The notes under the pieces: model-generated
The model's input: the letters and a program-made list of their open reading frames with translations, nothing else
What the model was told of the DNA's origin: nothing
Database searches by the model: none
Origin: an uncultured Chlorobiaceae bacterium
GTDB taxonomy: Bacteria > Bacteroidota > Chlorobiia > Chlorobiales > Chlorobiaceae
Length of the DNA: 64,000 nt
Direction of reading: 5' to 3'
NCBI GenBank assembly: GCA_903939765.1
Contig: CAJAIK010000087.1
Coordinates: forward strand, 1 to 64,000
Part shown: positions 1 to 64,000 of the stretch, piece by piece
How the letters are laid out: each line of letters opens with the position of its first letter
Position numbering within the stretch: the stretch's first letter is position 1
Program-made: the position numbers and the translations under genes

Positions 1-111
1 GCGAACAGCAATGCTGAACCGATAGCTCTTCGGGAACTTTCCGGTATGGTGCAGCAGCCATTTCGAAAAATCAAAGGCTTTTTTGACGATCAGCATTTCG
101 TGATTTGGCAT
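1..111 (-). CDS. avd: Avd-like DGR accessory protein, 5' part only
   Basis: Partial gene running off the left edge; 37 codons from an ATG at 111 are visible. The peptide has an LIVKKAFDFSKWLL segment followed by HTGKFPKSYRFS, the pattern of Avd and the related S23/intervening-sequence four-helix bundle proteins. Avd is known to bind the DGR reverse transcriptase and its template RNA and is required for mutagenic cDNA synthesis. It lies just downstream of two NACHT-FGE genes with hypervariable ends, the usual order target-avd-TR-RT. The template repeat and reverse transcriptase are therefore expected immediately left of the window. An isolated S23-family protein is the alternative, but the context argues for Avd. 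Confidence 0.72.
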   Translation of the reverse strand, partial: MPNHEMLIVKKAFDFSKWLLHHTGKFPKSYRFSIAVR

Positions 112-164
112 GGTAGTTGTCAGTATTCAGTTGTTTGTGGACAAGCTGCGACTGAGCGGCTCTG

Positions 165-293
165 CAAAAAAAAATTCCAGCCTCTCCATTTCAGTTTTTC
201 CCTGTCGAGTAAGCTTGCTTTTTCAGATTTCCAGATAACAGAGTATCAGAAATGCAGGAAGAAAAAGGACTGGAACGAATCACTCGAAAACCC
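165..293 (-). repeat. Conserved block flanking variable region A (copy 1)
   Basis: About 129 bp almost identical (about six mismatches by eye) to 3573-3700. It covers the invariant 3' end of the variable region, the stop region and the following sequence. In the paralogue most of this block is non-coding, yet it is far better conserved than the coding variable region next to it. This fits the invariant homology a DGR needs next to its target. It contains a CTTTTTC...GAAAAAG inverted repeat. Confidence 0.7.
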
Positions 294-3200
294 ATGTCGA
301 AGTAGTTGAGCAACGGACTGCTGCCGTACCGGGAGGAGCAGCGCAGGGCATCAGCTTTGTTATACCACGAACCTCCGCGCCAGGCAAGCCAATCTTCATC
401 ATTATCATACCAGTTCTCCATCCACTCCCAGACGTTGCCCGCCATATCGTACAGCCCTTCCGGTGTGGCGCCTGCAGGATAACGGCCTACCGATGTGGTT
501 CCGCCCTCATGTTCATTATAATTTGCCAGCATTTTATTTGGTCCACCTTTTTCTTCCTGCCAGGGATAGTCACGAACCGTTACTACCTTATCGGGTTTAT
601 CACGCTGGCCTCCTGCAGCCCACTCCCACTGCACTTCATTTGGAAGTTCGTACCGTGCCCGGTCACCTTCAAGCAACGAAAGCCAGAGGCAATAAGCACA
701 CGCAGCATACCAGCTTACCCCGACGACTGGCTGATCATCCTTGTTGAATCGCTTGTCGTCATCATAATTTGAGCGAAAGCGGGTTACCAAAGAGGTTTCT
801 TTATTCAGCCACTCACTGAATCCCTTGATGCCTGAGGCCAGTTTCTGCAAGCCTTCTGTATACTTTTGAACAGAAACTATTTGTGCAAATTCAGGCTCTT
901 GAGCATCCAGATAGTTGATAAACTGACGGTAGTGCTTGTTTGTCACCGTGTATTTTGCAACGTACAGATCTTGCACTGTTTCAGGCTTCTTCGTCTGAGA
1001 ATAGATAAATGTCCCGCCCTTGATCAAAATATACTCTGCAGCCAGTTTGTCATGCTGTACATCAGCCACACCCACCTTTTCTTTCGACAAGCCTGACTTC
1101 CGGAACTCTTGTAATACCTCATCGGCATCCGGTTTATGAAAAGCCTTCAGGCACTCAATAAGATAACGCTGACGTTCAAGAGAGGTTCCTCGAGCAAGCA
1201 GTTTGTTTTTCAAGGCATCAATCTTGCACTGCGGAGCCTCTTCAATAAGAGCTATCAGCAAATCAAGCTGCTTCTGTTCCAAAATATCTGTGACCGGCGA
1301 ATCAAAGAGCAGTTTCATAAATCTGTTGAACAGATCAGCATCCTCAACATGGGCAATAAAAAAGCGGAACACTTCCGTCCACCAGTCGTCACCAAAATGG
1401 CTCACCAGATTCTTCAGCGCCTCAGGCCGATGCATATTCTTGACAAGCTGCACACCGGCCATGTACTCGCGGAATGATTTGTGGCGGAAAACATAGTAAC
1501 GATCACCATACTCCAGCAGCAAACCTGCTCTATCAAGAAGGTTCCGGCAAAATTCTTCTGCCAGTAATGACTTGTTAAGCGTATCAAGCTGCACCTGCAT
1601 TTGTTGCTGCATATCAGCCCGGTCGACTTCATCTTTTTGCAGCTCTTCCTGCATCCAGAGCGAAACCGGGCTCAGCACCCTCCGTGCATCTTTTGCTGCA
1701 AGCAGTGGTTCCATTCCTCGACGGCGATCGCGATAATCAAGCATAAAGTTCAATGCTGCATCGTACAACTCGATTCGATCTTTGGCCAAATAGCCACGCT
1801 CTTTCCAGAGCATTGCCATAATCTGCAACAGCAAAGGCACGCCCGCCAGCAGACGCAAACTTTTGTTTTTTTCTTCAGCAAGAAAAGCAAGAATCGCCTT
1901 TTCCTTTTTGGACGCCTCCTCTACCTGCTGCTTTTGCCACTCCGCCATTTCAGTTTTATCGGGACGAATCTCTGCAAGAAACGCCGCTTTGAACCAGCGA
2001 TGCAAAAACTCGGTCTTTTGCTCCGATGAAAAATCAAGAATATCCGCCCGACGATGACCTGACTCCAGCTCAATACCATCGCCTTTCCGGTAACCAGTAC
2101 TCCGCGACGTTACCACAAACTTAGCCTTGGTTAAGCGACCAACCGTATGGTCAATCCACTGGCAAACAGCTATCCGGTCGTCAACATGACTGATTTCATC
2201 CAACCCATCGAGCAGCACCAACGTTGAGGGTTGCTCAAGCCACAAAGAAAAATGCGCCACATCAATTGAACAAACATTTTTTTCTGACCACACTGCAAGG
2301 TTATCCTCAAGTTCAGCATAACCGCGTTCACTTTTTTGCAGCTCACGCAACGGCAGAAAAAAGAGATGAACCGGCTCACTGAACCCAAATTCGCCAGATA
2401 GCTTTTCATCGAGGCAACAGAGCGCATAATGCTTCAGCAACGTCGTTTTTCCCGATCCCGGATCGCCGATAATAAGCAACAATGGATAGTTCTGCTCAAA
2501 AAAGACCCCACGCATCACCTTTTCCGGTTTACTGCTTTTCTCATAAGCAACTTCGTCACAGTGGCACCCTTCGGCAGTGGTGCGATCTTCACAATGCAAA
2601 GAACCAGAAAGACTTAACGAAACATAGGTTTCGGAGAACTTTAAAGGCAGATGACCAAACGCTGGTGAACCCATCAGCGTCATATCGCCAAACTGCCGCT
2701 TCAGGGTGGCATGATAGCGTTGGAGTAAGGCGAAAGCTGTAGGGATATGATCAACTTTGCAAACCCCCTCATTGCCGCCACCAAACCAGGCAGGCAACTG
2801 CTGCCGAAGTTCCCGCTCCAGCATTCCTTCAAACTCATGAATATTTTGATACACTTTGACGAGTCCGCGCTTCTCATCAACCAGTGTTTTCTTCCAAAGA
2901 TGTAAACGAGCAAACTGTTCAGGATCAATCGCGTCAAAAGCAGGATCAGCCCTGGAAAAATAGAGCATCACCAGTTTTCCAGCCGTAACCATACGCTCAA
3001 GCTCTTCAACCGCGCCACCAGGTGCAACATCGGTTGGAGTCCCGATCCTTGTCCAGAAGATACAGACGACACAGTCACACTCATCAACAAGCTGACGATT
3101 GATAATTTCCTGAGGCGGCTTCCCCATTTCGGAAGCAGCGTCAAACTCCCACCTTTTGGGTGTCAGCAACAAACGCACCGTATTGTCATCATAAATTTCG

Positions 3201-3298
3201 AGACGACGAATTACTCTTTCAGCGCAATCACGTTCCGGCGTAACATCGCCAGGTGAGGCAATCAGAATCTTTATTTCACGATACCGTTTGTCACTCAT
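191..3298 (-). CDS. DUF4062/TIR-like - NACHT - FGE-sulfatase STAND protein A (DGR target)
   Basis: 1035 aa. Residues ~8-170 carry the SPGDV..ER motif of DUF4062 (TIR-like fold), probably a signalling or effector module. A NACHT NTPase follows: Walker [10 protein letters not shown] near 276, Walker [10 protein letters not shown] near 361, then TSRSTGYR. A helical/HEAT-like stretch runs to ~750, then an FGE-sulfatase (C-type-lectin fold) domain with [16 protein letters not shown] and RGGSW. The last ~30 residues are the hypervariable part. Relative to its paralogue the stop codon after SPFSS is lost (TGA to TGC), adding ~21 residues. Its paralogue is at 3661-6873 and avd lies downstream. Inferred role: an oligomerising immune-type receptor whose sensor end is diversified by a DGR. 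The start ATG has no strong ribosome site. Confidence 0.85.
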   Translation of the reverse strand: MSDKRYREIKILIASPGDVTPERDCAERVIRRLEIYDDNTVRLLLTPKRWEFDAASEMGKPPQEIINRQLVDECDCVVCIFWTRIGTPTDVAPGGAVEELERMVTAGKLVMLYFSRADPAFDAIDPEQFARLHLWKKTLVDEKRGLVKVYQNIHEFEGMLERELRQQLPAWFGGGNEGVCKVDHIPTAFALLQRYHATLKRQFGDMTLMGSPAFGHLPLKFSETYVSLSLSGSLHCEDRTTAEGCHCDEVAYEKSSKPEKVMRGVFFEQNYPLLLIIGDPGSGKTTLLKHYALCCLDEKLSGEFGFSEPVHLFFLPLRELQKSERGYAELEDNLAVWSEKNVCSIDVAHFSLWLEQPSTLVLLDGLDEISHVDDRIAVCQWIDHTVGRLTKAKFVVTSRSTGYRKGDGIELESGHRRADILDFSSEQKTEFLHRWFKAAFLAEIRPDKTEMAEWQKQQVEEASKKEKAILAFLAEEKNKSLRLLAGVPLLLQIMAMLWKERGYLAKDRIELYDAALNFMLDYRDRRRGMEPLLAAKDARRVLSPVSLWMQEELQKDEVDRADMQQQMQVQLDTLNKSLLAEEFCRNLLDRAGLLLEYGDRYYVFRHKSFREYMAGVQLVKNMHRPEALKNLVSHFGDDWWTEVFRFFIAHVEDADLFNRFMKLLFDSPVTDILEQKQLDLLIALIEEAPQCKIDALKNKLLARGTSLERQRYLIECLKAFHKPDADEVLQEFRKSGLSKEKVGVADVQHDKLAAEYILIKGGTFIYSQTKKPETVQDLYVAKYTVTNKHYRQFINYLDAQEPEFAQIVSVQKYTEGLQKLASGIKGFSEWLNKETSLVTRFRSNYDDDKRFNKDDQPVVGVSWYAACAYCLWLSLLEGDRARYELPNEVQWEWAAGGQRDKPDKVVTVRDYPWQEEKGGPNKMLANYNEHEGGTTSVGRYPAGATPEGLYDMAGNVWEWMENWYDNDEDWLAWRGGSWYNKADALRCSSRYGSSPLLNYFDMGFRVIRSSPFSSCISDTLLSGNLKKQAYSTGKN
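294..361 (-). other. DGR variable region A
   Basis: Aligned without gaps to 3701-3768, the first 34 bases differ at 18 positions, none at a third codon position. The variable codons are almost all NNC in both genes (tac/ttc, ggc/agc, agc/gtc, ctc/aac, aac/gac, tac/gtc), as expected if both come from a template of AAC codons mutated at adenines. Two further differences, at 358 and 360, change AAA/GAA and AAC/AGC. The template is not in the window. Confidence 0.8.
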
Positions 3299-3394
3299 GG
3301 TTCAGTTTTTTGTGGTTCAACTCTTATCAATCCTTACCCCTCGCGACCAACTCTCACAACACCCCATCCTCATCCCGCAGAGCCCGATGCATGT

Positions 3395-3420
3395 TTATAC
3401 AAATTTATACCTGCTTATAC
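3395..3420. promoter_or_regulatory. Three TTATAC repeats at exact 10-bp spacing
   Basis: TTATAC occurs at 3395-3400, 3405-3410 and 3415-3420, so all three lie on one helical face. A fourth related GTATAA follows at 3431. They lie ~100 bp upstream of the start at 3298. On the minus strand they read GTATAA and could include a -10 box. They could be an operator or promoter for STAND protein A. This is inference from position and phasing only. Confidence 0.4.
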
Positions 3421-3572
3421 AGCAAAACGGGTATAATTCACTCTGCTGCCCCGATTAATTGTCATACCTTTTGACGCCAGCACAAAACCTGCAACACTAA
3501 CGATTGAAGGCAACGCAGTCAGCAACGACATGCTCATGCAGTTCCGGAACGACCTTCACAGCATCATGATTA

Positions 3573-3700
3573 CAAAAAAAATTCCAGCCTCTCCATCTCA
3601 GTTTTTCCCTGTCGAGTAAGCCCGCTTTTTCAGATTTCCAGAGAACAGAGTGTCAGAAATTCAGGAAGAAAAAGGACTGGAACGAATCACTCGAAAACCC
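3573..3700 (-). repeat. Conserved block flanking variable region B (copy 2)
   Basis: Second copy of the block at 165-293, here mostly 3' non-coding sequence after the stop codon at 3661-3663. Conservation of non-coding DNA directly after a hypervariable coding segment fits a DGR target flank. Confidence 0.7.
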
Positions 3701-6700
3701 ACGATGCTGACGTCGTTCCTCGGATCGACGCTGAACCGGGAGGAGCAGCAGAGAGCATCAGCTTCGCTATACCACGAGCCCCCGCGCAAGGCAACCCAAT
3801 CTTCGTCTTTGTCATACCAGTTCTCCATCCACTCCCAGACGTTGCCAGCCATATCGTAAATCCCTTCCGGTGTGGCACCTTCAGGATAGTTTCCAACCGG
3901 TGTTGTTGTGCCTATGTTTTTATTATAGTTGGCAAGTGTTGGGCCGGGCCCGCCCTTCTCTTCCTTCCACGGATAGGTGCGTACTTTCTCTCCCGTTCTC
4001 CCCAGCTTACCACCGGCGGCCCACTCCCACTCCACTTCATTCGGGAGACGATAACGTCCCATCTCCCCTTCAAGCAGCGAAAGCCAGAGAGCGTAGGCTC
4101 GGGCGGCATACCAGGTGACGCCAACGATGGGCTGATCCTCTCCATCGTATTTACGATCTTCATCATACCTTGAACGAAAGGGACCGGCAAGGTTGTTATT
4201 GCCCTTCTTGAGATAACCGGCAAAACCCTTGCCCCATTCGTTACGCTGTGCAATTGCGTTCAGCTCCGCTGTGAATGCTGCATGCAACTCCGGCGGCTCT
4301 GTTGCCTCCAGCCAGACAATGAATGAGCGGTAGAGCTTGTTGGTTACCGGATATTTGGCAAAATAGAGATCCCTGACAGGCTCCTCATTTTCCGTCACCG
4401 AGTAAAGGTAACTTCCACCAGGAATCAGGATATACTCTGCATTCTCTTCATTCGGGTTGCGATATGAGGTGGTTTTATTGCTGACACTCTTTTTTGATTG
4501 AACGGAAGATTGTTGCCCTCCAAGAGCGAGAAAGACCTCTTCTGCCCGATCAGCAACATCCCTGTTTTTGGCGAGCCCCTCAAGGGTGAACTGCTGCAAC
4601 GTTTCAAGCGCTGAGGGTTTGCCGATGGCTTTGACGCAGTCCAGAATCACCCGCTGTCGGCTGTCTGTGGTTGCAGGGTCAAGCAGCTTTTTGCAGAGGG
4701 CGTCAACCTTTTTCAGCGGGGCCTCTTCAATGATGGTCTGCAACAGCAACTGCTGCTTCTGGTTCAACTGGTCGCTGACGGGTGAGTCAAAGAGCTTTTT
4801 CATAAAGAGGTTGAAAATCTCTTCGTCGCCCTGTGCCATGAAAAAGCGGATCGGCTCCTCCCACCAGTCGTGACCAAAACCTGCAATCAGGTTCCCGATA
4901 TATCTGGTTGAACGCACTTTGGTGACGAGCTGAACTCCTGCCAGATATTCACGGAATGATTTATGACGGAAGAGATAATCGTGCGCTCCGGTCTCCACCA
5001 GCAGGCCCGCCCGTTTGACCAGGTAGTCGCAAAAATCCTCAACCGAGGGCGGTTTGTCTTGTTTATCAAGTTGCTCCTGCATTTTTTTGTACATCTCTCC
5101 GCCTGTCGCCTCATCTTTTTTGAGCTTTTCCTGCATCCAAAGGGAGATTGGAGCAAGCACCTGCCGGGCCCGCGCCGCTGAAAGAGGCGGAACAATTCCA
5201 CGGCGCTTGTCGCGGAATTCGAGCAGGTAGTCGAGCGACGCCTCATAGAGCTTGACCCGGCTTTCGGGCATGTAGTCGCGATCTTTCCAGAGAATGGCCA
5301 TAATCTGCAAGATCATCGGTATAGCCGCCAGTTGGCGCAACCCCTTGTTCTTCTCATCCTTCAGATGGGTAACCATCTTTTTGGTGCGCTCTTCGGCCTC
5401 TGCACGTTGCAGCCGCAGCCACTCTGTTTCATCAATATCTTTCGGACAGGGCTCTTTCAGAAAGGCATCGGTGAACCAGTTTTTCAAAAAACGCTCCTGC
5501 TGTTCCACCGTGAAATCCTGCACATCGGCCCGCTCGTAATCGACCGCAAGCTCAATGCCCTCATCTTTGCGGTAGCCAGTTGCCCTTGATGTGACCACAA
5601 AACGGGCTGTAGTGAAGGTATGCAAGGCTGCATCAATCCACGTGCACACTTCGGTTCGATCCCGCGTATTGCTGATTTCATCAAGACCATCGAGTAAAAT
5701 GAGGGGCGTGCCGTTTTGAAGCCACTCATCAAAAAATATTGTATCTATGGGCTGATGGTGCTTTTCCGACCAGCGGGCGAGGTTTGCCGGAAGTGAGTCG
5801 TAATGACCTTTTTCATGACGGACAAGGTCGCGCAGCGGCAAATAAAAAACGTTGACCGGAGCAGCAAAACCAAGCCTTTTGAAGTGATCATCCTCAAGAG
5901 CACACAGTGCATAATATTTGATCAGGGTTGTTTTGCCTGAGCCTGGATCACCAATAACGAGCAGCATCCGGCGCTTTTTGAAGGCACGTTGCATCACTTC
6001 GTCGGGGTTAAGCATTTCCTCACCCCCGTCACGCCGCTGAAACAGTTCCTGTTTCCCAGGATGAAAGCCACTCTCCTGCCTGTCGGAAAAACGGAGCGGC
6101 ACAAAAGTGTCGTCATTGAGGTTGACCTTGACACTCTCAACGCCCGGCAAACCAAGCATACGGATGTAACCAAGCTCCTCGCGGAGCGCGGCATGATAAC
6201 GGCGCAACATCAACTTTGCATCAGGTTTCTTCGACGCAACGACACCTGAACCCGAAGAGTCGATTGCAAGAATATCCGCCATCGCCACTTTAAGCTTTTC
6301 AAGTACAACGACCTTGAGCTCTTCGATATTCTGATAGGTTGGACAAGGTGTAACAGAGCAAGCATCAGGATTTGTCCAAGAGGTTGTCAGCTCTTTCTGA
6401 CATTTCGTTAACGCAGCCCAATTGTCCGCAGCTTGACACTTGGCCTCTAAATTTGGAAACTTGCCCTGATGTGGATCAGACTCAGGGAAAAAAGCAAAAA
6501 CATGGACATTCTGCTTCCTGCTAAGCTCTCTGGCCTTTTCAAGCTCTTGCCAGGTAACCTTTCCAACCCGCTCCCTGAAAACAAAAATGGCTATCTGTGC
6601 ACGCTCAAGGGCAGGGGTAACTGCCGTCTCCTGGCCTCCGGGTAGTGCCAGTGCGTCAAGGGTCCACTCCCACAGCCTGATACGATGAAAAGGTGAGCGA

Positions 6701-6873
6701 TTCCCGTTTGATTTCCGCAGCAGGCGAAAGTCCTTCTCGATTTCCGATTGCAGTTCAAGAATAGCATTTGCTTCCGCCGAAGCGTCGTCGCTGTGCCCGA
6801 TAAAAATCAGCAGCTCATCGGGCGGAAATTCAGTGGTGGCTTTTTTGGTAACTGGTGGCATGGAATGCTGCAT
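3661..6873 (-). CDS. TIR-like - NACHT - FGE-sulfatase STAND protein B (DGR target)
   Basis: 1070 aa. The N-terminal ~200 residues (LLIFIGHSDDASAEA, then LWEW...IFVFRERVGK) resemble TIR/DUF4062-like modules but differ strongly from protein A. NACHT Walker [10 protein letters not shown] lies near 308 and Walker B LILLDGLDE near 393. Helical repeats follow, then an FGE-sulfatase domain from ~813 with [17 protein letters not shown] and RGGSW, ending at SSPFSS and a stop. NACHT and FGE parts are closely similar to protein A, so the effector module was swapped or diverged while the rest stayed. GAAAAGAGAA precedes the ATG at 6873; a second ATG lies five codons on. Probably co-transcribed with or duplicated from protein A. 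Confidence 0.85.
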   Translation of the reverse strand: MQHSMPPVTKKATTEFPPDELLIFIGHSDDASAEANAILELQSEIEKDFRLLRKSNGNRSPFHRIRLWEWTLDALALPGGQETAVTPALERAQIAIFVFRERVGKVTWQELEKARELSRKQNVHVFAFFPESDPHQGKFPNLEAKCQAADNWAALTKCQKELTTSWTNPDACSVTPCPTYQNIEELKVVVLEKLKVAMADILAIDSSGSGVVASKKPDAKLMLRRYHAALREELGYIRMLGLPGVESVKVNLNDDTFVPLRFSDRQESGFHPGKQELFQRRDGGEEMLNPDEVMQRAFKKRRMLLVIGDPGSGKTTLIKYYALCALEDDHFKRLGFAAPVNVFYLPLRDLVRHEKGHYDSLPANLARWSEKHHQPIDTIFFDEWLQNGTPLILLDGLDEISNTRDRTEVCTWIDAALHTFTTARFVVTSRATGYRKDEGIELAVDYERADVQDFTVEQQERFLKNWFTDAFLKEPCPKDIDETEWLRLQRAEAEERTKKMVTHLKDEKNKGLRQLAAIPMILQIMAILWKDRDYMPESRVKLYEASLDYLLEFRDKRRGIVPPLSAARARQVLAPISLWMQEKLKKDEATGGEMYKKMQEQLDKQDKPPSVEDFCDYLVKRAGLLVETGAHDYLFRHKSFREYLAGVQLVTKVRSTRYIGNLIAGFGHDWWEEPIRFFMAQGDEEIFNLFMKKLFDSPVSDQLNQKQQLLLQTIIEEAPLKKVDALCKKLLDPATTDSRQRVILDCVKAIGKPSALETLQQFTLEGLAKNRDVADRAEEVFLALGGQQSSVQSKKSVSNKTTSYRNPNEENAEYILIPGGSYLYSVTENEEPVRDLYFAKYPVTNKLYRSFIVWLEATEPPELHAAFTAELNAIAQRNEWGKGFAGYLKKGNNNLAGPFRSRYDEDRKYDGEDQPIVGVTWYAARAYALWLSLLEGEMGRYRLPNEVEWEWAAGGKLGRTGEKVRTYPWKEEKGGPGPTLANYNKNIGTTTPVGNYPEGATPEGIYDMAGNVWEWMENWYDKDEDWVALRGGSWYSEADALCCSSRFSVDPRNDVSIVGFRVIRSSPFSS
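3701..3768 (-). other. DGR variable region B
   Basis: Counterpart of 294-361. Codons here are ttc, agc, gtc, gat, agg, aac, gac, gtc, agc, atc, against tac, ggc, agc, agt, ttg, ctc, aac, tac, ttc, gac in gene A. The third base is the same in each pair. Flanks on both sides (RGGSWY... and GFRVIRSS) are conserved. Confidence 0.8.
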
Positions 6874-6984
6874 TTCTCTTTTCAGTCTGCTTCTGCTCTT
6901 TTCCGTTCGCTAATTTACCAGAATTTCGCAGTATGCCACTCAAATCAGGAACAATTATTTCGTGAGTTTTGCACATCCATCCAC

Positions 6985-8292
6985 TTAACCCTTCAAAAGA
7001 AGAGTCGCCGCCTGCCTCATCTGCTCATGCTCAAAAGCTGGCGCAAAATCGTCCAGGTCATGAGGTTCCATGCCAACCACCGAAGTAAGAGCCACAACGC
7101 GCCAGCTCTCTACGGCATCGCAGACCTGCCGCAGGATATCGAGCGCTTGCTCCCTGTTGAGCCAGAACTGAGCGGCAACACGCACCACATCTTTAATGGA
7201 GGATACCGGCCCCGTATCCTCCGTCAACCAGGTTTTGAGTTCCTGATCCTTGTCGGGGAATGGGTTAAGATCAAAAGCCGGCGCAAGCCGCCACAAGCCG
7301 TGACCAACATGCAGAAAGCCATGATTGTGCAGATGGTCATCCACATTGGTAATCAGGAGGTTAAAGACAATACGACGCCACAACTCTGCAAGATCATGTT
7401 TTGGGTCTGCACAGGTGGCGATGATACGCTCGGCTATCTCGCTGTATGCTCGCTCATCATCCCGTCGGGCCTGAAGGAGAGATGCAGCCGACAAATAGGG
7501 AATACGACCACCCTGAAGCGTACGATCAAAACGACGCACGACAGCCACCGGAGCGTTGCCGGCATAAACAATACGAGCCTGGGCGGCCTCAATCCCGGCA
7601 ACCAGAGCAAGGCGCAAGGCCAGTACTTCACCTTTGGTTACACTGCGCTGATCCTTGACACTTGAAAACTTGCCGATGGCCAACTGCCCATCGTCATCAA
7701 TAACGGAGCATTTCGGACGAAGCCCGCCAAGTGAGGTTCCCCTGCCACGGAGGTAACGAAGATCGGCTTCAGTCTCTCTCCCCCGCTCAACGGCATGGCT
7801 TGCACCAAGCATTAATCCAAGCTCAAGCAAGGGTGGAGTTGCCCTGTCGCCACTCTCGATGGTGCGCAGATAGTTTCCCGTTTCATCACGCAAACGCAGG
7901 GCGCCAATCCGACTGAAATCATCCACACCGACCAGATAGTCCCATTGCGTAAGAGGAGCAAATGCCTGTTCAGTACCTTGTGCAAGCTGCACAGTACGAC
8001 GCTTTGCATGGTCACGCGCAATAACACGGCAACCCCAACCATCAGGCGCCGTATCGGCAATGGCGGAATGAAAAACAGAATCATTTTCGGAAGCTGCCTT
8101 GTGGTACTGATGCGTTTCGGTCAACAGCAGGTCAGGAGAGACGGAAAAGCGATCTATCGACTGAAGCCAGTGCGGGCTATAGGCAAATGAGGAGTTTTCA
8201 CGCACACCACTACGGGAGTAGGCAAGTTGGCCAATAACCGTCCCGCCTTCACCAAGGCATACGGTAGCGCCTCGCTGTATGGCCCTCGTCAT
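6985..8292 (-). CDS. hipA: HipA-family serine/threonine kinase toxin
   Basis: 435 aa, normal for HipA. Visible family marks are the N-terminal GTVIGQLAY strand, the RGTSLGGLRPK nucleotide-binding loop, the catalytic LLITNVDDHLHNHGF loop and the AFDLNPFPD metal loop. HipA proteins phosphorylate a cellular target (in E. coli glutamyl-tRNA synthetase) and cause growth arrest. The start overlaps the stop of hipB by four bases (ATGA), so the two are translationally coupled. Its position beside the DGR/NACHT island suggests a shared defence neighbourhood. Confidence 0.9.
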   Translation of the reverse strand: MTRAIQRGATVCLGEGGTVIGQLAYSRSGVRENSSFAYSPHWLQSIDRFSVSPDLLLTETHQYHKAASENDSVFHSAIADTAPDGWGCRVIARDHAKRRTVQLAQGTEQAFAPLTQWDYLVGVDDFSRIGALRLRDETGNYLRTIESGDRATPPLLELGLMLGASHAVERGRETEADLRYLRGRGTSLGGLRPKCSVIDDDGQLAIGKFSSVKDQRSVTKGEVLALRLALVAGIEAAQARIVYAGNAPVAVVRRFDRTLQGGRIPYLSAASLLQARRDDERAYSEIAERIIATCADPKHDLAELWRRIVFNLLITNVDDHLHNHGFLHVGHGLWRLAPAFDLNPFPDKDQELKTWLTEDTGPVSSIKDVVRVAAQFWLNREQALDILRQVCDAVESWRVVALTSVVGMEPHDLDDFAPAFEHEQMRQAATLLLKG

Positions 8293-8633
8293 AGCGCACC
8301 GGCCTCCGGGGAAGGCTTGCGGGAGCGGATGCGCCGGGGCAACTGCTCATCCATCAACATAAGCCCGATACCATCGTTTGCCGTATCAAGCAGTTGGTTA
8401 AGCTTCCCGATTTCACCAAGCACATACATGGCACGAGCAATGGTACCCCAGCTCAACGTCGGATCGCCTTTTTCCAGCCGCCTCAGGCTGGAAACCGAAA
8501 TACCTATCCGCTCCGCCATCGACTGCTGTGAAAACCGGCGACGACGTCTCGCAAGCGACAAATCCTGGCCAAACTTCATGATAGCGCGTTTAACCGGCAA
8601 AGGCATCGGCGCCTTTTCTTCACAAGCGATCAT
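8289..8633 (-). CDS. hipB: HipB-type XRE-family antitoxin/repressor
   Basis: About 114 aa with a helix-turn-helix (FSQQSMAERIGISVSSLRRLEKG), typical of Xre/HipB proteins that bind operator DNA and neutralise HipA. The ATG at 8633 (MIACEE) has AAGAG upstream; another ATG at 8603 (MPLPVK) is preceded by GAAAAGG and could be the true start. The reading frame stays open to 8702, but that N-terminus looks unlike the family. Likely autoregulates hipBA. Confidence 0.82.
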   Translation of the reverse strand: MIACEEKAPMPLPVKRAIMKFGQDLSLARRRRRFSQQSMAERIGISVSSLRRLEKGDPTLSWGTIARAMYVLGEIGKLNQLLDTANDGIGLMLMDEQLPRRIRSRKPSPEAGAL

Positions 8634-8792
8634 ATACAGACTCTTAAAATTTATTACCGCTTCTTTATAAACGAATATAAAAAAAATACCATCAAAGCGC
8701 AAAAAGGTCTGGTATGCTCTGACCCCTTGGGAACGCCAAGCCCCAACTCGGGATCTTTTCCGTCTTTACCGGGAATGTGAACAACAAGAGAT

Positions 8793-8915
8793 GAATTGAG
8801 CTGACGCTGAAAGCCGAAGGGAGAGCCTTTTTGTTTGAATTCAAGGTGACCGACAAGAAGATCACCCTGGCGCGCCCCCCGAGACTGGCATCCCGGGAGT
8901 ACGCAGACAGAACGA
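8793..8915 (+). pseudogene. Fragment resembling a PD-(D/E)xK nuclease-like domain
   Basis: A short stretch translates as IELTLKAEGRAFLFEFKV followed by TDKK and, later, REYADR. This resembles the core of DUF1703/PDDEXK_9 domains (D..EL..YLFEFKV...YA.KYR) found on AAA-ATPase fusion proteins. There is no start or intact frame, so it would be a relic. The match is by eye and short. Confidence 0.35.
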
Positions 8916-8918
8916 TTG

Positions 8919-10853
8919 TTATCCGATGGTCATCATAATCTCTCCCATCCCTACAGCGTCTCCTTTGGCTACCGTAATGGCGAGAATTTTTCCGGCGCAG
9001 GGGGCTTTCACCGGGTTTTCCATCTTCATGGCTTCAATGACGGCAACCTCTTCTCCCTCTTTGACGTCGTCACCAACCTTGACTGAAATCGAAAAAACAT
9101 TGCCGGGCATCACTGCGGGTACGGGCGTGCCTGCGTGTGTCTGTGGAGTCGGCTGGGCCTCGGCCACTGGCGGAGCGGCAACGCTCTGGGGATTGATGGC
9201 TGATCCTTCAGCAAAAGAGACCGTAAAGGGCGCTCCATCAACAAAAACGGTGAAGTTTCCGGCCATCGAAATGACTTTTGAGGCCGAGGCAGAGGCCGAT
9301 AAAGCTGGCACGGCTGCTGTTGGAAGCTTTGAAAAAAGCTCTTCGAGCCGGTGATTAACCTCTTCCTGGTGGATATCGTGTTTGTGCGCCTCATGGTAGG
9401 CCGCAACAACCTCCGCTCTTGGTGTCGCCTTGATTTCAACCGCGATATCGGCCTTGTAGCGAATACCGGTTACACAATCACCCTGAAGAAAGGCAATACC
9501 TTTGGCGCCGCAGGTTGCCGCGATAAAGATATTTTCGTCGGTCTGCGGAATATTGGCTTTCTGGAGCAGCGACCTGTTGTAGGCTACGCCAAGTTCCGGG
9601 TTACGGTCGTTGATATCGTGCACATCTTCAACCGTTGGTGCAAGGCCAAGCTGCTCTGAGGCGAGACGGACAACCTCATCGTCAGGTCGGGCAGGGGTCT
9701 TGCCAAAGTACCCAAGCACCATTTTGCCATAACCGTCCGTTATCTTTTTCCAGTGACCCTGAATGGTGTTGGCAAAGGCCTGCTGGAAGTAAAATTGTGA
9801 AACGGGGGTGACCGATGCGCCAAACCCACCCTTGACCACCACTTCACGCATGTTGTTGATTACTGCGGGAAAGAGGTGAAGCGTGTTGTTGTCGCGCATC
9901 ATCTGGGTGTTGGCGGTAAGTGCGCCACCGGGCATGGGTGAAAAGGAGATAACCGGATTCACGGCCGTCGCCTCGGGGGGCATGTAGTATTTGTACATCT
10001 GGTCAATAAAGAGCGCCTCCACCTCAAGGTATTTTTCCTGGTCAATGTCGAGGGTGTATTCGGTACCCCTGAGTCGCTGCCACATGGTGAGGATATCCAC
10101 TTCAGCCGTTCCGCCACTGACCGGAGCCATGGAAAGATCAATAATGTCGGCACCGCCTGTGATGGCCGCATAGTTACAGGCTACGCCCATTCCGGCTGTA
10201 TCGTGGGTATGGAACTGGATTTCAGTCCCTTCAGGCAGCATCTTCCGAGCCCCCTTGATGGTCTCATGGACGACTGCCGGGGTTGTTGTGCCTGAAGCAT
10301 CCTTGAAAGCGACGCTGTCGAACGGAATTTCGGCATCAAGAATTTCGCGCAGTTTGTCGAGATAGAACTGCGGGGTGTGGCAGTAGCTCTCTTGCAGTCC
10401 GGGCGCAAGGCCCATCATGGCTACCACAACCTGGTGTTTCAACCCGGCATCATGGATGCATTGGCCTGAAAAGGAGAGGTTGCGGATATCCATCAAGGCG
10501 TCAAAATTTCGTATAGTCGTAATGCCGTGCTTTTTAAAAAGACGGGCATGCAAATCGATAATATCGCGCGATTGTGAAACAAGCCCGACAACGTTGGCCC
10601 CTCTCGAAAGGGTCTGCAGGTTGATATCGGGCCCCACAACCCTGCGGGCGGCATCCATCATGGCAAAAGCGTCCTCTTCGCAGTAAAAGTAGAGGCTCTG
10701 GAAGCGGGCACCGCCGCCTATTTCAAAGTTATCGGTTCCGGCATGAACGGCGGCTTCAAGTGCGGGCAAAAAGTCCTCAGTCTTGACCCTCGCGCCAAAA
10801 CACGACTGAAACCCGTCCCGGAATGAGACGTCCATAAATCTTATTTTTTTCAT
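8919..10853 (-). CDS. Biotin-dependent carboxyltransferase (pyruvate carboxylase B / oxaloacetate decarboxylase alpha type)
   Basis: 644 aa. The N-terminal DVSFRDGFQSCFGAR and FHTHDTAGM motifs mark the HMG-CoA-lyase-like carboxyltransferase barrel. A conserved carboxylase domain follows, then a Pro/Ala-rich linker and a C-terminal biotinyl domain with EAMKMEN, the lysine being the biotin site. It moves a carboxyl group between biotin and pyruvate/oxaloacetate. In a green sulfur bacterium this probably feeds the reductive TCA cycle, with the carboxylase subunit encoded elsewhere. Adjacent fumarase supports C4-acid metabolism. Carboxylation versus decarboxylation cannot be told from sequence. 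Confidence 0.85.
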   Translation of the reverse strand: MKKIRFMDVSFRDGFQSCFGARVKTEDFLPALEAAVHAGTDNFEIGGGARFQSLYFYCEEDAFAMMDAARRVVGPDINLQTLSRGANVVGLVSQSRDIIDLHARLFKKHGITTIRNFDALMDIRNLSFSGQCIHDAGLKHQVVVAMMGLAPGLQESYCHTPQFYLDKLREILDAEIPFDSVAFKDASGTTTPAVVHETIKGARKMLPEGTEIQFHTHDTAGMGVACNYAAITGGADIIDLSMAPVSGGTAEVDILTMWQRLRGTEYTLDIDQEKYLEVEALFIDQMYKYYMPPEATAVNPVISFSPMPGGALTANTQMMRDNNTLHLFPAVINNMREVVVKGGFGASVTPVSQFYFQQAFANTIQGHWKKITDGYGKMVLGYFGKTPARPDDEVVRLASEQLGLAPTVEDVHDINDRNPELGVAYNRSLLQKANIPQTDENIFIAATCGAKGIAFLQGDCVTGIRYKADIAVEIKATPRAEVVAAYHEAHKHDIHQEEVNHRLEELFSKLPTAAVPALSASASASKVISMAGNFTVFVDGAPFTVSFAEGSAINPQSVAAPPVAEAQPTPQTHAGTPVPAVMPGNVFSISVKVGDDVKEGEEVAVIEAMKMENPVKAPCAGKILAITVAKGDAVGMGEIMMTIG

Positions 10854-10905
10854 CAGCGTCCTCTTTATCAGTTAAATGAGATTGGCAACCGGTGCACGTT
10901 CAAAA

Positions 10906-12438
10906 TCAGTGGGTGTCGTTGGCAAAGGTGCCAAGTTGACGGAACGACTCCTCTTCAATCTTGCTGTGCAGGCTGTTGCCGTGTGCATCCATGGTAACAA
11001 TGGCCGGGAAGGAGTTCACCTCCAGATGCCACATGGCTTCGGGCACGCCCATCTCTTCGAGAAAATCAACACCGGTCACTTTGTCAATGCAGCGGGCATA
11101 GTACTGCGCCGCGCCTCCGATGGCATTGAGATAGACTGCCCCGTGCTCCTGCAACCCTTTGAGGGTTTTCGGGCCCATGCCCCCTTTACCAATAATTGCC
11201 CTCAGTCCGAGTTTTTTGATGACGTCCGCCTGAAAAGGCTCCTCACGGATTGAGGTGGTCGGTCCGGCGGCGGTAACGCGGTAACTGCCATCCTCGTTTT
11301 TCATGATGACCGGTCCGCAATGGAAAAGAATTCCTCCGGTGGTATCGAGATTATCGGGCAAGTCGTGGTGCATGATGTAGTGGTGGAACGCATCGCGCCC
11401 GGTGTGCATGGTGCCCTGGATAAGCACAACATCGCCAACCTTGAGGCTGCGGACTTGCTCTTCGGTGACAGGAGCCTGCAACACCACCTCTTTGCCGGTC
11501 AGGGGCATTCCCTCGCCTTTGGCCATGCGTTTGATTTCGTCGGCCTCCCTGTACTGCCAGTGCTCAATTGAGCCTGTCTCGGGATCAAGCAGCACGCCAA
11601 GACGGCGGTATGCCCAGCAGTTGTAGGCAACAGAGACAAAAAAGCTCGCCGGAACACGGTGTGATTTGCCGATTTTACAGCCAAAAAGGGTGGTTTTTCC
11701 GCCAAATCCCATCGGGCCAATATCCATGGTGTTGGCGTTCTGGAGAATCTCCTGCTCAAGAGCGTCAAGTTCACTGTCGGGGTTGCGGTCCTCAATGGTA
11801 CGGAAAAGCTGCTTTTTGGCAAGCTCAAAGCCGCTGGTGCGGTCGCCACCGATACCGACACCGATAACACCGGGGCTGCACCCCTGGCCCTGCGCCTGGT
11901 AAACTGCGTGCAGCAAACACTTGCGGACACCGTCAAGATCACGTGAAGCGCTTCCGAGACCAGGGATTTCATCGGGCAGCGAGTACTGAATGTTTTTGTT
12001 TTCACATCCGCCACCTTTAAGAATCAGCTTGACCTCTATCTCATCCTTTTCCCAAGGCTCAAAATGAATCGACGGAAAATGGTTGCCGAGATTGGTGCCG
12101 GAATTCTTGCCGCTGATGGCATCAACCGCATTGGGGCGGAGTTTGCCGGTTCGGGAGGCTTCTGCAATAGCTTCTTCAATCTCCCGTTTCATGAGCAGTT
12201 GATCGGCTCCACGGGGTGTATGAATAAAAAATGTGGGCATGCCGGTATCCTGGCAGACCGGAGAGATATTGTCGACAGCCATGTCGATATTGACCGAGAT
12301 GGTCGACATGGCAAGACCGGCCTGGGAGAGCGGATCTTCGCGCTCAATTGCGGCTGCAAGGGCACAACGGACGTCGCTCGGCAAGTTTGCCGATGTTTCT
12401 GTAATAAGGGCGAGAATTGACTGCCTGAAATGTTCCAT
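10906..12438 (-). CDS. Class I (4Fe-4S) fumarate hydratase
   Basis: About 510 aa in one chain containing both alpha and beta parts of the class I enzyme, like E. coli FumA/B. Visible motifs include SPVCQDTGM, GGCENKN, IGVGIGGDR, GPMGFGGKT and the C-terminal AAGPTTS and GKGGM. It converts fumarate to malate reversibly, here in the reductive TCA direction, using a labile iron-sulfur cluster suited to anaerobes. The frame is open to 12570, but that region overlaps the usp gene and the family starts at the ATG at 12438 (MEHFRQ). It lies just upstream of the carboxyltransferase on the same strand. Confidence 0.9.
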   Translation of the reverse strand: MEHFRQSILALITETSANLPSDVRCALAAAIEREDPLSQAGLAMSTISVNIDMAVDNISPVCQDTGMPTFFIHTPRGADQLLMKREIEEAIAEASRTGKLRPNAVDAISGKNSGTNLGNHFPSIHFEPWEKDEIEVKLILKGGGCENKNIQYSLPDEIPGLGSASRDLDGVRKCLLHAVYQAQGQGCSPGVIGVGIGGDRTSGFELAKKQLFRTIEDRNPDSELDALEQEILQNANTMDIGPMGFGGKTTLFGCKIGKSHRVPASFFVSVAYNCWAYRRLGVLLDPETGSIEHWQYREADEIKRMAKGEGMPLTGKEVVLQAPVTEEQVRSLKVGDVVLIQGTMHTGRDAFHHYIMHHDLPDNLDTTGGILFHCGPVIMKNEDGSYRVTAAGPTTSIREEPFQADVIKKLGLRAIIGKGGMGPKTLKGLQEHGAVYLNAIGGAAQYYARCIDKVTGVDFLEEMGVPEAMWHLEVNSFPAIVTMDAHGNSLHSKIEEESFRQLGTFANDTH

Positions 12439-12484
12439 AAAAGTGTTCAGCACTAAAATTGATAATGACTTGGCCTCTTGAATG

Positions 12485-12949
12485 TTATTCAACAATAATT
12501 TTTGCCGCCGCAGGCTCCTTGACCAGCAGGACGGGAATATCAGAAGAACGGAAAACCTCTTCGGCAACACTGCCCATCATGAGCCGCTGCAAACCGGTAC
12601 GACCGTGTGAACCCATGATAATCAAATCGGCACCCCAGGAACTTGCCTGTTCAGCAATAACCTTTGGAGCTTCACCCTTGAGAATGCGAAAATCGGCATC
12701 CAGCCCCTTCTTTTTCTCGGCCATCAGGAGAGCTGAAAAATTATCCGGAAGGAAATCATCCTCTTCTTGCTCAGCAGAAGCGGGTACAGAAGCGTCAACC
12801 GTTTTTTCAGGAGGGGTTCCGGCAGACAGGATATGCAGAAACCTGACATGGGCCCCGACTTTCCGGGCAAATTCAACGGCATAGCGCACAGCGTTATCCG
12901 ATGTGGCGGAGTAGTCTGTCGGACAAAGTATCCTTGCAAGATGTATCAT
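12485..12949 (-). CDS. Universal stress protein, UspA family
   Basis: 154 aa. Starts with ARILCPTDYSATSDNAVRYA and carries the ATP-binding G-x2-G-x9-G-[ST] pattern (GSHGRTGLQRLMMGSVAEEV) with IPVLLVK at the end. Such proteins bind ATP and respond to stress; the specific role is unknown. An insertion near residues 50-75 is Ser/Glu-rich. Same strand as the fumarase downstream, 46 bases away. Confidence 0.88.
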   Translation of the reverse strand: MIHLARILCPTDYSATSDNAVRYAVEFARKVGAHVRFLHILSAGTPPEKTVDASVPASAEQEEDDFLPDNFSALLMAEKKKGLDADFRILKGEAPKVIAEQASSWGADLIIMGSHGRTGLQRLMMGSVAEEVFRSSDIPVLLVKEPAAAKIIVE

Positions 12950-13135
12950 AAAGGTGAGTTGAGATGCATGAATATGATGAATGGCGTAGCTCGGCTATAG
13001 ATTCCCAATTTACATTTTTTTCAAAGGAATCCATTTTTGGTGGAGATGATTCTTGCTGGCTTCTCCCCCCTCCCCTATATTGTCGAAATGAGGTTTTTTA
13101 CGGCCCGACACTGAGACTCTGGACAAAATAATGCC

Positions 13136-14701
13136 ATGATGTTGCTAACCGAAGCGTTGAGCCATCCGGAAGCTTACCCTCATACCTCCGGAAAAATTGA
13201 GGTTGTTGAGACCCATATCTCATGGATTTTTCTCACCGACTCCTTTGCCTACAAGGTAAAAAAACCGCTGAACCTGGGGTTTCTTGATTTTTCAACACTT
13301 GAGAAACGCCACCATTGCTGCAATGAGGAGCTTCGGCTTAACCGGAGACTCTGCCGGGAAATCTACCTCTCTGTTGTGCCGATTGTGCGCTCTGCAAACA
13401 GAATACTGATGGACGCAGAGGGTGAGGTTATTGACTATGCCGTAAAAATGGTACGCTTTGACCGGGCAATGGAACTCGACAGAATGCTTGCCAAAAAACT
13501 CCTCAACGAGGAGCATATCGACACGCTTTCCGGCATGATCGCCAACTTTCACGCCTCCCTGCCCGCAGCATCCTCCGAAAGCGGCTTCGGCCACCCGGAG
13601 AATCTCATAAAGCCGATCCTGCACAATTTTAGCTGTATGGAGCCAATCGCCACGAGCCGCAATGAGATTGAACGGCTTGAATTTCTCAGGAATTGGAGCA
13701 TCAGGGAGCATCAGCGGCTCTACCCTCTTTTCCTTGAGAGAAAGAGCGGAGGCTTCATTCGCCAATGTCACGGCGACATGCATACCGGAAATATGGTCTG
13801 GTGGAAGGGGCGTATTATCATCTTTGACTGTATCGAGTTCAATGAGAACCTCTCCATGATTGACGTCATCAGCGACCTGGCGTTTCTGTTCATGGATCTT
13901 GCGCATGGAGGAGAATCGGGCCTTGCCTGGCGGCTTTTGAACAACTATCTGACTCAGAGCGGGGATTACAGCGCCCTGCCGCTGCTGCGCTTCTATGTTG
14001 TCTACCGGGCCATGGTGAGGGCAAAAGTAACCGCCATCCGTTACTCCCAGACAAGCAGCAAGAACGAGGCCAAAAAGATTCTTGAAGAGCACCGTTCATA
14101 CATCCAGCTTGCACTCGACTTCACCCGCAACAAAAAGCCTCTGCTCATCCTCACTTTCGGAGTTTCCGGAAGCGGCAAAACTTTTTTTTCACGCGATATC
14201 GCCCAAAGGATACAAGCTGTGCACCTGCGGTCGGATATCGAACGAAAAAGGCTGGCGGGCCTTAAGCCGCTTGAACGAAGCGAAGAAAAGGGAGCCCTCT
14301 ACAGCAGGGAGATAAGCCGGCAAACCTACCAGAGACTGCTCGACCTTGCCTCTCTCTGCCTCGCCGGGGGAATGACGGTCATCGTAGATGCCACCTTTCT
14401 CAAACGCTGCAACCGGAAACTCTTCATCGATCTTGCCGCTGCCCGACAGGCCCCATACCGGATTCTGCGCTTTTTTGCCTCCGAAGAGCTGCTTATGGAA
14501 AGGGTGCAAAGGCGTTCTCAGGCAGGGAACGATGCGTCTGATGCCGACACGGCAGTGCTGGCCTCACAACTGGAGCAGGTTGAGCAATTGAGTGCCGATG
14601 AGGAGAGTATGGCGATGGCTGTCAACACCGGACAGACAATTGATGGTGCCGCCATTGCTTCGCTGCTGCAATCGGCCATGGCGAACTCCCCCTTTGAGTG
14701 A
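13136..14701 (+). CDS. Aminoglycoside-phosphotransferase-like domain fused to P-loop ATPase
   Basis: 521 aa. The N-terminal ~330 residues form a kinase-like fold with the catalytic QCHGDMHTGNMV loop and IFDCIEF metal motif. The C-terminal ~180 residues form a P-loop kinase domain beginning LLILTFGVSGSGKTFFS, with VDATFLKR further on. This fusion is widespread as an uncharacterised phosphotransferase/AAA protein; the substrate is unknown and antibiotic resistance should not be assumed. Two tandem ATGs (13136 and 13139) are possible starts. It is convergent with the VIT1 gene. Confidence 0.85.
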   Translation: MMLLTEALSHPEAYPHTSGKIEVVETHISWIFLTDSFAYKVKKPLNLGFLDFSTLEKRHHCCNEELRLNRRLCREIYLSVVPIVRSANRILMDAEGEVIDYAVKMVRFDRAMELDRMLAKKLLNEEHIDTLSGMIANFHASLPAASSESGFGHPENLIKPILHNFSCMEPIATSRNEIERLEFLRNWSIREHQRLYPLFLERKSGGFIRQCHGDMHTGNMVWWKGRIIIFDCIEFNENLSMIDVISDLAFLFMDLAHGGESGLAWRLLNNYLTQSGDYSALPLLRFYVVYRAMVRAKVTAIRYSQTSSKNEAKKILEEHRSYIQLALDFTRNKKPLLILTFGVSGSGKTFFSRDIAQRIQAVHLRSDIERKRLAGLKPLERSEEKGALYSREISRQTYQRLLDLASLCLAGGMTVIVDATFLKRCNRKLFIDLAAARQAPYRILRFFASEELLMERVQRRSQAGNDASDADTAVLASQLEQVEQLSADEESMAMAVNTGQTIDGAAIASLLQSAMANSPFE

Positions 14702-14730
14702 AAAGAGGAGACCGCCGTCACCGGCAAAAA

Positions 14731-15663
14731 CTATATGATGGAACCGAATGCGACGCGGATGAGGTAGCCGGCCAGAAAACTGAGTGCCGCAACAGAAGAA
14801 CACAGCGCGACCATTTCCAGAAAACGGCTTTTGAAGGAGAGATGCCGCACAACGGAGATATAGTAGTTGAAAAGCCCTATGATAACGATAGCGAGGAACA
14901 ATGAGGCTCCAAAAGAACGTACGAGATCGTTAAAAATAAAATAGGGCGCAATCAGCAGCAGCACGGTCAGAATATAGGCAAACCCGGTTGAGAAGGCCGT
15001 AACCAGAGGATTTGTCGCACCCTGCTCTGATTTTGCTGCGAGGTAAATTGACGCTCCCATAGAGAGTGCCGCAGCGATACCGGTAATGGATGCCGTGAGT
15101 GCTACAGCCCTGCTGTTCTGCAGCGCAAAGGTGAGGCCCGCCAGTACACCCATCAGTTCAACAAGCGCATTGTTGAGAGCAAAAACAACTGAACCGATGT
15201 GTTGGAGGCGCTCTTCATCAAAAATCATCTGCAACGCCTGCTCATGCTCCTCCTCGTCACGAATAATGCCATTGACCTCCTTGAACGAACCCGGAAAACG
15301 GCTGTAGAGAAAATGAGCACGTTTTTCGCTGTTTTCCATCAGCTTGACGGCAAAGGTAAAACCGAAGACCAGGCTGATGAAGGTGATAAACCACACCTTG
15401 ATACGGTTGGGAGCAACATCCTGCCGGGTATAGGTTTTCCAGACGTTGTAGTGACGCATCTCGTCATCGGCAATCTGGGAGAGAATGCGACGGCTTTTGA
15501 GTCCGCGCACCCTGCCCGCAAGATATTTATAAATCTCATACTCGGTTATCTCACTCTTCTGAAAAACCGCAACTCCCCTTGTATCGAAATCCCTTCCCTT
15601 GTTCACAAATTCACGGATTAAAAGTTTTTGAATCCTCCTACCTGGAGAGTGTTGCGGCCTCAA
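14731..15663 (-). CDS. Ferritin-like domain fused to VIT1/CCC1 membrane transporter
   Basis: 310 aa. Residues ~25-150 are ferritin/rubrerythrin-like with [17 protein letters not shown] and [11 protein letters not shown] carboxylate/His ligands. The rest has about five membrane segments and the [18 protein letters not shown] signature of the VIT1/CCC1 Fe/Mn transporter family (MbfA-like). Probably exports or stores iron in the membrane. The frame's only upstream ATG lies inside htpG. A strong GGTAGGAGG sits at 15634-15642, but no ATG/GTG/TTG is at normal distance from it, so the start is uncertain. Confidence 0.8.
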
Positions 15664-17515
15664 TCAGCTCATTCATTCTCGATAAAAATCCGGTGGTTGT
15701 TTCAAGCCCGCCTTCAAGCAGCAGCGCACCTTCATAAAGCTGTTTCATGGCTGTTTTTATCAGCGGATTGGCAGCATCGGCAATAATCATGCCTGCAAGG
15801 TTCCTGATAATAGGATGCGAGGTATTGACTTCAAGGATCCTCTTTGCGGCAGGCATGTCACTCTGCATCATCTTCATCATCTTTTCGATCTGGCTGTCAA
15901 GACCATCCTTTCCGCTCACCAGCGTTACCGGAGAGTTGACCAAACGGTGCGACTCTATGACATCCTCAATCCCCTCTCCAAGAGTTTCGCGGAAAAGCTG
16001 CAATACCGGAGCAAGCAGGTTCTCTGCAAGGGGTTCAGCACTCTCTTTCTTTTGCTTCGAGAAGTCTATATCGGCTTTTTCAATCGACTTCAGCGGCTTT
16101 TTATCATACTCATGAATTGAGGGAATGACAAAGACGTCCACAGGATCGCTGAGCAGCAGCACCTCAATACCCATATCCTGGAAATACTCAAGATTCGGAT
16201 GGGCCAGCAATTGAGCCCGGCTGGTGCCTGAATGGTAATAGATCTCTTTCTGATCAGCCGCCATTCGTTCGCTATACTCCTTGAGGGTCACAAATTCACC
16301 ATCAACCGTTTTTGTGCTTTCAAAGCGCAGCAGCTCAATGAGTTTGTCGCGATTGGTATAGTCGGTATTCAGGCCGATTTTGATAATGGGGCCAAATGCC
16401 TTGTAAAAGGTCTTGAACTTATCCGGCTGCTCTTTGGCAAGAGATTCAAACCAGCCAAGAATTTTTCCCGTAAGAATCTGGCGGATTTTGGCCATCACCG
16501 GGCTCGACTGCACAACCTCTCTTGAAACATTGAGCGAAAGATCTTCGGTATCAACAACACCTGCAATAAAACGAAGGTACTCAGGCAAAAGGTCGCGGCA
16601 CTCATTCTGGATCAGCACCTTTTTGACATAGAGCTGCGGCCCGTGGTTTTCGAGCTCGCCCTGACGGTAAAGCATCTCCGGAGGAGCCTCTTTCGGCAGA
16701 AAAAGAAGCGCCTTGAAGGTTACCACTCCTTCGACCGAAACCGGCAGATAGTCGAGCGGATCCTTGTAATCGTTTGCAATGAACTTGTAGAACTCATTGA
16801 CCTCCTCATCCTTCAGCTCACTTTTTGAGCGCTGCCAGAGTGCGGTAATGCTGTTGAGCTGCTTGTCGCCGAGATAGATCGGGAAATCAACGAAGTTTGA
16901 ATATTTCTTGACAATCTGCTCAACGCGGTACTCTTCGGCAAACTCTTTGTGCTCCTCTTTGAGTTTGAAAGAGATTCTGGTTCCCCGGCTGGCCTTCTCA
17001 ATTTTTTCAATGGTATAGGTACCCTGGCCACTGGAGCGCCAGCGGAACCCTGCAGAACCGGGATGCGAGCTTCTTGTCTCTACCGTAACCTCTTCGGTTA
17101 CCATGAAGACTGAGTAAAATCCCACGCCGAACTGCCCGATAAGGTTGCCATCAAGCTGCTTCTGCTGCTCTTTGAGTGACTGCATGAAGCCGAGGGTGCC
17201 CGACTTTGCTACCGTGCCAAGATTGGCAATCAGCTCCTCTTCCGTCATACCCACTCCACTGTCTTCGATGACAAAAGTCATCTCGGCCGGGTCGATGGAG
17301 ATGCGGATGGCCAGATCAGCCTCCTTGTCGAGCATCTCCTGATCGGTCAAGGCATTGAAACGAGCCTTGCTCAGGGCATCAGATGCGTTTGAAATCAACT
17401 CTCTGAGATATATTTCGGGATGGGTGTAGAGTGAATGGACGATAAGATCCAAAAGCTGCTTCATTTCAGCCTTATATTCAAACTCCTGAACCGTCGAAGT
17501 GCCGTTAGTATTCAT
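15638..17515 (-). CDS. htpG: Chaperone HtpG (Hsp90)
   Basis: About 625 aa from the ATG at 17515 ([12 protein letters not shown]). It has the GHKL ATPase motifs [17 protein letters not shown] and GQFGVGFYS, followed by the middle and C-terminal Hsp90 domains. ATP-dependent cytosolic chaperone. The frame extends upstream to 17779 without Hsp90 similarity and overlaps the NeuB-like gene, so the internal ATG is preferred. The stop overlaps the long frame of the downstream VIT1-type gene. Confidence 0.93.
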
Positions 17516-17582
17516 GGTTGTATGCTGCTTTATTGATAGATGTTTCTGATCAAAGACATTATAAAGGGAAAAGGGGAACGCT

Positions 17583-18452
17583 TCAGGAGCGTCGCAATTT
17601 TTTACGGGCTGCTGCCTCACCTTCATAGACCCGCTTGACGCCGTCACCGAGAGCTTTCTCAATGTCGCGAATGTTCGAGACAAGCCTTGCCATACCCGAC
17701 AGTTCGACTGATGCCGCCTGGTCAGATCCCCACATGGCGCGGTCGAGGGTGACATGGCGCTCAATAAAGGTCGCCCCAAGTGCTACAGCCGCCCATGTCG
17801 TCGAAAGCCCCACTTCATGGCCTGAATAACCAATCGGTACATCGGGATAACGGGATTTGAGGGTGGTAATCATCCTGAGATTCAGCTCTTCGATCGGAGA
17901 GGGGTAAGTTGAATTGGTATGAGCAATAAGCAGATTGGAGTGGCCGAGTTCATTAACGGTCGTTTCAACTTCTTCCATGGTAGACATGCCGGTAGAGATA
18001 ATGAGCGGTCTTCCGGTAGCCGCAGTTTTCTTCAGGAGAGGAAGATCGGTCAAGGATGCCGAAGCACCTTTGTAACAGGGAGGCTCAAACTGTTCCATAA
18101 AATCCACCGACTCTTCATCCCAGCAGGATGCAAACCATAAAATGCCATGCTCCTTGCTGTAACGATCTATCTCCTCATACTCTTCACGACCGAACTCAAC
18201 CTTGTAGCGGTAATCGATATACTTCATACGGCCCCAGGGGGTATCACGCTCAATGTCACGCTGGCTCGGTGGCACACAAAGCTCCGGAGTGCGCTTCTGA
18301 AACTTGACCGCATCACATCCGGCAAATGCCGCGCCTGCAATCAATTTTTTTGCCACATCCATCGACCCGTTATGGTTGATGCCGATTTCAGCAATGACGA
18401 ACACAGGATGTCCGTCCCCTGCTTTTCTGTTTCCTATGGTAACTTCCGCCAT
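17583..18452 (-). CDS. NeuB/SpsE-family sialic-acid-type synthase
   Basis: 289 aa. Shows the family's [13 protein letters not shown] start, DAVKFQKR, the KGASASLTD strand and [12 protein letters not shown], then IGYSGHE and [12 protein letters not shown]. These enzymes condense phosphoenolpyruvate with a mannosamine-type sugar (or its phosphate) to give nonulosonic acids. It is shorter than NeuB and lacks the C-terminal antifreeze-like SAF domain, as in some SpsE/Kdn-9-phosphate synthases. A HAD phosphatase lies directly upstream on the same strand, suggesting a synthase-phosphatase pair for a surface sugar acid. Confidence 0.85.
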
Positions 18453-18527
18453 AACGTAACTTTTGATAACACGAGCCGTCCAGCCTCCATAAAGAGATGC
18501 ACGGAATCGATAGTGATAAAAAAACAG

Positions 18528-19046
18528 TCAGGAGTTTCTGAGCATAATCAGCCACTCGGCAAAATCCCTGAATGCGCCATACCCTCCATCGGCATGGGCA
18601 CGATAATGAATATAGGGTTCAACAAAAACAGTTGCATCACGAGGGCACGCCGTCAATCCCTCATGGGCGATCTCGCTCATAATCTCAACATCATTGACGT
18701 CATCGCCAATATAGGCGAGTTCATCACGTTGAAAGCCGATCTCCGCAATGACCTTTTCAAGCAGCGCCAACTTATCTTTTGCGCCAAGATAGAGCCTCTT
18801 TATCCCGAGCTTTTCAGCACGCATCCTGATACTTGGCGAAACCTCGCCACTCATGATTGCGGTATCGATTCCAAAGTTTCTCAACCGCTCAACGCCCATT
18901 CCATCCCTGATGGAATAGCGCTTCAGCTCCTCTCCCCTCTCCGAATAATAGACGCCATTATCAGTAAAAACTCCGTCATTGTCCGAAATGACAAGTTTTA
19001 TCCTTCCAGCCCTTTCGGCAAGTTCACCAGTCGTTAATGAGAGCAT
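18528..19046 (-). CDS. KdsC-like HAD phosphatase
   Basis: 172 aa from the ATG at 19046 (MLSLTTGE). HAD motif I is IKLVISDNDGVFTDN, motif II AIMSGEVS, and motif IV IGDDVNDVEIM; the length matches KdsC and Kdn-9-P phosphatases, which lack a cap domain. In KdsC motif I reads DVDG; here it is DNDG, leaving the nucleophile and general acid in place. With the adjoining NeuB-like gene it may dephosphorylate a nonulosonate, though KDO-8-phosphate is equally possible. Confidence 0.8.
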   Translation of the reverse strand: MLSLTTGELAERAGRIKLVISDNDGVFTDNGVYYSERGEELKRYSIRDGMGVERLRNFGIDTAIMSGEVSPSIRMRAEKLGIKRLYLGAKDKLALLEKVIAEIGFQRDELAYIGDDVNDVEIMSEIAHEGLTACPRDATVFVEPYIHYRAHADGGYGAFRDFAEWLIMLRNS

Positions 19047-19223
19047 ATCAAAAATGGAGCGTTTTACCCACAAAAGAATTAACCCGGCCAATATATCACA
19101 TTTCCCCCACATCAAAAAAAATCAGGGGGAGGTTGTTGATGACTTGGGTGCAGATCCTCAAAAACTTTGGGAACGTTTTTATTTTCGTGCACTTTCGTCA
19201 TAATTCATTATTGAAGAAGAGAC

Positions 19224-19259
19224 GAAAGGCGGTCACTGCCTCAGCAATGACCGCCTTTC
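19224..19259 (-). terminator. Hairpin downstream of ppa
   Basis: Perfect 12-bp stem (GAAAGGCGGTCA / TGACCGCCTTTC) with a 12-base loop, 27 bases after the ppa stop. The following minus-strand sequence is pyrimidine-rich but has no clean U run. Confidence 0.65.
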
Positions 19260-19285
19260 ACCACAATCGTCATGCGGCACAAACC

Positions 19286-19819
19286 CTATGCGTAGACCTT
19301 TTTGTAGTTGTCGATGGCATGAACAATGCTCTGGCGCGCAATTTCCGCGCCCTGGAACTCCTCAACAAGTACAGTCTTCTCTTCAAGCGATTTATACTCT
19401 TCAAAAAAGTGCTTCAACTCGGAAGCGAAGTAGGGTGGCAACTGATCGATGTTGTGAACATTGTTCATGCTGACATCATCTTCGGCAACAGCAATGATCT
19501 TGTCGTCTCCCTCTCCATGATCGATCATGCGCATGACGCCGATAACTCTCGCCCTCACCATGCACATCGGGACAATGTCAGACTGGGAAATCACAAGAAT
19601 ATCAAGCGGATCATGATCGTCACCGAGCGTTTTTGGAATAAATCCATAATTGGCCGGATAAAAAACAGCAGAATAAAGCACCCGGTCAAGCTTCAGCATA
19701 CCGGTTTTTTTGTCAAGTTCGTACTTTGTTTTGCTGCCTTTGGAAATCTCGATAATGGCGTTGACGACATTCGGCTGACCCTCTCCTATCTCAACATCGT
19801 GCCAGGGATTAAAATTCAT
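19286..19819 (-). CDS. ppa: Family I inorganic pyrophosphatase
   Basis: 177 aa, normal bacterial length. Shows [21 protein letters not shown], the signature with the metal-binding aspartates, plus KYELDKKTG and IAVAEDDVS. Hydrolyses pyrophosphate from biosynthesis in the cytosol. Stands alone with a terminator-like hairpin downstream. Confidence 0.94.
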
Positions 19820-20018
19820 AGCGTGACCAGGCTTGTAGTAGGTTAAAAAAGCTGTGCAAGTATAGCGATTTTTTCAAAATCCGGCAACCGATAAACACCC
19901 TTGAGAGCAATAATGCGGCATTTTTTTTAACCCTGCCGCCCTCCCAACTTCCAGGCCAAGCCATCAAAAGCGGCCCGAACCGATCTCATGCAGGCAACAG
20001 GAGCAACACCCGCCATCG

Positions 20019-21104
20019 TTAATGCAAAATCAGCGTCACCCTGTTCTTGTCGTTAACTCGCTGATAATCAATGCTCTGCATCATGCTCCAGACAGGGCTC
20101 TCGGCCGACTCATCAGGCAGGAGATTTTTGTCGAGAGGGTTCATTGCCTCACCCCCGCTTTCGAAAACAAGTTCAACACTTTGTTTCTTTTCCGAATAGG
20201 CAAGGGTCATCTCAAGGCTGGTGGTATAGAGATGAGGAATGTAGATGCGGAGGATCTCTTCAACAATAAACAGCAAATTCTGTCGCGTTTTCAGCGGTAA
20301 AATCTGCTTTTCACAAAAAGCCTCTATCTCGGCACTCATCGTGTGAGGGTCATATCTTGGAGAGTTGATATGATAGTTGATGCTTCTTATCCTGTTGATA
20401 AAGGCTCTTGTTTTCTCCTTCAGCGGATTATCAAAAATCTGCGCCGCCGTTCCCTCTTCATAAATAACCCCCTCATCCATATACAAAACACGATTGGAAA
20501 GGTCTCTGGCAAAATCCATCTCATGAGTGACGATAACCATCGTCATGCCATCCTTGGCCAGACGGCGAATAACCGACAACACTTCACTGACCATTGTCGG
20601 ATCAAGTGATGAGGTTGGTTCATCAAAAAGAATTATTTCAGGCTCCATTGCCAGACAGCGGGCAATGGCAACCCTCTGTTTCTGCCCGCCGGAGAGTTCA
20701 TCCGGAAAATTGCAAGCCTTATCAGCAAGCCCTACCAACGTGAGAATCTTCATGGCGCTCTCTTCAGCCTCTTTTTTACTCTTGCCCAACAACTTGACCG
20801 GCGCGATGGTCAGATTGTCCATAACGGAGAGATGGGCAAAAAGATTGAACGACTGAAAAACCATGTTCATCTTCTGCCGAATCTTCGGCACATCGGTCTT
20901 CGAATCAAGAATATCAACCCCGTCAATAAAGATGGAACCGCCACTTGGCCGCTCAAGCAGATTGATACAGCGCAACAAGGTACTTTTTCCGGTTCCGGAA
21001 GGACCAATTATCGAAATAACCTCCCCTTCCCTGATTTCAATATTGACATCTTCAAGTACAACAAGATTTCCGAATTTTTTCGACAGATGCTCAACCTTTA
21101 TCAT
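20019..21104 (-). CDS. Polar amino-acid ABC transporter ATPase with C-terminal HATPase-like domain
   Basis: 361 aa, about 120 longer than GlnQ/HisP. Residues 1-240 are a standard ATPase: Walker A GPSGTGKST, signature LSGGQKQRVAIAR, Walker B IILFDEPTS and the switch His in IVTHEMDF. The extra C-terminus (~245-361) contains FIVEEILRIYI, FESGGEAMNPL and YQRVNDKNRVTLIL, in the order and spacing of SpoIIAB/anti-sigma-type HATPase domains, but the N-box Asn is missing. It overlaps the permease start by four bases. The extra domain may be regulatory. Confidence 0.85.
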   Translation of the reverse strand: MIKVEHLSKKFGNLVVLEDVNIEIREGEVISIIGPSGTGKSTLLRCINLLERPSGGSIFIDGVDILDSKTDVPKIRQKMNMVFQSFNLFAHLSVMDNLTIAPVKLLGKSKKEAEESAMKILTLVGLADKACNFPDELSGGQKQRVAIARCLAMEPEIILFDEPTSSLDPTMVSEVLSVIRRLAKDGMTMVIVTHEMDFARDLSNRVLYMDEGVIYEEGTAAQIFDNPLKEKTRAFINRIRSINYHINSPRYDPHTMSAEIEAFCEKQILPLKTRQNLLFIVEEILRIYIPHLYTTSLEMTLAYSEKKQSVELVFESGGEAMNPLDKNLLPDESAESPVWSMMQSIDYQRVNDKNRVTLILH

Positions 21105-21838
21105 GCGCTTTCAATTTGCTTTCTTTTTGATTTGGGATCCACCTGCCGTTCGACATAGTCAAGTGAAAGCGTAAGAACCCATGAAATGGAGAAATAGAGG
21201 ATTGCCACCATAAAAAGCGGAAAAAAAGCATCAAACGTACGGCTTCGGATAATATCGCTGGCCTTCGTCAAATCCTGTACGGCGATATAGCCAACAACCG
21301 AGGTCATTTTGACCAGCGAAATAAACTCTCCCTTGTAGACCGGCAAAATGCGCAACACCGTTTGAGGCAGAACAATAAAAAGAAAAGTCGAGACCCTGGT
21401 AAAGCCCATGGCAATGCCAGCCTCACTCTGCCCCTTGTCGATACTCTCGATACCTGCCCGGTAAATTTCGGCAACATAGGCGGCAAAATTCATCCCGAAT
21501 GCAATGACCGAGACAATGACAGGATTAACATCGACCGAAGCAAAAACGACATAGAACATCAGCATCAAAAAGACCAGCACGGGAGTGCCTCGTAAAACCG
21601 ATATGTACACCTTCGCAATGAGGCTCAACACCCTGCTGTGCGACATTCGCATGAAACAGACCAGCGCCCCGAGGAGTGTGCCGAAAAGGGTTGAAAAAAC
21701 CGAGATCATGACGGTGGTTTTCAACCCTTCGAGAATAAGGAGATAACGGCTCTCCTGCATGATATTACTCTGAAAGCTTCCGGTAAAAGAGGCAAAGAGT
21801 GACAAGAGTCCCCCACCATCAAGTTCAAAACCGCTCAT
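21101..21838 (-). CDS. Polar amino-acid ABC transporter permease
   Basis: 245 aa, HisM/GlnP family, with an N-terminal helix, LKTTVMISVFSTLFGTLLG and the cytoplasmic EAA-loop region YRAGIESIDKGQSEAGIAMG. About five membrane helices. It forms the channel for the binding protein upstream and ATPase downstream; all three genes overlap by four bases, so they form one operon. Confidence 0.9.
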   Translation of the reverse strand: MSGFELDGGGLLSLFASFTGSFQSNIMQESRYLLILEGLKTTVMISVFSTLFGTLLGALVCFMRMSHSRVLSLIAKVYISVLRGTPVLVFLMLMFYVVFASVDVNPVIVSVIAFGMNFAAYVAEIYRAGIESIDKGQSEAGIAMGFTRVSTFLFIVLPQTVLRILPVYKGEFISLVKMTSVVGYIAVQDLTKASDIIRSRTFDAFFPLFMVAILYFSISWVLTLSLDYVERQVDPKSKRKQIESA

Positions 21839-22617
21839 TCTCTTACAAGCGCAGCGATGCCGCCGGTATAATAGGGTTCCGAAAAGAGTACCTGCTTCGA
21901 CCGCTCGCTGGTGATGGTGATGCAGGCGGCAATCATGTCAACCTTGCCCGAAATCAATGCAGGGATCATCCCGCCAAAATCCATATTCACAATTTCGAGC
22001 CGCTTGCCAAGCTTTTTGGCAACTTGCCGGGCAAGTTCGATATCATACCCGACCACCTCTCCCGACCCATCGACAAATGAAAAGGGCTCGGTCACGCTTG
22101 CCGTGCCCATTCTCAACACGCCATTGCCGCCACTTGACGCAATCTCCGGCATTGGAGCAGGATTTCCGGATGTGGGGAACCAGCGCTTCATCATTTTGTC
22201 AGCCGTGCCATCTTTCTTCAGATCGCTCACCACACCGTCGATCGTATTTTTCAACTGCCGATCACCAAGGCGGACAGCAAAGCCATAGTTATCAACCGTA
22301 ATCATCTCCTTGAGCACAACAAGGCCACTGTTTTTAGCGGCAATGTTTTTCAAAATGGGCTCATCATAAGCCGCAGCATCCGCCTTGCCGGCTTTAACGG
22401 CCATCACAGCATCCATGACGCTGTTAAAATACTTGAACCTGGCCTTCGGCAACTTCGAAAGCACAAGCTGATCGGCAACAGTGCCAGTCGGAATTGCAAA
22501 CTCTTTGCCGTCCAGTTGTTGCAGTCCGCTGATTTTTTCTCTTTTGCTGCAGCCCGACAGGATCATGCATGAGCAAAAAAACACGGCAATTACAATGCCG
22601 AACCTGTTATTTTTCAT
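21835..22617 (-). CDS. Family 3 solute-binding lipoprotein with permuted domain order
   Basis: 260 aa. A lipoprotein signal peptide ends at LSGC (Cys ~23). After it, residues ~30-145 match the C-terminal half of SBP_bac_3 proteins (LDGKEFAIPTGT, AVKAGKADAAAYD, YGFAVRLGD, DGTADKMMKRWF). Residues ~165-260 match the N-terminal half (LRMGTASVTEPFSFVDGSG, GYDIELARQVAKKLG, ISGKVDMIAACITITSERS, FSEPYYTGG). The two lobes are therefore in reversed order relative to the family. First gene of the ABC operon; substrate probably a polar amino acid. Confidence 0.82.
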   Translation of the reverse strand: MKNNRFGIVIAVFFCSCMILSGCSKREKISGLQQLDGKEFAIPTGTVADQLVLSKLPKARFKYFNSVMDAVMAVKAGKADAAAYDEPILKNIAAKNSGLVVLKEMITVDNYGFAVRLGDRQLKNTIDGVVSDLKKDGTADKMMKRWFPTSGNPAPMPEIASSGGNGVLRMGTASVTEPFSFVDGSGEVVGYDIELARQVAKKLGKRLEIVNMDFGGMIPALISGKVDMIAACITITSERSKQVLFSEPYYTGGIAALVRE

Positions 22618-22935
22618 AATAACTCCGCTTTTTCTGTTAATTTACTTTTCGGGAGACAGGGGTCCAACGTATTGCGATCAGATCGAATCCGAAAATACGG
22701 TATTACATGATAATCTCATGGCGAAATTGTTCGGAGAATCACAAGATTCTGTTTTTTAGCCCTATCTTTGTATCTTTGCCGGCCAAAAGGGCCACAACCC
22801 CACCAGCCGTCGACTGCTGCCGCAAAGGGTGAAAAAGAGATTTCACACTGGTATAACCCAGAGGCTGGCAACACTATTTTTTTCACCATACCCAGCGAAG
22901 CGCAGCGCACTGGAAGCAGAGAGCCAATACCCATA
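22618..22935. other. Divergent intergenic region between ABC operon and prfC
   Basis: 318 bp containing the promoters of two divergent units. I see a GGCC-AAAAG-GGCC inverted repeat near 22781-22793 and no other structure I can assign. The prfC frame is open from 22768, but that part has no RF3 similarity. Confidence 0.4.
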
Positions 22936-24525
22936 ATGGATTTAATAAAAGAGACCGCAAGACGCAAAACATTTGCCATCATCAGCCATCCTGATGCCGG
23001 AAAAACCACACTGACAGAAAAATTCCTGCTCTTTGGTGGTGCAATTCAGACCGCCGGAGCTGTAAAAAGCAACAAAATCCGCAAAACAGCAACCAGTGAC
23101 TTCATGGAAATCGAAAAGCAGCGCGGAATCTCCGTGGCTACTTCAGTCATGGGGTTTGAATACAACGGAAAACGGGTCAATATTCTCGATACACCAGGTC
23201 ACAAGGACTTTGCCGAAGATACCTACCGGACACTGACCGCCGTTGACAGCGTCATTCTTGTGGTCGATTGCGTCAAAGGGGTAGAGGAACAGACCGAAAA
23301 GCTGATGGAGGTTTGCCGTATGCGCCAGACTCCCGTCATCATCTTTATCAACAAGATGGATCGTGAAGGGCGCAACCCCTTTGAACTCCTTGACGAACTT
23401 GAACACAAGCTCCAAATCAGTGTTAGGCCCCTCACCTGGCCAATCAGTCAGGGACAGACCTTCAAGGGTGTCTACAACCTTTACAACAAAGAACTCAACC
23501 TTTTTGAAGCCAATACCACCCGCATCAGCGAAAGCAATATCCGTGTCAATGACCTGAACGACCCTGAACTGGATAAATGGATTCCGGAAAGTTTCGGCAA
23601 AAAACTCCGGGAAGATGTTGCCCTGATTGAAGGGGTTTACGAACCATTTCACGAAGAGACCTACCAGGCCGGGCTGCTCGCACCGGTCTTTTTCGGCAGC
23701 GCCATCAACAACTTCGGTGTCAGGGAGCTGCTCGAAACCTTCCTTGCTGTCGCGCCAAGCCCCGATGAGCGGGAAGCAACGGAGCGCATCGTCAAAGCCT
23801 CTGAAGAGACCATGAGCGGATTTGTCTTTAAAATCCATGCAAATCTCGATCCAAACCACCGCGACCGCACCGCTTTTTTCCGAATCTGCTCCGGCAGTTT
23901 CGAGCGCAACAAGTTCTACTACCACACCAGGCTGAAGAAAAAAATTCGCTTTTCAAGCCCGACCCAGTTCATGGCCAACGAAAAAAGTGTCGTTGATGAA
24001 TCCTGGCCGGGCGACGTCATCGGTCTCTACGACAACGGCTCCCTGAAAATCGGCGACTCGCTCACCGAAGGTGAAGAGCTCCATTTCCGTGGAATCCCGA
24101 GCTTTTCGCCTGAAATTTTCAAGGCGCTCGAAAACCGAGACCCGATGAAGGCCAAACAGCTCGACAAAGGGGTACGCCAGCTCACCGAAGAGGGTGTTGC
24201 CCAGCTTTTTATCCAGCACGGTGCCCGCAAAATTATCGGTACGGTTGGAGAGTTACAGTTTGACGTCATCAAATTCCGTCTGGAACACGAATATGGCGCC
24301 CAGTGCGACTTCACTCCCCTGCGCTTCAAAAAAGCATTCTGGATTACCGGCAACAACAAAGAGATGCTCGAAGAGTTTCTTCGCCGCAAATGGAACGCCA
24401 TTGCGCACGACAAAGAGAATCATCCTGTCTTTTTTGCCGAAAGCGACTGGATGCTCAAAATTGCAAGGGATGACTACCCCGAACTTGAGTTCCACACCAC
24501 TTCTGAGTTCAAAACGGAAGCGTAA
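22936..24525 (+). CDS. prfC: Peptide chain release factor 3
   Basis: 529 aa from the ATG at 22936 ([10 protein letters not shown]). GTPase motifs are [41 protein letters not shown] and INKMDREG, the RF3 version of the EF-G-like GTPase. RF3 recycles RF1/RF2 after termination. No strong Shine-Dalgarno sequence precedes the ATG. Transcribed alone. Confidence 0.93.
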
Positions 24526-24639
24526 AAAAAAAGATATAATCGCGCCCCGGTTTTCAGACGAAGTAATTAAATTCGCAACTTGCTCACAACAGAAGCAAGA
24601 TTAATAAGTTGGCGAGTGCGTAAAAACTGCACAAAGCAC

Positions 24640-24905
24640 ACAAAAGACGATTTGCGGCACATCAGGCGGAGCGATGACTGGGCGGAGCTTGGCCTTTGCG
24701 GAGCGTGGAGGGTTAGCTGCTGCGTGGTCACGATGCAGACGACGGCGAGCGGCACCAATGAACCAGCTCCCCCCACGAAGCACACGGCCCGAACCAGTTT
24801 CTGTCCCCGCAGGATTGGTCACCATACCTTTTGCTTTACAATCGTCATAATACGTTCCACCGTACCAGGCCGCAGGATTCTTGACTGAGTTGATTGTGCC
24901 ACCGG
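24640..24905 (-). pseudogene. Decayed FGE-sulfatase C-terminus with degenerate variable region
   Basis: Minus-strand translation gives NPAAWYGGTYYDDCKAKG, NPAGTETGSGRVLRGGSW, then ARRRLHRDH and NPPRS. The intact membrane-anchored target at 42094-43398 has SGTYYDECKAKG, GSPRVVRGGSW and NPPDSR at the same points. After RGGSW the frame is disturbed and there is no start, no upstream domain and no intact invariant 3' end. This looks like a relic of a third or fourth DGR target gene. The rest of 24526-25280 shows no gene. Confidence 0.65.
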
Positions 24906-25066
24906 ATGACCGCCGACCTCACCGCAAATGCCTTCATGCCGGGAGCGAAGGAGTGACCGTGGCACGCCCATACCGTCTGTCCTGCCACAACAACCAATGA
25001 AACCAACGCTTACGCCCTAAATTTCTGCTCCGCCAGACACCCTTCCCCTTGGCCTGTGGCGCCATA

Positions 25067-25086
25067 GGGCACGCCATGGCGTGCCC
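25067..25086. repeat. Perfect 20-bp palindrome
   Basis: GGGCACGCCATGGCGTGCCC, a perfect inverted repeat in the 755-bp gene-poor stretch between prfC and the ferredoxin gene. A partial GGCACGCCCAT motif lies ~100 bp upstream (24961-24971). It may be an operator or a relic of a dispersed repeat; no T run follows, so a terminator is unlikely. Confidence 0.5.
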
Positions 25087-25280
25087 CTGCCGTTTGTTTT
25101 GCGGTACAGAAAATATCTCTTGGATTTAAAAACAACTGATACTATATTAATATCAATTAGAAAAAGAAAACAGAAAGCACTTGTCAGGAATACTGATTAC
25201 GCAATTCCGGCACTACTGATTTTTGCTGCAAAGATGGAAAAATTGAGCACGCGGTGTTGAATCCATAAACGGAGTAAAAG

Positions 25281-26153
25281 ATGAAACGGCAGATTATCAC
25301 TATAGATGAAACAAGATGTACCGGATGCGGCGACTGCATTCCGGGTTGTCCTGAAGGAGCGTTGCAGGTTATAGATGGCAAAGCCCGCCTTATCAGTGAC
25401 CTTTTTTGCGATGGACTGGGCGCCTGTATCGGCCATTGTCCGACCGGAGCGATGAAAATTGCAAGTCGTGAAGCCGAACCTTATGACGAAAAGCGCGTTA
25501 TGCACGAGAGTATTGCAAAAGGCGGGCCCAATGTTATTGCGGCTCATTTGCACCACCTTATGGATCACGGTCAGAACGAATTTTTAGAGCAGGCACTTGA
25601 GTACCTGAAAGAGCAAGGAATTGCCAACCCGCTTGAACGTGAAGCTCTCCGCGAGCCGGCAGCTCATCATGCCGCACACGCCGGTGGATGCCCAGGCAGC
25701 AGGACAATAGACTTTAATACCAGCGGCAAAGCTGACAGAGCGGTTGCCACTATGCCCGGTGCGCCCGTCCAGAGTGCACTTCGCCAGTGGCCGATCCAGC
25801 TCCACCTTGTTTCTCCGCAGGCGCCCTATTTTCAGGGTTCCGATCTTTTGCTGGCAGCCGACTGTGCTGCATTTGCAGTGGGAGATTTTCATGGAAAGTT
25901 TATGCGCAACAAAAGCCTTGCAATAGCCTGCCCGAAACTTGATTCGGAGATGGACAACTATGTTGACAAACTTGCCGCCATGATCGACTTGTCTCTGGTC
26001 AACACCATCACCGTGGCAATTATGGAGGTGCCCTGCTGTGGCGGTTTGATGTCGATTGTTGCAGAAGCGTTAAAGAAGGCCTCGCGCAAGGTTCCTGTTA
26101 AAAAAGTGGTAATCAGCCTGCAGGGTGAAACCTTGAGCGAAGAGTGGGTTTGA
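25281..26153 (+). CDS. 4Fe-4S ferredoxin-domain protein
   Basis: 290 aa. Residues 10-60 hold two cluster motifs: CTGCGDCIPGCPEG and a variant CDGLGACIGHCPTG. A His-rich segment follows (AAHHAAHAGGCPG), then a ~120-residue domain with ALRQWPIQLHL, DCAAFAVGDFH, IACPKLD and EVPCCGG, the layout of widespread anaerobe proteins of unknown function. Probably a redox protein. The second motif has two residues (LG) before ACIGHC, as in the 4Fe-4S type with altered spacing. Possible Shine-Dalgarno is GGAG six bases before the ATG. Confidence 0.85.
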   Translation: MKRQIITIDETRCTGCGDCIPGCPEGALQVIDGKARLISDLFCDGLGACIGHCPTGAMKIASREAEPYDEKRVMHESIAKGGPNVIAAHLHHLMDHGQNEFLEQALEYLKEQGIANPLEREALREPAAHHAAHAGGCPGSRTIDFNTSGKADRAVATMPGAPVQSALRQWPIQLHLVSPQAPYFQGSDLLLAADCAAFAVGDFHGKFMRNKSLAIACPKLDSEMDNYVDKLAAMIDLSLVNTITVAIMEVPCCGGLMSIVAEALKKASRKVPVKKVVISLQGETLSEEWV

Positions 26154-26243
26154 AGAGATTTTGAATTGAAACGAGGAACTCATGGGAGAGCCAGCACCTC
26201 GTCAACAGCGATGATGTCTTGAACAATAAGCCGGAAGTGAGCG

Positions 26244-26678
26244 ATGATGAAAGATGCTATGGGTGGATACCGGGGTACGGCAAGGGAGATAAGCCGGATC
26301 ATTGTTGCTCATCCTGATAATGCGGATGCATACTGCAACAGGGCCAATGTACGGAGCAGCTCCGGAGATTATGCCGGTGCCATAGAGGATTATACCATGG
26401 CCTTAACGATTGGATTGCGCTTCCGTGAAGCGATCACGGCTTACGGAAACAGGGGCATTGCAAGAGTCAACGTTGGTGAGATGTATGGCGCCCTGGAAGA
26501 CTTCAGTGAAATCATCAAGAAAAAGCCCGGCAACAGGCGGTTGCTCTACGCGGCATACAACAGCAGAGCTTCAGTCAAGGAACAAATCGGCGATAAAGAG
26601 GGTGCGGCAGATGACAGAATGCAGTCCTCAATGCTCTCTCTGAATAACAACAACTCACGAGGAGAAATAAATCATTAG
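26244..26678 (+). CDS. Small TPR-repeat protein
   Basis: 144 aa with about three tetratricopeptide units: ADAYCNRANVRSSSGDYAGA, ITAYGNRGIARVNVGEMYGA and YAAYNSRASVKEQIGDKEGA. No signal peptide. TPRs mediate protein contacts; the partner is unknown. It follows the ferredoxin gene by 90 bases on the same strand and may be co-transcribed. Confidence 0.75.
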   Translation: MMKDAMGGYRGTAREISRIIVAHPDNADAYCNRANVRSSSGDYAGAIEDYTMALTIGLRFREAITAYGNRGIARVNVGEMYGALEDFSEIIKKKPGNRRLLYAAYNSRASVKEQIGDKEGAADDRMQSSMLSLNNNNSRGEINH

Positions 26679-26870
26679 CAACGTATGGTGACCGGTGTCA
26701 GGAAAGCCTGCATGGCACAGGATGTGCTGTGCATTTTGCCCCCCACCACACATTGGCGGGAAAAACGGTTAACCGCAACGAATATTGTTCTGCAGCACGT
26801 TATTGGAGGTTAATTTCTGTTCAAAGAGCAGCGCTACAGCTTTTCATATCCACCATCAACGAATCACCAT

Positions 26871-26901
26871 GGGAGAAAAACTTTGACGAAGCTTTTCTCC
26901 C
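26871..26901 (-). terminator. Hairpin after the di-haem peroxidase gene
   Basis: Perfect 9-bp stem GGGAGAAAA / TTTTCTCCC with a 13-base loop, 15 bases after the minus-strand stop codon at 26917. On the minus strand its loop/arm includes GTTTTTCTCCC. Could also serve the converging TPR transcript. Confidence 0.55.
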
Positions 26902-26916
26902 GTAACGCTCAGACGT

Positions 26917-28053
26917 TTATTTACCAAATGGCTGCGGAGTTGGTGTCGTGTCTGATGATGGAGGAAGATGTGGAAGCTCGAATTTCGGCTGGTCACCGGT
27001 CAAGCTCTTCAGGAAGGCAACAATGCCCGCATTCTCATCGGCCGTGAACTTTTTGCCTGACTGAATCTGGCCCATCACCTCAACAGCCTTCGAAAGTGTT
27101 GCCGCGCCGCCGTCATGGAAATAGGGATAGGTAAGCTCAACATTCCTCAGCGTCGGCACCTTGAATTTGAAGCGATCCGCATCGATTTTTGTGACGGCAA
27201 AACGGCCTGTTGAAGCATTCGTTGACTTATAGGGTTCCACGACACCTATTTTCTGGAATGAGTTCCCGCCGAGAGATGGGCCGTTGTGACAATTTGTACA
27301 TCCACTGCTCTTGAAGAGTTCGTATCCTGCAAGCTCCTGTCGGGTTATCGCATTATCATTACCACTCAGCCATTGATCAAAGCGGGAGTTCGGTGTAACA
27401 AGCGTCTCTTCAAACGCTGTCAGGGCAGTTATCATCTGCGCTATATCGATCCTGGCGGATTGAAATACCCGGCTGAACTCTTCAACATAAAGGGGAATTG
27501 ATCGCAGGATCGCAACAGCGATATCGTGAGTAAAGGTAACCCTGCGCGAATGACGCGGTAAAATATCACTCTGTTTGCTGGGCTTATTCTTCCCTTCGAT
27601 GAACGCAACCTTTCCTCCATAAGCATAATCGCCAACCGTCAGGAGCTCCTTAAAATTTTTTGCCCGTCCATCCCAGAACTGCACAAAATTTAAACTTGCA
27701 TTCAGTACGGTTGGGGCATTGATTGCTCCTTTCCGCAAGTTATGACCAACAGAGGTTTTCAGATTGTCACTGCCGCCCATACTGAGATTGTGGCATGAGT
27801 TGCACGACATGAATCCTGACGTTGAAAGCCGGGGATCAAAAAAGAGTTTTTTGCCAAGCTCAACCATCGCTTGATCAGCCACTTTCGGAGCTTCAAGAGG
27901 CTTGACAGGCTCATCTCTCCTTGTCTGGAAATCCTTGAGTGTTACCTTCTCAGCGGCAAAAAGGCTGTGCTCTTTCTCAGCCATCAGGTTTCCGTTCAAA
28001 AAGGCAAGAAGCCCGGTCACCAGCAGACCTGTAACAAATGGATAAATTTTCAT
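26917..28053 (-). CDS. Di-haem cytochrome c peroxidase (CcpA/MauG family)
   Basis: 378 aa with an N-terminal signal peptide ending near NLMA. Two haem c sites are visible: CNSCH (~residue 83) and CTNCH (~252), with the family's GKKLFFDPRLS, AINAPTVLNAS and LRNVELTYPYFHDG. Such periplasmic enzymes reduce peroxide using electrons from small cytochromes; in anaerobes they protect against oxidative stress. A C-terminal Pro/Thr tail follows. Single gene with a hairpin downstream. Confidence 0.9.
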   Translation of the reverse strand: MKIYPFVTGLLVTGLLAFLNGNLMAEKEHSLFAAEKVTLKDFQTRRDEPVKPLEAPKVADQAMVELGKKLFFDPRLSTSGFMSCNSCHNLSMGGSDNLKTSVGHNLRKGAINAPTVLNASLNFVQFWDGRAKNFKELLTVGDYAYGGKVAFIEGKNKPSKQSDILPRHSRRVTFTHDIAVAILRSIPLYVEEFSRVFQSARIDIAQMITALTAFEETLVTPNSRFDQWLSGNDNAITRQELAGYELFKSSGCTNCHNGPSLGGNSFQKIGVVEPYKSTNASTGRFAVTKIDADRFKFKVPTLRNVELTYPYFHDGGAATLSKAVEVMGQIQSGKKFTADENAGIVAFLKSLTGDQPKFELPHLPPSSDTTPTPQPFGK

Positions 28054-28170
28054 TCTCTTTACTATTTCTCAATACTCGTCAAAACGTTCACAATACCGCC
28101 TTTTGTATATCGATACAATCAACCCACTCCCTGAACAGATAAAATACAATCCCCCTAGGATAATACGCAA

Positions 28171-28194
28171 TATTTGCCGTAATATTTGCCGTAA
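28171..28194. repeat. 12-bp perfect tandem duplication
   Basis: ATTTGCCGTAAT occurs twice back to back, about 80 bp upstream of tgt. The half-sites are AT-rich and could be part of the promoter region. Seen directly; function unknown. Confidence 0.6.
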
Positions 28195-28271
28195 TATAAT
28201 AATATCTCCACTTCAGGGCGAAGGCTTGTGCGGCTCTTTTGTTTTGTGCCGGGCTTTGGCTACCTTGGCAG

Positions 28272-29405
28272 ATGAAATTCAGCCTTATTACCACCGATCC
28301 GCACAGTTCGGCCCGATGCGGAGTTCTTGAAACCGGCCACGGAACCATTCCAACGCCGGTCTTTATGCCGGTAGGCACCCGAGCAAGCGTCAAATCAGTT
28401 GAACCACACGAGCTCAAAGAGCTCAACGTTCATATCATTCTGGCCAATACCTACCATCTCTACCTGAAACCGGGAAACGAGATCCTGCAACAAGCGGGAG
28501 GTGTCCATCGGTTCATGAACTGGGATGGCCCGCTTTTGACCGACAGCGGCGGCTACCAGGTTTACTCGCTCTCCGATCTGCGCAAAATCAGCGAGGAGGG
28601 GGTCATGTTCAAGTCGCACCTTGACGGCTCAAAACAGCACTTCACCCCCGAAAATGTGATTGATACCGAGCGCATTATCGGCAGCGACATCATGATGCCG
28701 CTTGATGAGTGCCCCCCCTCAACAGCCGAAAGAGAGTATGTCCGCATATCGGGAGAGCTGACCATTCGCTGGGCTGAACGGGCAAGGAGGCATTTCAGCC
28801 TCACCTCCCCGCTTTACGGCCACGAGCAATACCTTTTCGGTATCACGCAGGGCGGAATCCATGCCGACCTGCGCATCCTTTCAACCAAAGCGCTGGTTGA
28901 CCTTGATTTTGACGGCTACGCGATCGGCGGCATGGCGGTCGGAGAACCTGCCGCCGAGATGTACCGTATCCTTGATCTCTCTCACCCGCTGCTGCCGGAA
29001 CATAAACCGCGCTACCTGATGGGAGTCGGCACACCGGAAAACATTTTGAACGCCATTGAACGCGGTATCGACATGTTCGATTGCGTCATCCCGACGCGTG
29101 AAGGGCGAAACGGCAGGGTCTATACCCGCCAGGGCAAAATGAACCTTCGCTCCGCCAAATATTCCGCCGACTTCAGCTCCATCGACGAGGGTTTCGACAA
29201 CGAGGTTTGCCGGAACTATTCACGCGCCTATATCCGCCACCTCTTGAACGTCGGTGAAATCCTCGGCCTTAAACTCTGCACACTGCAAAACATCTCCTTT
29301 TTCATGTGGCTCACCGCAACAGCACGGGCGGAGATCCAGAAAGGCTCATTCATGGAGTGGAAACAAGATTTTCTTGAACGATTCAATTACAATGACAACG
29401 CATAA
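28272..29405 (+). CDS. tgt: tRNA-guanine transglycosylase (queuosine pathway)
   Basis: 377 aa from the ATG at 28272 (MKFSLITT). Contains LLTDSGGYQVYSL, GITQGGIH, YAIGGMAVGEP and the nucleophile region FDCVIPTREGRNG. It exchanges guanine 34 for preQ1 in tRNAs. Oddity: where the family has a zinc site C-x-C-x2-C and a downstream His, this protein reads EGFDNEVC and TLQN, so three of four ligands appear to be missing. The downstream rimO starts 14 bases inside its 3' end, so the two are coupled. Confidence 0.92.
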   Translation: MKFSLITTDPHSSARCGVLETGHGTIPTPVFMPVGTRASVKSVEPHELKELNVHIILANTYHLYLKPGNEILQQAGGVHRFMNWDGPLLTDSGGYQVYSLSDLRKISEEGVMFKSHLDGSKQHFTPENVIDTERIIGSDIMMPLDECPPSTAEREYVRISGELTIRWAERARRHFSLTSPLYGHEQYLFGITQGGIHADLRILSTKALVDLDFDGYAIGGMAVGEPAAEMYRILDLSHPLLPEHKPRYLMGVGTPENILNAIERGIDMFDCVIPTREGRNGRVYTRQGKMNLRSAKYSADFSSIDEGFDNEVCRNYSRAYIRHLLNVGEILGLKLCTLQNISFFMWLTATARAEIQKGSFMEWKQDFLERFNYNDNA

Positions 29406-30678
29406 ACTCTTTCTTCTGAGCCTCGGCTGCTCCAAAAACACGGTCGATTCTGAACGGCTGATGGCACAGGCTGAGGCCTCGGGCATCATCTTTACCGAAA
29501 CCGCCGATGAGGCCGACACCATCCTCATCAACACCTGCGGCTTTATCGAAGATGCCAAAGAGGAGTCCATCGCCGAAAGCCTCGCCGCCATTGAGAAAAA
29601 GAGTGAGGGAAAAGTCAAGCGGGTCTATGTGATGGGATGCCTCACCGAACTCTACCGCCGTGAACTCCAGGAAGAGATGGCCGAAGTGGATGGTTTTTTT
29701 GGCACCCGCGAACTGCCCGAAATTCTTGCCGCTCTTGGTGCCAACTATCGCGCAGATCTTTATGACCACCGCTCGCGCCTTACACCTCCCCACTACACCT
29801 ATCTCAAGATTGCCGAAGGGTGCAACCACACCTGCTCGTTCTGCTCAATTCCGACCATCAGGGGGCGCTACCGCAGCCAGCCCACCGAGCAACTCCTGCG
29901 TGAAGCTGCCCTTCTGAAGGGGTCAGGCGTCAGGGAGCTGAACGTTATTGCGCAGGATATCAGCATGTTCGGCTACGACACCATGGGCAAGTCGATGCTG
30001 AACGACCTGGTGCTGCGCCTCTCCGACATGGAATTCGACTGGATCCGCCTGCTCTACGCCTATCCGGTAAACTTTCCGCTTGCAGTGATTGATACGATGC
30101 GCCAGAGGGAAAACATCTGCAACTATCTCGATATTCCCCTCCAGCATTGCAATGATCGTATCCTGCGCTCAATGAACCGCGGGATCAACAAGCTGGAAAC
30201 CATTCGGCTCATCGAAACCATCCGCGAAAAGAACCCCGATATCCGCCTGCGTACCACCATGATTGCCGGCTATCCCGGAGAAACCCGTGAAGAGTTTGAT
30301 GAGCTGCTGGAGTTTGTGGAGACGACCCGTTTTGACCGCCTCGGCTGCTTCCCCTACTGCCACGAGGAACACGCACCCTCATTCGCGCTTGAAGAGACGA
30401 TCACCCCCGAAGAGAAGCAGGAACGGGTGGCCGAACTGATGGAGACGCAGGAGGCCGTCGCAGAGCTGAACAACCGCGTTTTTGCCGGAAAAACGGTGAA
30501 AGTGCTGATTGACCAGATTGAGGAGAGCACCGCCATTGGCCGTACCGAATATGACGCCCCCGAGGTCGATAATGAGTGCATTCTCTCGATTGGTGACATG
30601 GCGGTCACCGTCGGCTCATTCTGCATGGCAACCATCAGCGACACCACCGCATACGAACTGATCGGGAAGGTGAGGTAA
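29392..30678 (+). CDS. rimO: Ribosomal protein S12 methylthiotransferase
   Basis: 428 aa from the ATG at 29392. Layout is UPF0004 (SLGCSKNTVDSE, INTCGFI, VMGCLTE cysteines for the second cluster), radical SAM core CNHTCSFCSIP and a C-terminal TRAM domain. RimO adds a methylthio group to an Asp of ribosomal protein S12; the LSLGCSKN start separates it from MiaB. It overlaps the tgt 3' end. Confidence 0.92.
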   Translation: MTTHKLFLLSLGCSKNTVDSERLMAQAEASGIIFTETADEADTILINTCGFIEDAKEESIAESLAAIEKKSEGKVKRVYVMGCLTELYRRELQEEMAEVDGFFGTRELPEILAALGANYRADLYDHRSRLTPPHYTYLKIAEGCNHTCSFCSIPTIRGRYRSQPTEQLLREAALLKGSGVRELNVIAQDISMFGYDTMGKSMLNDLVLRLSDMEFDWIRLLYAYPVNFPLAVIDTMRQRENICNYLDIPLQHCNDRILRSMNRGINKLETIRLIETIREKNPDIRLRTTMIAGYPGETREEFDELLEFVETTRFDRLGCFPYCHEEHAPSFALEETITPEEKQERVAELMETQEAVAELNNRVFAGKTVKVLIDQIEESTAIGRTEYDAPEVDNECILSIGDMAVTVGSFCMATISDTTAYELIGKVR

Positions 30679-30723
30679 TCGGGATACCCATAAACCCGCT
30701 AACTCCCCTTCCTGTCCGGCATG

Positions 30724-31293
30724 TTATTGCGCCTTGCAGCAGGTGTTGGTTTCGACCCACTCAGAGAATGCCTGCATGAACTTCGTTGCGAACCCCCTGA
30801 ACGAATTACTCGCAAGGTTACCGCTCTCGTTGAACAGGTCCATGACGTTTCCGATGTAGGCCTCGGGCTGCTGCATGGTTGGGACGTTAACAGACACCAG
30901 CGACTGGCGCAGATGATGGTTTGCGCCGAATCCTCCGATTGCACCCGGCGAAACACTCATCACGGCACCGGGTTTTCCGCGCCAGATGTTTTTCCCATGG
31001 GGCCGGGAACCCACATCGAGAGCATTTTTGAGCACGGCAGGAACTGACCGGTTGTATTCCGGCGTAACGAACAGAACCCCGTCAAACCTCGATACCCGTT
31101 CACGAAACTCCGTCCAGGCCGCAGGAGGTGTATCGTTTTCGAGGTCTTCGTTATAGAGCGGAAGCCCGCCGATCTCGATTATTTCAAGTTCCATCGATTC
31201 AGGGGCAAGCATCATGAGGGCCCTTGCCATTTTCCGGTTGAAGGATTCCCTGCGAAGACTCCCCACAATAACCGCAATCTTTTTCTGTGTCAT
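30724..31293 (-). CDS. NADPH-dependent FMN reductase family protein
   Basis: 189 aa flavodoxin-like fold: VIVGSLRRESFNRKMA (FMN phosphate loop), LPLYNEDLE, VTPEYNRSVPAVLKNALD and SVSPGAIGGFGA. Members reduce FMN, quinones or azo/chromate compounds with NAD(P)H; the natural substrate here is unknown. The C-terminus carries a Cys pair (TNTCCKAQ). Single gene. Confidence 0.87.
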   Translation of the reverse strand: MTQKKIAVIVGSLRRESFNRKMARALMMLAPESMELEIIEIGGLPLYNEDLENDTPPAAWTEFRERVSRFDGVLFVTPEYNRSVPAVLKNALDVGSRPHGKNIWRGKPGAVMSVSPGAIGGFGANHHLRQSLVSVNVPTMQQPEAYIGNVMDLFNESGNLASNSFRGFATKFMQAFSEWVETNTCCKAQ

Positions 31294-31473
31294 AGCATCT
31301 CTCCTTGTTTATTCCATTCCATTGCCCCTTCCTGTTTGTTTCTGGAACAATCGTTATTCAATCATAACGCTATCCGTAGATATTTCGTAAAAAAAACTAT
31401 GGACTGAAAAAGCGGAAAACTTTTGACGGCAGCAGATTGTTGCTCATGGTATCATTCCACATAAAATACCCTC

Positions 31474-32457
31474 ATGAGCATCAGATATTTCCAATCCCTC
31501 CCCACCCCTGCCGCTGAGAGCCTGTCAGGCAAGGTGCTTGCCCAGGTACGAAAGGAGTTCGGGGCAGAGGTTGAGCCCTTTACGCTTCATCTGCCGGTCC
31601 CGGAGCTGCTGGCAGGAATCTGGATGGCCTGCAGGGAGACGCTGCTTGCCGGCAGCGGGCGCCGTGATGCCAGGGAGATGGTGGCAGCATCAGTTTCAGC
31701 CCTCAACCGCTGTCCCTTCTGTGTCGATGCCCACAGCATCATGCTGCTCGGATCGTCAGGGCATGACTACTCGAAAGCCCTTGCCGACCCCTTTCTCCGC
31801 GATACCGCCGCATGGGCTTCGGCCACACGGACACCCGGTTCACCGATTCTGCAAAAGCCGCCTTTTTCTTTTGAAGATGCACCGGCAGTTAAAGGTACAG
31901 CAGTGCTGTTCCACTATATCAACCGTATGGTCACCATTCTTCTTGGTACCTCTCCGCTACCGTTTACCTCTGGCCTCCCGAAAAGGGTTTCGATGCAGAT
32001 GGCCGCCTGGTTTTTTGGAGGTGCGATACGCCGCCCGAAAGAGCCGGGAGCATCGCTTGAGCTCCTCGCGGAAGCCCCGCTGCCAAGTGACCTCTTCTGG
32101 GCTCAACCATCAAAAACGATTGCCGGAGCGTTTGCCCGCTTCGCTCACTCGATTGAGCGTTCCGGTGCCTTTGCGCTTTCCGCAGAAGTGAGAGCCATGG
32201 TGGGCAACGCGGTGGAAAAATGGAACGGAAGTGACCCCGGAATAAACAACCTGTGGTGTGAAGAGGCAATATCACCGCTCGGAGTGACTGATAAAACCGC
32301 CGGACGACTTGCTCTGCTTACGGCACTTGCTCCCTACCGGGTCGATGAATCGGCCGTCCATGCCTTTTCAGACAGCTTCCCGGGAGACGACATGCTTCTT
32401 TCTGCACTCGCCTGGAGCAGCTTCACCGCAGCGCGAAAAGTGGGCTCCTGGCTGTAA
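31474..32457 (+). CDS. AhpD-like carboxymuconolactone-decarboxylase-family protein
   Basis: 327 aa. The segment SALNRCPFCVDAHSIMLL is the CxxC...H thiol/disulfide site of AhpD-like proteins, embedded in helical sequence. It is longer than AhpD (~175 aa), with a second helical half lacking the CxxC. Probably a peroxide- or thiol-related redox protein; the partner is unknown. Confidence 0.75.
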   Translation: MSIRYFQSLPTPAAESLSGKVLAQVRKEFGAEVEPFTLHLPVPELLAGIWMACRETLLAGSGRRDAREMVAASVSALNRCPFCVDAHSIMLLGSSGHDYSKALADPFLRDTAAWASATRTPGSPILQKPPFSFEDAPAVKGTAVLFHYINRMVTILLGTSPLPFTSGLPKRVSMQMAAWFFGGAIRRPKEPGASLELLAEAPLPSDLFWAQPSKTIAGAFARFAHSIERSGAFALSAEVRAMVGNAVEKWNGSDPGINNLWCEEAISPLGVTDKTAGRLALLTALAPYRVDESAVHAFSDSFPGDDMLLSALAWSSFTAARKVGSWL

Positions 32458-32602
32458 ACACCTTCCTGTAAAATCCACCGCACACCCGTCTCCTCACTCC
32501 TCACCGGCCGGCATACCATCTTTACGGTATATTTATGGTATACGCTTGGAAACCTTGAAAACATTCCGCTTTATTAACAATCGTGAACCAAACAGAGAAA
32601 AC

Positions 32603-32701
32603 ATGCACACGCTAACTGTAAATAATTTGGTCTGCTGCGGCACCTCTTGCTGTCGTATAAGCAATGTCGCTGACATGAGGATATACGAGTGTAACAGGTA
32701 A
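32603..32701 (+). CDS. Cysteine-rich leader peptide of the sulfate transport operon
   Basis: Small ORF of 32 codons with the core NNLVCCGTSCCRIS: four Cys codons within six positions (tgc tgc ... tgc tgt), and a fifth (tgt) near the end. It ends 23 bases before an intrinsic terminator (32725-32762), and the sulfate-binding-protein gene follows at 32815. This is the arrangement of an amino-acid attenuator: ribosomes stalling on Cys codons when charged tRNA-Cys is scarce would favour read-through. The ORF, codons and terminator are seen; the regulation is inferred. The ribosome site is weak (AGAGAAA), and I found no clear antiterminator pairing by eye. Confidence 0.6.
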   Translation: MHTLTVNNLVCCGTSCCRISNVADMRIYECNR

Positions 32702-32724
32702 CACCAGAGAGCATTTTTGCCTTT

Positions 32725-32762
32725 GCCGGTTCCTGACACCATGGGGGAGCCGGCTTTTTTTA
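32725..32762 (+). terminator. Intrinsic terminator/attenuator before the sulfate-binding-protein gene
   Basis: Nine-pair stem GCCGGTTCC / GGAGCCGGC (one G-U pair), loop of about 12 bases, followed by seven T. It lies between the Cys-rich ORF and the operon with no other gene upstream on this strand to terminate except the AhpD-like gene, so it probably acts as an attenuator. Confidence 0.75.
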
Positions 32763-32814
32763 TGACAATTTTTTGCACAACAACACTGAAAAATCAAATA
32801 CAAAGGAGAAAAAC

Positions 32815-33828
32815 ATGAATCTTGCATGGATAAAAAAAATCACCATTACGGCATCATTGATTGCGGCATCCGGACTTCCGGGAACTATCGCTGAAGCTGC
32901 GGTGATAAAACTGCTCAATGTCTCCTATGACCCCACAAGAGAGCTCTATCAAAGCGAAAACGCAGCTTTTGCCCAGTACTGGCAAAAAAAAACCGGGCAA
33001 ACAGTGCAAATCGATCAGTCACACGGTGGTTCGGGAAAACAGGCCCGGGCAGTCATCGACGGCTTGGAAGCTGATGTTGTAACGCTGGCACTTGCCTACG
33101 ATATCGACGCAATCTCCGACAGTAAACTCCTGCCCGCGAACTGGCAGCAGCGGCTGCCGAACAACAGCACACCTTACACATCCACCATTGTATTCGTGGT
33201 GCGGAAAGGTAATCCAAAACACATTACAACATGGGACGACATTGTAAAGCCAGGCGTTTCAGTCATCACCCCTAACCCGAAAACATCAGGCGGCGCACGG
33301 TGGAACTATCTGGCTGCATGGGGCTATAAACAGAAACAGACCGGATCAGCAGTACAGGCTAAAAATTTTGTCAAGGCACTGTACAAAAACGTCCCTGTGC
33401 TTGACACCGGAGCCCGTGGCTCAACACTCACCTTCGCACAGCGCGGCCTTGGAGACGTTCTGCTGGCATGGGAAAATGAAGCTCACCTGATTCTGAAAGA
33501 GTTCGGCTCAGACAAGTTTGAAATTGTTTCACCAGCCATCAGTATTCTGGCAGAACCACCTGTTGCGGTCGTCGATAAAAACGTCACAAAACACGGTACC
33601 CGCAAGCTTGCCGAAGCTTATCTGAACTTCCTCTACACTCCGCAGGCACAGGATATCATTGCACAGAACTCCTATCGGCCCCGTAACCCTGCTGCACTAA
33701 AAAAATATGCGGCAAACTTCCCGAAAATCAAGCTCTTTACCCTGAATGAAGTGTTCGGCAACTGGCGTACCGCCCAGAAAACCCACTTTAACGATGGTGG
33801 CGTTTTCGATCAAATTTATCTTCCCTGA
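32815..33828 (+). CDS. Sulfate/thiosulfate-binding periplasmic protein
   Basis: 337 aa with a Sec signal peptide ending near IAEAA. Shows the family marks [30 protein letters not shown] and [21 protein letters not shown]. It captures sulfate for the CysTWA transporter encoded next. AAAGGAG lies nine bases before the ATG at 32815. Sulfate versus thiosulfate preference (Sbp/CysP) is not decidable here. A strong terminator after it may raise its level relative to the permeases. Confidence 0.92.
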
Positions 33829-33871
33829 AGATCACGATTAGTGGCCAACTAACTGCAGAGCAGCTTGCCAG

Positions 33872-33905
33872 AAAAACGGGAGATGAACCGTATCTCCCGT
33901 TTTTT
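33872..33905 (+). terminator. Intrinsic terminator between binding protein and permease genes
   Basis: Stem AAAACGGGAGAT / ATCTCCCGTTTT, loop of seven bases, followed by more T. It sits inside the operon, 28 bases before cysT, so it probably gives partial termination and excess binding protein. Confidence 0.85.
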
Positions 33906-33933
33906 GCTGTAAAAAGCACTAAAAAAAATTTTG

Positions 33934-34767
33934 ATGACATTGTTTCAAAAAAAGAGACGCAACATTCTGCCAGGGTTCGGTCTCTCGATGGGCTACACGG
34001 TATTCTACCTCTCGGCCATCGTGATTGTTCCGCTGAGCATGATCTTTTTCAACACCATTCCCATGGGATGGGAGCCCTTTATCCATGCTGTGACGGCTCC
34101 CCGTGTGCTTGCATCCTATCGACTGAGTTTTTCTACCGCACTCTTTGCTGCCCTTTTTGATGCCATTGTCGGACTCCTGACAGCATGGGTGCTGGTACGC
34201 TACCGCTTCCCCGGAAAACAGTTTCTTGACGCCCTCGTCGATCTCCCCTTTGCTTTGCCGACCGCTGTTGCCGGTATCTGCTTTGCCACCCTCTACTCCC
34301 CTGTTGGCTGGCTCGGCGAAACCCTGGCAAAATGGAACATTGAAATTATCAACTCACCGACAGGAATCGTGGTGGCGCTGATTTTCATCGGTTTTCCCTT
34401 TGTGGTTCGCACCATTCAGCCTGTACTCGAAGAGGTGGAACAGGAGATTGAGGAGGCGGCGCAGTGCCTTGGAGCAACCCGCTGGCAGACCTTCCGCAAA
34501 ATTCTGCTGCCCCATCTCTTTCCGGCCCTGCTCACTGGCTCAACCCTTGCCTTTGCGCGAGGCATCGGAGAGTATGGCTCCGTGATTTTCATTGCCGGCA
34601 ATCTGCCGATGAAAACCGAGATTGCTCCACTGATGATCATGTCAAAACTTGACCAGTTTGACTACGCAGGAGCTTCGGCCGTCGCGCTGGTGCTTCTCCT
34701 TATCTCCTTTTCCATGCTTCTGCTGCTGAACGCAGTACAGGAGTGGCAACAAAAAGAATACCGTTAA
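33934..34767 (+). CDS. cysT: Sulfate ABC transporter permease CysT (CysU)
   Basis: 277 aa with about six membrane helices. Family motifs: DLPFALPTAVAGI, YSPVGWLG and the EAA loop EEVEQEIEEAAQCLGATRWQTFRKILLP, with ARGIGEYGSVIFIAG. Forms the channel with CysW. A TTG codon directly upstream is an alternative start. Confidence 0.92.
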   Translation: MTLFQKKRRNILPGFGLSMGYTVFYLSAIVIVPLSMIFFNTIPMGWEPFIHAVTAPRVLASYRLSFSTALFAALFDAIVGLLTAWVLVRYRFPGKQFLDALVDLPFALPTAVAGICFATLYSPVGWLGETLAKWNIEIINSPTGIVVALIFIGFPFVVRTIQPVLEEVEQEIEEAAQCLGATRWQTFRKILLPHLFPALLTGSTLAFARGIGEYGSVIFIAGNLPMKTEIAPLMIMSKLDQFDYAGASAVALVLLLISFSMLLLLNAVQEWQQKEYR

Positions 34768-34774
34768 ATAAATT

Positions 34775-35653
34775 ATGCAGAAACCACAAACACCGGAAAG
34801 CGCCCCGATTGTCAAAAAGAGGATCTCTGACCCCCTGCCAGTGCAAATTGTACTGATAGGCGTGACACTGCTCTTTTTTACAGGCTTTATCTTTCTGCCC
34901 CTTGGGCTGGTTTTTGCCCAGGCATTCTCGAAAGGATGGGAGTACTATCTGGAATCCATACGCGAGCCTTACGCGCTCGAAGCCGTAAAACTGACGCTGA
35001 CAACTGTCGCCATTGTTGTGCCACTCAACGCATTTTTTGGTGTCACGGCGGCATGGGCTATTACAAAATTCAATTTCAAGGGAAAAGCGACGCTCAAGAC
35101 CCTGCTGGATCTGCCGTTTGCGGTCTCCCCGGTTATTGCCGGCCTCATTTTTGTGCTGCTTGTCGGCAGTCGCACCCCTTTTGGCTCATGGCTCGGAGAA
35201 CAGGGGATTAAAATTATCTTTTCAACCCCTGGCATTGTTATTGCTACCCTCTTTGTCACCTTCCCCTTTGTTGCGCGGGAGCTGATTCCGCTGATGGAGG
35301 CGCAGGGACGCGATGAAGAGGAGGCGGCCCTCACACTGGGAGCAAGGGGATGGCAAATTTTTGGTAAAATCACCCTGCCCAACATTCGCTGGGGGCTGCT
35401 CTACGGCATGATCCTCTGTAGCGCCCGCTCCATCGGAGAGTTTGGAGCGGTCTCGGTTGTTTCGGGCCATATCCGTGGGCAGACAAACACCATCCCGCTG
35501 CATGTGGAAATTCTTTACAGCGAATACAATTTTGCCGCATCATTCGCCGTTGCCTCAATCCTTGTCTTTCTGGCCCTCCTCACCGTAGGGGTCAAAGTGA
35601 CTCTTGAAAAACAATTTCAGAAAAACAGCTTTCACCATCAGGAACTGCCATGA
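34775..35653 (+). CDS. cysW: Sulfate ABC transporter permease CysW
   Basis: 292 aa, six predicted helices. [40 protein letters not shown] and [15 protein letters not shown] match CysW. Starts seven bases after cysT and overlaps cysA by four bases. Confidence 0.93.
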
Positions 35654-36723
35654 GCATTGAACTTCAGAACATTACCAAAAAATTTACCGGCTACACGGCG
35701 CTCGACAACATCAACCTTAACGTCGCTTCGGGCGAGCTTGTTGCGCTGCTTGGACCCTCAGGATGCGGCAAAACCACCCTCTTGCGTATCATTGCCGGTC
35801 TGGAACTGCCCGATTCAGGAAAAATCATTCTGGAAAACAAAGACACAACAAACCTGCCGCCCCGGAAAAAAAATGTCGGCTTTGTCTTTCAGCACTATGC
35901 ACTTTTCCGCCGTCTGACGGTTTTCGAGAACGTTGCCTTCGGCCTCAAAGTGCTTCCGATGCGTGAACGCCCCTCCCGCAGTGCCATTCAGGAGAGGGTG
36001 GAACATCTGCTGAAGCTGGTGCAGATGGATTGGGCCATCAAACGCTACCCGTCACAGCTTTCGGGTGGACAGCGCCAGCGTGTCGCCCTTGCAAGGGCAT
36101 TGGCCGTCAATCCCAAGGTGCTGCTGCTCGACGAGCCCTTTTCGGCCCTTGATGCCAAGGTACGCCAGGAGTTGCGCCGCTGGCTCCGGAAGCTGCACGA
36201 TGAAATCCATGTCACCAGTATCTTTGTCACCCACGACCAGGAGGAGGCGCTTGAACTGGCCGACCGGATTGTGGTCATCAACAAGGGGCGGATTGAACAG
36301 CAGGGAACGCCACAGGAGGTCTACGATCACCCGGTCAACGCCTTCGTCTATAACTTTCTTGGTAATGTCAACGTCTTCCACGGGCGCATCAAAAACGGCA
36401 AGGTCAGCCTTGGAACCCATCATGTCGATGCACCGGATGAACTGAAGAATACCGAAGAGAGGGCAAGCCAGGCCTTTGTGCGGCCACACGAAATTGGTAT
36501 CAGCAGAATCCGCAGTGCTGAATCCGACCTCGCCGGAACCATCCAGGAGGTGCGCATCATGGGCGGACAAATTGGCCTGAACCTTGCGTGCGAGGGGTTT
36601 GAACACCCGATTGACGCCGAAATTCCAAGAGAGCTCTACCTGAACCTTCAGCTTGCCAAAGGCGAAAAAGTCTTTGTCTCCCTGAACCGGGTACGCGTCT
36701 TTACCGGCGATTATGAGATCTGA
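35650..36723 (+). CDS. cysA: Sulfate ABC transporter ATPase CysA
   Basis: 357 aa. Walker [10 protein letters not shown], signature [16 protein letters not shown], Walker [13 protein letters not shown], switch HDQEEAL, then the C-terminal regulatory TOBE-like part typical of CysA. Powers CysTW. Starts ATGA over the cysW stop. Confidence 0.93.
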
Positions 36724-36740
36724 ATGGAGTAAACAGAATA

Positions 36741-36791
36741 GCCTCCCGATTGCGCGGGAGGCGAAATAGAGGGTTTGGCCTTTAAACCCTC
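36741..36791. terminator. Double hairpin between convergent cysA and cysN
   Basis: Two perfect stems: GCCTCCCG...CGGGAGGC (36741-36762) and GAGGGTTT...AAACCCTC (36769-36791). They occupy the 66-bp gap of the converging operons and probably terminate both. The second overlaps the last codons of cysN. Confidence 0.7.
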
Positions 36792-38589
36792 ATATCTGAT
36801 AGTCGATAATGATCTCCTTTGCCTTAAGAAAAGCCGCAACCAAAGTCACCGCATCGGCTACAACTCCTCCATCGGCCAACTGAAGATCGGGCTGATAGCG
36901 TGAAAAGCTGCTTTCACCCATGTTCACAACAAGAATGTCGTTGGGCTCGTTAAGCAACTTCAACGTTTCGATATCGTAATCGTCCGCATCATCAATGGTG
37001 GTGATAAAAATAAGCCCGGCATCGGTGAGGATACGTGCCAGCTCGCCGATTCTCCGCAGTCGCTCCCCGGCACTATCGGAATGAGAGCCAAGATCAGCAT
37101 CAAGTCCGCGATCAATATTGGCTACACCGAGGTAGTAGGCGTTCATGCCATTTTGAAAGAGCCCCTGCTCAAGCGCTTTGGCCACAGCCCGTTTGCCGGT
37201 GCCCTTGGCTCCTGTAAAAACGATAAACTTGGCCTTGTGGCGGTTGACGGAGGCACGCTGTTCAGCACGAACAAAACCTGCCTCCCAGTTGCTCTCACGA
37301 TCCCGGATATGCTGCTGCAAGAGTGTCTCGCCAACGGAAAGATTTTCGACCACAACACCGCCACCGGCAATTTCAAAATTGTCAACAATAACAAACCTTC
37401 CGGTAGCCTCGCTCACCGCAGTGGTATCGAAGGCGATCGGGCGGGTGGTTTCAAGAATGCACTCACCAACGTCGCGGCAGTCGATCTGCTGTTTGCTTTT
37501 GCTGCTGGTCAAATCGGAAGCGTCGAGGGTGTTGCATATCTCCGCCAGTTTGACCGTTGCCCGTGCTGAACCGATCTTGAGCTTGTACGATTTGTTTCGG
37601 AGCATCGGTGCCCGGCCAACCCAGAAAATATTGACCCTGAAGCGGCTGCCCACCTCCGGCTGGGATTCGCCGGGTTTGACCATGAGTTCACCGGGCCGCA
37701 CATAAATCTGCGTGGCAAGGGTAAACCCGGTTGATTCTCCGGCTGATGCAACATTTTTTTGCTCGGTATTGAACGACTCGACCGACTGGACAACCGATTT
37801 TTTGCCTGAAGGGAGAAAGAGTACCTCGTCACCCACCCGCACTCGTCCGGCGGCAACTGTTCCGGCAACAATGCGCCGATCGTCATTGCTGCGGGTAAAC
37901 TTGTAAATGTCCTGAACCGGAAAACGGAAGGGCTTTTCATGCAACTCCTTCTCGCTGACAAACTGGTCGAGCTGCTCCAGAACCGTCGCTCCCTTGTACC
38001 ACTCCATCCGCTCGGAATGGGAGGCAATGTTGTCTCCCTCGCGGGCACTGATGGGAATAAAGCTGACCGGCGTCACGTTGATTGCTTCAAGAAATGCGGT
38101 GTAATCAGCCTTCAGTTTTTCAAAAACATCCTGGCTGAAACCCACAAGATCCATTTTATTGGCCAGCACCGTCACCTGTTTGACGCCAAGCATTGCTACC
38201 ATCTGGCCATGCCGCTTTGAGTTCTCCTTGATACCTTCGTCGGCATCAATAACGAGAAGGGCCGACTCCGCCCTCGATGCGCCGGTAATCATGTTTTTCA
38301 AAAACTCGATATGACCGGGAGCATCAATGATGATGTAATCACGCGCGGCAGTCTTGAAAAAACAGCGGGCCATATCAATGGTAATCCCCTGCGCCTGCTC
38401 ATCCTTGAGGGCATCGAGCAAAAAGGCATACTCAAAAGGCTTTGAATTCCTTCGGCAACTCTCTCTGACCGCTTCAAGCTTCCCCTGCGGCAAAGAGCCG
38501 GTATCGGCCAGAAGTCGACCAATCACAGTGCTTTTACCATGATCCACATGACCGACAATAACAATATTCATCTGTGCTCGTCCATTCAT
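36790..38589 (-). CDS. cysN: Sulfate adenylyltransferase large subunit fused to degenerate APS-kinase domain (CysN/NodQ)
   Basis: 599 aa. Residues 1-430 are the EF-Tu-like GTPase Cys[29 protein letters not shown]. Residues ~440-599 align with APS kinase and keep the P-loop ([16 protein letters not shown]), but the catalytic DGDN..R motif reads GVANIDRG and the C-terminal half is diverged. The kinase activity is therefore doubtful, in keeping with the neighbouring APS-type CysH, which does not need PAPS. With CysD it makes APS from sulfate and ATP. Last gene of a sir-cysH-cysD-cysN minus-strand operon. Confidence 0.9.
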
Positions 38590-38637
38590 AACATCTACAA
38601 AAAAAAGATTGAGTCACCCACCCTTATCAATTGTCAA

Positions 38638-39531
38638 TTACATGTACCCGTCGCGCCGAAGCGTCTCCAGCCCGCCATCTTCACTGTCCTGGGCGCGGCC
38701 TGAGCGTTCAGCAATGTTTGAAAACTTGCCACTCTTCAGCTCATCAATGATTTCTGGCACCGTTCGTGCATCCGACAGTACCGGATTGGTACAGGGATAA
38801 CAGCCAAGAGAACGATAGCGGATACCCTCACCCTGATTAAAATAGAGAGAGACCACTGGTATCTTTTCGCGCTCGATATATTCCCAGATGTTCTGCTCGG
38901 TCCAGTCGAGCAGCGGGTGAATGCGTACATGGGTACCGGGAGCAAAATCGGTCTTGAACTGGTTCCAGAACTCGGGAGGCTGATCGCCGACATCCCAGAC
39001 GTTATCTTTGTCGCGGGGTGAAAAATAACGCTCTTTTGAACGGCTCCCCTCTTCATCAGCCCTGACGCCGACAATCACACCGGTATAGGGCTCCCTCCCG
39101 TCATCAACCAGATAGCGCCGTTGCTCATGATCCATCCTGTAGCGGGGCCACTCACCGGAGAGCGTATGTTTCAGCGCTTCACTTTTAAGATATTTGCAGC
39201 AGGTTATACGATCGGTATTGCCATCCGGAAAAGTGAGTTTTTCGGCAAGGGCCTCGCTATTTTGACCATAAATCATGTTCAGGTTCCACTCAAGGGCAAA
39301 CCGGTCACGATACGCAATCATTTCAGGAATCTTGTAGTGCGTGTCGATGTGCACCAGCGGAATGGGGACGTGCCCGAAAAAAGCCTTCCGCGCAAGCCAG
39401 AGCATCACGGTACTGTCTTTGCCGATCGACCAGAGCATGCAGAGGCTTTTAAATTCACGGTAGGCTTCGCGGAGAATGTATACGCTTTGTGCCTCAAGTT
39501 TGTCAAGATGATCCATACACTCGTTTGTCAA
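38638..39531 (-). CDS. cysD: Sulfate adenylyltransferase small subunit
   Basis: 297 aa. PP-loop [29 protein letters not shown] and the C-terminal RRDGYM typical of CysD. Adenylylates sulfate, activated by the CysN GTPase. Starts five bases after cysH; an in-frame ATG five codons on is the usual family start (MDHLDKLEA). Confidence 0.94.
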
Positions 39532-39536
39532 GAAGG

Positions 39537-40250
39537 TTACGGTTGTTCACGGTGCAGTCCGCACTCTTTGTGTTCCGGCATTTCCCACCACCAGCGACCA
39601 GCCCGGATATCTTCGCCCGGCTTGATGGCCCTCGTACAGGGAGCACATCCAATGCTCGGGTAACCCTCTGCATGAAGGGCGTTGCAAGGCACCTTGTGCT
39701 GGCGGATATAGTCCCAGACTTCAGCGTCACTCATATCGGCCAGCGGATTGATTTTAAAGAGTCCAAATGACCCATCCCACTCAACCAGCTCAACTCCTGT
39801 TCTGGTTACTGACTGCTCTCGCCGTAAACCGCAGATCCACCCCTTGAGGGTCGAAAGCTTCCCGGCAAGCGGCTCAACCTTCCGTATGCGGCAGCACTCC
39901 CGCCGCAACTCAACACTCTCATAAAAAAGGTTTGGCCCGTAGCGCCTCAACAGTGCTTCAAGCGTGACCTTTTCGGGCACAAGCACCTCAATTTCAATGC
40001 CGTAGCGCTTTCTCGTGGCGTCAATGAGGTCGTAAGTCTCCTGCGGAAGACGCCCCGTGTCGAGGGTAAAAATCGGTATCCGGAGTTGCTCCTTCTCAAG
40101 CATATCGGTAATAACCTGATCCTCTGCACCAAAACTTGACGCCAGTGCACACTCTCCTGCCCCGAAATAGGCGGCGGCCCAGCGCAGAATCTCTTGCGGC
40201 GTTTTGCCAGAGAGTTCATTCTTCAATTGTTCAACAACTTCCCTGCTCAT
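39537..40250 (-). CDS. cysH: Adenylylsulfate (APS) reductase, assimilatory
   Basis: 237 aa. The PP-loop-like region [13 protein letters not shown], the [11 protein letters not shown] and GCAPCTR cysteines (CC...CxxC) that bind a 4Fe-4S cluster and the C-terminal ECGLH active-site Cys identify the APS-type enzyme, not the PAPS-type. Reduces APS to sulfite using thioredoxin/glutathione-type donors. Lies between the sulfite reductase gene and cysD. Confidence 0.93.
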
Positions 40251-40277
40251 AACTCTTTTGATCTTGTTATAGCACCC

Positions 40278-41165
40278 TCAGGCGCCAAGAATCTCCTCCC
40301 TCACCGTCTCTATCCCGATACGATCAATCGTATGGCCAAAACGCTCTTTTTTCCGGCCATGCGTGCGGTAACAGGTCAGGGTTTTCTGGATCAAGTCGTA
40401 CAGCTCCTCCTCGCCCTCAACCAGCTTCTTCAGCACGGTAGCAAAACGGGGAGTCTTGCCCATCGTACCACCGATAAAGAGCGTATAGCCCTGCCTGCCG
40501 ACAACCCACGCCTCTCCGGGGCAATGCTGGGTGCACGCAGTACAGTTGATGCAACTCTCCCTGTCAACCCGGTAATGGTACTCCCTTGTGCCATTGGAAC
40601 CAATCTCGTCACGCACAATCGCTTTGGCGGGACAAAGCGAAAGACAGAGCCGGCAATCACAGCACGACGAGGCAATCCAATCCGGCTCGATGGCTCCCCT
40701 GACACCTATATCATTTTCGTTTGCCTTGGTACAGTTATTGGCGCAGCCCGTTACCGCCATCTTGAATTTTGAAGGAGCCTCCTTATAAAAAAAGCGACGA
40801 TCGAGCTCTGTTGCAATCTTCTTGGTATCTATGACTCCCCACTTACAGGTCGCCTCTCCCGGACAGGCAACAATGACTCGTACCCGGGGGCCGGAAGCCC
40901 CCATTTCAACTCCCGCCTGACTCAAGGCAAGTTGTGCACTCTCCAGATTATCATGATGCACATGATGAATCTCAACGCCCTGACGAGTGGAGAGATGAAC
41001 AACTCCCCGGCCATAGAGTTCAGCAACTTCAGCAATGCTGGCAAGTTGCAGTGCACTCAAATCGCCAGCAACAGCCTTGATGCGCAAAAGATAGTAATCG
41101 TGCTGCTTCTGGCGCAACACTCCAGGACCAGTCACGGCTGTCAAACCAGATTCACGTTCCGCCAT
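40278..41165 (-). CDS. Siroheme sulfite reductase with internal ferredoxin domain
   Basis: 295 aa. A half-size nitrite/sulfite reductase repeat carries the siroheme/4Fe-4S ligands CPGEATC and CANNC, preceded by the STRQGVEIHHV substrate strand. Inserted after it are two ferredoxin motifs, CCDCRLCLSLCP and CINCTACTQHCP. This matches AsrC-like/small anaerobic sulfite reductases; no AsrA or AsrB is next to it. It heads the assimilatory sulfate operon and should reduce sulfite to sulfide. Nitrite reduction is less likely in this context. Confidence 0.85.
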   Translation of the reverse strand: MAERESGLTAVTGPGVLRQKQHDYYLLRIKAVAGDLSALQLASIAEVAELYGRGVVHLSTRQGVEIHHVHHDNLESAQLALSQAGVEMGASGPRVRVIVACPGEATCKWGVIDTKKIATELDRRFFYKEAPSKFKMAVTGCANNCTKANENDIGVRGAIEPDWIASSCCDCRLCLSLCPAKAIVRDEIGSNGTREYHYRVDRESCINCTACTQHCPGEAWVVGRQGYTLFIGGTMGKTPRFATVLKKLVEGEEELYDLIQKTLTCYRTHGRKKERFGHTIDRIGIETVREEILGA

Positions 41166-41333
41166 GCTCTCAAAAATTTGGGGATCTTACTCCATTCACC
41201 ATACCCGTTACCTGCAAAGAGGAGGGCACGGACTAAATTAACGATTGTTAATAAAGCGCAAGAGGGAGCACATCTCCAAACCGGACCACGAGAAATACCG
41301 TAAATATGGTAGAGGGGAGGGTCCCCCGGGAGC

Positions 41334-41351
41334 GCCGAGCTCCAGCTCGGC
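41334..41351. repeat. Perfect GCCGAGCT-cc-AGCTCGGC hairpin
   Basis: 18-base inverted repeat in the 267-bp gap between the sulfite reductase and hicA. The surrounding GGGAGCGCCGAGCTCCAGCT resembles a degenerate stretch near 8730-8754, so it may be a dispersed repeat. Upstream, 41296-41318 (ataccgtaaatatggtagag) recurs with one change at 51659-51679. Confidence 0.5.
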
Positions 41352-41432
41352 TCAACAAAAAGCTGATTTATGCTGAGAATGAACCATGAACTGCATCACG
41401 CCATTCTATGATCTTACTTTCAGAACTAAAAC

Positions 41433-41657
41433 TTATGCTTGAAGAAAATCATCAACTGTGACCTGTGCCTGTTTCAAGATGGCTCTCAATGTTCCCTCTG
41501 GCATATCTCCCGGATGATTCGGAATGGTAGTAAAAATCTTCATGGCCGGATGAAACCAGAGTTCATGGCTTCCGGCAGCCTGCCTGTAAAATTCAAAGCC
41601 GAATGTTTTCAGTTTCCTGATAATATCCCGATATGAATGATTCGCAAGCCTTCCCAT
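41433..41657 (-). CDS. hicA: HicA-family mRNA interferase toxin
   Basis: 74 aa with the YcfA/HicA dsRBD-like fold: IIRKLKTFGFEFYRQAAGSHELW, the catalytic His in GSHELW, TTIPNHPGDMPEGTLRAILKQA. Cleaves mRNA when freed of HicB. Start overlaps the hicB stop (TAATG). Confidence 0.88.
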   Translation of the reverse strand: MGRLANHSYRDIIRKLKTFGFEFYRQAAGSHELWFHPAMKIFTTIPNHPGDMPEGTLRAILKQAQVTVDDFLQA

Positions 41658-41881
41658 TATAATCCTACGATTAACGGGTAATCAAAAGATTCCTGGACAA
41701 AAAGAAGCTCTTTTTCTGGTTCCTGCCCTGCTTCAAGAAGCATTTTAGCTACATCACGAGCGATCTCAAGAGTTTCACTGATCGTTCTCCCCTGAGCTAC
41801 AAGTCCCTGCAACGTATCAGAAGTTGCCAGATAAACCCCCTCTGGCAGCTTTTCGATATGAATGGTAATAATGGTTTCCAT
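41657..41881 (-). CDS. hicB: HicB-family antitoxin
   Basis: 74 aa. A HicB-type partial RNase H fold (VYLATSDTLQGLVAQGRTISETLEIARDVA) without a separate DNA-binding tail. Antitoxin first, toxin second, the reverse of the classical E. coli hicAB order. Lies just downstream of a DGR target. Confidence 0.85.
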   Translation of the reverse strand: METIITIHIEKLPEGVYLATSDTLQGLVAQGRTISETLEIARDVAKMLLEAGQEPEKELLFVQESFDYPLIVGL

Positions 41882-41952
41882 ATCAGTAGAATATTCAAAA
41901 TGTTGGTGTATGGTTTACGATACAACATGTTTCACTATTTTCATCAGCGGCG

Positions 41953-42042
41953 GCCCACCTTCGGCGGGCATTTCTGTAATCGGTTGTTACCAGAACATTT
42001 TGGCGTGCAGCGTTTCGTCCCTCAACGCAGCTCACCAAAATG
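41953..42042 (-). promoter_or_regulatory. Hairpin pair downstream of VR1
   Basis: Hairpin 1 (41953-41969): GCCCACC-ttc-GGCGGGC, with a G-U pair on the transcribed strand. Hairpin 2 (41996-42042): CATTTTGG...CCAAAATG with an inner stem and a loop. It lies ~50 bases past the VR1 end. The same pair sits at the same distance from VR2, within a ~150-bp repeat (41945-42093 versus 45222-45371). DGR targets are known to use a hairpin/cruciform just downstream of the VR for recognition. Confidence 0.7.
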
Positions 42043-42093
42043 TTGGTACTGCCCTCTCGCTCAAAAACAAAGCCGGCATGAGCAGCCAACTGA

Positions 42094-42228
42094 CTACGGG
42101 ACGAAAACCAGGCGGAAGCCAACGAAGTTGAACCGGGAGTCTGGAGGGTTGTAGTTCCGATAAGCCGACCGACAGTTCACGGCAGGGAAGTACCAGCTCC
42201 CGCCACGAACAACACGGGGCGAACCCAC
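42094..42228 (-). other. DGR variable region 1
   Basis: 135 bp aligned without gaps to the TR at 43578-43712. By hand I count 15 substitutions, all at positions where the coding-strand template has adenine (TR Asn codons AAC become TAC, TTC, AGC and others). The last 30 bases before and including the stop are identical in TR, VR1 and VR2 and would be the initiation-of-mutagenic-homology segment. Confidence 0.93.
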
Positions 42229-43398
42229 TTCAGGTGCTGGCCCACCGGGATTTTCAACGAGCCCTTTTGCCTTGCATTCGTCATAGTATGTGCCGCTGTA
42301 CACATCATCGCACCACTCCCACACATTCCCGTGCATATTGTACAAACCCCAGGCATTAGGCGTAAAAGTATCTACCGCAACCGTCTTGGCACGATACTGG
42401 CCTCTCCGGTTATTGTTGTAAGGATAGTTGCCATCATAGTTGGCCTGAGATGTTGTGATATTTCCTCCTTTGTTGAAGGGGGTACGGCTTCCGGCACGGC
42501 AGGCATACTCCCACTCTGCTTCAGTTGGCAGACGATACCACTTGCCTGTTTTTTCGGAGAGCCATCGGCAATATTCTACAGCATCGTTCCAGCTTACATG
42601 AACTACCGGATGGTTCTCTTCGCTCTTGGGGCGCACTCTGCCTGAGACTCCATATCGCCAATTCACCCCTTTTGTGAGTACTGCTTTACTGCCGTTCCAA
42701 ACATAGCTATCCCCCGCTTTTTCGGCATCTGTCTTATAGCCTGATTCTGCGATAAAGCGCTTGAACTCACCAACCGTCACTTCATATTTGCCCATATAAA
42801 AGTCACTCACTTTTACCTGATGCTGCGTTTCATCGGTCGATCTTTCAACTTCTGTTTCAGGGCTGCCCATGGTAAACTCGCTTCCGTGAATCAGCACAAA
42901 ATTGGCCGATGACGGCATAGAGGAGAGGCCCGGGAATGCTGCGCTGAATACAGTGATCCCGGCAAAGCATATTCCTGTGAAGCAGAAGAGGCTGGAGGCT
43001 AACAGCCTGCGCCGTTTGGAGCGAGCGCTGGCAAGGTAGAGCGCTTCAACTGTTACGGGTTTGCCTTTGTTGCCTGCTGCGCTGCCTTTGCCCGCCTTGT
43101 CGCGATTCCCTTTGCCGGAGAGCAGGGCGAAGAGGCTCAACAGAAGTGACACAAACCAGCTCAAAAAGGCCGAAACCATGAGCCAGATGCTGCTGCTTGA
43201 TGCTTCTGCGCCTGAGAAAAGCTTTAAGCCAATGGCGTAGAGCACCGGCATAACAAAACTGATAATCAGCAAAATTCTGGCCAGTTTGTCGAGCTGTTTC
43301 GGCTGCTCAATGAGATCGGCAACCAAGGCTTTATCGAGCTCTTCATCGCGGTTTGATTGAGGTGCGGTTTGCTGCGCGGTTGGGTCATCCATCTTCAC
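42094..43398 (-). CDS. Membrane-anchored FGE-sulfatase/C-lectin DGR target protein (VR1)
   Basis: 434 aa. The N-terminal ~165 residues contain three hydrophobic segments (ILLIISFVMPVLYAI; LMVSAFLSWFVSLLLSLFALL; LFCFTGICFAGITVFSAAF) separated by a basic loop. From ~170 an FGE-sulfatase domain follows: IHGSEFTMGSPETEVER, YEVTVGEFKRFI, PVVHVSWNDAVEYCRWLS, LPTEAEWEYACRAGS, MHGNVWEW and RGGSW. The last 45 residues are encoded by VR1 and end GFRLVFVP. It should display a hypervariable binding surface on the membrane. It lies downstream of RT and TR on the same strand. Confidence 0.88.
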   Translation of the reverse strand: MKMDDPTAQQTAPQSNRDEELDKALVADLIEQPKQLDKLARILLIISFVMPVLYAIGLKLFSGAEASSSSIWLMVSAFLSWFVSLLLSLFALLSGKGNRDKAGKGSAAGNKGKPVTVEALYLASARSKRRRLLASSLFCFTGICFAGITVFSAAFPGLSSMPSSANFVLIHGSEFTMGSPETEVERSTDETQHQVKVSDFYMGKYEVTVGEFKRFIAESGYKTDAEKAGDSYVWNGSKAVLTKGVNWRYGVSGRVRPKSEENHPVVHVSWNDAVEYCRWLSEKTGKWYRLPTEAEWEYACRAGSRTPFNKGGNITTSQANYDGNYPYNNNRRGQYRAKTVAVDTFTPNAWGLYNMHGNVWEWCDDVYSGTYYDECKAKGLVENPGGPAPEVGSPRVVRGGSWYFPAVNCRSAYRNYNPPDSRFNFVGFRLVFVP

Positions 43399-43577
43399 GT
43401 TCGGTTTGATGTTGTTTAAGAACTGTACAAATTAAAAATGCCCGTCATCTTCGAAACGGCTATCCGGCTCGTCCTACCAATGCCGGGCATCCTGTGTGGT
43501 GGCTCTTTTTGCCCTGATGCTTACAGGGGCGGGGTCATCAATCTGTTCAGAGGCAGTCATCCGACTTTGCTTTTGAG

Positions 43578-43712
43578 CTACGGGACGAAAACCAGGCGGA
43601 AGCCAACGTTGTTGTTCCGGTTGTCTGGAGGGTTGTTGTTCCGATTAGCCGACCGACAGTTCTCGGCAGGGTTGTTCCAGCTCCCGCCACGAATTACACG
43701 GTGCGAACCCAC
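43578..43712 (-). other. DGR template repeat (TR)
   Basis: Reads RGGSWNNPAENC, RSANRNNNPPDNR and [12 protein letters not shown] if translated: Asn-rich because AAC codons are the mutable positions. It has no ORF of its own and overlaps the 3' end of the RT gene by 19 bases, so the RT's last codons (WVRTV) are inside the TR. Position between RT and target, and matches to VR1 and VR2, identify it. Confidence 0.93.
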
Positions 43713-44728
43713 GATTGATGCCCTTCTTCTTCACTGGCCACCATTGCAGAGTACACATTTTTTCTAAATTCTTTTGCATTGGCGTATTCGGTAAATGCCA
43801 CCAATGGCATGGTGTGGTTTGCGAACTCTTTTTGTGACCATCGCGCTGTTTGCAGGTAGTGGTCATAAAGCAGGGATTTCTGGATAAAGCGCTTTTTGCT
43901 TATCCGGGCAAGGCGCACAGACCCCGGAAAGAGCAGATAGCCAAGAAAGGGCAACCCTTTTTTGCTTTCGTTCAAACAAAAGGGTTTGAGCTGAAGCCGC
44001 AACTCTTTTGCAAGATATTCCTGAAAGCGGTAGCCAATTTCGAGCAATGCCTTTTTATCATGATGCCACAACACACTATCGTCCATATAACGGACATAAG
44101 CAGGCACACGCAACTCCTTTTTGACATAATAATCGGCCACTGAAAGATAATGGTTGGCAAAGTACTGACTGGTCAGATTGCCAATCGGAACGCTTTTACC
44201 GGCTACGGTAGAGTAGCTGTCAATTATTTGGTCGAAAATCAGCAACAGCGCTTGATCTTTGAACATGCGATAAAGCTGCTGTTTGAGAATTGAGTGGTCA
44301 ATGCTCTCAAAATATTTGCGGACATCAAGTTTCAAGAACCAGCGGTAGTGGCGATGATACTCCCGTGCTTTGTCGAGCGCGGCATAGGTGCCTTTTCCGG
44401 AACGGCTTGCAAAACTGGTGGCAACCTGCTGCTTTTCGAATGAGGCATGGCAGACATTCATCAAGGCATGATGCAGCACCCGCTGCGAAAACGGGGTGGC
44501 GCAAATCAGCCGTTTTTTGGGGTCGTAAATGGTGAAGGTGTGATACCCGCCCGTTTCGACGGCACCCGAAAGGAGTTGCTGCTGCAAGCGTTGCAAATTT
44601 TGCTGCAACTGCTTGGAATAGGCGTAAACGTCGTGTTTGAAAACTTTGCCTTTTTGCGCCTTGTAGAATGCTTCATAGAGGTTCTTCAGATCAGCTATCT
44701 GCTGCAGCAATTGCCCCTGGCGCTTCAT
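43694..44728 (-). CDS. DGR reverse transcriptase
   Basis: 344 aa from the ATG at 44728 (MKRQGQLL). RT motifs: LICATPFSQRVLHHALMN, WFLKLDVRKYFESIDH, the DGR-type IGNLTSQYFANHYLSVAD (SQ in motif 4), the catalytic YVRYMDDSVLWH and LPFLGYLLFPG. No maturase or endonuclease domain, as usual for DGR RTs. It copies TR RNA with errors at adenines. The start overlaps the HRDC gene by 38 bases. The frame stays open to 44854, but that part overlaps HRDC and lacks RT similarity. Confidence 0.95.
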   Translation of the reverse strand: MKRQGQLLQQIADLKNLYEAFYKAQKGKVFKHDVYAYSKQLQQNLQRLQQQLLSGAVETGGYHTFTIYDPKKRLICATPFSQRVLHHALMNVCHASFEKQQVATSFASRSGKGTYAALDKAREYHRHYRWFLKLDVRKYFESIDHSILKQQLYRMFKDQALLLIFDQIIDSYSTVAGKSVPIGNLTSQYFANHYLSVADYYVKKELRVPAYVRYMDDSVLWHHDKKALLEIGYRFQEYLAKELRLQLKPFCLNESKKGLPFLGYLLFPGSVRLARISKKRFIQKSLLYDHYLQTARWSQKEFANHTMPLVAFTEYANAKEFRKNVYSAMVASEEEGHQSWVRTV

Positions 44729-45164
44729 TGGATTCCGGATTTTCGATAAAATAATGAGCAAAGCGCTCAGCTTTCTTTTCGCCAATGCCTTTGATGCTGA
44801 GCATACTCTTGATGGTGATCTCTTCGAGTTTGGCAAGCTCGGCAAGCTCTTCATCGGTAAAGACGATAAAAGCCGAGAGCCCTTCTGCTGCGGCTACAGT
44901 TTTGCGTATTTCACGCAGGTGCGAAAATTTCAGGAATGTTGGTTCATCAAGTATCTGACGGTAATCAACCTTTGCCTTGCTCCCGGATGCTGGATTAAAT
45001 GCTTGCTCGTTGTAACGAACACAAAAGCACCAGTTGGCTCCGTTATTGTTGCTGATCAGCTTTTGCTCAATTTCCAGAATTTTATGTGCCTTCAGAAAGG
45101 TGTTCATCTCCTGCAAGAGAGCGCTGCTGTCACCAATGGGTATGGTAAAAAGTTTTATCTGCAT
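44691..45164 (-). CDS. HRDC-domain DGR accessory protein
   Basis: 157 aa from the ATG at 45164 (MQIKLFTIPIGD). The C-terminal ~75 residues are an HRDC domain (KFSHLREIRKTVAAAEGLSAFIVF, LSIKGIGEKKAERFAHYF), a nucleic-acid-binding fold of RecQ helicases. HRDC proteins are known alternatives to Avd in some DGRs. Upstream of and overlapping the RT gene; a piece of it is repeated in the remnant at 49688-49745. Confidence 0.85.
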   Translation of the reverse strand: MQIKLFTIPIGDSSALLQEMNTFLKAHKILEIEQKLISNNNGANWCFCVRYNEQAFNPASGSKAKVDYRQILDEPTFLKFSHLREIRKTVAAAEGLSAFIVFTDEELAELAKLEEITIKSMLSIKGIGEKKAERFAHYFIENPESNEAPGAIAAADS

Positions 45165-45229
45165 CAGTGTAAAGCGATAAGCCTGTTTGATAACCCTGCA
45201 AAAGACTGGCACTTTTGAAATAAGCGGCG

Positions 45230-45319
45230 GACCACCTTCGGTGGTCGTTTCTGTGGTCGGTGGTTACCGGAACATTTTGGCGTGCGGCGGTTCGTCCCTC
45301 TCCGCCGCTCACCAAAATG
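45230..45319 (-). promoter_or_regulatory. Hairpin pair downstream of VR2
   Basis: Hairpin 1 (45230-45246): GACCACC-ttc-GGTGGTC, perfect. Hairpin 2 (45273-45319): CATTTTGG...CCAAAATG with an inner GCGGCGG/CCGCCGC stem. Compared with the VR1 copy, the inner arms change together (GG/CC to TT/AA), which argues that pairing is conserved. Same distance from the VR end as in the other copy. Confidence 0.7.
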
Positions 45320-45371
45320 TTGGTACTGCCCTCTCGCTCAAAAAGCAAAGTCGAAATGAGCTGCCAACTGT

Positions 45372-45506
45372 CTACGGGACGAAAACCAGGCGGAAGCCAA
45401 CGCAGTCGTTCCGGGAGTCTGGAGGGTAGTCGTCCCGATAAGCCGACCGACAGCGCTCGGCAGGGCTGCCCCAGCTCCCGCCACGAATCACACGGCGCGA
45501 ACCCGT
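45372..45506 (-). other. DGR variable region 2 (out of frame with its ORF)
   Basis: Aligned without gaps to TR: about 16 substitutions by hand, all at template adenines. In its own frame it reads [25 protein letters not shown] and [12 protein letters not shown], ending at the TAG at 45372. A one-base insertion near 45569 puts the upstream NACHT ORF into another frame, so this segment is not translated as annotated. Confidence 0.92.
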
Positions 45507-45507
45507 T

Positions 45508-48500
45508 TCATCCCTCAAACTTTCCGTCCACTCCCACACATTGCCAGCCATATCGTACAGCCCTTCGGGTGGTTGCTCCTTCGGGGTAACTACCTACGGG
45601 TGTTGTTGCACCTACGTTGCCATTATAATTAAGCAGTGTCGAGTTTGGTTCACCCTTCTCTTTCGACCAGGGATATTCACGTTTTTCTTTCCCTGCTGCG
45701 GCATACTCCCACTCCCATTCTGTGGGTAAACGATACCGGCTGCTATCCTGATTGTTACTTGCCTGGAGAGAGAGCCATAAGCAATAAAATTGAGCATCAT
45801 ACCAGCTCACACCGACGACTGGTTGATCATCTTCCTTAAAGCGCCGATCATCATCATACCGTGAGCGAAACCTCATCGACAGTTTTGGTTCTTCATCCAG
45901 ATAGTTCTGGAATCCTGGGATAGTGCTCGCTACATCAAAAAGCTTGCTACTCAGGATATCGTCCGCTTGCTTGTTCTCAACCAATTGCAGCCAGGCAACA
46001 AATTTGCGATAGAGTTTATTAGTCAATGGATATTTGGCAACATAGAGACCCCCCACTTGCTCTTTACCATCTTCAGAATATCGGCCATTTTTGATAAGAA
46101 TGTATTGGGCATCGTCTTCGTATGCATTACTGATGATACGGGGCAGTTGTTTTGGCTGGCTGTCATGTTTTATTTTCTCTTTTTCTTCTTTCGGCGGAAG
46201 ATCACGCTTGATACCGGCTGTCCGTTCCAGTAGGCTAATAAGCCCGTCAGCTTTATCAAGTACCCTCTGTTTCAGGTTGTTATCAGGTTCGTACACTTGT
46301 TTGGCTCGATCTTGAAAATCCCGAACGGCATCAAGGGCATCTGGCTTGTTTATGACTTCAAGGCAATCAAGTATATACCATTGCACTTCAAGTGACAGTT
46401 GAGAATCTTTGAGCTTGCGGCATAACGCACCGGTTGAGGACTCCCTGGATTCCCGGATTAAGGTTTTCATCAACTGCAACTTTCGCTGCAATACATCAGC
46501 CGTTATTTCCGGATTGAACAACTGATTCATAAAGCTGTCAAAAACACGTCCGTCTATCTGGGCGAAATAAAACCTCAGTGTTTCATCCCACTCCCACTCC
46601 CGGTCATCATAATGCTTAACGATCGAACCTACAAAAACATCCGACCAGCTTTCGCGCACCATCTCCCTGCTTGCCAGATACTCCTGGAACGTCTTGTGCC
46701 AGAACCGGAATGCATGACCGTTCGGTTTCAGAATTCCACTTCTGTTTACCATAAAGCGGAAAAAACTATCCAGCCCTACCAGAGGGTTGATCAACTTAAC
46801 ACGGCTTTCCATAATCTCTTTCATTTCGCCCTCAGAATGATCAAGACATGTTTTTTTATGCATGGTATAGGCAAGAAGCCCGAGAACCGTTGTTGACTGT
46901 TCCGGATCGATGCCATACGATATCTGCCGGGCGTTATCCCTTCCACGAAGCAGATACACGATGACAACTCGATACAAGGCAATTCGGGAATCGGGTTTAA
47001 AATCACGCAGTTTGTAAAGCAGAGCCATCAGCTTTAACAGCAACGGAATACCTGCAATCTGCTGCAAGCCCTTTTTCTTCTTTTCAGTTTCCTCGCTGCG
47101 CTTCTTTTCGCTCTTGTCGTCTTCTTCAGGATAGAGATAACCGTACAGCTCCCTTGCCTTATCGTCTGGAGGGGTATTGTCATGTATCGTGAAACCCCGC
47201 TCCTTTTCAAATTTCGATGCCGCCCTGAACCACTTCAATAAAAAATCCAATTGCTGAGCCTGCTCAAGGTCATCCAGAACAGCTCGTCTGTGACCTTGAG
47301 TGAGTTCAACACCATCGCTGGTCACATATCCGGTTCTGCGTGTGGTTACAACAAAAAAACGATTGGGATACGCATGGCCCTCTTCGTCGATCCATTGACA
47401 AATGGCTTTCCGTTTTTCAAGTTCAGTGACCTCATCAAGACCGTCAAGCAAAACAAGAACCCTCTCTGTTTCACCCATACCCTGCCACCACGTTTCCACA
47501 TCATCGGCAGCAAGAGATAACGACTTGTTAAGCTCAACAATCTGCGCTGCCAACCGCACAGGTTTGTTGTGGACATTGAAATGCAGTTTACGCAGTTCAA
47601 TAAACACAACCCGGACGCTGGCGGCTTTGGGAAAAAGTCGCTCATGACTGCCTTCGAGGCAGAGCATCGCATAATGCTGCAATAACGTGGTTTTGCCTGA
47701 GCCCGGATCACCGATCAAAAGCAGAACATTGGTACGGGCATTTCCATGAAATATTTCTTTAAGCAGTGCATCCTGTGACATTTTTTTCGTTTCAACGGTA
47801 TGCCCTCTTTCATGATCATCCACTTTACAATACAGTTCGCTGATGTGAAGATCGATAAACACATCTTCCAGAGGAATCTCTATATCCTGATAATCGTCGA
47901 GCCCCCGAGATGCAACTATTTCGAACTGGTTCCTCAATGCTTCACAGTAGCACTTGTAGCTTTTTATCACTGGGAGCACTGAACCAGCACCCATCCCGTT
48001 ATCAAAAGCACTCAAAGGTAACGAGCCGACTTGCTGAGAAGCATCTCTCCCCGGAATTGGAAACCTTTTCGTATAAGCAGGCGAAGGATAAAGACTGGTA
48101 TCGAGCGTCCATTTCTCACCGGATTTTTCCTCATAACGGATGGGAAAAATCGTTACCCCACTGCCATCGAAAGTTGCATACATGGCGGCCTTTGACCACC
48201 GTCCTTCTTGGTATGCAGCTCCTGCGGCAAGCTTCAGGTATCCGCTATTTGCTGACACGATACTTTCCGTTTCTGTCTCATGGTAATGGCCTTGAAGCAA
48301 AAGATCAACCGATTTACCAAGAGCATCTTTTATGTTTGAACGTTCTACCGGATTTAACCAGTCAAGGGGGTGGTGAATCAAGGCAACGGTGAGGTCGGCT
48401 GCTTCAAGCTGCTTCTTTGATTCATCAAGACATAGGCGACCTATGAAAAGTTTCTCATGATCATGATCGTCAATGCAGAAAAGCGCACTGTTAAGGGGCA

Positions 48501-48990
48501 GTATTGCAATTCGACACTTGTTGATGGTGATAATTTCAACCGAACTACATGTTGTATTCGTAGGAAACGACCGAATAGTTTTGAAATAGTGGTTATACCA
48601 TTCAGAAAATGCATGAAATTTCTGCGTCAGGTGAGGAATCGGCGTGTCAGGCTCAAAGTATTCATCAGCATCTTCCTTGGTGTCAAGGGTTCGGAGAAGA
48701 AATTTACCTGACTTGCGATCAACATCATGGTTACCGGGAACAATAAAAAGTCGATCACGATTGAGCCCCGCAGCATCAAGCAGGTCATCGAAAAATTTTG
48801 TCGCTGACTCATACTCTTTGGCCTTTCCGTTTTGCGCAATATCACCGGTTGCAAAAATAAGGTCAGGCACATGCCCTTCTTCCCTGAAATGCTTGACTGA
48901 AGAGACAAGAGATCGAAGGATAACTTCCTGACTGTAGGGCCCTTTGTCACTCAGGTGAAAATCCGAAACATGCAGCCATGTAAGAGCCAT
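45508..48990 (-). CDS. Metallophosphoesterase - NACHT - FGE STAND protein C, frameshifted before VR2
   Basis: 1160 aa as read. Residues 1-~300 are a calcineurin-like phosphoesterase with all motifs: VSDFHLS, ATGDIAQ, PGNHDVD, IHHPLDW, GHYHE. NACHT follows: Walker [10 protein letters not shown] near 427, Walker [10 protein letters not shown] near 512, VVTTRRTGY. After helical repeats an FGE-sulfatase domain starts near 960 ([27 protein letters not shown]). At GSYPEGAT an extra base (about 45569-45573) diverts the frame to a stop at 45508; the other frame continues [11 protein letters not shown] through VR2 to 45372. Either a real inactivating mutation or a sequence error. NACHT and FGE parts are paralogous to proteins A and B but the effector is different. 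Confidence 0.87.
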
Positions 48991-49191
48991 GATCAGGGAT
49001 TGAATGGATTAACCGGAATGAGGATTAAGTGCTTGCAATATAGTGTATTCTTTGGGGAACAGGAACGTAATGGGGAGATACACCGTAGAGCACGCCAAAA
49101 ATGTGGGCAGAACCAAAAACGCAAACAAGGGGAATATGACTATTGTGAAAAAAGTATGGTAAAATTTTACATTTTCAAAACTTAGCGGTTC

Positions 49192-49296
49192 TCAGACGGC
49201 AGCAAATTCATAACCCAGTCCGGGGCATTGTTCGTTGTAATAATCCACCGCCTCGGCAAATTCGTCTTCTGCAAAGGAGAGAATGAGAATATTCAT
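49192..49296 (-). pseudogene. Truncated RelE/ParE-type toxin
   Basis: 34-codon frame MNILILSFAEDEFAEAV then DYYNEQCPGLGYEF, matching only the first helix of ParE/RelE toxins, ending in an early stop. It overlaps the antitoxin stop by four bases as in intact modules. The catalytic C-terminal part is gone, so it should be inactive. Confidence 0.75.
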
Positions 49297-49517
49297 CTCT
49301 GATTGATCCTTGCAAAAACATCTTCTGCTGATGAAGCCTTGATTTCACCACGATCATAAGCGTCAAATCGGGATTCGACCTCTTCTGCCCACGCAGTATC
49401 GACGGTATTGCGTGCGGCACAATCAAAACTCTGAAAAAGTTTTTCGATAAGTTCAGCCCTTTCTACAGGAAGCAAATCAAGAGCATCTTTGAAAATACGT
49501 TCTGCGACTGCTGTCAT
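49293..49517 (-). CDS. Addiction-module antitoxin-like protein
   Basis: 74 aa: ERIFKDALDLLPVERAELIEKLFQSF and WAEEVESRFDAYDRGEIKASSAEDVF, the pattern of the short antitoxin family found next to RelE/ParE toxins (TIGR02574-like). It appears intact while its toxin is truncated. Confidence 0.8.
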   Translation of the reverse strand: MTAVAERIFKDALDLLPVERAELIEKLFQSFDCAARNTVDTAWAEEVESRFDAYDRGEIKASSAEDVFARINQR

Positions 49518-49608
49518 ATTTTTATCCTTAAAATTATCTTTGCGATTGTAATGCTCTCTTTCGAGTAAAAGGTGACTGTATTGGCTTGGGTGGTGGCGCT
49601 ATTTGTCC

Positions 49609-49860
49609 GGACCCGCGACTGACGCCCTTTTTCTTCAATGGCTGCCATTGTAAGAGTACACATTTTTCCTGAATTTTCTTCTTGATGGTAATGGTAATCA
49701 ATCTTTGCCTTGCTCCCTGTTGCAGGGTTGAAGGCTTCCTCGTTAATCAAAAGCAGAACATTGGTACTGGCATCCCCATAAAATAGTTTCTTAAGCAGTG
49801 TATCCTGTGTGACATTTTTTTTGTTTCAATGGTATGCCCGTTATCATGAGCATCCATTTT
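49609..49860 (-). pseudogene. Deleted copy of the DGR cassette (RT end + HRDC + NACHT pieces)
   Basis: Three joined fragments in cassette order. 49609-49675 matches the RT 3' end/TR edge (43709-43770). 49688-49745 matches part of HRDC (around 44950-45010; EEAFNPATGSKAKIDY versus EQAFNPASGSKAKVDY). 49745-49860 matches protein C just upstream of and at Walker A (around 47714-47820). Divergence of ~15-20% by eye indicates an old duplicate with internal deletions. Confidence 0.75.
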
Positions 49861-49951
49861 GCGAGCTGGGGACGCAAGCGGCGCCGAGCGAAGTGACTGG
49901 ATGCTGACAGAAAGGGTATGGGTATTTGACTAAAGAACAACCAATAAAAAA

Positions 49952-50009
49952 CATCCGGATGACGAAAGAACAATGCACCCGACAACACTTTTCTTTCGTC
50001 ACCCGGATG
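49952..50009. repeat. Long hairpin repeat left of tRNA-Cys
   Basis: 19-base arms starting CATCCGG, with one mismatch, around a 20-base loop. No T run follows. The second element at 50186-50264 shares the CATCCGG end, and the two bracket the tRNA gene. Confidence 0.65.
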
Positions 50010-50098
50010 GGCGCGAGGAGAATCAAAATCGAAGAAAATCAAACTTTTTATTTCACAATAGTTCCATCAACAATCATTAAAAATAACATGATAACCAG

Positions 50099-50172
50099 AG
50101 GCGATGACAAGATTCGAACTTGTGATAAAGAGTTTTGCAGACCCTTGGCTTAGACCACTCACCCACATCGCC
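50099..50172 (-). tRNA. tRNA-Cys (anticodon GCA)
   Basis: Folds by eye: acceptor GGCGATG/CATCGCC, D loop with GAGTGG, anticodon stem AGGGT/ACTCT around CTGCAAA (anticodon GCA), T arm ACAAG-TTCGAAT-CTTGT, and U at the discriminator position as expected for tRNA-Cys. CCA is not encoded. It marks the right border of the DGR island. Confidence 0.9.
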
Positions 50173-50185
50173 TTATGTAAAAATT

Positions 50186-50264
50186 CATCCGGGCAACACT
50201 GAAGAATCAAGATGCACACACTCACCCCCAGTCCCCGTATGACGTTACTGCAGGTGCCCGGATG
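50186..50264. repeat. Inverted repeat right of tRNA-Cys
   Basis: Perfect 10-base arms CATCCGGGCA / TGCCCGGATG separated by 59 bases; the right arm lies just after the porin stop. Same CATCCGG core as the hairpin at 49952-50009. Confidence 0.6.
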
Positions 50265-50279
50265 ACGGAGAAAAATCGT

Positions 50280-51353
50280 TCAGAAGGTTACTGTTGCATA
50301 CAGTTCTGTGCGAAACAGATCGTTATCTTTGGTTCCGATGGCGTTATTCTCCCTGCTTGCGCGATACCTGATGGTCGGTGTCAAACTGAAGGTTCCTGTT
50401 GCCGATTCATGCACATTAATTTTGTACTGCGCCCAGACGAAGGTGTTGTTGTAATCTTTGTTCCCTTGATCATCCGTGGTCTTGTTGTAGTCGATCCAGG
50501 CAAGCACCGGGCCGGACTCACCCTTTAGTCTGAAAATGTAACCGCTATAGTCATAACTGGTTCCATTATAGGTGTTCCTGTCTGCGGTATAAAATCCACT
50601 GAGTGTGACCTTTGACTTGCCGGCAGGAATGAATGCCTGTGCACCAAAACTGTACGGTGAACGATCGTCACCCAAGTGGGTCAAGGTAACATAAGCCTGC
50701 GGTACAATAGTGACATTTCCAATCGTCGTCTTGTATGACGCCGTAAAACCATAGCCGTCGTTTAAAAGCCCTCTGTCTGCAGTGGTAGTAGAAATGTTGT
50801 CAAAGTTAACGAGAACCGCGTTCAGTTCACCGTTACCAAGCTTGACGCCATAGTTAAAGCCAAACAAACGGTCAAAATGATTGGTCGATATCGGAGTATC
50901 AACAGCATACAATTTTTTACCTTGAGGACCAGTGCCGGGAATAGCGTACAGTGTCAGATCCAGAATCGGGTTGTCAAAGCTTCCGAGAGGAAGACGACCA
51001 AGCGACCAATGGCTGTTTTCACTGTTGTGACCAAAGTAAAATTGCGAAACATCAAGATTGAATTTTTCAGTGTTGTTTTCGGCAACGGTCTGCCAACTGC
51101 CAGCAACCTCTTCATTCTGAATCAACGCCTTGAAGAAGTAGCCATCACCGAGATCAGCCGAAGGTTTCAGGCGAACGCGGTACTGAAAATACTGGTCTTG
51201 AGTTGACGCTTTGTCACCAAACTCATTTTTTGTGTGCCCGAAATCGTCCCTCAAACGAACAGATGCTTCACCACCAATCTTCAGCTCAGCCGATGCTGAT
51301 GATGCGTATGATAAAATTGCAAACATTGCTGCAAGTGATAATATCCTCTTCAT
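50280..51353 (-). CDS. Outer-membrane beta-barrel porin
   Basis: 357 aa from the ATG at 51353, with GGGAGAAAT just upstream. Signal peptide ends SSASA. The rest is alternating hydrophobic strands with aromatic girdles (YFFKALIQNEEVAGSW, GYGFTASYKTTIGNVT, TELYATVTF) and a C-terminal Phe, the outer-membrane insertion signal. Resembles alginate-export/phosphate-selective porin families; the substrate is not predictable. Confidence 0.82.
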   Translation of the reverse strand: MKRILSLAAMFAILSYASSASAELKIGGEASVRLRDDFGHTKNEFGDKASTQDQYFQYRVRLKPSADLGDGYFFKALIQNEEVAGSWQTVAENNTEKFNLDVSQFYFGHNSENSHWSLGRLPLGSFDNPILDLTLYAIPGTGPQGKKLYAVDTPISTNHFDRLFGFNYGVKLGNGELNAVLVNFDNISTTTADRGLLNDGYGFTASYKTTIGNVTIVPQAYVTLTHLGDDRSPYSFGAQAFIPAGKSKVTLSGFYTADRNTYNGTSYDYSGYIFRLKGESGPVLAWIDYNKTTDDQGNKDYNNTFVWAQYKINVHESATGTFSLTPTIRYRASRENNAIGTKDNDLFRTELYATVTF

Positions 51354-51411
51354 ATTTCTCCCTTTTGTTAACCTTTGTATTTGTGAATGATGATTGACAT
51401 AAAAAATCCTG

Positions 51412-51452
51412 TAAAAGAAAAAGCCGACTCTCTGAACGAAAAAAGCCGGCTT
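51412..51452 (-). terminator. Terminator-like hairpin in the porin leader
   Basis: On the minus strand AAGCCGGC...GTCGGCTT (one G-U pair) followed by TTTCTTTT, 59 bases before the porin ATG. No minus-strand gene lies upstream (aroK is divergent), so it may attenuate porin transcription or block leftover transcription. Confidence 0.5.
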
Positions 51453-51711
51453 CGAAATAATCAATCCTGAACAGCAGGGCGCTCTATCGACAATCGGTTT
51501 TTCCGCATCTCAACGTTTATACAGCAACAACAGCAGTATGGAATTCTGCCGGTACCGTTCTTCTGTGATCGCAACTGATAGTTCATGGCAAGTGTCGTTT
51601 GATTTACAGTGGCCAATAAAACTCCATATCATTATAAAATCCAAGCATATACCCTATAAATACCGTTAATATGGTAGAGAAAACCGCCCATTGCCCCCCA
51701 TTCGAACAAGA

Positions 51712-51792
51712 ATGAGTGCGATTTGGGAGACGTGGTTGAGCCTTCGTGCTGAAAACAATAAACCCTCTGATGCCTGGTTTGGCCTGGGCTGA
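51712..51792 (+). CDS. Possible Trp-containing leader peptide before aroK
   Basis: A 26-codon ORF, with the segments MSAIWETWLSLR and DAWFGLG: three Trp and one Phe. It is followed 50 bases later by an intrinsic terminator and then aroK-aroB. That recalls aromatic-amino-acid attenuators, but the Trp codons are not clustered and the ribosome site is weak. The rest of 51453-51950 shows no gene. Confidence 0.3.
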   Translation: MSAIWETWLSLRAENNKPSDAWFGLG

Positions 51793-51841
51793 GATGGATT
51801 AAGATGGGATAGTGCACCGGAAAAAATGGGCATAACGACGC

Positions 51842-51878
51842 AATCCGGACTTTTTAGGAGAAGAGGTGCCGGATTTTT
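51842..51878 (+). terminator. Intrinsic terminator upstream of aroK
   Basis: Stem AATCCGG / CCGGATT with a 20-base loop and seven or more T. It precedes the shikimate genes and follows the small Trp-containing ORF. Confidence 0.65.
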
Positions 51879-51950
51879 TTTATTTTCGTGAAGCTTCGCA
51901 CCACTTGTGCCAAGCCACAGGTAAAACAGAGAGATTTTGAACATTCAGCC

Positions 51951-52529
51951 GTGAATAAAGAATACACCCTCATTTTTTTAACCGGTTTCAGCGGATCGGG
52001 TAAATCGACTATAGGGCCGCTGCTTGCAAACTCGCTCGGTTATGAGTTTGTGGACCTTGACCAGAGTATTGAAAAAGAAGCTGGAAAAAGCATTACACGG
52101 ATTTTTGCAGAGCACGGTGAGGAATACTTTCGGACTCTTGAACTGCGCTCCCTGATGGAACTTGTCAAACAGAGCAGTCTGGTGGTCTCCCTCGGTGGAG
52201 GCGTGCTCGAAAACGACCAGTCATACGCACTCATACAAAAATCCGGCACGATGGTCTATCTGAAATCCCCATCCAAAACCCTTGCCCGCCGGCTCTGCAA
52301 CAAGACTGACCGCCCCTTGCTGAGGGGGGTGAACGGACGAAAGCTTTCACGCGAAGAGATTGAAGAGAAAATCACGACCATCCTTGCCAAACGGGAACCG
52401 CGCTATAAAAATGCCGACATCACTGTCGAGACTGACGTGAAACGGATCGGGTCAACCGTCGAGGAGCTTACCCGCAAAATTGAACGGTATGTGCGGAATA
52501 CCATGGCAACTATCGGGAATCAACAATAA
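51951..52529 (+). CDS. aroK: Shikimate kinase
   Basis: About 192 aa. P-loop LTGFSGSGKSTIG, shikimate-binding DLDQSIEKEAG, FRTLELRSL, SLGGGV and RPLL lid region. Phosphorylates shikimate in aromatic biosynthesis. No ATG near the conserved start; a GTG at 51951 (NKEYTLIFLTG follows) fits the family length, while the frame is open from 51888. Followed ten bases later by aroB. Confidence 0.88.
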   Translation: MNKEYTLIFLTGFSGSGKSTIGPLLANSLGYEFVDLDQSIEKEAGKSITRIFAEHGEEYFRTLELRSLMELVKQSSLVVSLGGGVLENDQSYALIQKSGTMVYLKSPSKTLARRLCNKTDRPLLRGVNGRKLSREEIEEKITTILAKREPRYKNADITVETDVKRIGSTVEELTRKIERYVRNTMATIGNQQ

Positions 52530-52539
52530 ACCAGAAGCT

Positions 52540-53637
52540 GTGAGTAAGATAATTGTTGGAACACCGGTTCTTGCCGGAGTGGGTTCGTTGTTCAAAACCC
52601 ACGGCCTTTCAAAAAAAACTGTGGTACTTTTTGATGAACACACCCGCAAGCTGTACGGAGAGACGATTCTCCAGAAGCTGCATGATGAGGGTTTTCAGTA
52701 TCAAGAGCTGGTTGTCCCGGCACGGGAAGCCTCCAAAAGCTTCAGCGCCGCCTACCGCCTTTACGGCAGCATGATTGAGGCTGATGTTGACCGGAGCTGG
52801 AACCTGCTTGCCGTGGGCGGCGGTGTTGTGGGTGATCTCGGCGGCTTTATTGCCGCAAGCTACTTCAGGGGCATACCGGTGATTCAGCTCCCCACCACCC
52901 TGCTGGCCATGACCGACAGCTCCATTGGCGGAAAGGTGGCCATCAATCACCCGCTTGGCAAAAACCTTATCGGATTTTTCCATGAGGCCGAGCTGATAAT
53001 GATTGACCCTGCATACCTTGCAACCCTGCCACGGCGTGAGATTTATGCCGGGATGGCTGAGGTGGTCAAATATGGCTTTATCTCCGACGAGCCATTTTTC
53101 AGTTTTCTTGACCTCCACTTCAGCGATATCATGAACTTGCAGGAGCCCTTTTTGACCGAAGCGATCAAAAAAAGCGCTTTTATCAAAGCTGATGTCGTCG
53201 AAAAGGATTTCAGGGAGACGAGTGGACTTCGCGCAACGCTCAATTTCGGCCACACCTTTGCGCATGGACTTGAAAAGCTTGCCGAGTACCGTTACCTGCG
53301 GCACGGCGAAGCGGTAACCATCGGCATGGTCTGCGCCCTCTTTTTGTCGCACCATCTCGGCTATCTCGACCAACCCTCACTTGAACGGGGACTCGCTCTG
53401 CTGCAGAAGTTCCGTTTTCCAAAAGGGCTGGTGAAGCGGAGGTTTCTCGATATCGACAGCGCACTGCTCCTTGAGGCGATGCTTTCCGACAAGAAAAAAC
53501 TGGATAAAAAACTCCGTTTTGTCTTGCTGAAAAAGCTGGGCGAGGCATTCCTGCTTGAAGAGAGTGTTGAGGAGAGCCTTGTCCTGAAATCGATCGATGA
53601 GGGGCGGAGATTCTTCAGCAGGAAGCCGGCACATTGA
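52540..53637 (+). CDS. aroB: 3-dehydroquinate synthase
   Basis: 365 aa from a GTG at 52540, just after the aroK stop. NAD-binding AVGGGVVGDLGGFIAASYFRG, QLPTTLLAMTDSSIGGK, the metal ligands in EVVKYG, NFGHTFAHG and RHGEAV. Second step of the shikimate pathway, paired with aroK. An in-frame ATG at 52480 would overlap aroK. Confidence 0.93.
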   Translation: MSKIIVGTPVLAGVGSLFKTHGLSKKTVVLFDEHTRKLYGETILQKLHDEGFQYQELVVPAREASKSFSAAYRLYGSMIEADVDRSWNLLAVGGGVVGDLGGFIAASYFRGIPVIQLPTTLLAMTDSSIGGKVAINHPLGKNLIGFFHEAELIMIDPAYLATLPRREIYAGMAEVVKYGFISDEPFFSFLDLHFSDIMNLQEPFLTEAIKKSAFIKADVVEKDFRETSGLRATLNFGHTFAHGLEKLAEYRYLRHGEAVTIGMVCALFLSHHLGYLDQPSLERGLALLQKFRFPKGLVKRRFLDIDSALLLEAMLSDKKKLDKKLRFVLLKKLGEAFLLEESVEESLVLKSIDEGRRFFSRKPAH

Positions 53638-54439
53638 GCGAAAAGAGATAACGGCTGCCCCTGAGCACCGCATGCTCTTCGACCACGGGTGAGGCGTCGA
53701 GCATGGTGGCAACAAGCGGCGCGTTACCGCCCGCAGCAATCACCCTGATACGCTCTTCGCCATGCTCCTCACGAAGCCACCGTTCAAGTTTGGCGAGAAG
53801 CCCGTCAATACCGGAGACGCAACTGAGCACAATCCCGTTCCTGATGCAGTCAACCGTCGAAAGCCCGAGAAGTGCTTCAGGGCGATCAATACCAACCAGA
53901 GGAAGCTTTGCGGTATGTTCATGCAGGGATTTTGCCATGAGGTCAAGGCCGGGCATGATGAGACCGCCGAGATAGTCGTGAGAAGAATCAAGCACATCAA
54001 CCGTGATGGCGGTACCAATATCGAGGGCAATAACAGCCTCGCCCGCATAGAGCTGGCAACCGAGGGCGCAAAGGGCAATGCGGTCGGCACCGAAGCTCTC
54101 CGGTGAATCGTAGTGCAGCGTGAAGGGAAGCCGCATGGAAGAGGTGACCTTAATAACCTCGCCCGGCAGATGGGAGCGAAGAAAAGTGCAGATGGCATCA
54201 TCCAGCGAAGGCACGACACTGCAGAGCACTGCATCACGAAGAGCTGGATAATTCATGATAACCGGCAAGAGTTGCAGGGAGACCCCCTCCCTGCTGCTCA
54301 TGACAGGAGAAGGCACTTTGTGCACTTCGAGGCACTCACTACCCCTGAAAAGCGCAATCGAAGCAATGGTATTCCCTGTTTCAACAACAAGAATCGGTGC
54401 GCAGGCTGGCAGCGGCTGGCCGGAAAAAAGCATCATCAA
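53615..54439 (-). CDS. coaX: Type III pantothenate kinase
   Basis: 274 aa. ASKHA-fold motifs ILVVETGNT, FGADRIALCALG, ALDIGTAITVD and GGLIMPGL, plus VIAAGGNAPL. First step of CoA synthesis. The usual first-motif Asp (D-x-GNT) is Glu here, a conservative change. Several ATGs are clustered at the start. The 3' end overlaps convergent aroB by 23 bases. Confidence 0.9.
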   Translation of the reverse strand: MMMLFSGQPLPACAPILVVETGNTIASIALFRGSECLEVHKVPSPVMSSREGVSLQLLPVIMNYPALRDAVLCSVVPSLDDAICTFLRSHLPGEVIKVTSSMRLPFTLHYDSPESFGADRIALCALGCQLYAGEAVIALDIGTAITVDVLDSSHDYLGGLIMPGLDLMAKSLHEHTAKLPLVGIDRPEALLGLSTVDCIRNGIVLSCVSGIDGLLAKLERWLREEHGEERIRVIAAGGNAPLVATMLDASPVVEEHAVLRGSRYLFSLNVPASC

Positions 54440-54457
54440 ATATCCCCCAAAAAAAAA

Positions 54458-54964
54458 TCAGCGGAGCCTGGCTTCAATACCGGTTCTTTTCGACAGATCG
54501 GAAAGAAAACGCTGGTAGTCTTTAAGATTGGTGGTTACAAAAAGCGAGTCACGGAGTGGAGGTTTTGCGGCAACAATAAAGATTTTCGGCGGTGGATTGT
54601 AAGTGATGCTCTCCTGATAAATGGAAGTAATAGCAGCAAGCGGCACCTTTTTTTCGTTCCCCTTGCGGTCCAGATAGAGTAACTGGTCGCCAGCGATTTT
54701 TATGGAATCACCATCCTGACCATGCTCCCCCGCAAAACGGGTATTGTAGTACATCGGCCCGCCAAGTGAAACGGTGGTGAGCAGAACGAGTAAACCTGTC
54801 TTCCAGAAACAGCCAAGATCGACGCCATAGGTAAATTTTCCGAACCGGTAAAAAATGGCCCATACCAGACCGAGAAAGAGCATGCCCAGCACCCAGGTTG
54901 CAAGAAAATAGTAATCAAGCCACAGGGCGGGATAGCTCGCGGGATAGTGAAAAACCTCTGGCAT
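54458..54964 (-). CDS. Conserved membrane protein of unknown function
   Basis: 168 aa. Two hydrophobic segments (YYFLATWVLGMLFLGLVWAIF and GLLVLLTTVSLGG) and a C-terminal ~100-residue soluble part that looks PH-like (GDQLLYLDRKGNEKKVPLAAITSIYQ). I do not recognise the family. Directly upstream of coaX on the same strand. Confidence 0.65.
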   Translation of the reverse strand: MPEVFHYPASYPALWLDYYFLATWVLGMLFLGLVWAIFYRFGKFTYGVDLGCFWKTGLLVLLTTVSLGGPMYYNTRFAGEHGQDGDSIKIAGDQLLYLDRKGNEKKVPLAAITSIYQESITYNPPPKIFIVAAKPPLRDSLFVTTNLKDYQRFLSDLSKRTGIEARLR

Positions 54965-55055
54965 GGCGGTGTAGGGTTACTTTTCAGAATACGTACATAG
55001 AGAAGCTAAAAATAAGGCATAACTCAACCTTTGCAATAAAATAATTTCACCTCAC

Positions 55056-55086
55056 AAAAAAAAGGCCCGCCGAAGCGAGCCTTTTC
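55056..55086 (-). terminator. Intrinsic terminator of glnN
   Basis: On the minus strand AAGGCTCGC-ttcg-GCGGGCCTT followed by a run of T, 25 bases past the stop. Confidence 0.85.
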
Positions 55087-55110
55087 TTGTTCTACACATT
55101 GGAGAGTGGT

Positions 55111-57255
55111 TCAGTGCTGAAAGAGCATTTCCGAGTAGGTCGGAAGCTGCCAGCGACTGCGGTCAACAATCTGCTCAAGAGTGTCGGCAATAACGCGCAC
55201 CTCGCTCATGAACGGAAGGAGCTCGTCAGCACAGTAATCAGCCTTTTCGAACTCGGTTGCAAAGGACTCAATCTTTTCGACAGCTTCATCAAGCTCGGCA
55301 GTCATCTCAATCAGGGTCGAAAGATTTTCGGCCAGAAATTTAAGGTTGCCTGCCTGGCTGCCGAGTGCCTTGTCGGAAAGACCAATGGCGTCAGCCGCAG
55401 AGAGCAGGTTGTTGAAGGAGTTGCCAAGGTCGCCCTGGTATTCTGAAACATCAGGAATGACAAAGGTCTTCAGCATAAGCTGCAACGTGCGGGCCTCAAT
55501 ATCGATACCCTTGACATAGCGTTCGAGACGGATATGCAGTCGGGAAATGGTCTCTTCTGCAGTCAGCACACCATACTTGACAAACATATCCTGAACATCT
55601 TTCTTGAGCAGTACCCGGAGTGCCTGCGGCGTGTTCTTCAGGTTCGGAAGGCCTCTCTCTTTGGCTGCCTGCTGAAGGGCTTCAGCATAGTTGTCACCCT
55701 GATAGCGGATCGGCTTGGTAGCAGTGATCTGCTCACGAAGGGTTTCAAGAACTGCTGCATCCCGCTCTTTTCCTGCCTTGATTTTTGCGAGAATGGCATC
55801 GGCAATCTCATCAACTGCTTCAGCCATAAGGGTGTTGAGCACCATGTTCGGCACCGAAGCAGCCTGCGAAGAGCCTACGGCGCGGAACTCGAACTTGTTA
55901 CCGGTAAAGGCGAATGGCGAGGTACGGTTGCGGTCGGTATAGTCCTTGTTGACCAGCGGCACCTGTGAAAGGCCGAGGTTAAGCACCTGTTTTTCTGTTT
56001 TCAGGTCAACCTTGCCGCTCTCGATTGCATCAAGCACCTTTTCGAGCAGCTCACCGAGGAAGACGGTTACGACAGCCGGAGGAGCCTCATTGGCGCCGAG
56101 ACGGTGATCGTTACCCATGCTTGCGATAGACATTCTCAGAACATCTGACCTCTTGTAAACACCATTCAGAACGGCAACAAGGAAAACAAGGAAGTGGACA
56201 TTTGTTTCAGGTGTATGACCTGGATCAAGAAGATTGATTCCGGTATCAGTACCGATCGACCAGTTGTTGTGCTTGCCTGAACCGTTGATGCCGGCAAAAG
56301 GCTTTTCGGCAAGCAGCAGGGCAAAACCCTTCTTGTCGGCAACCTTTCTCATCACTTCCATGACCAGCAGGTTGTGATCGACGGCGATATTGGCCTCTTC
56401 AAAAATCGGAGCTATTTCAAACTGGTGAGGGGCAACCTCATTGTGACGCGTTTTGGCTGGAATGCCGAGCAGGTAAAGCTCATGCTCAACATCCTGCATG
56501 AACTCAAGCACACGGTCAGGAATCGAACCGAAATAGTGATCCTCAAGCTGCTGGCCTTTTGGTGGAAGGGCGCCAAGCAGGGTACGTCCACACATGACAA
56601 GGTCAGGACGTTCGGAGTAGAATTTTTTGTCGACAAGGAAATACTCCTGTTCGCAGCCGGCAAAGGTTTTTACCCGTGAGATGCCGGTGACGCCGAGAAT
56701 TTCAAGCAGCCTTATTGAAGATTTGCTGACCGCCTCCATGGAGCGCAACAGCGGAGTTTTTGAATCGAGCGCTTCACCGTGGTAGGAGATGAAGACGGTC
56801 GGAATACAGAGTGTCAGATCTCTGCCGCCCTTCATGAGGAACGCCGGGCTGGAGGGATCCCATGCGGTGTAGCCACGTGCTTCGAAGGTGGTACGCATGC
56901 CGCCTGAAGGGAAGCTTGATGCGTCAGGCTCACCCTGAATCAGTTGTTCACCCGAAAAGCGCTCAATCGGAGTGCCATCGCGATCTATCGATAAAAATGC
57001 ATCATGTTTTTCGGCTGTGGAACCGGTCATCGGCTGGAACCAGTGGGTGTAATGGGTAGCACCATTCTCCATGGCCCACTCTTTCATGCCGTGTGCAACA
57101 ACACCGGCAATTTCTTCAGTTATTTTTTTACCTGCCTTGATGGTCTCCTGCAATGCGGTAAACTCCTCTTTTGGAAGTTTTGCGCGCATGGCCTTCTGAT
57201 CAAATGTCATCGAACCAAAATAGGTGGAAACCGGAATTTTACTATCGCTGTTCAA
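55111..57255 (-). CDS. glnN: Glutamine synthetase type III
   Basis: 714 aa, typical for GSIII. YFGSMTFDQKAMR start, GCEQEYFLVD, the KTRHNEVAPHQFEIAPIFE and GINGSGKHNNWSIGTD active-site blocks, NRTSPFAFTGNKFEFRAVGSSQ. Makes glutamine from glutamate and ammonia. An Lrp/AsnC gene is 66 bases upstream on the same strand and a terminator follows. Confidence 0.95.
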   Translation of the reverse strand: MNSDSKIPVSTYFGSMTFDQKAMRAKLPKEEFTALQETIKAGKKITEEIAGVVAHGMKEWAMENGATHYTHWFQPMTGSTAEKHDAFLSIDRDGTPIERFSGEQLIQGEPDASSFPSGGMRTTFEARGYTAWDPSSPAFLMKGGRDLTLCIPTVFISYHGEALDSKTPLLRSMEAVSKSSIRLLEILGVTGISRVKTFAGCEQEYFLVDKKFYSERPDLVMCGRTLLGALPPKGQQLEDHYFGSIPDRVLEFMQDVEHELYLLGIPAKTRHNEVAPHQFEIAPIFEEANIAVDHNLLVMEVMRKVADKKGFALLLAEKPFAGINGSGKHNNWSIGTDTGINLLDPGHTPETNVHFLVFLVAVLNGVYKRSDVLRMSIASMGNDHRLGANEAPPAVVTVFLGELLEKVLDAIESGKVDLKTEKQVLNLGLSQVPLVNKDYTDRNRTSPFAFTGNKFEFRAVGSSQAASVPNMVLNTLMAEAVDEIADAILAKIKAGKERDAAVLETLREQITATKPIRYQGDNYAEALQQAAKERGLPNLKNTPQALRVLLKKDVQDMFVKYGVLTAEETISRLHIRLERYVKGIDIEARTLQLMLKTFVIPDVSEYQGDLGNSFNNLLSAADAIGLSDKALGSQAGNLKFLAENLSTLIEMTAELDEAVEKIESFATEFEKADYCADELLPFMSEVRVIADTLEQIVDRSRWQLPTYSEMLFQH

Positions 57256-57321
57256 AACGAACCTCCTTGTTGATTTGCGTGATATAACCCTTCTTGCTTC
57301 TGATAAAAACCGAAACCCTCT

Positions 57322-57846
57322 TTATTTTCTTGATTTTTTTTCATCAAACGTTATCAGCACCTGCCGGTCCTGAAGATTGGTGCGGACGATTTCAGCACTG
57401 ATCTTTTTGTTTTTCTTCAACTGGGTCAGCACAAAGCTTGTATTGGTACCGAGAACACCCGGCCAGCTCTGTATTCTTGAAAGAAACTGCTCAAGCGATG
57501 CCGTGTTGTGGGTCATCACCTTTAAAATATGCGACCCTTCGCCGGTAACAGAAAAACACTCCATGATCTCATCCTCCTTCATCACATGCTCCATAAATGA
57601 TTTATAGTGCTTGGATGAATCAATTCTGACCCGTACAAATGCATGAATATCAAAACCGAGCTGCCGTTCATCTACTTCCATGGTAAAGCCCTTGATGATA
57701 CCGTTCTTCTGCAGCTTGTCAAGCCGCTCACTGACAGAGGGTATTGAAAGGCCTACGACTTCAGCAAGTTCACTCAATCGAACTCTGCCATTTTCCCCAA
57801 GAGACTCAATTAGTTTGAGGTCGATCAGATCAAGATGTCCGGACAT
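57322..57846 (-). CDS. Lrp/AsnC-family transcription regulator
   Basis: 174 aa. N-terminal HTH (DLKLIESLGENGRVRLSELAEVVGLSIPSVSERLDKL) and C-terminal RAM/AsnC ligand domain (AFVRVRI, CFSVTGEGSHILKVM). Positioned directly upstream of glnN, so probably a nitrogen or amino-acid-responsive regulator of it. Confidence 0.9.
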   Translation of the reverse strand: MSGHLDLIDLKLIESLGENGRVRLSELAEVVGLSIPSVSERLDKLQKNGIIKGFTMEVDERQLGFDIHAFVRVRIDSSKHYKSFMEHVMKEDEIMECFSVTGEGSHILKVMTHNTASLEQFLSRIQSWPGVLGTNTSFVLTQLKKNKKISAEIVRTNLQDRQVLITFDEKKSRK

Positions 57847-58312
57847 AACATCACTCTTGTTTAAACAAATTTAACAGAAATTACATAATAATAAGAAAAA
57901 AACAACTATCCTCTTTACTATTCGAAACTTTTTCGGCAAATTTCTTAACTAATTTAGGATGAGCAATAACCTTGCCGTGTTTATGCCAATTCCAGGAGAC
58001 GGTTACAGCTCTCTCTTCTGTACGGAGTTTAGCCCCAATTATCTGTTCTTGTTCGGAATTGTTGCACGGTACCTGCTCATTTCATGCGTTAAAGGCTGAT
58101 AGCGCCTGAAAAGTCTAATGGCCTTAAAAATAGAAAATAATTCAATATCTTGTGCCTGTCCTGAAGCCGGGAGTTTTGACCATCTAAAACAATGACACTC
58201 TCCGTCATCACAGCGTAACGTTTCAATGCGAACAGTGTGTAACTTTTTCAGGGGAATTAAAACAACCAACCACAGAGATATAAACCTAAAGCGACTGGGA
58301 CTTTTATAAAAG
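57847..58312. other. Intergenic region between regulator and carotenoid gene
   Basis: 466 bp of divergent promoter region. Very AT-rich at 57850-57960. I see no convincing gene, repeat or riboswitch; a minus-strand frame at 58039-58386 overlaps the desaturase start and resembles nothing. Confidence 0.4.
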
Positions 58313-59674
58313 ATGAAAATAGTAATTTTCGGCGCAGGAGTTGCGGGCCTTAGCGCAGCAGTAGAGCTGGTAGATAAAGGGCACAAGGTAGAGATTTATG
58401 AAAAGCGCAAAATACTTGGCGGAAAGGTTTCAGTCTGGAAAGACAATGACGGCGACTCCATAGAATCAGGACTTCATATTGTTTTTGGTGGTTACCAGCA
58501 GCTTCAGAAATACCTCAAACAGGTGGGCGCAGCAGAGAATTATCAATGGAAGGAACATGCATTGATCTATGCTGAACCGAATGGAAAACAATCGTCGTTC
58601 ACAAAAGCGAACCTTCCCTCCCCCTGGGGAGAGGTTGCAGGCTGCCTGAAGACCAACTTTCTTACACTCTGGGATAAAATTTCGCTGATCAGGGGGCTCT
58701 ACCCTGCCCTGATGGGCAATGAGGAGTACTTCCGCAGCCAGGACCATAAGACCTATTCGGAGTGGCATCGGCTGAGAGGCGCTTCGGAACACTCATTGCA
58801 GAAATTGTGGAGAGCTATTGCGCTTGCCATGAACTTCATTGAGCCCAACGTCATAAGCGCACGGCCGATGATTACCATTTTCAAATATTTTGGCACCAAT
58901 TACACCGCAACAAAATTTGCCTTTTTCCGCAAAAACCCCGGCGATTCCATGATTGAGCCGATGCGCCAATATATCCAGAGCAAGGGTGGCCGCATTTTTG
59001 TGGATGCAAAACTGAAAGGGTTTGAACTCAACAGTGACGAAAGTATTCAGGAGGCTGTACTCCAGGATGGCCATAAAATTGTGGCTGATGCCTATATTTC
59101 CGCCCTGCCGGTCCACAACCTTAAACAGATTATACCCCAGAAGTGGCTTGCCCATAAGTATTTCCGTAACCTCCACGAATTTGTCGGCAGTCCGGTAGCA
59201 AACTGTCAACTCTGGTTTGACCAAAAAATTACCGATACCGATAATCTCATGTTTTCACAGGGCACAATTTTTGCGACATTTGCCGATGTCTCAATCACCT
59301 GCCCCGATGACTTCCAGAATGGTACCGGCACAGCAAACGGCGGCAGCGTCATGAGTCTGGTGCTTGCCCCGGCTCACCAACTGATGGATATGCCCAATGA
59401 GGTGATTATTGAGCTTGTCATGAAAGATATCCACAATCGCTTTCCGAAATCACGCGAGGCAAAACTGCTCAAATCGACCATTGTCAAAATTCCCCAGTCG
59501 GTTTACAAGGCTGTGCCGGATGTCGATAAATTCCGCCCTGACCAGATCAGCCCGGTCAAAAACTTTTTTCTTGCCGGCGATTACACCGACCAGCACTATC
59601 TGGCCTCTATGGAGGGAGCTGCACTGAGCGGCAAGCTGGTTGCAGAAAAGCTCCTCAGCAAATTTGGCAACTGA
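58313..59674 (+). CDS. Plant/cyanobacterial-type carotene desaturase (CrtQ/CrtP family)
   Basis: 453 aa. FAD-binding start VIFGAGVAGLSAAVELVDKGHKVEIYEK, then GGKVSVW and a C-terminal FFLAGDYTDQHYLASMEGAALSG. The ATKFAFFRKNPGDSMIEPMRQYI segment recalls zeta-carotene desaturase (CrtQ) more than phytoene desaturase (CrtP), but I cannot settle it. Green sulfur bacteria use this CrtP/CrtQ/CrtH route. Followed closely by the radical SAM gene. Confidence 0.85.
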   Translation: MKIVIFGAGVAGLSAAVELVDKGHKVEIYEKRKILGGKVSVWKDNDGDSIESGLHIVFGGYQQLQKYLKQVGAAENYQWKEHALIYAEPNGKQSSFTKANLPSPWGEVAGCLKTNFLTLWDKISLIRGLYPALMGNEEYFRSQDHKTYSEWHRLRGASEHSLQKLWRAIALAMNFIEPNVISARPMITIFKYFGTNYTATKFAFFRKNPGDSMIEPMRQYIQSKGGRIFVDAKLKGFELNSDESIQEAVLQDGHKIVADAYISALPVHNLKQIIPQKWLAHKYFRNLHEFVGSPVANCQLWFDQKITDTDNLMFSQGTIFATFADVSITCPDDFQNGTGTANGGSVMSLVLAPAHQLMDMPNEVIIELVMKDIHNRFPKSREAKLLKSTIVKIPQSVYKAVPDVDKFRPDQISPVKNFFLAGDYTDQHYLASMEGAALSGKLVAEKLLSKFGN

Positions 59675-59732
59675 ACAAATTACCAGAAACAACGTTGGAA
59701 CCCTTAACGCTCCATTTTGCCGAAATAGTGCC

Positions 59733-60788
59733 ATGCAAAAAACAGAATCACTGGGGGGCCAACATCGTCTGCCCGCTAACGCCGAAGCTCAGGTAAAACT
59801 GCTTGAAGAGAGTAAGTGCGGCATTCTGCCCTTCAGTAAAAAAGTTGCTGAAGGCGGCACCGGGCCTCTTTTGGCATCAGATATTGATGTCCTGCAGATC
59901 AACATTGGCTATACCTGCAATCTTCTCTGCCGTCACTGTCATGTCAATGCCGGACCGGATCGCAAAGAGATGATGACACGAGCTACAATGCTCGAGTGTC
60001 TTGATACCCTTGCCTGCGGCACGATAAAAACCGTCGATATTACCGGTGGAGCGCCAGAAATGCACCCGGAACTACGCTGGTTGATTGAAAGCATAAGAGC
60101 ACACTCTGCCGACATAAAAATCATTGTGCGTTCAAACCTCACCCTTTTGACCGGAAACGAAAAATACCGGGATTTGCCGGAATTTTTTAAGGAGCAGCAG
60201 GTCACGCTCATTGCCTCACTTCCCTGCTATGTAAAAGCGGATGTTGACAATGTACGGGGAGCGGGTGTTTTTGACCGTTCCATCAAGGCCTTGCAACTGC
60301 TCAACAGCCTTGGCTATGGTAAAGAGAAGGGCAATCTGGAACTCAACCTGGTCTTCAACCCTGAAGGCCCATCTCTGCCGGGAGGACAGCAGCAACTGGA
60401 GCAAGAGTACCGAAAACGACTGCTCGAAGAGTACGGCATTCTCTTCAATAATCTTTATACCATCACCAATATGCCGATCAGCCGTTTTCTCAACGACCTG
60501 CTTGAAAACGGCCGCTACTCGGAGTACATGAAACTTCTGGCTGAAAACTTCAATCCCCTCGCCGTGCAAAACCTGATGTGCAAAACGACCCTTTCTGTCG
60601 GTTGGGACGGCGCACTCTACGACTGTGATTTCAACCAGATGCTCCAGTTACCATTATCCAGACCGGCTCCGCAGCACATCAGCGAGTTCAGCCGGGCGGG
60701 ACTCCGAAACCGGCGTATAACGCTCGGCCAGCATTGCTATGGATGTACGGCCGGGGCTGGGTCAAGTTGTCAGGGCTCTCTGTTGTGA
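59733..60788 (+). CDS. ArsS-like radical SAM protein
   Basis: 351 aa from the ATG at 59733. Radical SAM motif CNLLCRHCHVNAG, GGAPEMHP, a C-terminal DUF3641-type domain and ending CYGCTAGAGSSCQG. This matches ArsS-type enzymes of arsenosugar biosynthesis clusters; no arsM is nearby. The two downstream genes are the glycosyltransferase-like partners of the same cluster type. Stop overlaps the next start (GTGA). Confidence 0.85.
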   Translation: MQKTESLGGQHRLPANAEAQVKLLEESKCGILPFSKKVAEGGTGPLLASDIDVLQINIGYTCNLLCRHCHVNAGPDRKEMMTRATMLECLDTLACGTIKTVDITGGAPEMHPELRWLIESIRAHSADIKIIVRSNLTLLTGNEKYRDLPEFFKEQQVTLIASLPCYVKADVDNVRGAGVFDRSIKALQLLNSLGYGKEKGNLELNLVFNPEGPSLPGGQQQLEQEYRKRLLEEYGILFNNLYTITNMPISRFLNDLLENGRYSEYMKLLAENFNPLAVQNLMCKTTLSVGWDGALYDCDFNQMLQLPLSRPAPQHISEFSRAGLRNRRITLGQHCYGCTAGAGSSCQGSLL

Positions 60789-61393
60789 ACAATAATCGGC
60801 TTCTCATTATTTTCACCAAAAACCCGGTAAAAGGAGAAGTCAAAACACGCCTTGCCCGTTCGATTGGAGGAGAGAGGGCCCTTGAGGTCTACGAAACGCT
60901 CAGAGAGCATACTGCCAAGGTTGCAGAGGGTGTCGATGCAGAACGGATGGTTTATTACTCCCGCTTCATTCCCTCTTCCGATCTCTTTCTCAGTCAAAAG
61001 TTTTTGGCGAAGCTTCAGAAAGGAGATGATCTGGGAGAGCGCATGTTTCATGCCATAGAGACCGGGTTTGAAAGCGGCTTTCGCCACATCGTGCTTATCG
61101 GAACGGACTGTCACGAGTTGAGTGGTGAAATCCTTAATGAGGCATTCAGCGCCCTTGAGCAATGTGATGCGGTAATCGGGCCAGCCACAGATGGGGGCTT
61201 TTACCTTATCGGCCTGAACCGGGTTTTCCCTGAGCTCTTTCTTGACCGGCAGTGGAGCACCCCTGATGTTTTCAGCCAAACCACCACAATACTCCAGCGC
61301 CTCCGGATAGAGTACGAACGACTTGCAGAACTTTCGGATATTGATACCTTTGACGACCTGAAAAGAAGCAAATTATGGCCGTACCAACAATAA
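60785..61393 (+). CDS. DUF2064/TIGR04282-like nucleotidyl- or glycosyltransferase
   Basis: 202 aa from a GTG at 60785. FTKNPVKGEVKTRLARSIG, LGERMFHAIETGF, IGTDCHELS, GPATDGGFYLIGL: the GT-A-like family seen with arsenosugar-type gene sets. Substrate unknown. Overlaps the genes on both sides. Confidence 0.85.
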   Translation: MNNNRLLIIFTKNPVKGEVKTRLARSIGGERALEVYETLREHTAKVAEGVDAERMVYYSRFIPSSDLFLSQKFLAKLQKGDDLGERMFHAIETGFESGFRHIVLIGTDCHELSGEILNEAFSALEQCDAVIGPATDGGFYLIGLNRVFPELFLDRQWSTPDVFSQTTTILQRLRIEYERLAELSDIDTFDDLKRSKLWPYQQ

Positions 61394-62070
61394 GCATCAT
61401 CATGCCGACCTGTAACGAAGAGGCCATCATTGCCCGCTCGCTTCAGTGTCTTCTTGCCATTACAACAAAGTCGGAAGGTATTGAAATCATTGTCAGTGAT
61501 GCCAGTTCAGACGGTACGCCCGAAATTCTCTCCAGCTTTCCGGTAACCGTCTGTCACAGTACAAAGGGACGTGCCACGCAGATGAACTGCGCTGCCCGTT
61601 TGGCAGGAGGTGATATCCTCTATTTTCTCCACGCCGACAGCCTGCCACCCGAAACCTTTGTCGAAGATATCCGTTCGGCTGCAACAGCCGGAAAAAAAGC
61701 CGGATGCTTCAGGATGAGTTTTGATGATGACCACCCGCTCATGGCGCTGTTTGGATGGTTCACACAGTTTCCGTTACTGATCTGCCGCGGAGGAGATCAG
61801 TCGCTTTTTATCGACAAAACGCTTTTCAACGATATCGGCGGCTTCGATGAAAGCAAACTCATTATGGAAGATTATGATATCCTCACCCGCATTGAGCGGC
61901 TTGAACGGTTTCATATCCTTGAAACAGAGGTTACCACATCGGCCCGGAAGTATCACCGAAACGGCATAATCCCCCTCCAACTGAGTTTTGGAACGATTCA
62001 TCTCATGTATGCCCTTGGATTTGACCAGGAGGCCATTATCCGTTATTACAGGGAAAACATTATTGCCTGA
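61375..62070 (+). CDS. Family 2 glycosyltransferase (TIGR04283-like)
   Basis: 231 aa. ISIIMPTCNEEAIIARSL, IVSDASSDGTPEIL, GRATQMNCAARLAGGDILYFLHAD and GGDQSLFIDKTLF, then DYDILTRIERL. Starts 19 bases inside the preceding gene. Third member of the radical SAM cluster. Confidence 0.88.
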   Translation: MAVPTISIIMPTCNEEAIIARSLQCLLAITTKSEGIEIIVSDASSDGTPEILSSFPVTVCHSTKGRATQMNCAARLAGGDILYFLHADSLPPETFVEDIRSAATAGKKAGCFRMSFDDDHPLMALFGWFTQFPLLICRGGDQSLFIDKTLFNDIGGFDESKLIMEDYDILTRIERLERFHILETEVTTSARKYHRNGIIPLQLSFGTIHLMYALGFDQEAIIRYYRENIIA

Positions 62071-62192
62071 TCGGGAGGGGAAAACCGCCACCGCCATCCT
62101 GAAATAGCCCTGAGAGTTGAACGACTTAGGAAATAAGTTCTTATATTGGAATAATTATTTATTATTACTTACCCTTAATCCACCCAATAATT

Positions 62193-62858
62193 ATGGCAAC
62201 AGAAGAGATCAACAAGCCAGCGGGTACGCTTGTACCGGCCCCCCAGCAAAATCAGGAAGGAACTGTAGGCAATGGCGATATCGCCCATCTGATCGGAACC
62301 GTGGGTACCTTGATTGATTCAACCATTGAATCGGTGCAGGGGATGATAAGTTCGGTCAGCAACGCTACCGGACAGTTGATTGACGGGGTTTCATCGACCA
62401 TCAATTCCGAATCAGTTCAGGGAATGATCAGCTCGGTCAGCAATGCTACCGGACAGTTGATTGACGGGGTTTCATCAACCATCAATTCCGAATCAGTGCA
62501 GGGAATGATCAGTTCGGTAAGCAATGCTACCGGACAGTTGATTGACGGGGTTGCTTCGACCATCAATTCAGACCAGATTCAGAACTCTTTTCAGGGACTT
62601 GGCAAATTATGGAACGGCCTGATCGAAACCCTCAATAACGGCGTCGGTTCAAATCAGGTACAGAACCTCTTCGACAATGTCAGTTCAGGACTGGGTCAAT
62701 TGATGAACAATGTTTTTGCTGCACCAGGCATGCCGACAGGCAGAGAAAACCGTCCAAAAAAAGATGTGACGGAGATCCGCTATACTCCCAAGGAGATCGT
62801 CATGGAGGTAAAGGCTCCTGCTCCAACTCTTCCTCCAGCTCAGGCAAAAAAACCCTGA
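62193..62858 (+). CDS. Repeat protein resembling chlorosome envelope proteins
   Basis: 221 aa. After an MATEEINKPAGT start and a Gln/Pro stretch come three near-perfect 27-residue repeats (unit ESVQGMISSVSNATGQLIDG...), amphipathic and Ser/Gly/Asn-rich, then a related fourth/fifth degenerate unit and a Pro/Lys tail. No signal peptide or charged core. Size and composition recall chlorosome envelope proteins such as CsmH/CsmC of green sulfur bacteria; I cannot confirm which. Transcribed alone. Confidence 0.5.
   Translation: MATEEINKPAGTLVPAPQQNQEGTVGNGDIAHLIGTVGTLIDSTIESVQGMISSVSNATGQLIDGVSSTINSESVQGMISSVSNATGQLIDGVSSTINSESVQGMISSVSNATGQLIDGVASTINSDQIQNSFQGLGKLWNGLIETLNNGVGSNQVQNLFDNVSSGLGQLMNNVFAAPGMPTGRENRPKKDVTEIRYTPKEIVMEVKAPAPTLPPAQAKKP
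62328..62570 (+). repeat. Three tandem 81-bp repeats within the chlorosome-like gene
   Basis: Units at 62328-62408, 62409-62489 and 62490-62570 are >90% identical by eye. The central part (gctaccggacagttgattga) is unchanged in all, implying recent duplication. In frame, so copy number can vary without frameshift. Confidence 0.9.
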
Positions 62859-62938
62859 TACGCATATCCTTACGTGTGGGCATCAGCGAAATATCCATTC
62901 CTTTAAGACGTGATACTTCGTTGATGCCTGCCTTTGTT

Positions 62939-63385
62939 TCACCCGCGACCTGTGCCGGTATGGCCAAATCCCCCGTCACCCCGCACGGTTGAGCCAAGCT
63001 CTTCGACCTCTTCAAAACAAACCTGCTCAACCCTCGCAACCACCATCTGGGCAATGCGGTCACCGTGACGGACAATAAAGGGTTCCTTGCCATAATTGAT
63101 GAGAATCACCTTCACCTCTCCGCGATAATCGGCATCAATCGTTGCCGGCGTGTTGGGCAGTGAAATCAGGGAACGCAACGCAAGGCCGCTTCTGGGACGA
63201 AGCTGGGCTTCGAACCCACTGGGCAACTCAAGGGCAAAGCCGGAGGGAATCAAGGCTGTGGTAAATGGCTCGATGGTGACGGGCGCTTCAATGCAGGCGG
63301 AAATATCCATTCCTGCAGCATGAGCGGTGGCATATACGGGAAGTAAGGCTTGCTTGTTGAGGCGAACAATCTTTACATTGAGCAT
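62939..63385 (-). CDS. dut: dUTP pyrophosphatase
   Basis: 148 aa. All five motifs: [26 protein letters not shown]-like ([11 protein letters not shown]), GDRIAQMVV and the C-terminal [10 protein letters not shown]. Trimeric enzyme removing dUTP. Convergent with the repeat-protein gene. Confidence 0.94.
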
Positions 63386-63453
63386 TGGTCAGAAATGGCT
63401 TGTTAGTGAGAAATAGTATACGATGGCCAATATAACAGATAACCACAAGGCAA

Positions 63454-64000
63454 TTGAAGCAATCACCAGAAAAAGTCTATGCCCTGGCTTTCGGCGCACA
63501 TCCCGATGACGTGGAACTTGCATGTGGAGCCACGCTGCTGAAAATCATTGCCGAAGGGCACTCCGTCGCCGTCTGCGACCTGACTCGAGGAGAGATGGGG
63601 ACGGTGGGCACCCCTGAAACACGGAGAGCTGAAGCAGCAAAAGCCACCACCCTCATGGGGTACCACTGCCGGAAAACACTTGACCTCGGAGACTCCAAAC
63701 TTTTCCCTACCGAAGAGAACCTCGCCGAAATCATCACGGTCATAAGAGAGTTCCAGCCGGATGTTGTTTTTGCCAACTCCCCCGACGAGCGCCACCCGGA
63801 TCACATCAAAGCCTCAAAACTCGTTACCGAGGCGTGCTACTATGCCGGTCTGCAGCAGCTCTCCACCACCATGAACGGCACGGCGCAAAAGCCCCACCGC
63901 CCCGCCTACCTGCTCTACTATGTCCAGTTCAAACACCTTGAACCCGACATCATCGTCGATATCTCGGAAACCTTTGAAGCGTCAAGAAAAGGCGTGCTCG
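63454..64000 (+). CDS. bshB1: BshB1-type LmbE deacetylase, 5' part
   Basis: Partial, 182 codons to the right edge. FGAHPDDVELACGATL metal motif, DLTRGEMGTVGT, NSPDERHPDHIKAS match BshB1 of bacillithiol-type thiol synthesis (N-acetylglucosaminyl-malate deacetylase). No in-frame ATG near the start: a TTG at 63454 after ACAAGGCAA gives a family-like N-terminus. An ATG at 63423 is in another frame. Confidence 0.85.
   Translation, partial: MKQSPEKVYALAFGAHPDDVELACGATLLKIIAEGHSVAVCDLTRGEMGTVGTPETRRAEAAKATTLMGYHCRKTLDLGDSKLFPTEENLAEIITVIREFQPDVVFANSPDERHPDHIKASKLVTEACYYAGLQQLSTTMNGTAQKPHRPAYLLYYVQFKHLEPDIIVDISETFEASRKGVL

Follow-up and report, generated by a model that had tools for sequence, protein, structure and literature searches.

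The 64,000-nucleotide stretch of uncultured Chlorobiaceae DNA analysed here (hereafter the window) carries a short open reading frame (ORF) with several cysteine codons in front of an intrinsic terminator and a sulfate uptake operon, which raises the question of whether sulfate uptake in this organism is governed by the supply of charged tRNA-Cys. The classical precedents are the trp and his attenuators of E. coli, in which a short ORF with cognate codons, an intrinsic terminator, and a competing antiterminator precede genes of the same pathway. Leader-peptide attenuation was formerly known only from Proteobacteria and Actinobacteria, to which the Firmicutes were added in 2010 (PMC2965389).

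A cysteine-codon leader and terminator precede the sulfate uptake genes

The leader ORF (MHTLTVNNLVCCGTSCCRISNVADMRIYECNR) occupies positions 32603 to 32701 of the forward strand, from an ATG at 32603 through 32 codons to a TAA at 32699-32701, and is conserved in relatives. Cysteine is encoded at codons 11, 12, 16, 17, and 30, so that two pairs are formed: a first pair (codons 11-12, 32633-32638), whose place varies among relatives, and a second, conserved pair (codons 16-17, 32648-32653), which is the proposed stall site. The terminator (32725-32761) begins 23 nt after the end of the ORF and consists of a 5' arm GCCGGTTCCT (32725-32734), a 3' arm GGGAGCCGGC (32745-32754), and a U-tract (32755-32761), with a stem energy of about -21 kcal/mol; with its loop of 10 nt, it escaped a simple terminator scan limited to loops of 3-8 nt. 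Downstream lies sbp-cysT-cysW-cysA (32815-36723, forward strand), the operon proposed to be regulated. The arrangement described in a first-pass annotation, a 32-codon ORF with Cys pairs just before a strong intrinsic terminator and ahead of sbp-cysTWA, is confirmed by this mapping of codons, stem, and U-tract. In a shuffling test, none of 20,000 shuffled ORF bodies was open with at least five Cys codons and two Cys pairs.

On the other strand, the window encodes sir-cysH-cysD-cysNC (36790-41165), and the organism therefore has genes for assimilatory sulfate reduction. No leader was seen in front of this cluster in the window, and a related promoter element precedes it.

This element was found upstream of the sbp leader as a conserved stretch (..ATACCATCTTTACGGTATATTTATGGTATACGCTTGGAA, 32509-32551, forward strand) that is probably a promoter or operator, followed by TTTATTAACAATCGTGAACC (32570-32589, forward strand), a probable -10 or transcription-start region. 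Similar copies of the upstream element lie near 41310-41295 and 51675-51639 on the reverse strand, and TTTATTAACAATCGTGAACC has a near-identical copy before sir and a similar one before metY. Allowing up to three mismatches, the upstream element precedes 27 of 47 sbp genes with a leader and 8 of 8 leaderless sbp paralogs; four more paralogs have neither leader nor element. With up to two mismatches, TTAACAATCGTTAA is present before 30 of the 47 sbp leaders. The arrangement ACCAT-N-TTTACGGTAT..CTTGG..TTTATTAACAATCGT is common to sir (41311-41236, reverse) and sbp (32509-32589, forward), and is partly present at the porin-like gene described below (51675-51639, reverse). The shared element probably marks a transcription factor regulon that would act in addition to attenuation.

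Cysteine codons and terminator are conserved in the Chlorobiaceae

Relatives of sbp were present in 58 of 86 Chlorobiaceae genomes, and comparison of their upstream DNA revealed the same leader and terminator at about 50 loci that carry an orthologous sbp gene downstream, 45 of which provided the leaders used for statistics. In window numbering, codon 17 encodes cysteine in all 45 leaders (TGT in 38, TGC in 7) and codon 16 in 39, again with both TGC and TGT. Cysteine accounts for 15.0% of the residues in frame, versus 2.3% and 2.7% in the other two frames, which are mostly closed (open in 1 and 11 of the 45 leaders), and the peptide drifts outside its Cys positions. The intrinsic terminator, a strong hairpin with a U-tract, is conserved between leader and structural genes. 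Most leaders have 112-116 nt between the Cys pair and the end of the U-tract (extremes about 101 and 127 nt) and 21-25 nt between the stop codon and the terminator, and the length from start codon to Cys pair varies. The first-pass annotation had proposed a comparison of orthologous leaders and had let its reading depend on conservation of the ORF; both the ORF and its Cys codons, with synonymous swaps, are retained. At one locus (L047:769-917) the sbp leader ORF ends early (MTDKNERQARFCQGAICRVTDET), and the DNA beyond still resembles the usual C-terminal part.

A candidate antiterminator pairs the leader end with the terminator

No clear antiterminator had been seen by eye in the first-pass annotation. 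Folding now provides a candidate, in which the leader end pairs with the 5' arm of the terminator: the predicted 5' strand, GUGU..CAGG-U-AAC (32689-32702, forward), overlaps the stop codon, and GUUCCUGACAC (32729-32739), which overlaps the terminator 5' arm (32725-32734), doubles as its 3' strand. For each leader, we computed the probability that the terminator 5' arm is paired upstream before the 3' arm has been made. It averaged 0.72 when a ribosome was placed on the Cys pair, 0.19 when it was placed on the stop codon, and 0.55 in shuffled sequences. The window's own leader did not exceed its shuffled controls (0.68 vs 0.65). In 40 of the 45 leaders, the upstream strand of the antiterminator is predicted to lie beneath the footprint of a ribosome at the stop codon.

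A consensus fold of the whole alignment gave only a 4-pair stem, and three subclades, set by sequence similarity before folding and without a tree, were then folded separately. In subclade B, the consensus fold was far below the shuffles (z=-3.85, reached by 0 of 60 shuffled alignments), with a strand CCGG(U/C)..GUG pairing with CAC.GGCCGG. Subclade A, to which the window belongs, gave z=-1.19 (8 of 60 shuffles); its pairing of CAGG-U-AAC with GUUCCUG is retained in nearly all nine sequences, with changes on one side only. The fold of subclade C was not significant (41 of 60 shuffles). A protector (1:2) hairpin, which is part of the trp-type scheme and was treated as non-essential to the attenuation mechanism, was not supported in the leaders (0.33 vs 0.34 shuffled). 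The search for competing hairpins that the annotation had suggested thus yielded a candidate antiterminator that is significant in subclade B, weak in subclade A, and not significant in subclade C. Support for it is therefore good in some members of the family but only moderate for the leader in the window.

Further cysteine leaders precede other sulfur genes

The copy of the upstream element at 51675-51639 pointed to a second leader on the reverse strand of the window (MNYQLRSQKNGTGRIPYCCCCCINVEMRKNRLSIERPAVQD, 51461-51586), with five Cys codons (51535-51521) and a terminator (AAGCCGGCTTTTTTCGTTCAGAGAGTCGGCTT plus U-tract, 51418-51452, reverse). The gene behind it (50280-51353, reverse) encodes a porin-like protein, named from sequence features, for which searches of Pfam and NCBIfam gave no match. 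Orthologous leaders contain a run of three or more Cys codons in 21 analysed loci.

A search of the organism's own genome for Cys-codon runs identified a third leader, MKSMTSTIFMMCCCCCLWQHASDSRISEKGL, with a terminator upstream of DUF4395-metY-cysK-cysE, and this leader is kept at 29 of 30 loci. Its position before a cysteine-synthesis operon fits cysteine supply as the putative signal. In the metY leaders, the stall-state pairing probability equals that of shuffled sequences (0.60 vs 0.58). Of 76 genomes compared, 45 of the 54 with sbp have a CC run and terminator in the metY leader, versus 7 of the 22 without (Fisher p=2.6e-5, shared descent ignored); in the second genus, any Cys leader with a terminator was found in 8 of 10 genomes with sbp versus 0 of 10 without, shared descent again being ignored. 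Several metY leaders, mostly from genomes without sbp, have few or scattered Cys codons (L252-L254, L388, L393, L396), possibly reflecting a switch that is degenerating in lineages living on sulfide alone.

Further leaders, partially conserved, were found before genes for a BadF-type activase and an HgdD-like protein (CC run and terminator at 6 of 19 loci), before a radical-SAM trio (5 of 11), and before a NifH-like gene (8 of 25). A CCCC leader and terminator precede the activase and an HgdD/double-cubane-like protein (L174:1113-3267, G000:C117); a CCC leader precedes three variant_rSAM radical-SAM proteins and SsuA-like ABC genes (L440:2179-6264, G000:C99), next to which a second metY-like gene is located; and a CCEC leader and terminator precede NifH-like/NifDK-like genes and SsuA-like transport genes (L441:7735-8610, G000:C114). 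SsuA-like binding proteins are encoded in both the radical-SAM and the NifH-like clusters, and the latter recalls the nitrogenase-like methylthio-alkane reductase. Two other ORFs were judged to be chance occurrences: a CCCC ORF upstream of a SulP permease (G000:C5), whose Cys run lies on the strand opposite a stretch of Gln codons in the neighbouring gene, and a CCC ORF on G000:C51. Outside the Chlorobiaceae, short in-frame Cys ORFs appeared chance-like by inspection among the matches listed from a scan of 84,980 species genomes. The list of leaders was built from pattern searches and may be incomplete.

Probable attenuation by charged tRNA-Cys and its alternatives

Ribosome-mediated transcription attenuation sensing charged tRNA-Cys is very likely the best explanation of the sbp leader, because it accounts jointly for the Cys codons, the terminator, the geometry of masking, and the nature of the target genes; the first-pass reading as a classical attenuator is supported, with Cys conservation and a candidate antiterminator now added. 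From the ORF, its conserved codons, the terminator, the antiterminator geometry, and the regulon genes, all read from the sequence, we infer leader translation, ribosome stalling, and read-through. The leader would be translated during its own transcription. With ample Cys-tRNA, the ribosome would pass the Cys codons, reach the stop codon, and mask the upstream strand of the antiterminator, so that the terminator forms and sulfate uptake is off. With scarce Cys-tRNA, it would stall about 45 nt further upstream, at the conserved pair of Cys codons, leaving the leader end to pair with the terminator 5' arm and the polymerase to enter sbp-cysTWA. Since this geometry would set the switch to off when cysteine is plentiful, the sulfur-acquisition genes are very probably opened only under cysteine shortage.

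Among the alternatives, a TnaC-like nascent-peptide arrest, in which the ribosome is halted by the Cys-rich peptide itself, or by free cysteine inside its tunnel, and not by a lack of charged tRNA, could draw on the partly conserved SGSCR-like C-terminal ending (Cys in 30 of 42 at that position). We consider it improbable, as the peptides differ widely except for cysteine, the C-terminal codons of the sbp leader overlap the antiterminator strand, and the metY and porin leaders have other endings. Similarly improbable is a ligand-binding RNA that acts on the terminator, with the ORF being incidental. Terminator and antiterminator would suffice for it by themselves, and a Shine-Dalgarno-like motif is found upstream of only 17 of 47 leaders, versus 40 of 47 sbp genes. 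However, the reading frame is maintained and its Cys codons persist through TGC/TGT exchanges, and the sbp, porin, and metY leaders have Cys codons and a terminator in common, with no recognisable common fold. T-box RNAs likewise control a terminator in response to tRNA charging; here, Rfam searches at gathering and relaxed thresholds gave no relevant match, T-box included, and a coding ORF is present instead.

A mechanism of the kind put forward for actinobacterial Cys leaders (PMC1262725), with Rho-dependent termination or translational coupling, is very improbable here. In its favour, the Cys leaders of Actinobacteria and mycobacteria act, or were suggested to act, in the absence of an intrinsic terminator (PMC1262725; PMC13236596). 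Against it, a strong hairpin with a U-tract is conserved 3' of the leader, the window has more than 100 nt between the leader stop and the sbp start codon, and most sbp genes have the Shine-Dalgarno motif of their own noted above. That a chance ORF stands next to an ordinary terminator has a negligible probability, common as short ORFs are, because the arrangement recurs at about 50 orthologous loci, stronger evidence against chance than the shuffling test, and before other sulfur genes.

Relation to known attenuators and biological implications

Like the E. coli trp and his attenuators, the predicted attenuator combines a cognate-codon ORF, a terminator, a candidate antiterminator, and downstream pathway genes; it differs in the amino acid, cysteine, in the phylum, Chlorobiota, in the unsupported protector hairpin, and in that uptake and scavenging would be controlled besides synthesis. 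In Rhodobacterales, uORFC-8-2 is a predicted ribosome-mediated attenuator before cysS, in which tandem Cys codons at positions 14-15 vary between UGC and UGU and an intrinsic terminator follows (PMC8632094). It shares with our case the Cys pair, the synonymous swaps, and the intrinsic terminator, but it is confined to cysS and to a single order of Alphaproteobacteria, whereas the leaders described here precede sbp, a porin-like gene, and the metY operon in Chlorobiaceae. In Actinobacteria including Mycobacterium, Cys-rich short leader ORFs without an obvious terminator have been predicted (PMC1262725), and the mycobacterial ones have been associated with translation attenuation and leaderless ORFs (Canestrari 2020, as cited in PMC13236596 and PMC9094748). 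These are also Cys-rich short ORFs before cysteine or sulfur genes; there, the Cys run lies near the stop codon and no terminator is obvious, whereas here the terminator is conserved.

No earlier report of a Cys attenuator in Chlorobiota was found in the open-access literature, a scope outside which most subscription journals fall. Cys attenuators have been described or predicted in mycobacteria and, before cysS, in Rhodobacterales; what appears to be new here is the phylum, together with the target genes and the regulon. Leader-peptide attenuation would thereby be extended to a phylum for which this literature yielded no report.

Our findings suggest that the sbp leader is one member of a predicted Cys-attenuation regulon for sulfur-acquisition genes. 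We lean slightly towards a genome-wide Cys-tRNA attenuation regulon that ranks sulfur sources, comprising sulfate uptake and cysteine/homocysteine synthesis together with the porin-like protein and the reductase clusters. If this is true, the leaders mark the radical-SAM, NifHDK-like, and BadF/HgdD double-cubane-type reductases as sulfur-scavenging enzymes, and they may be used as regulatory tags for enzymes with a likely role of this kind. Uptake of 35S-sulfate shows that Chlorobium phaeoferrooxidans has the capacity for sulfate assimilation (PMC5498476), and attenuation by charged tRNA-Cys would explain the switch to this costly assimilation in phototrophs that usually meet sulfide.
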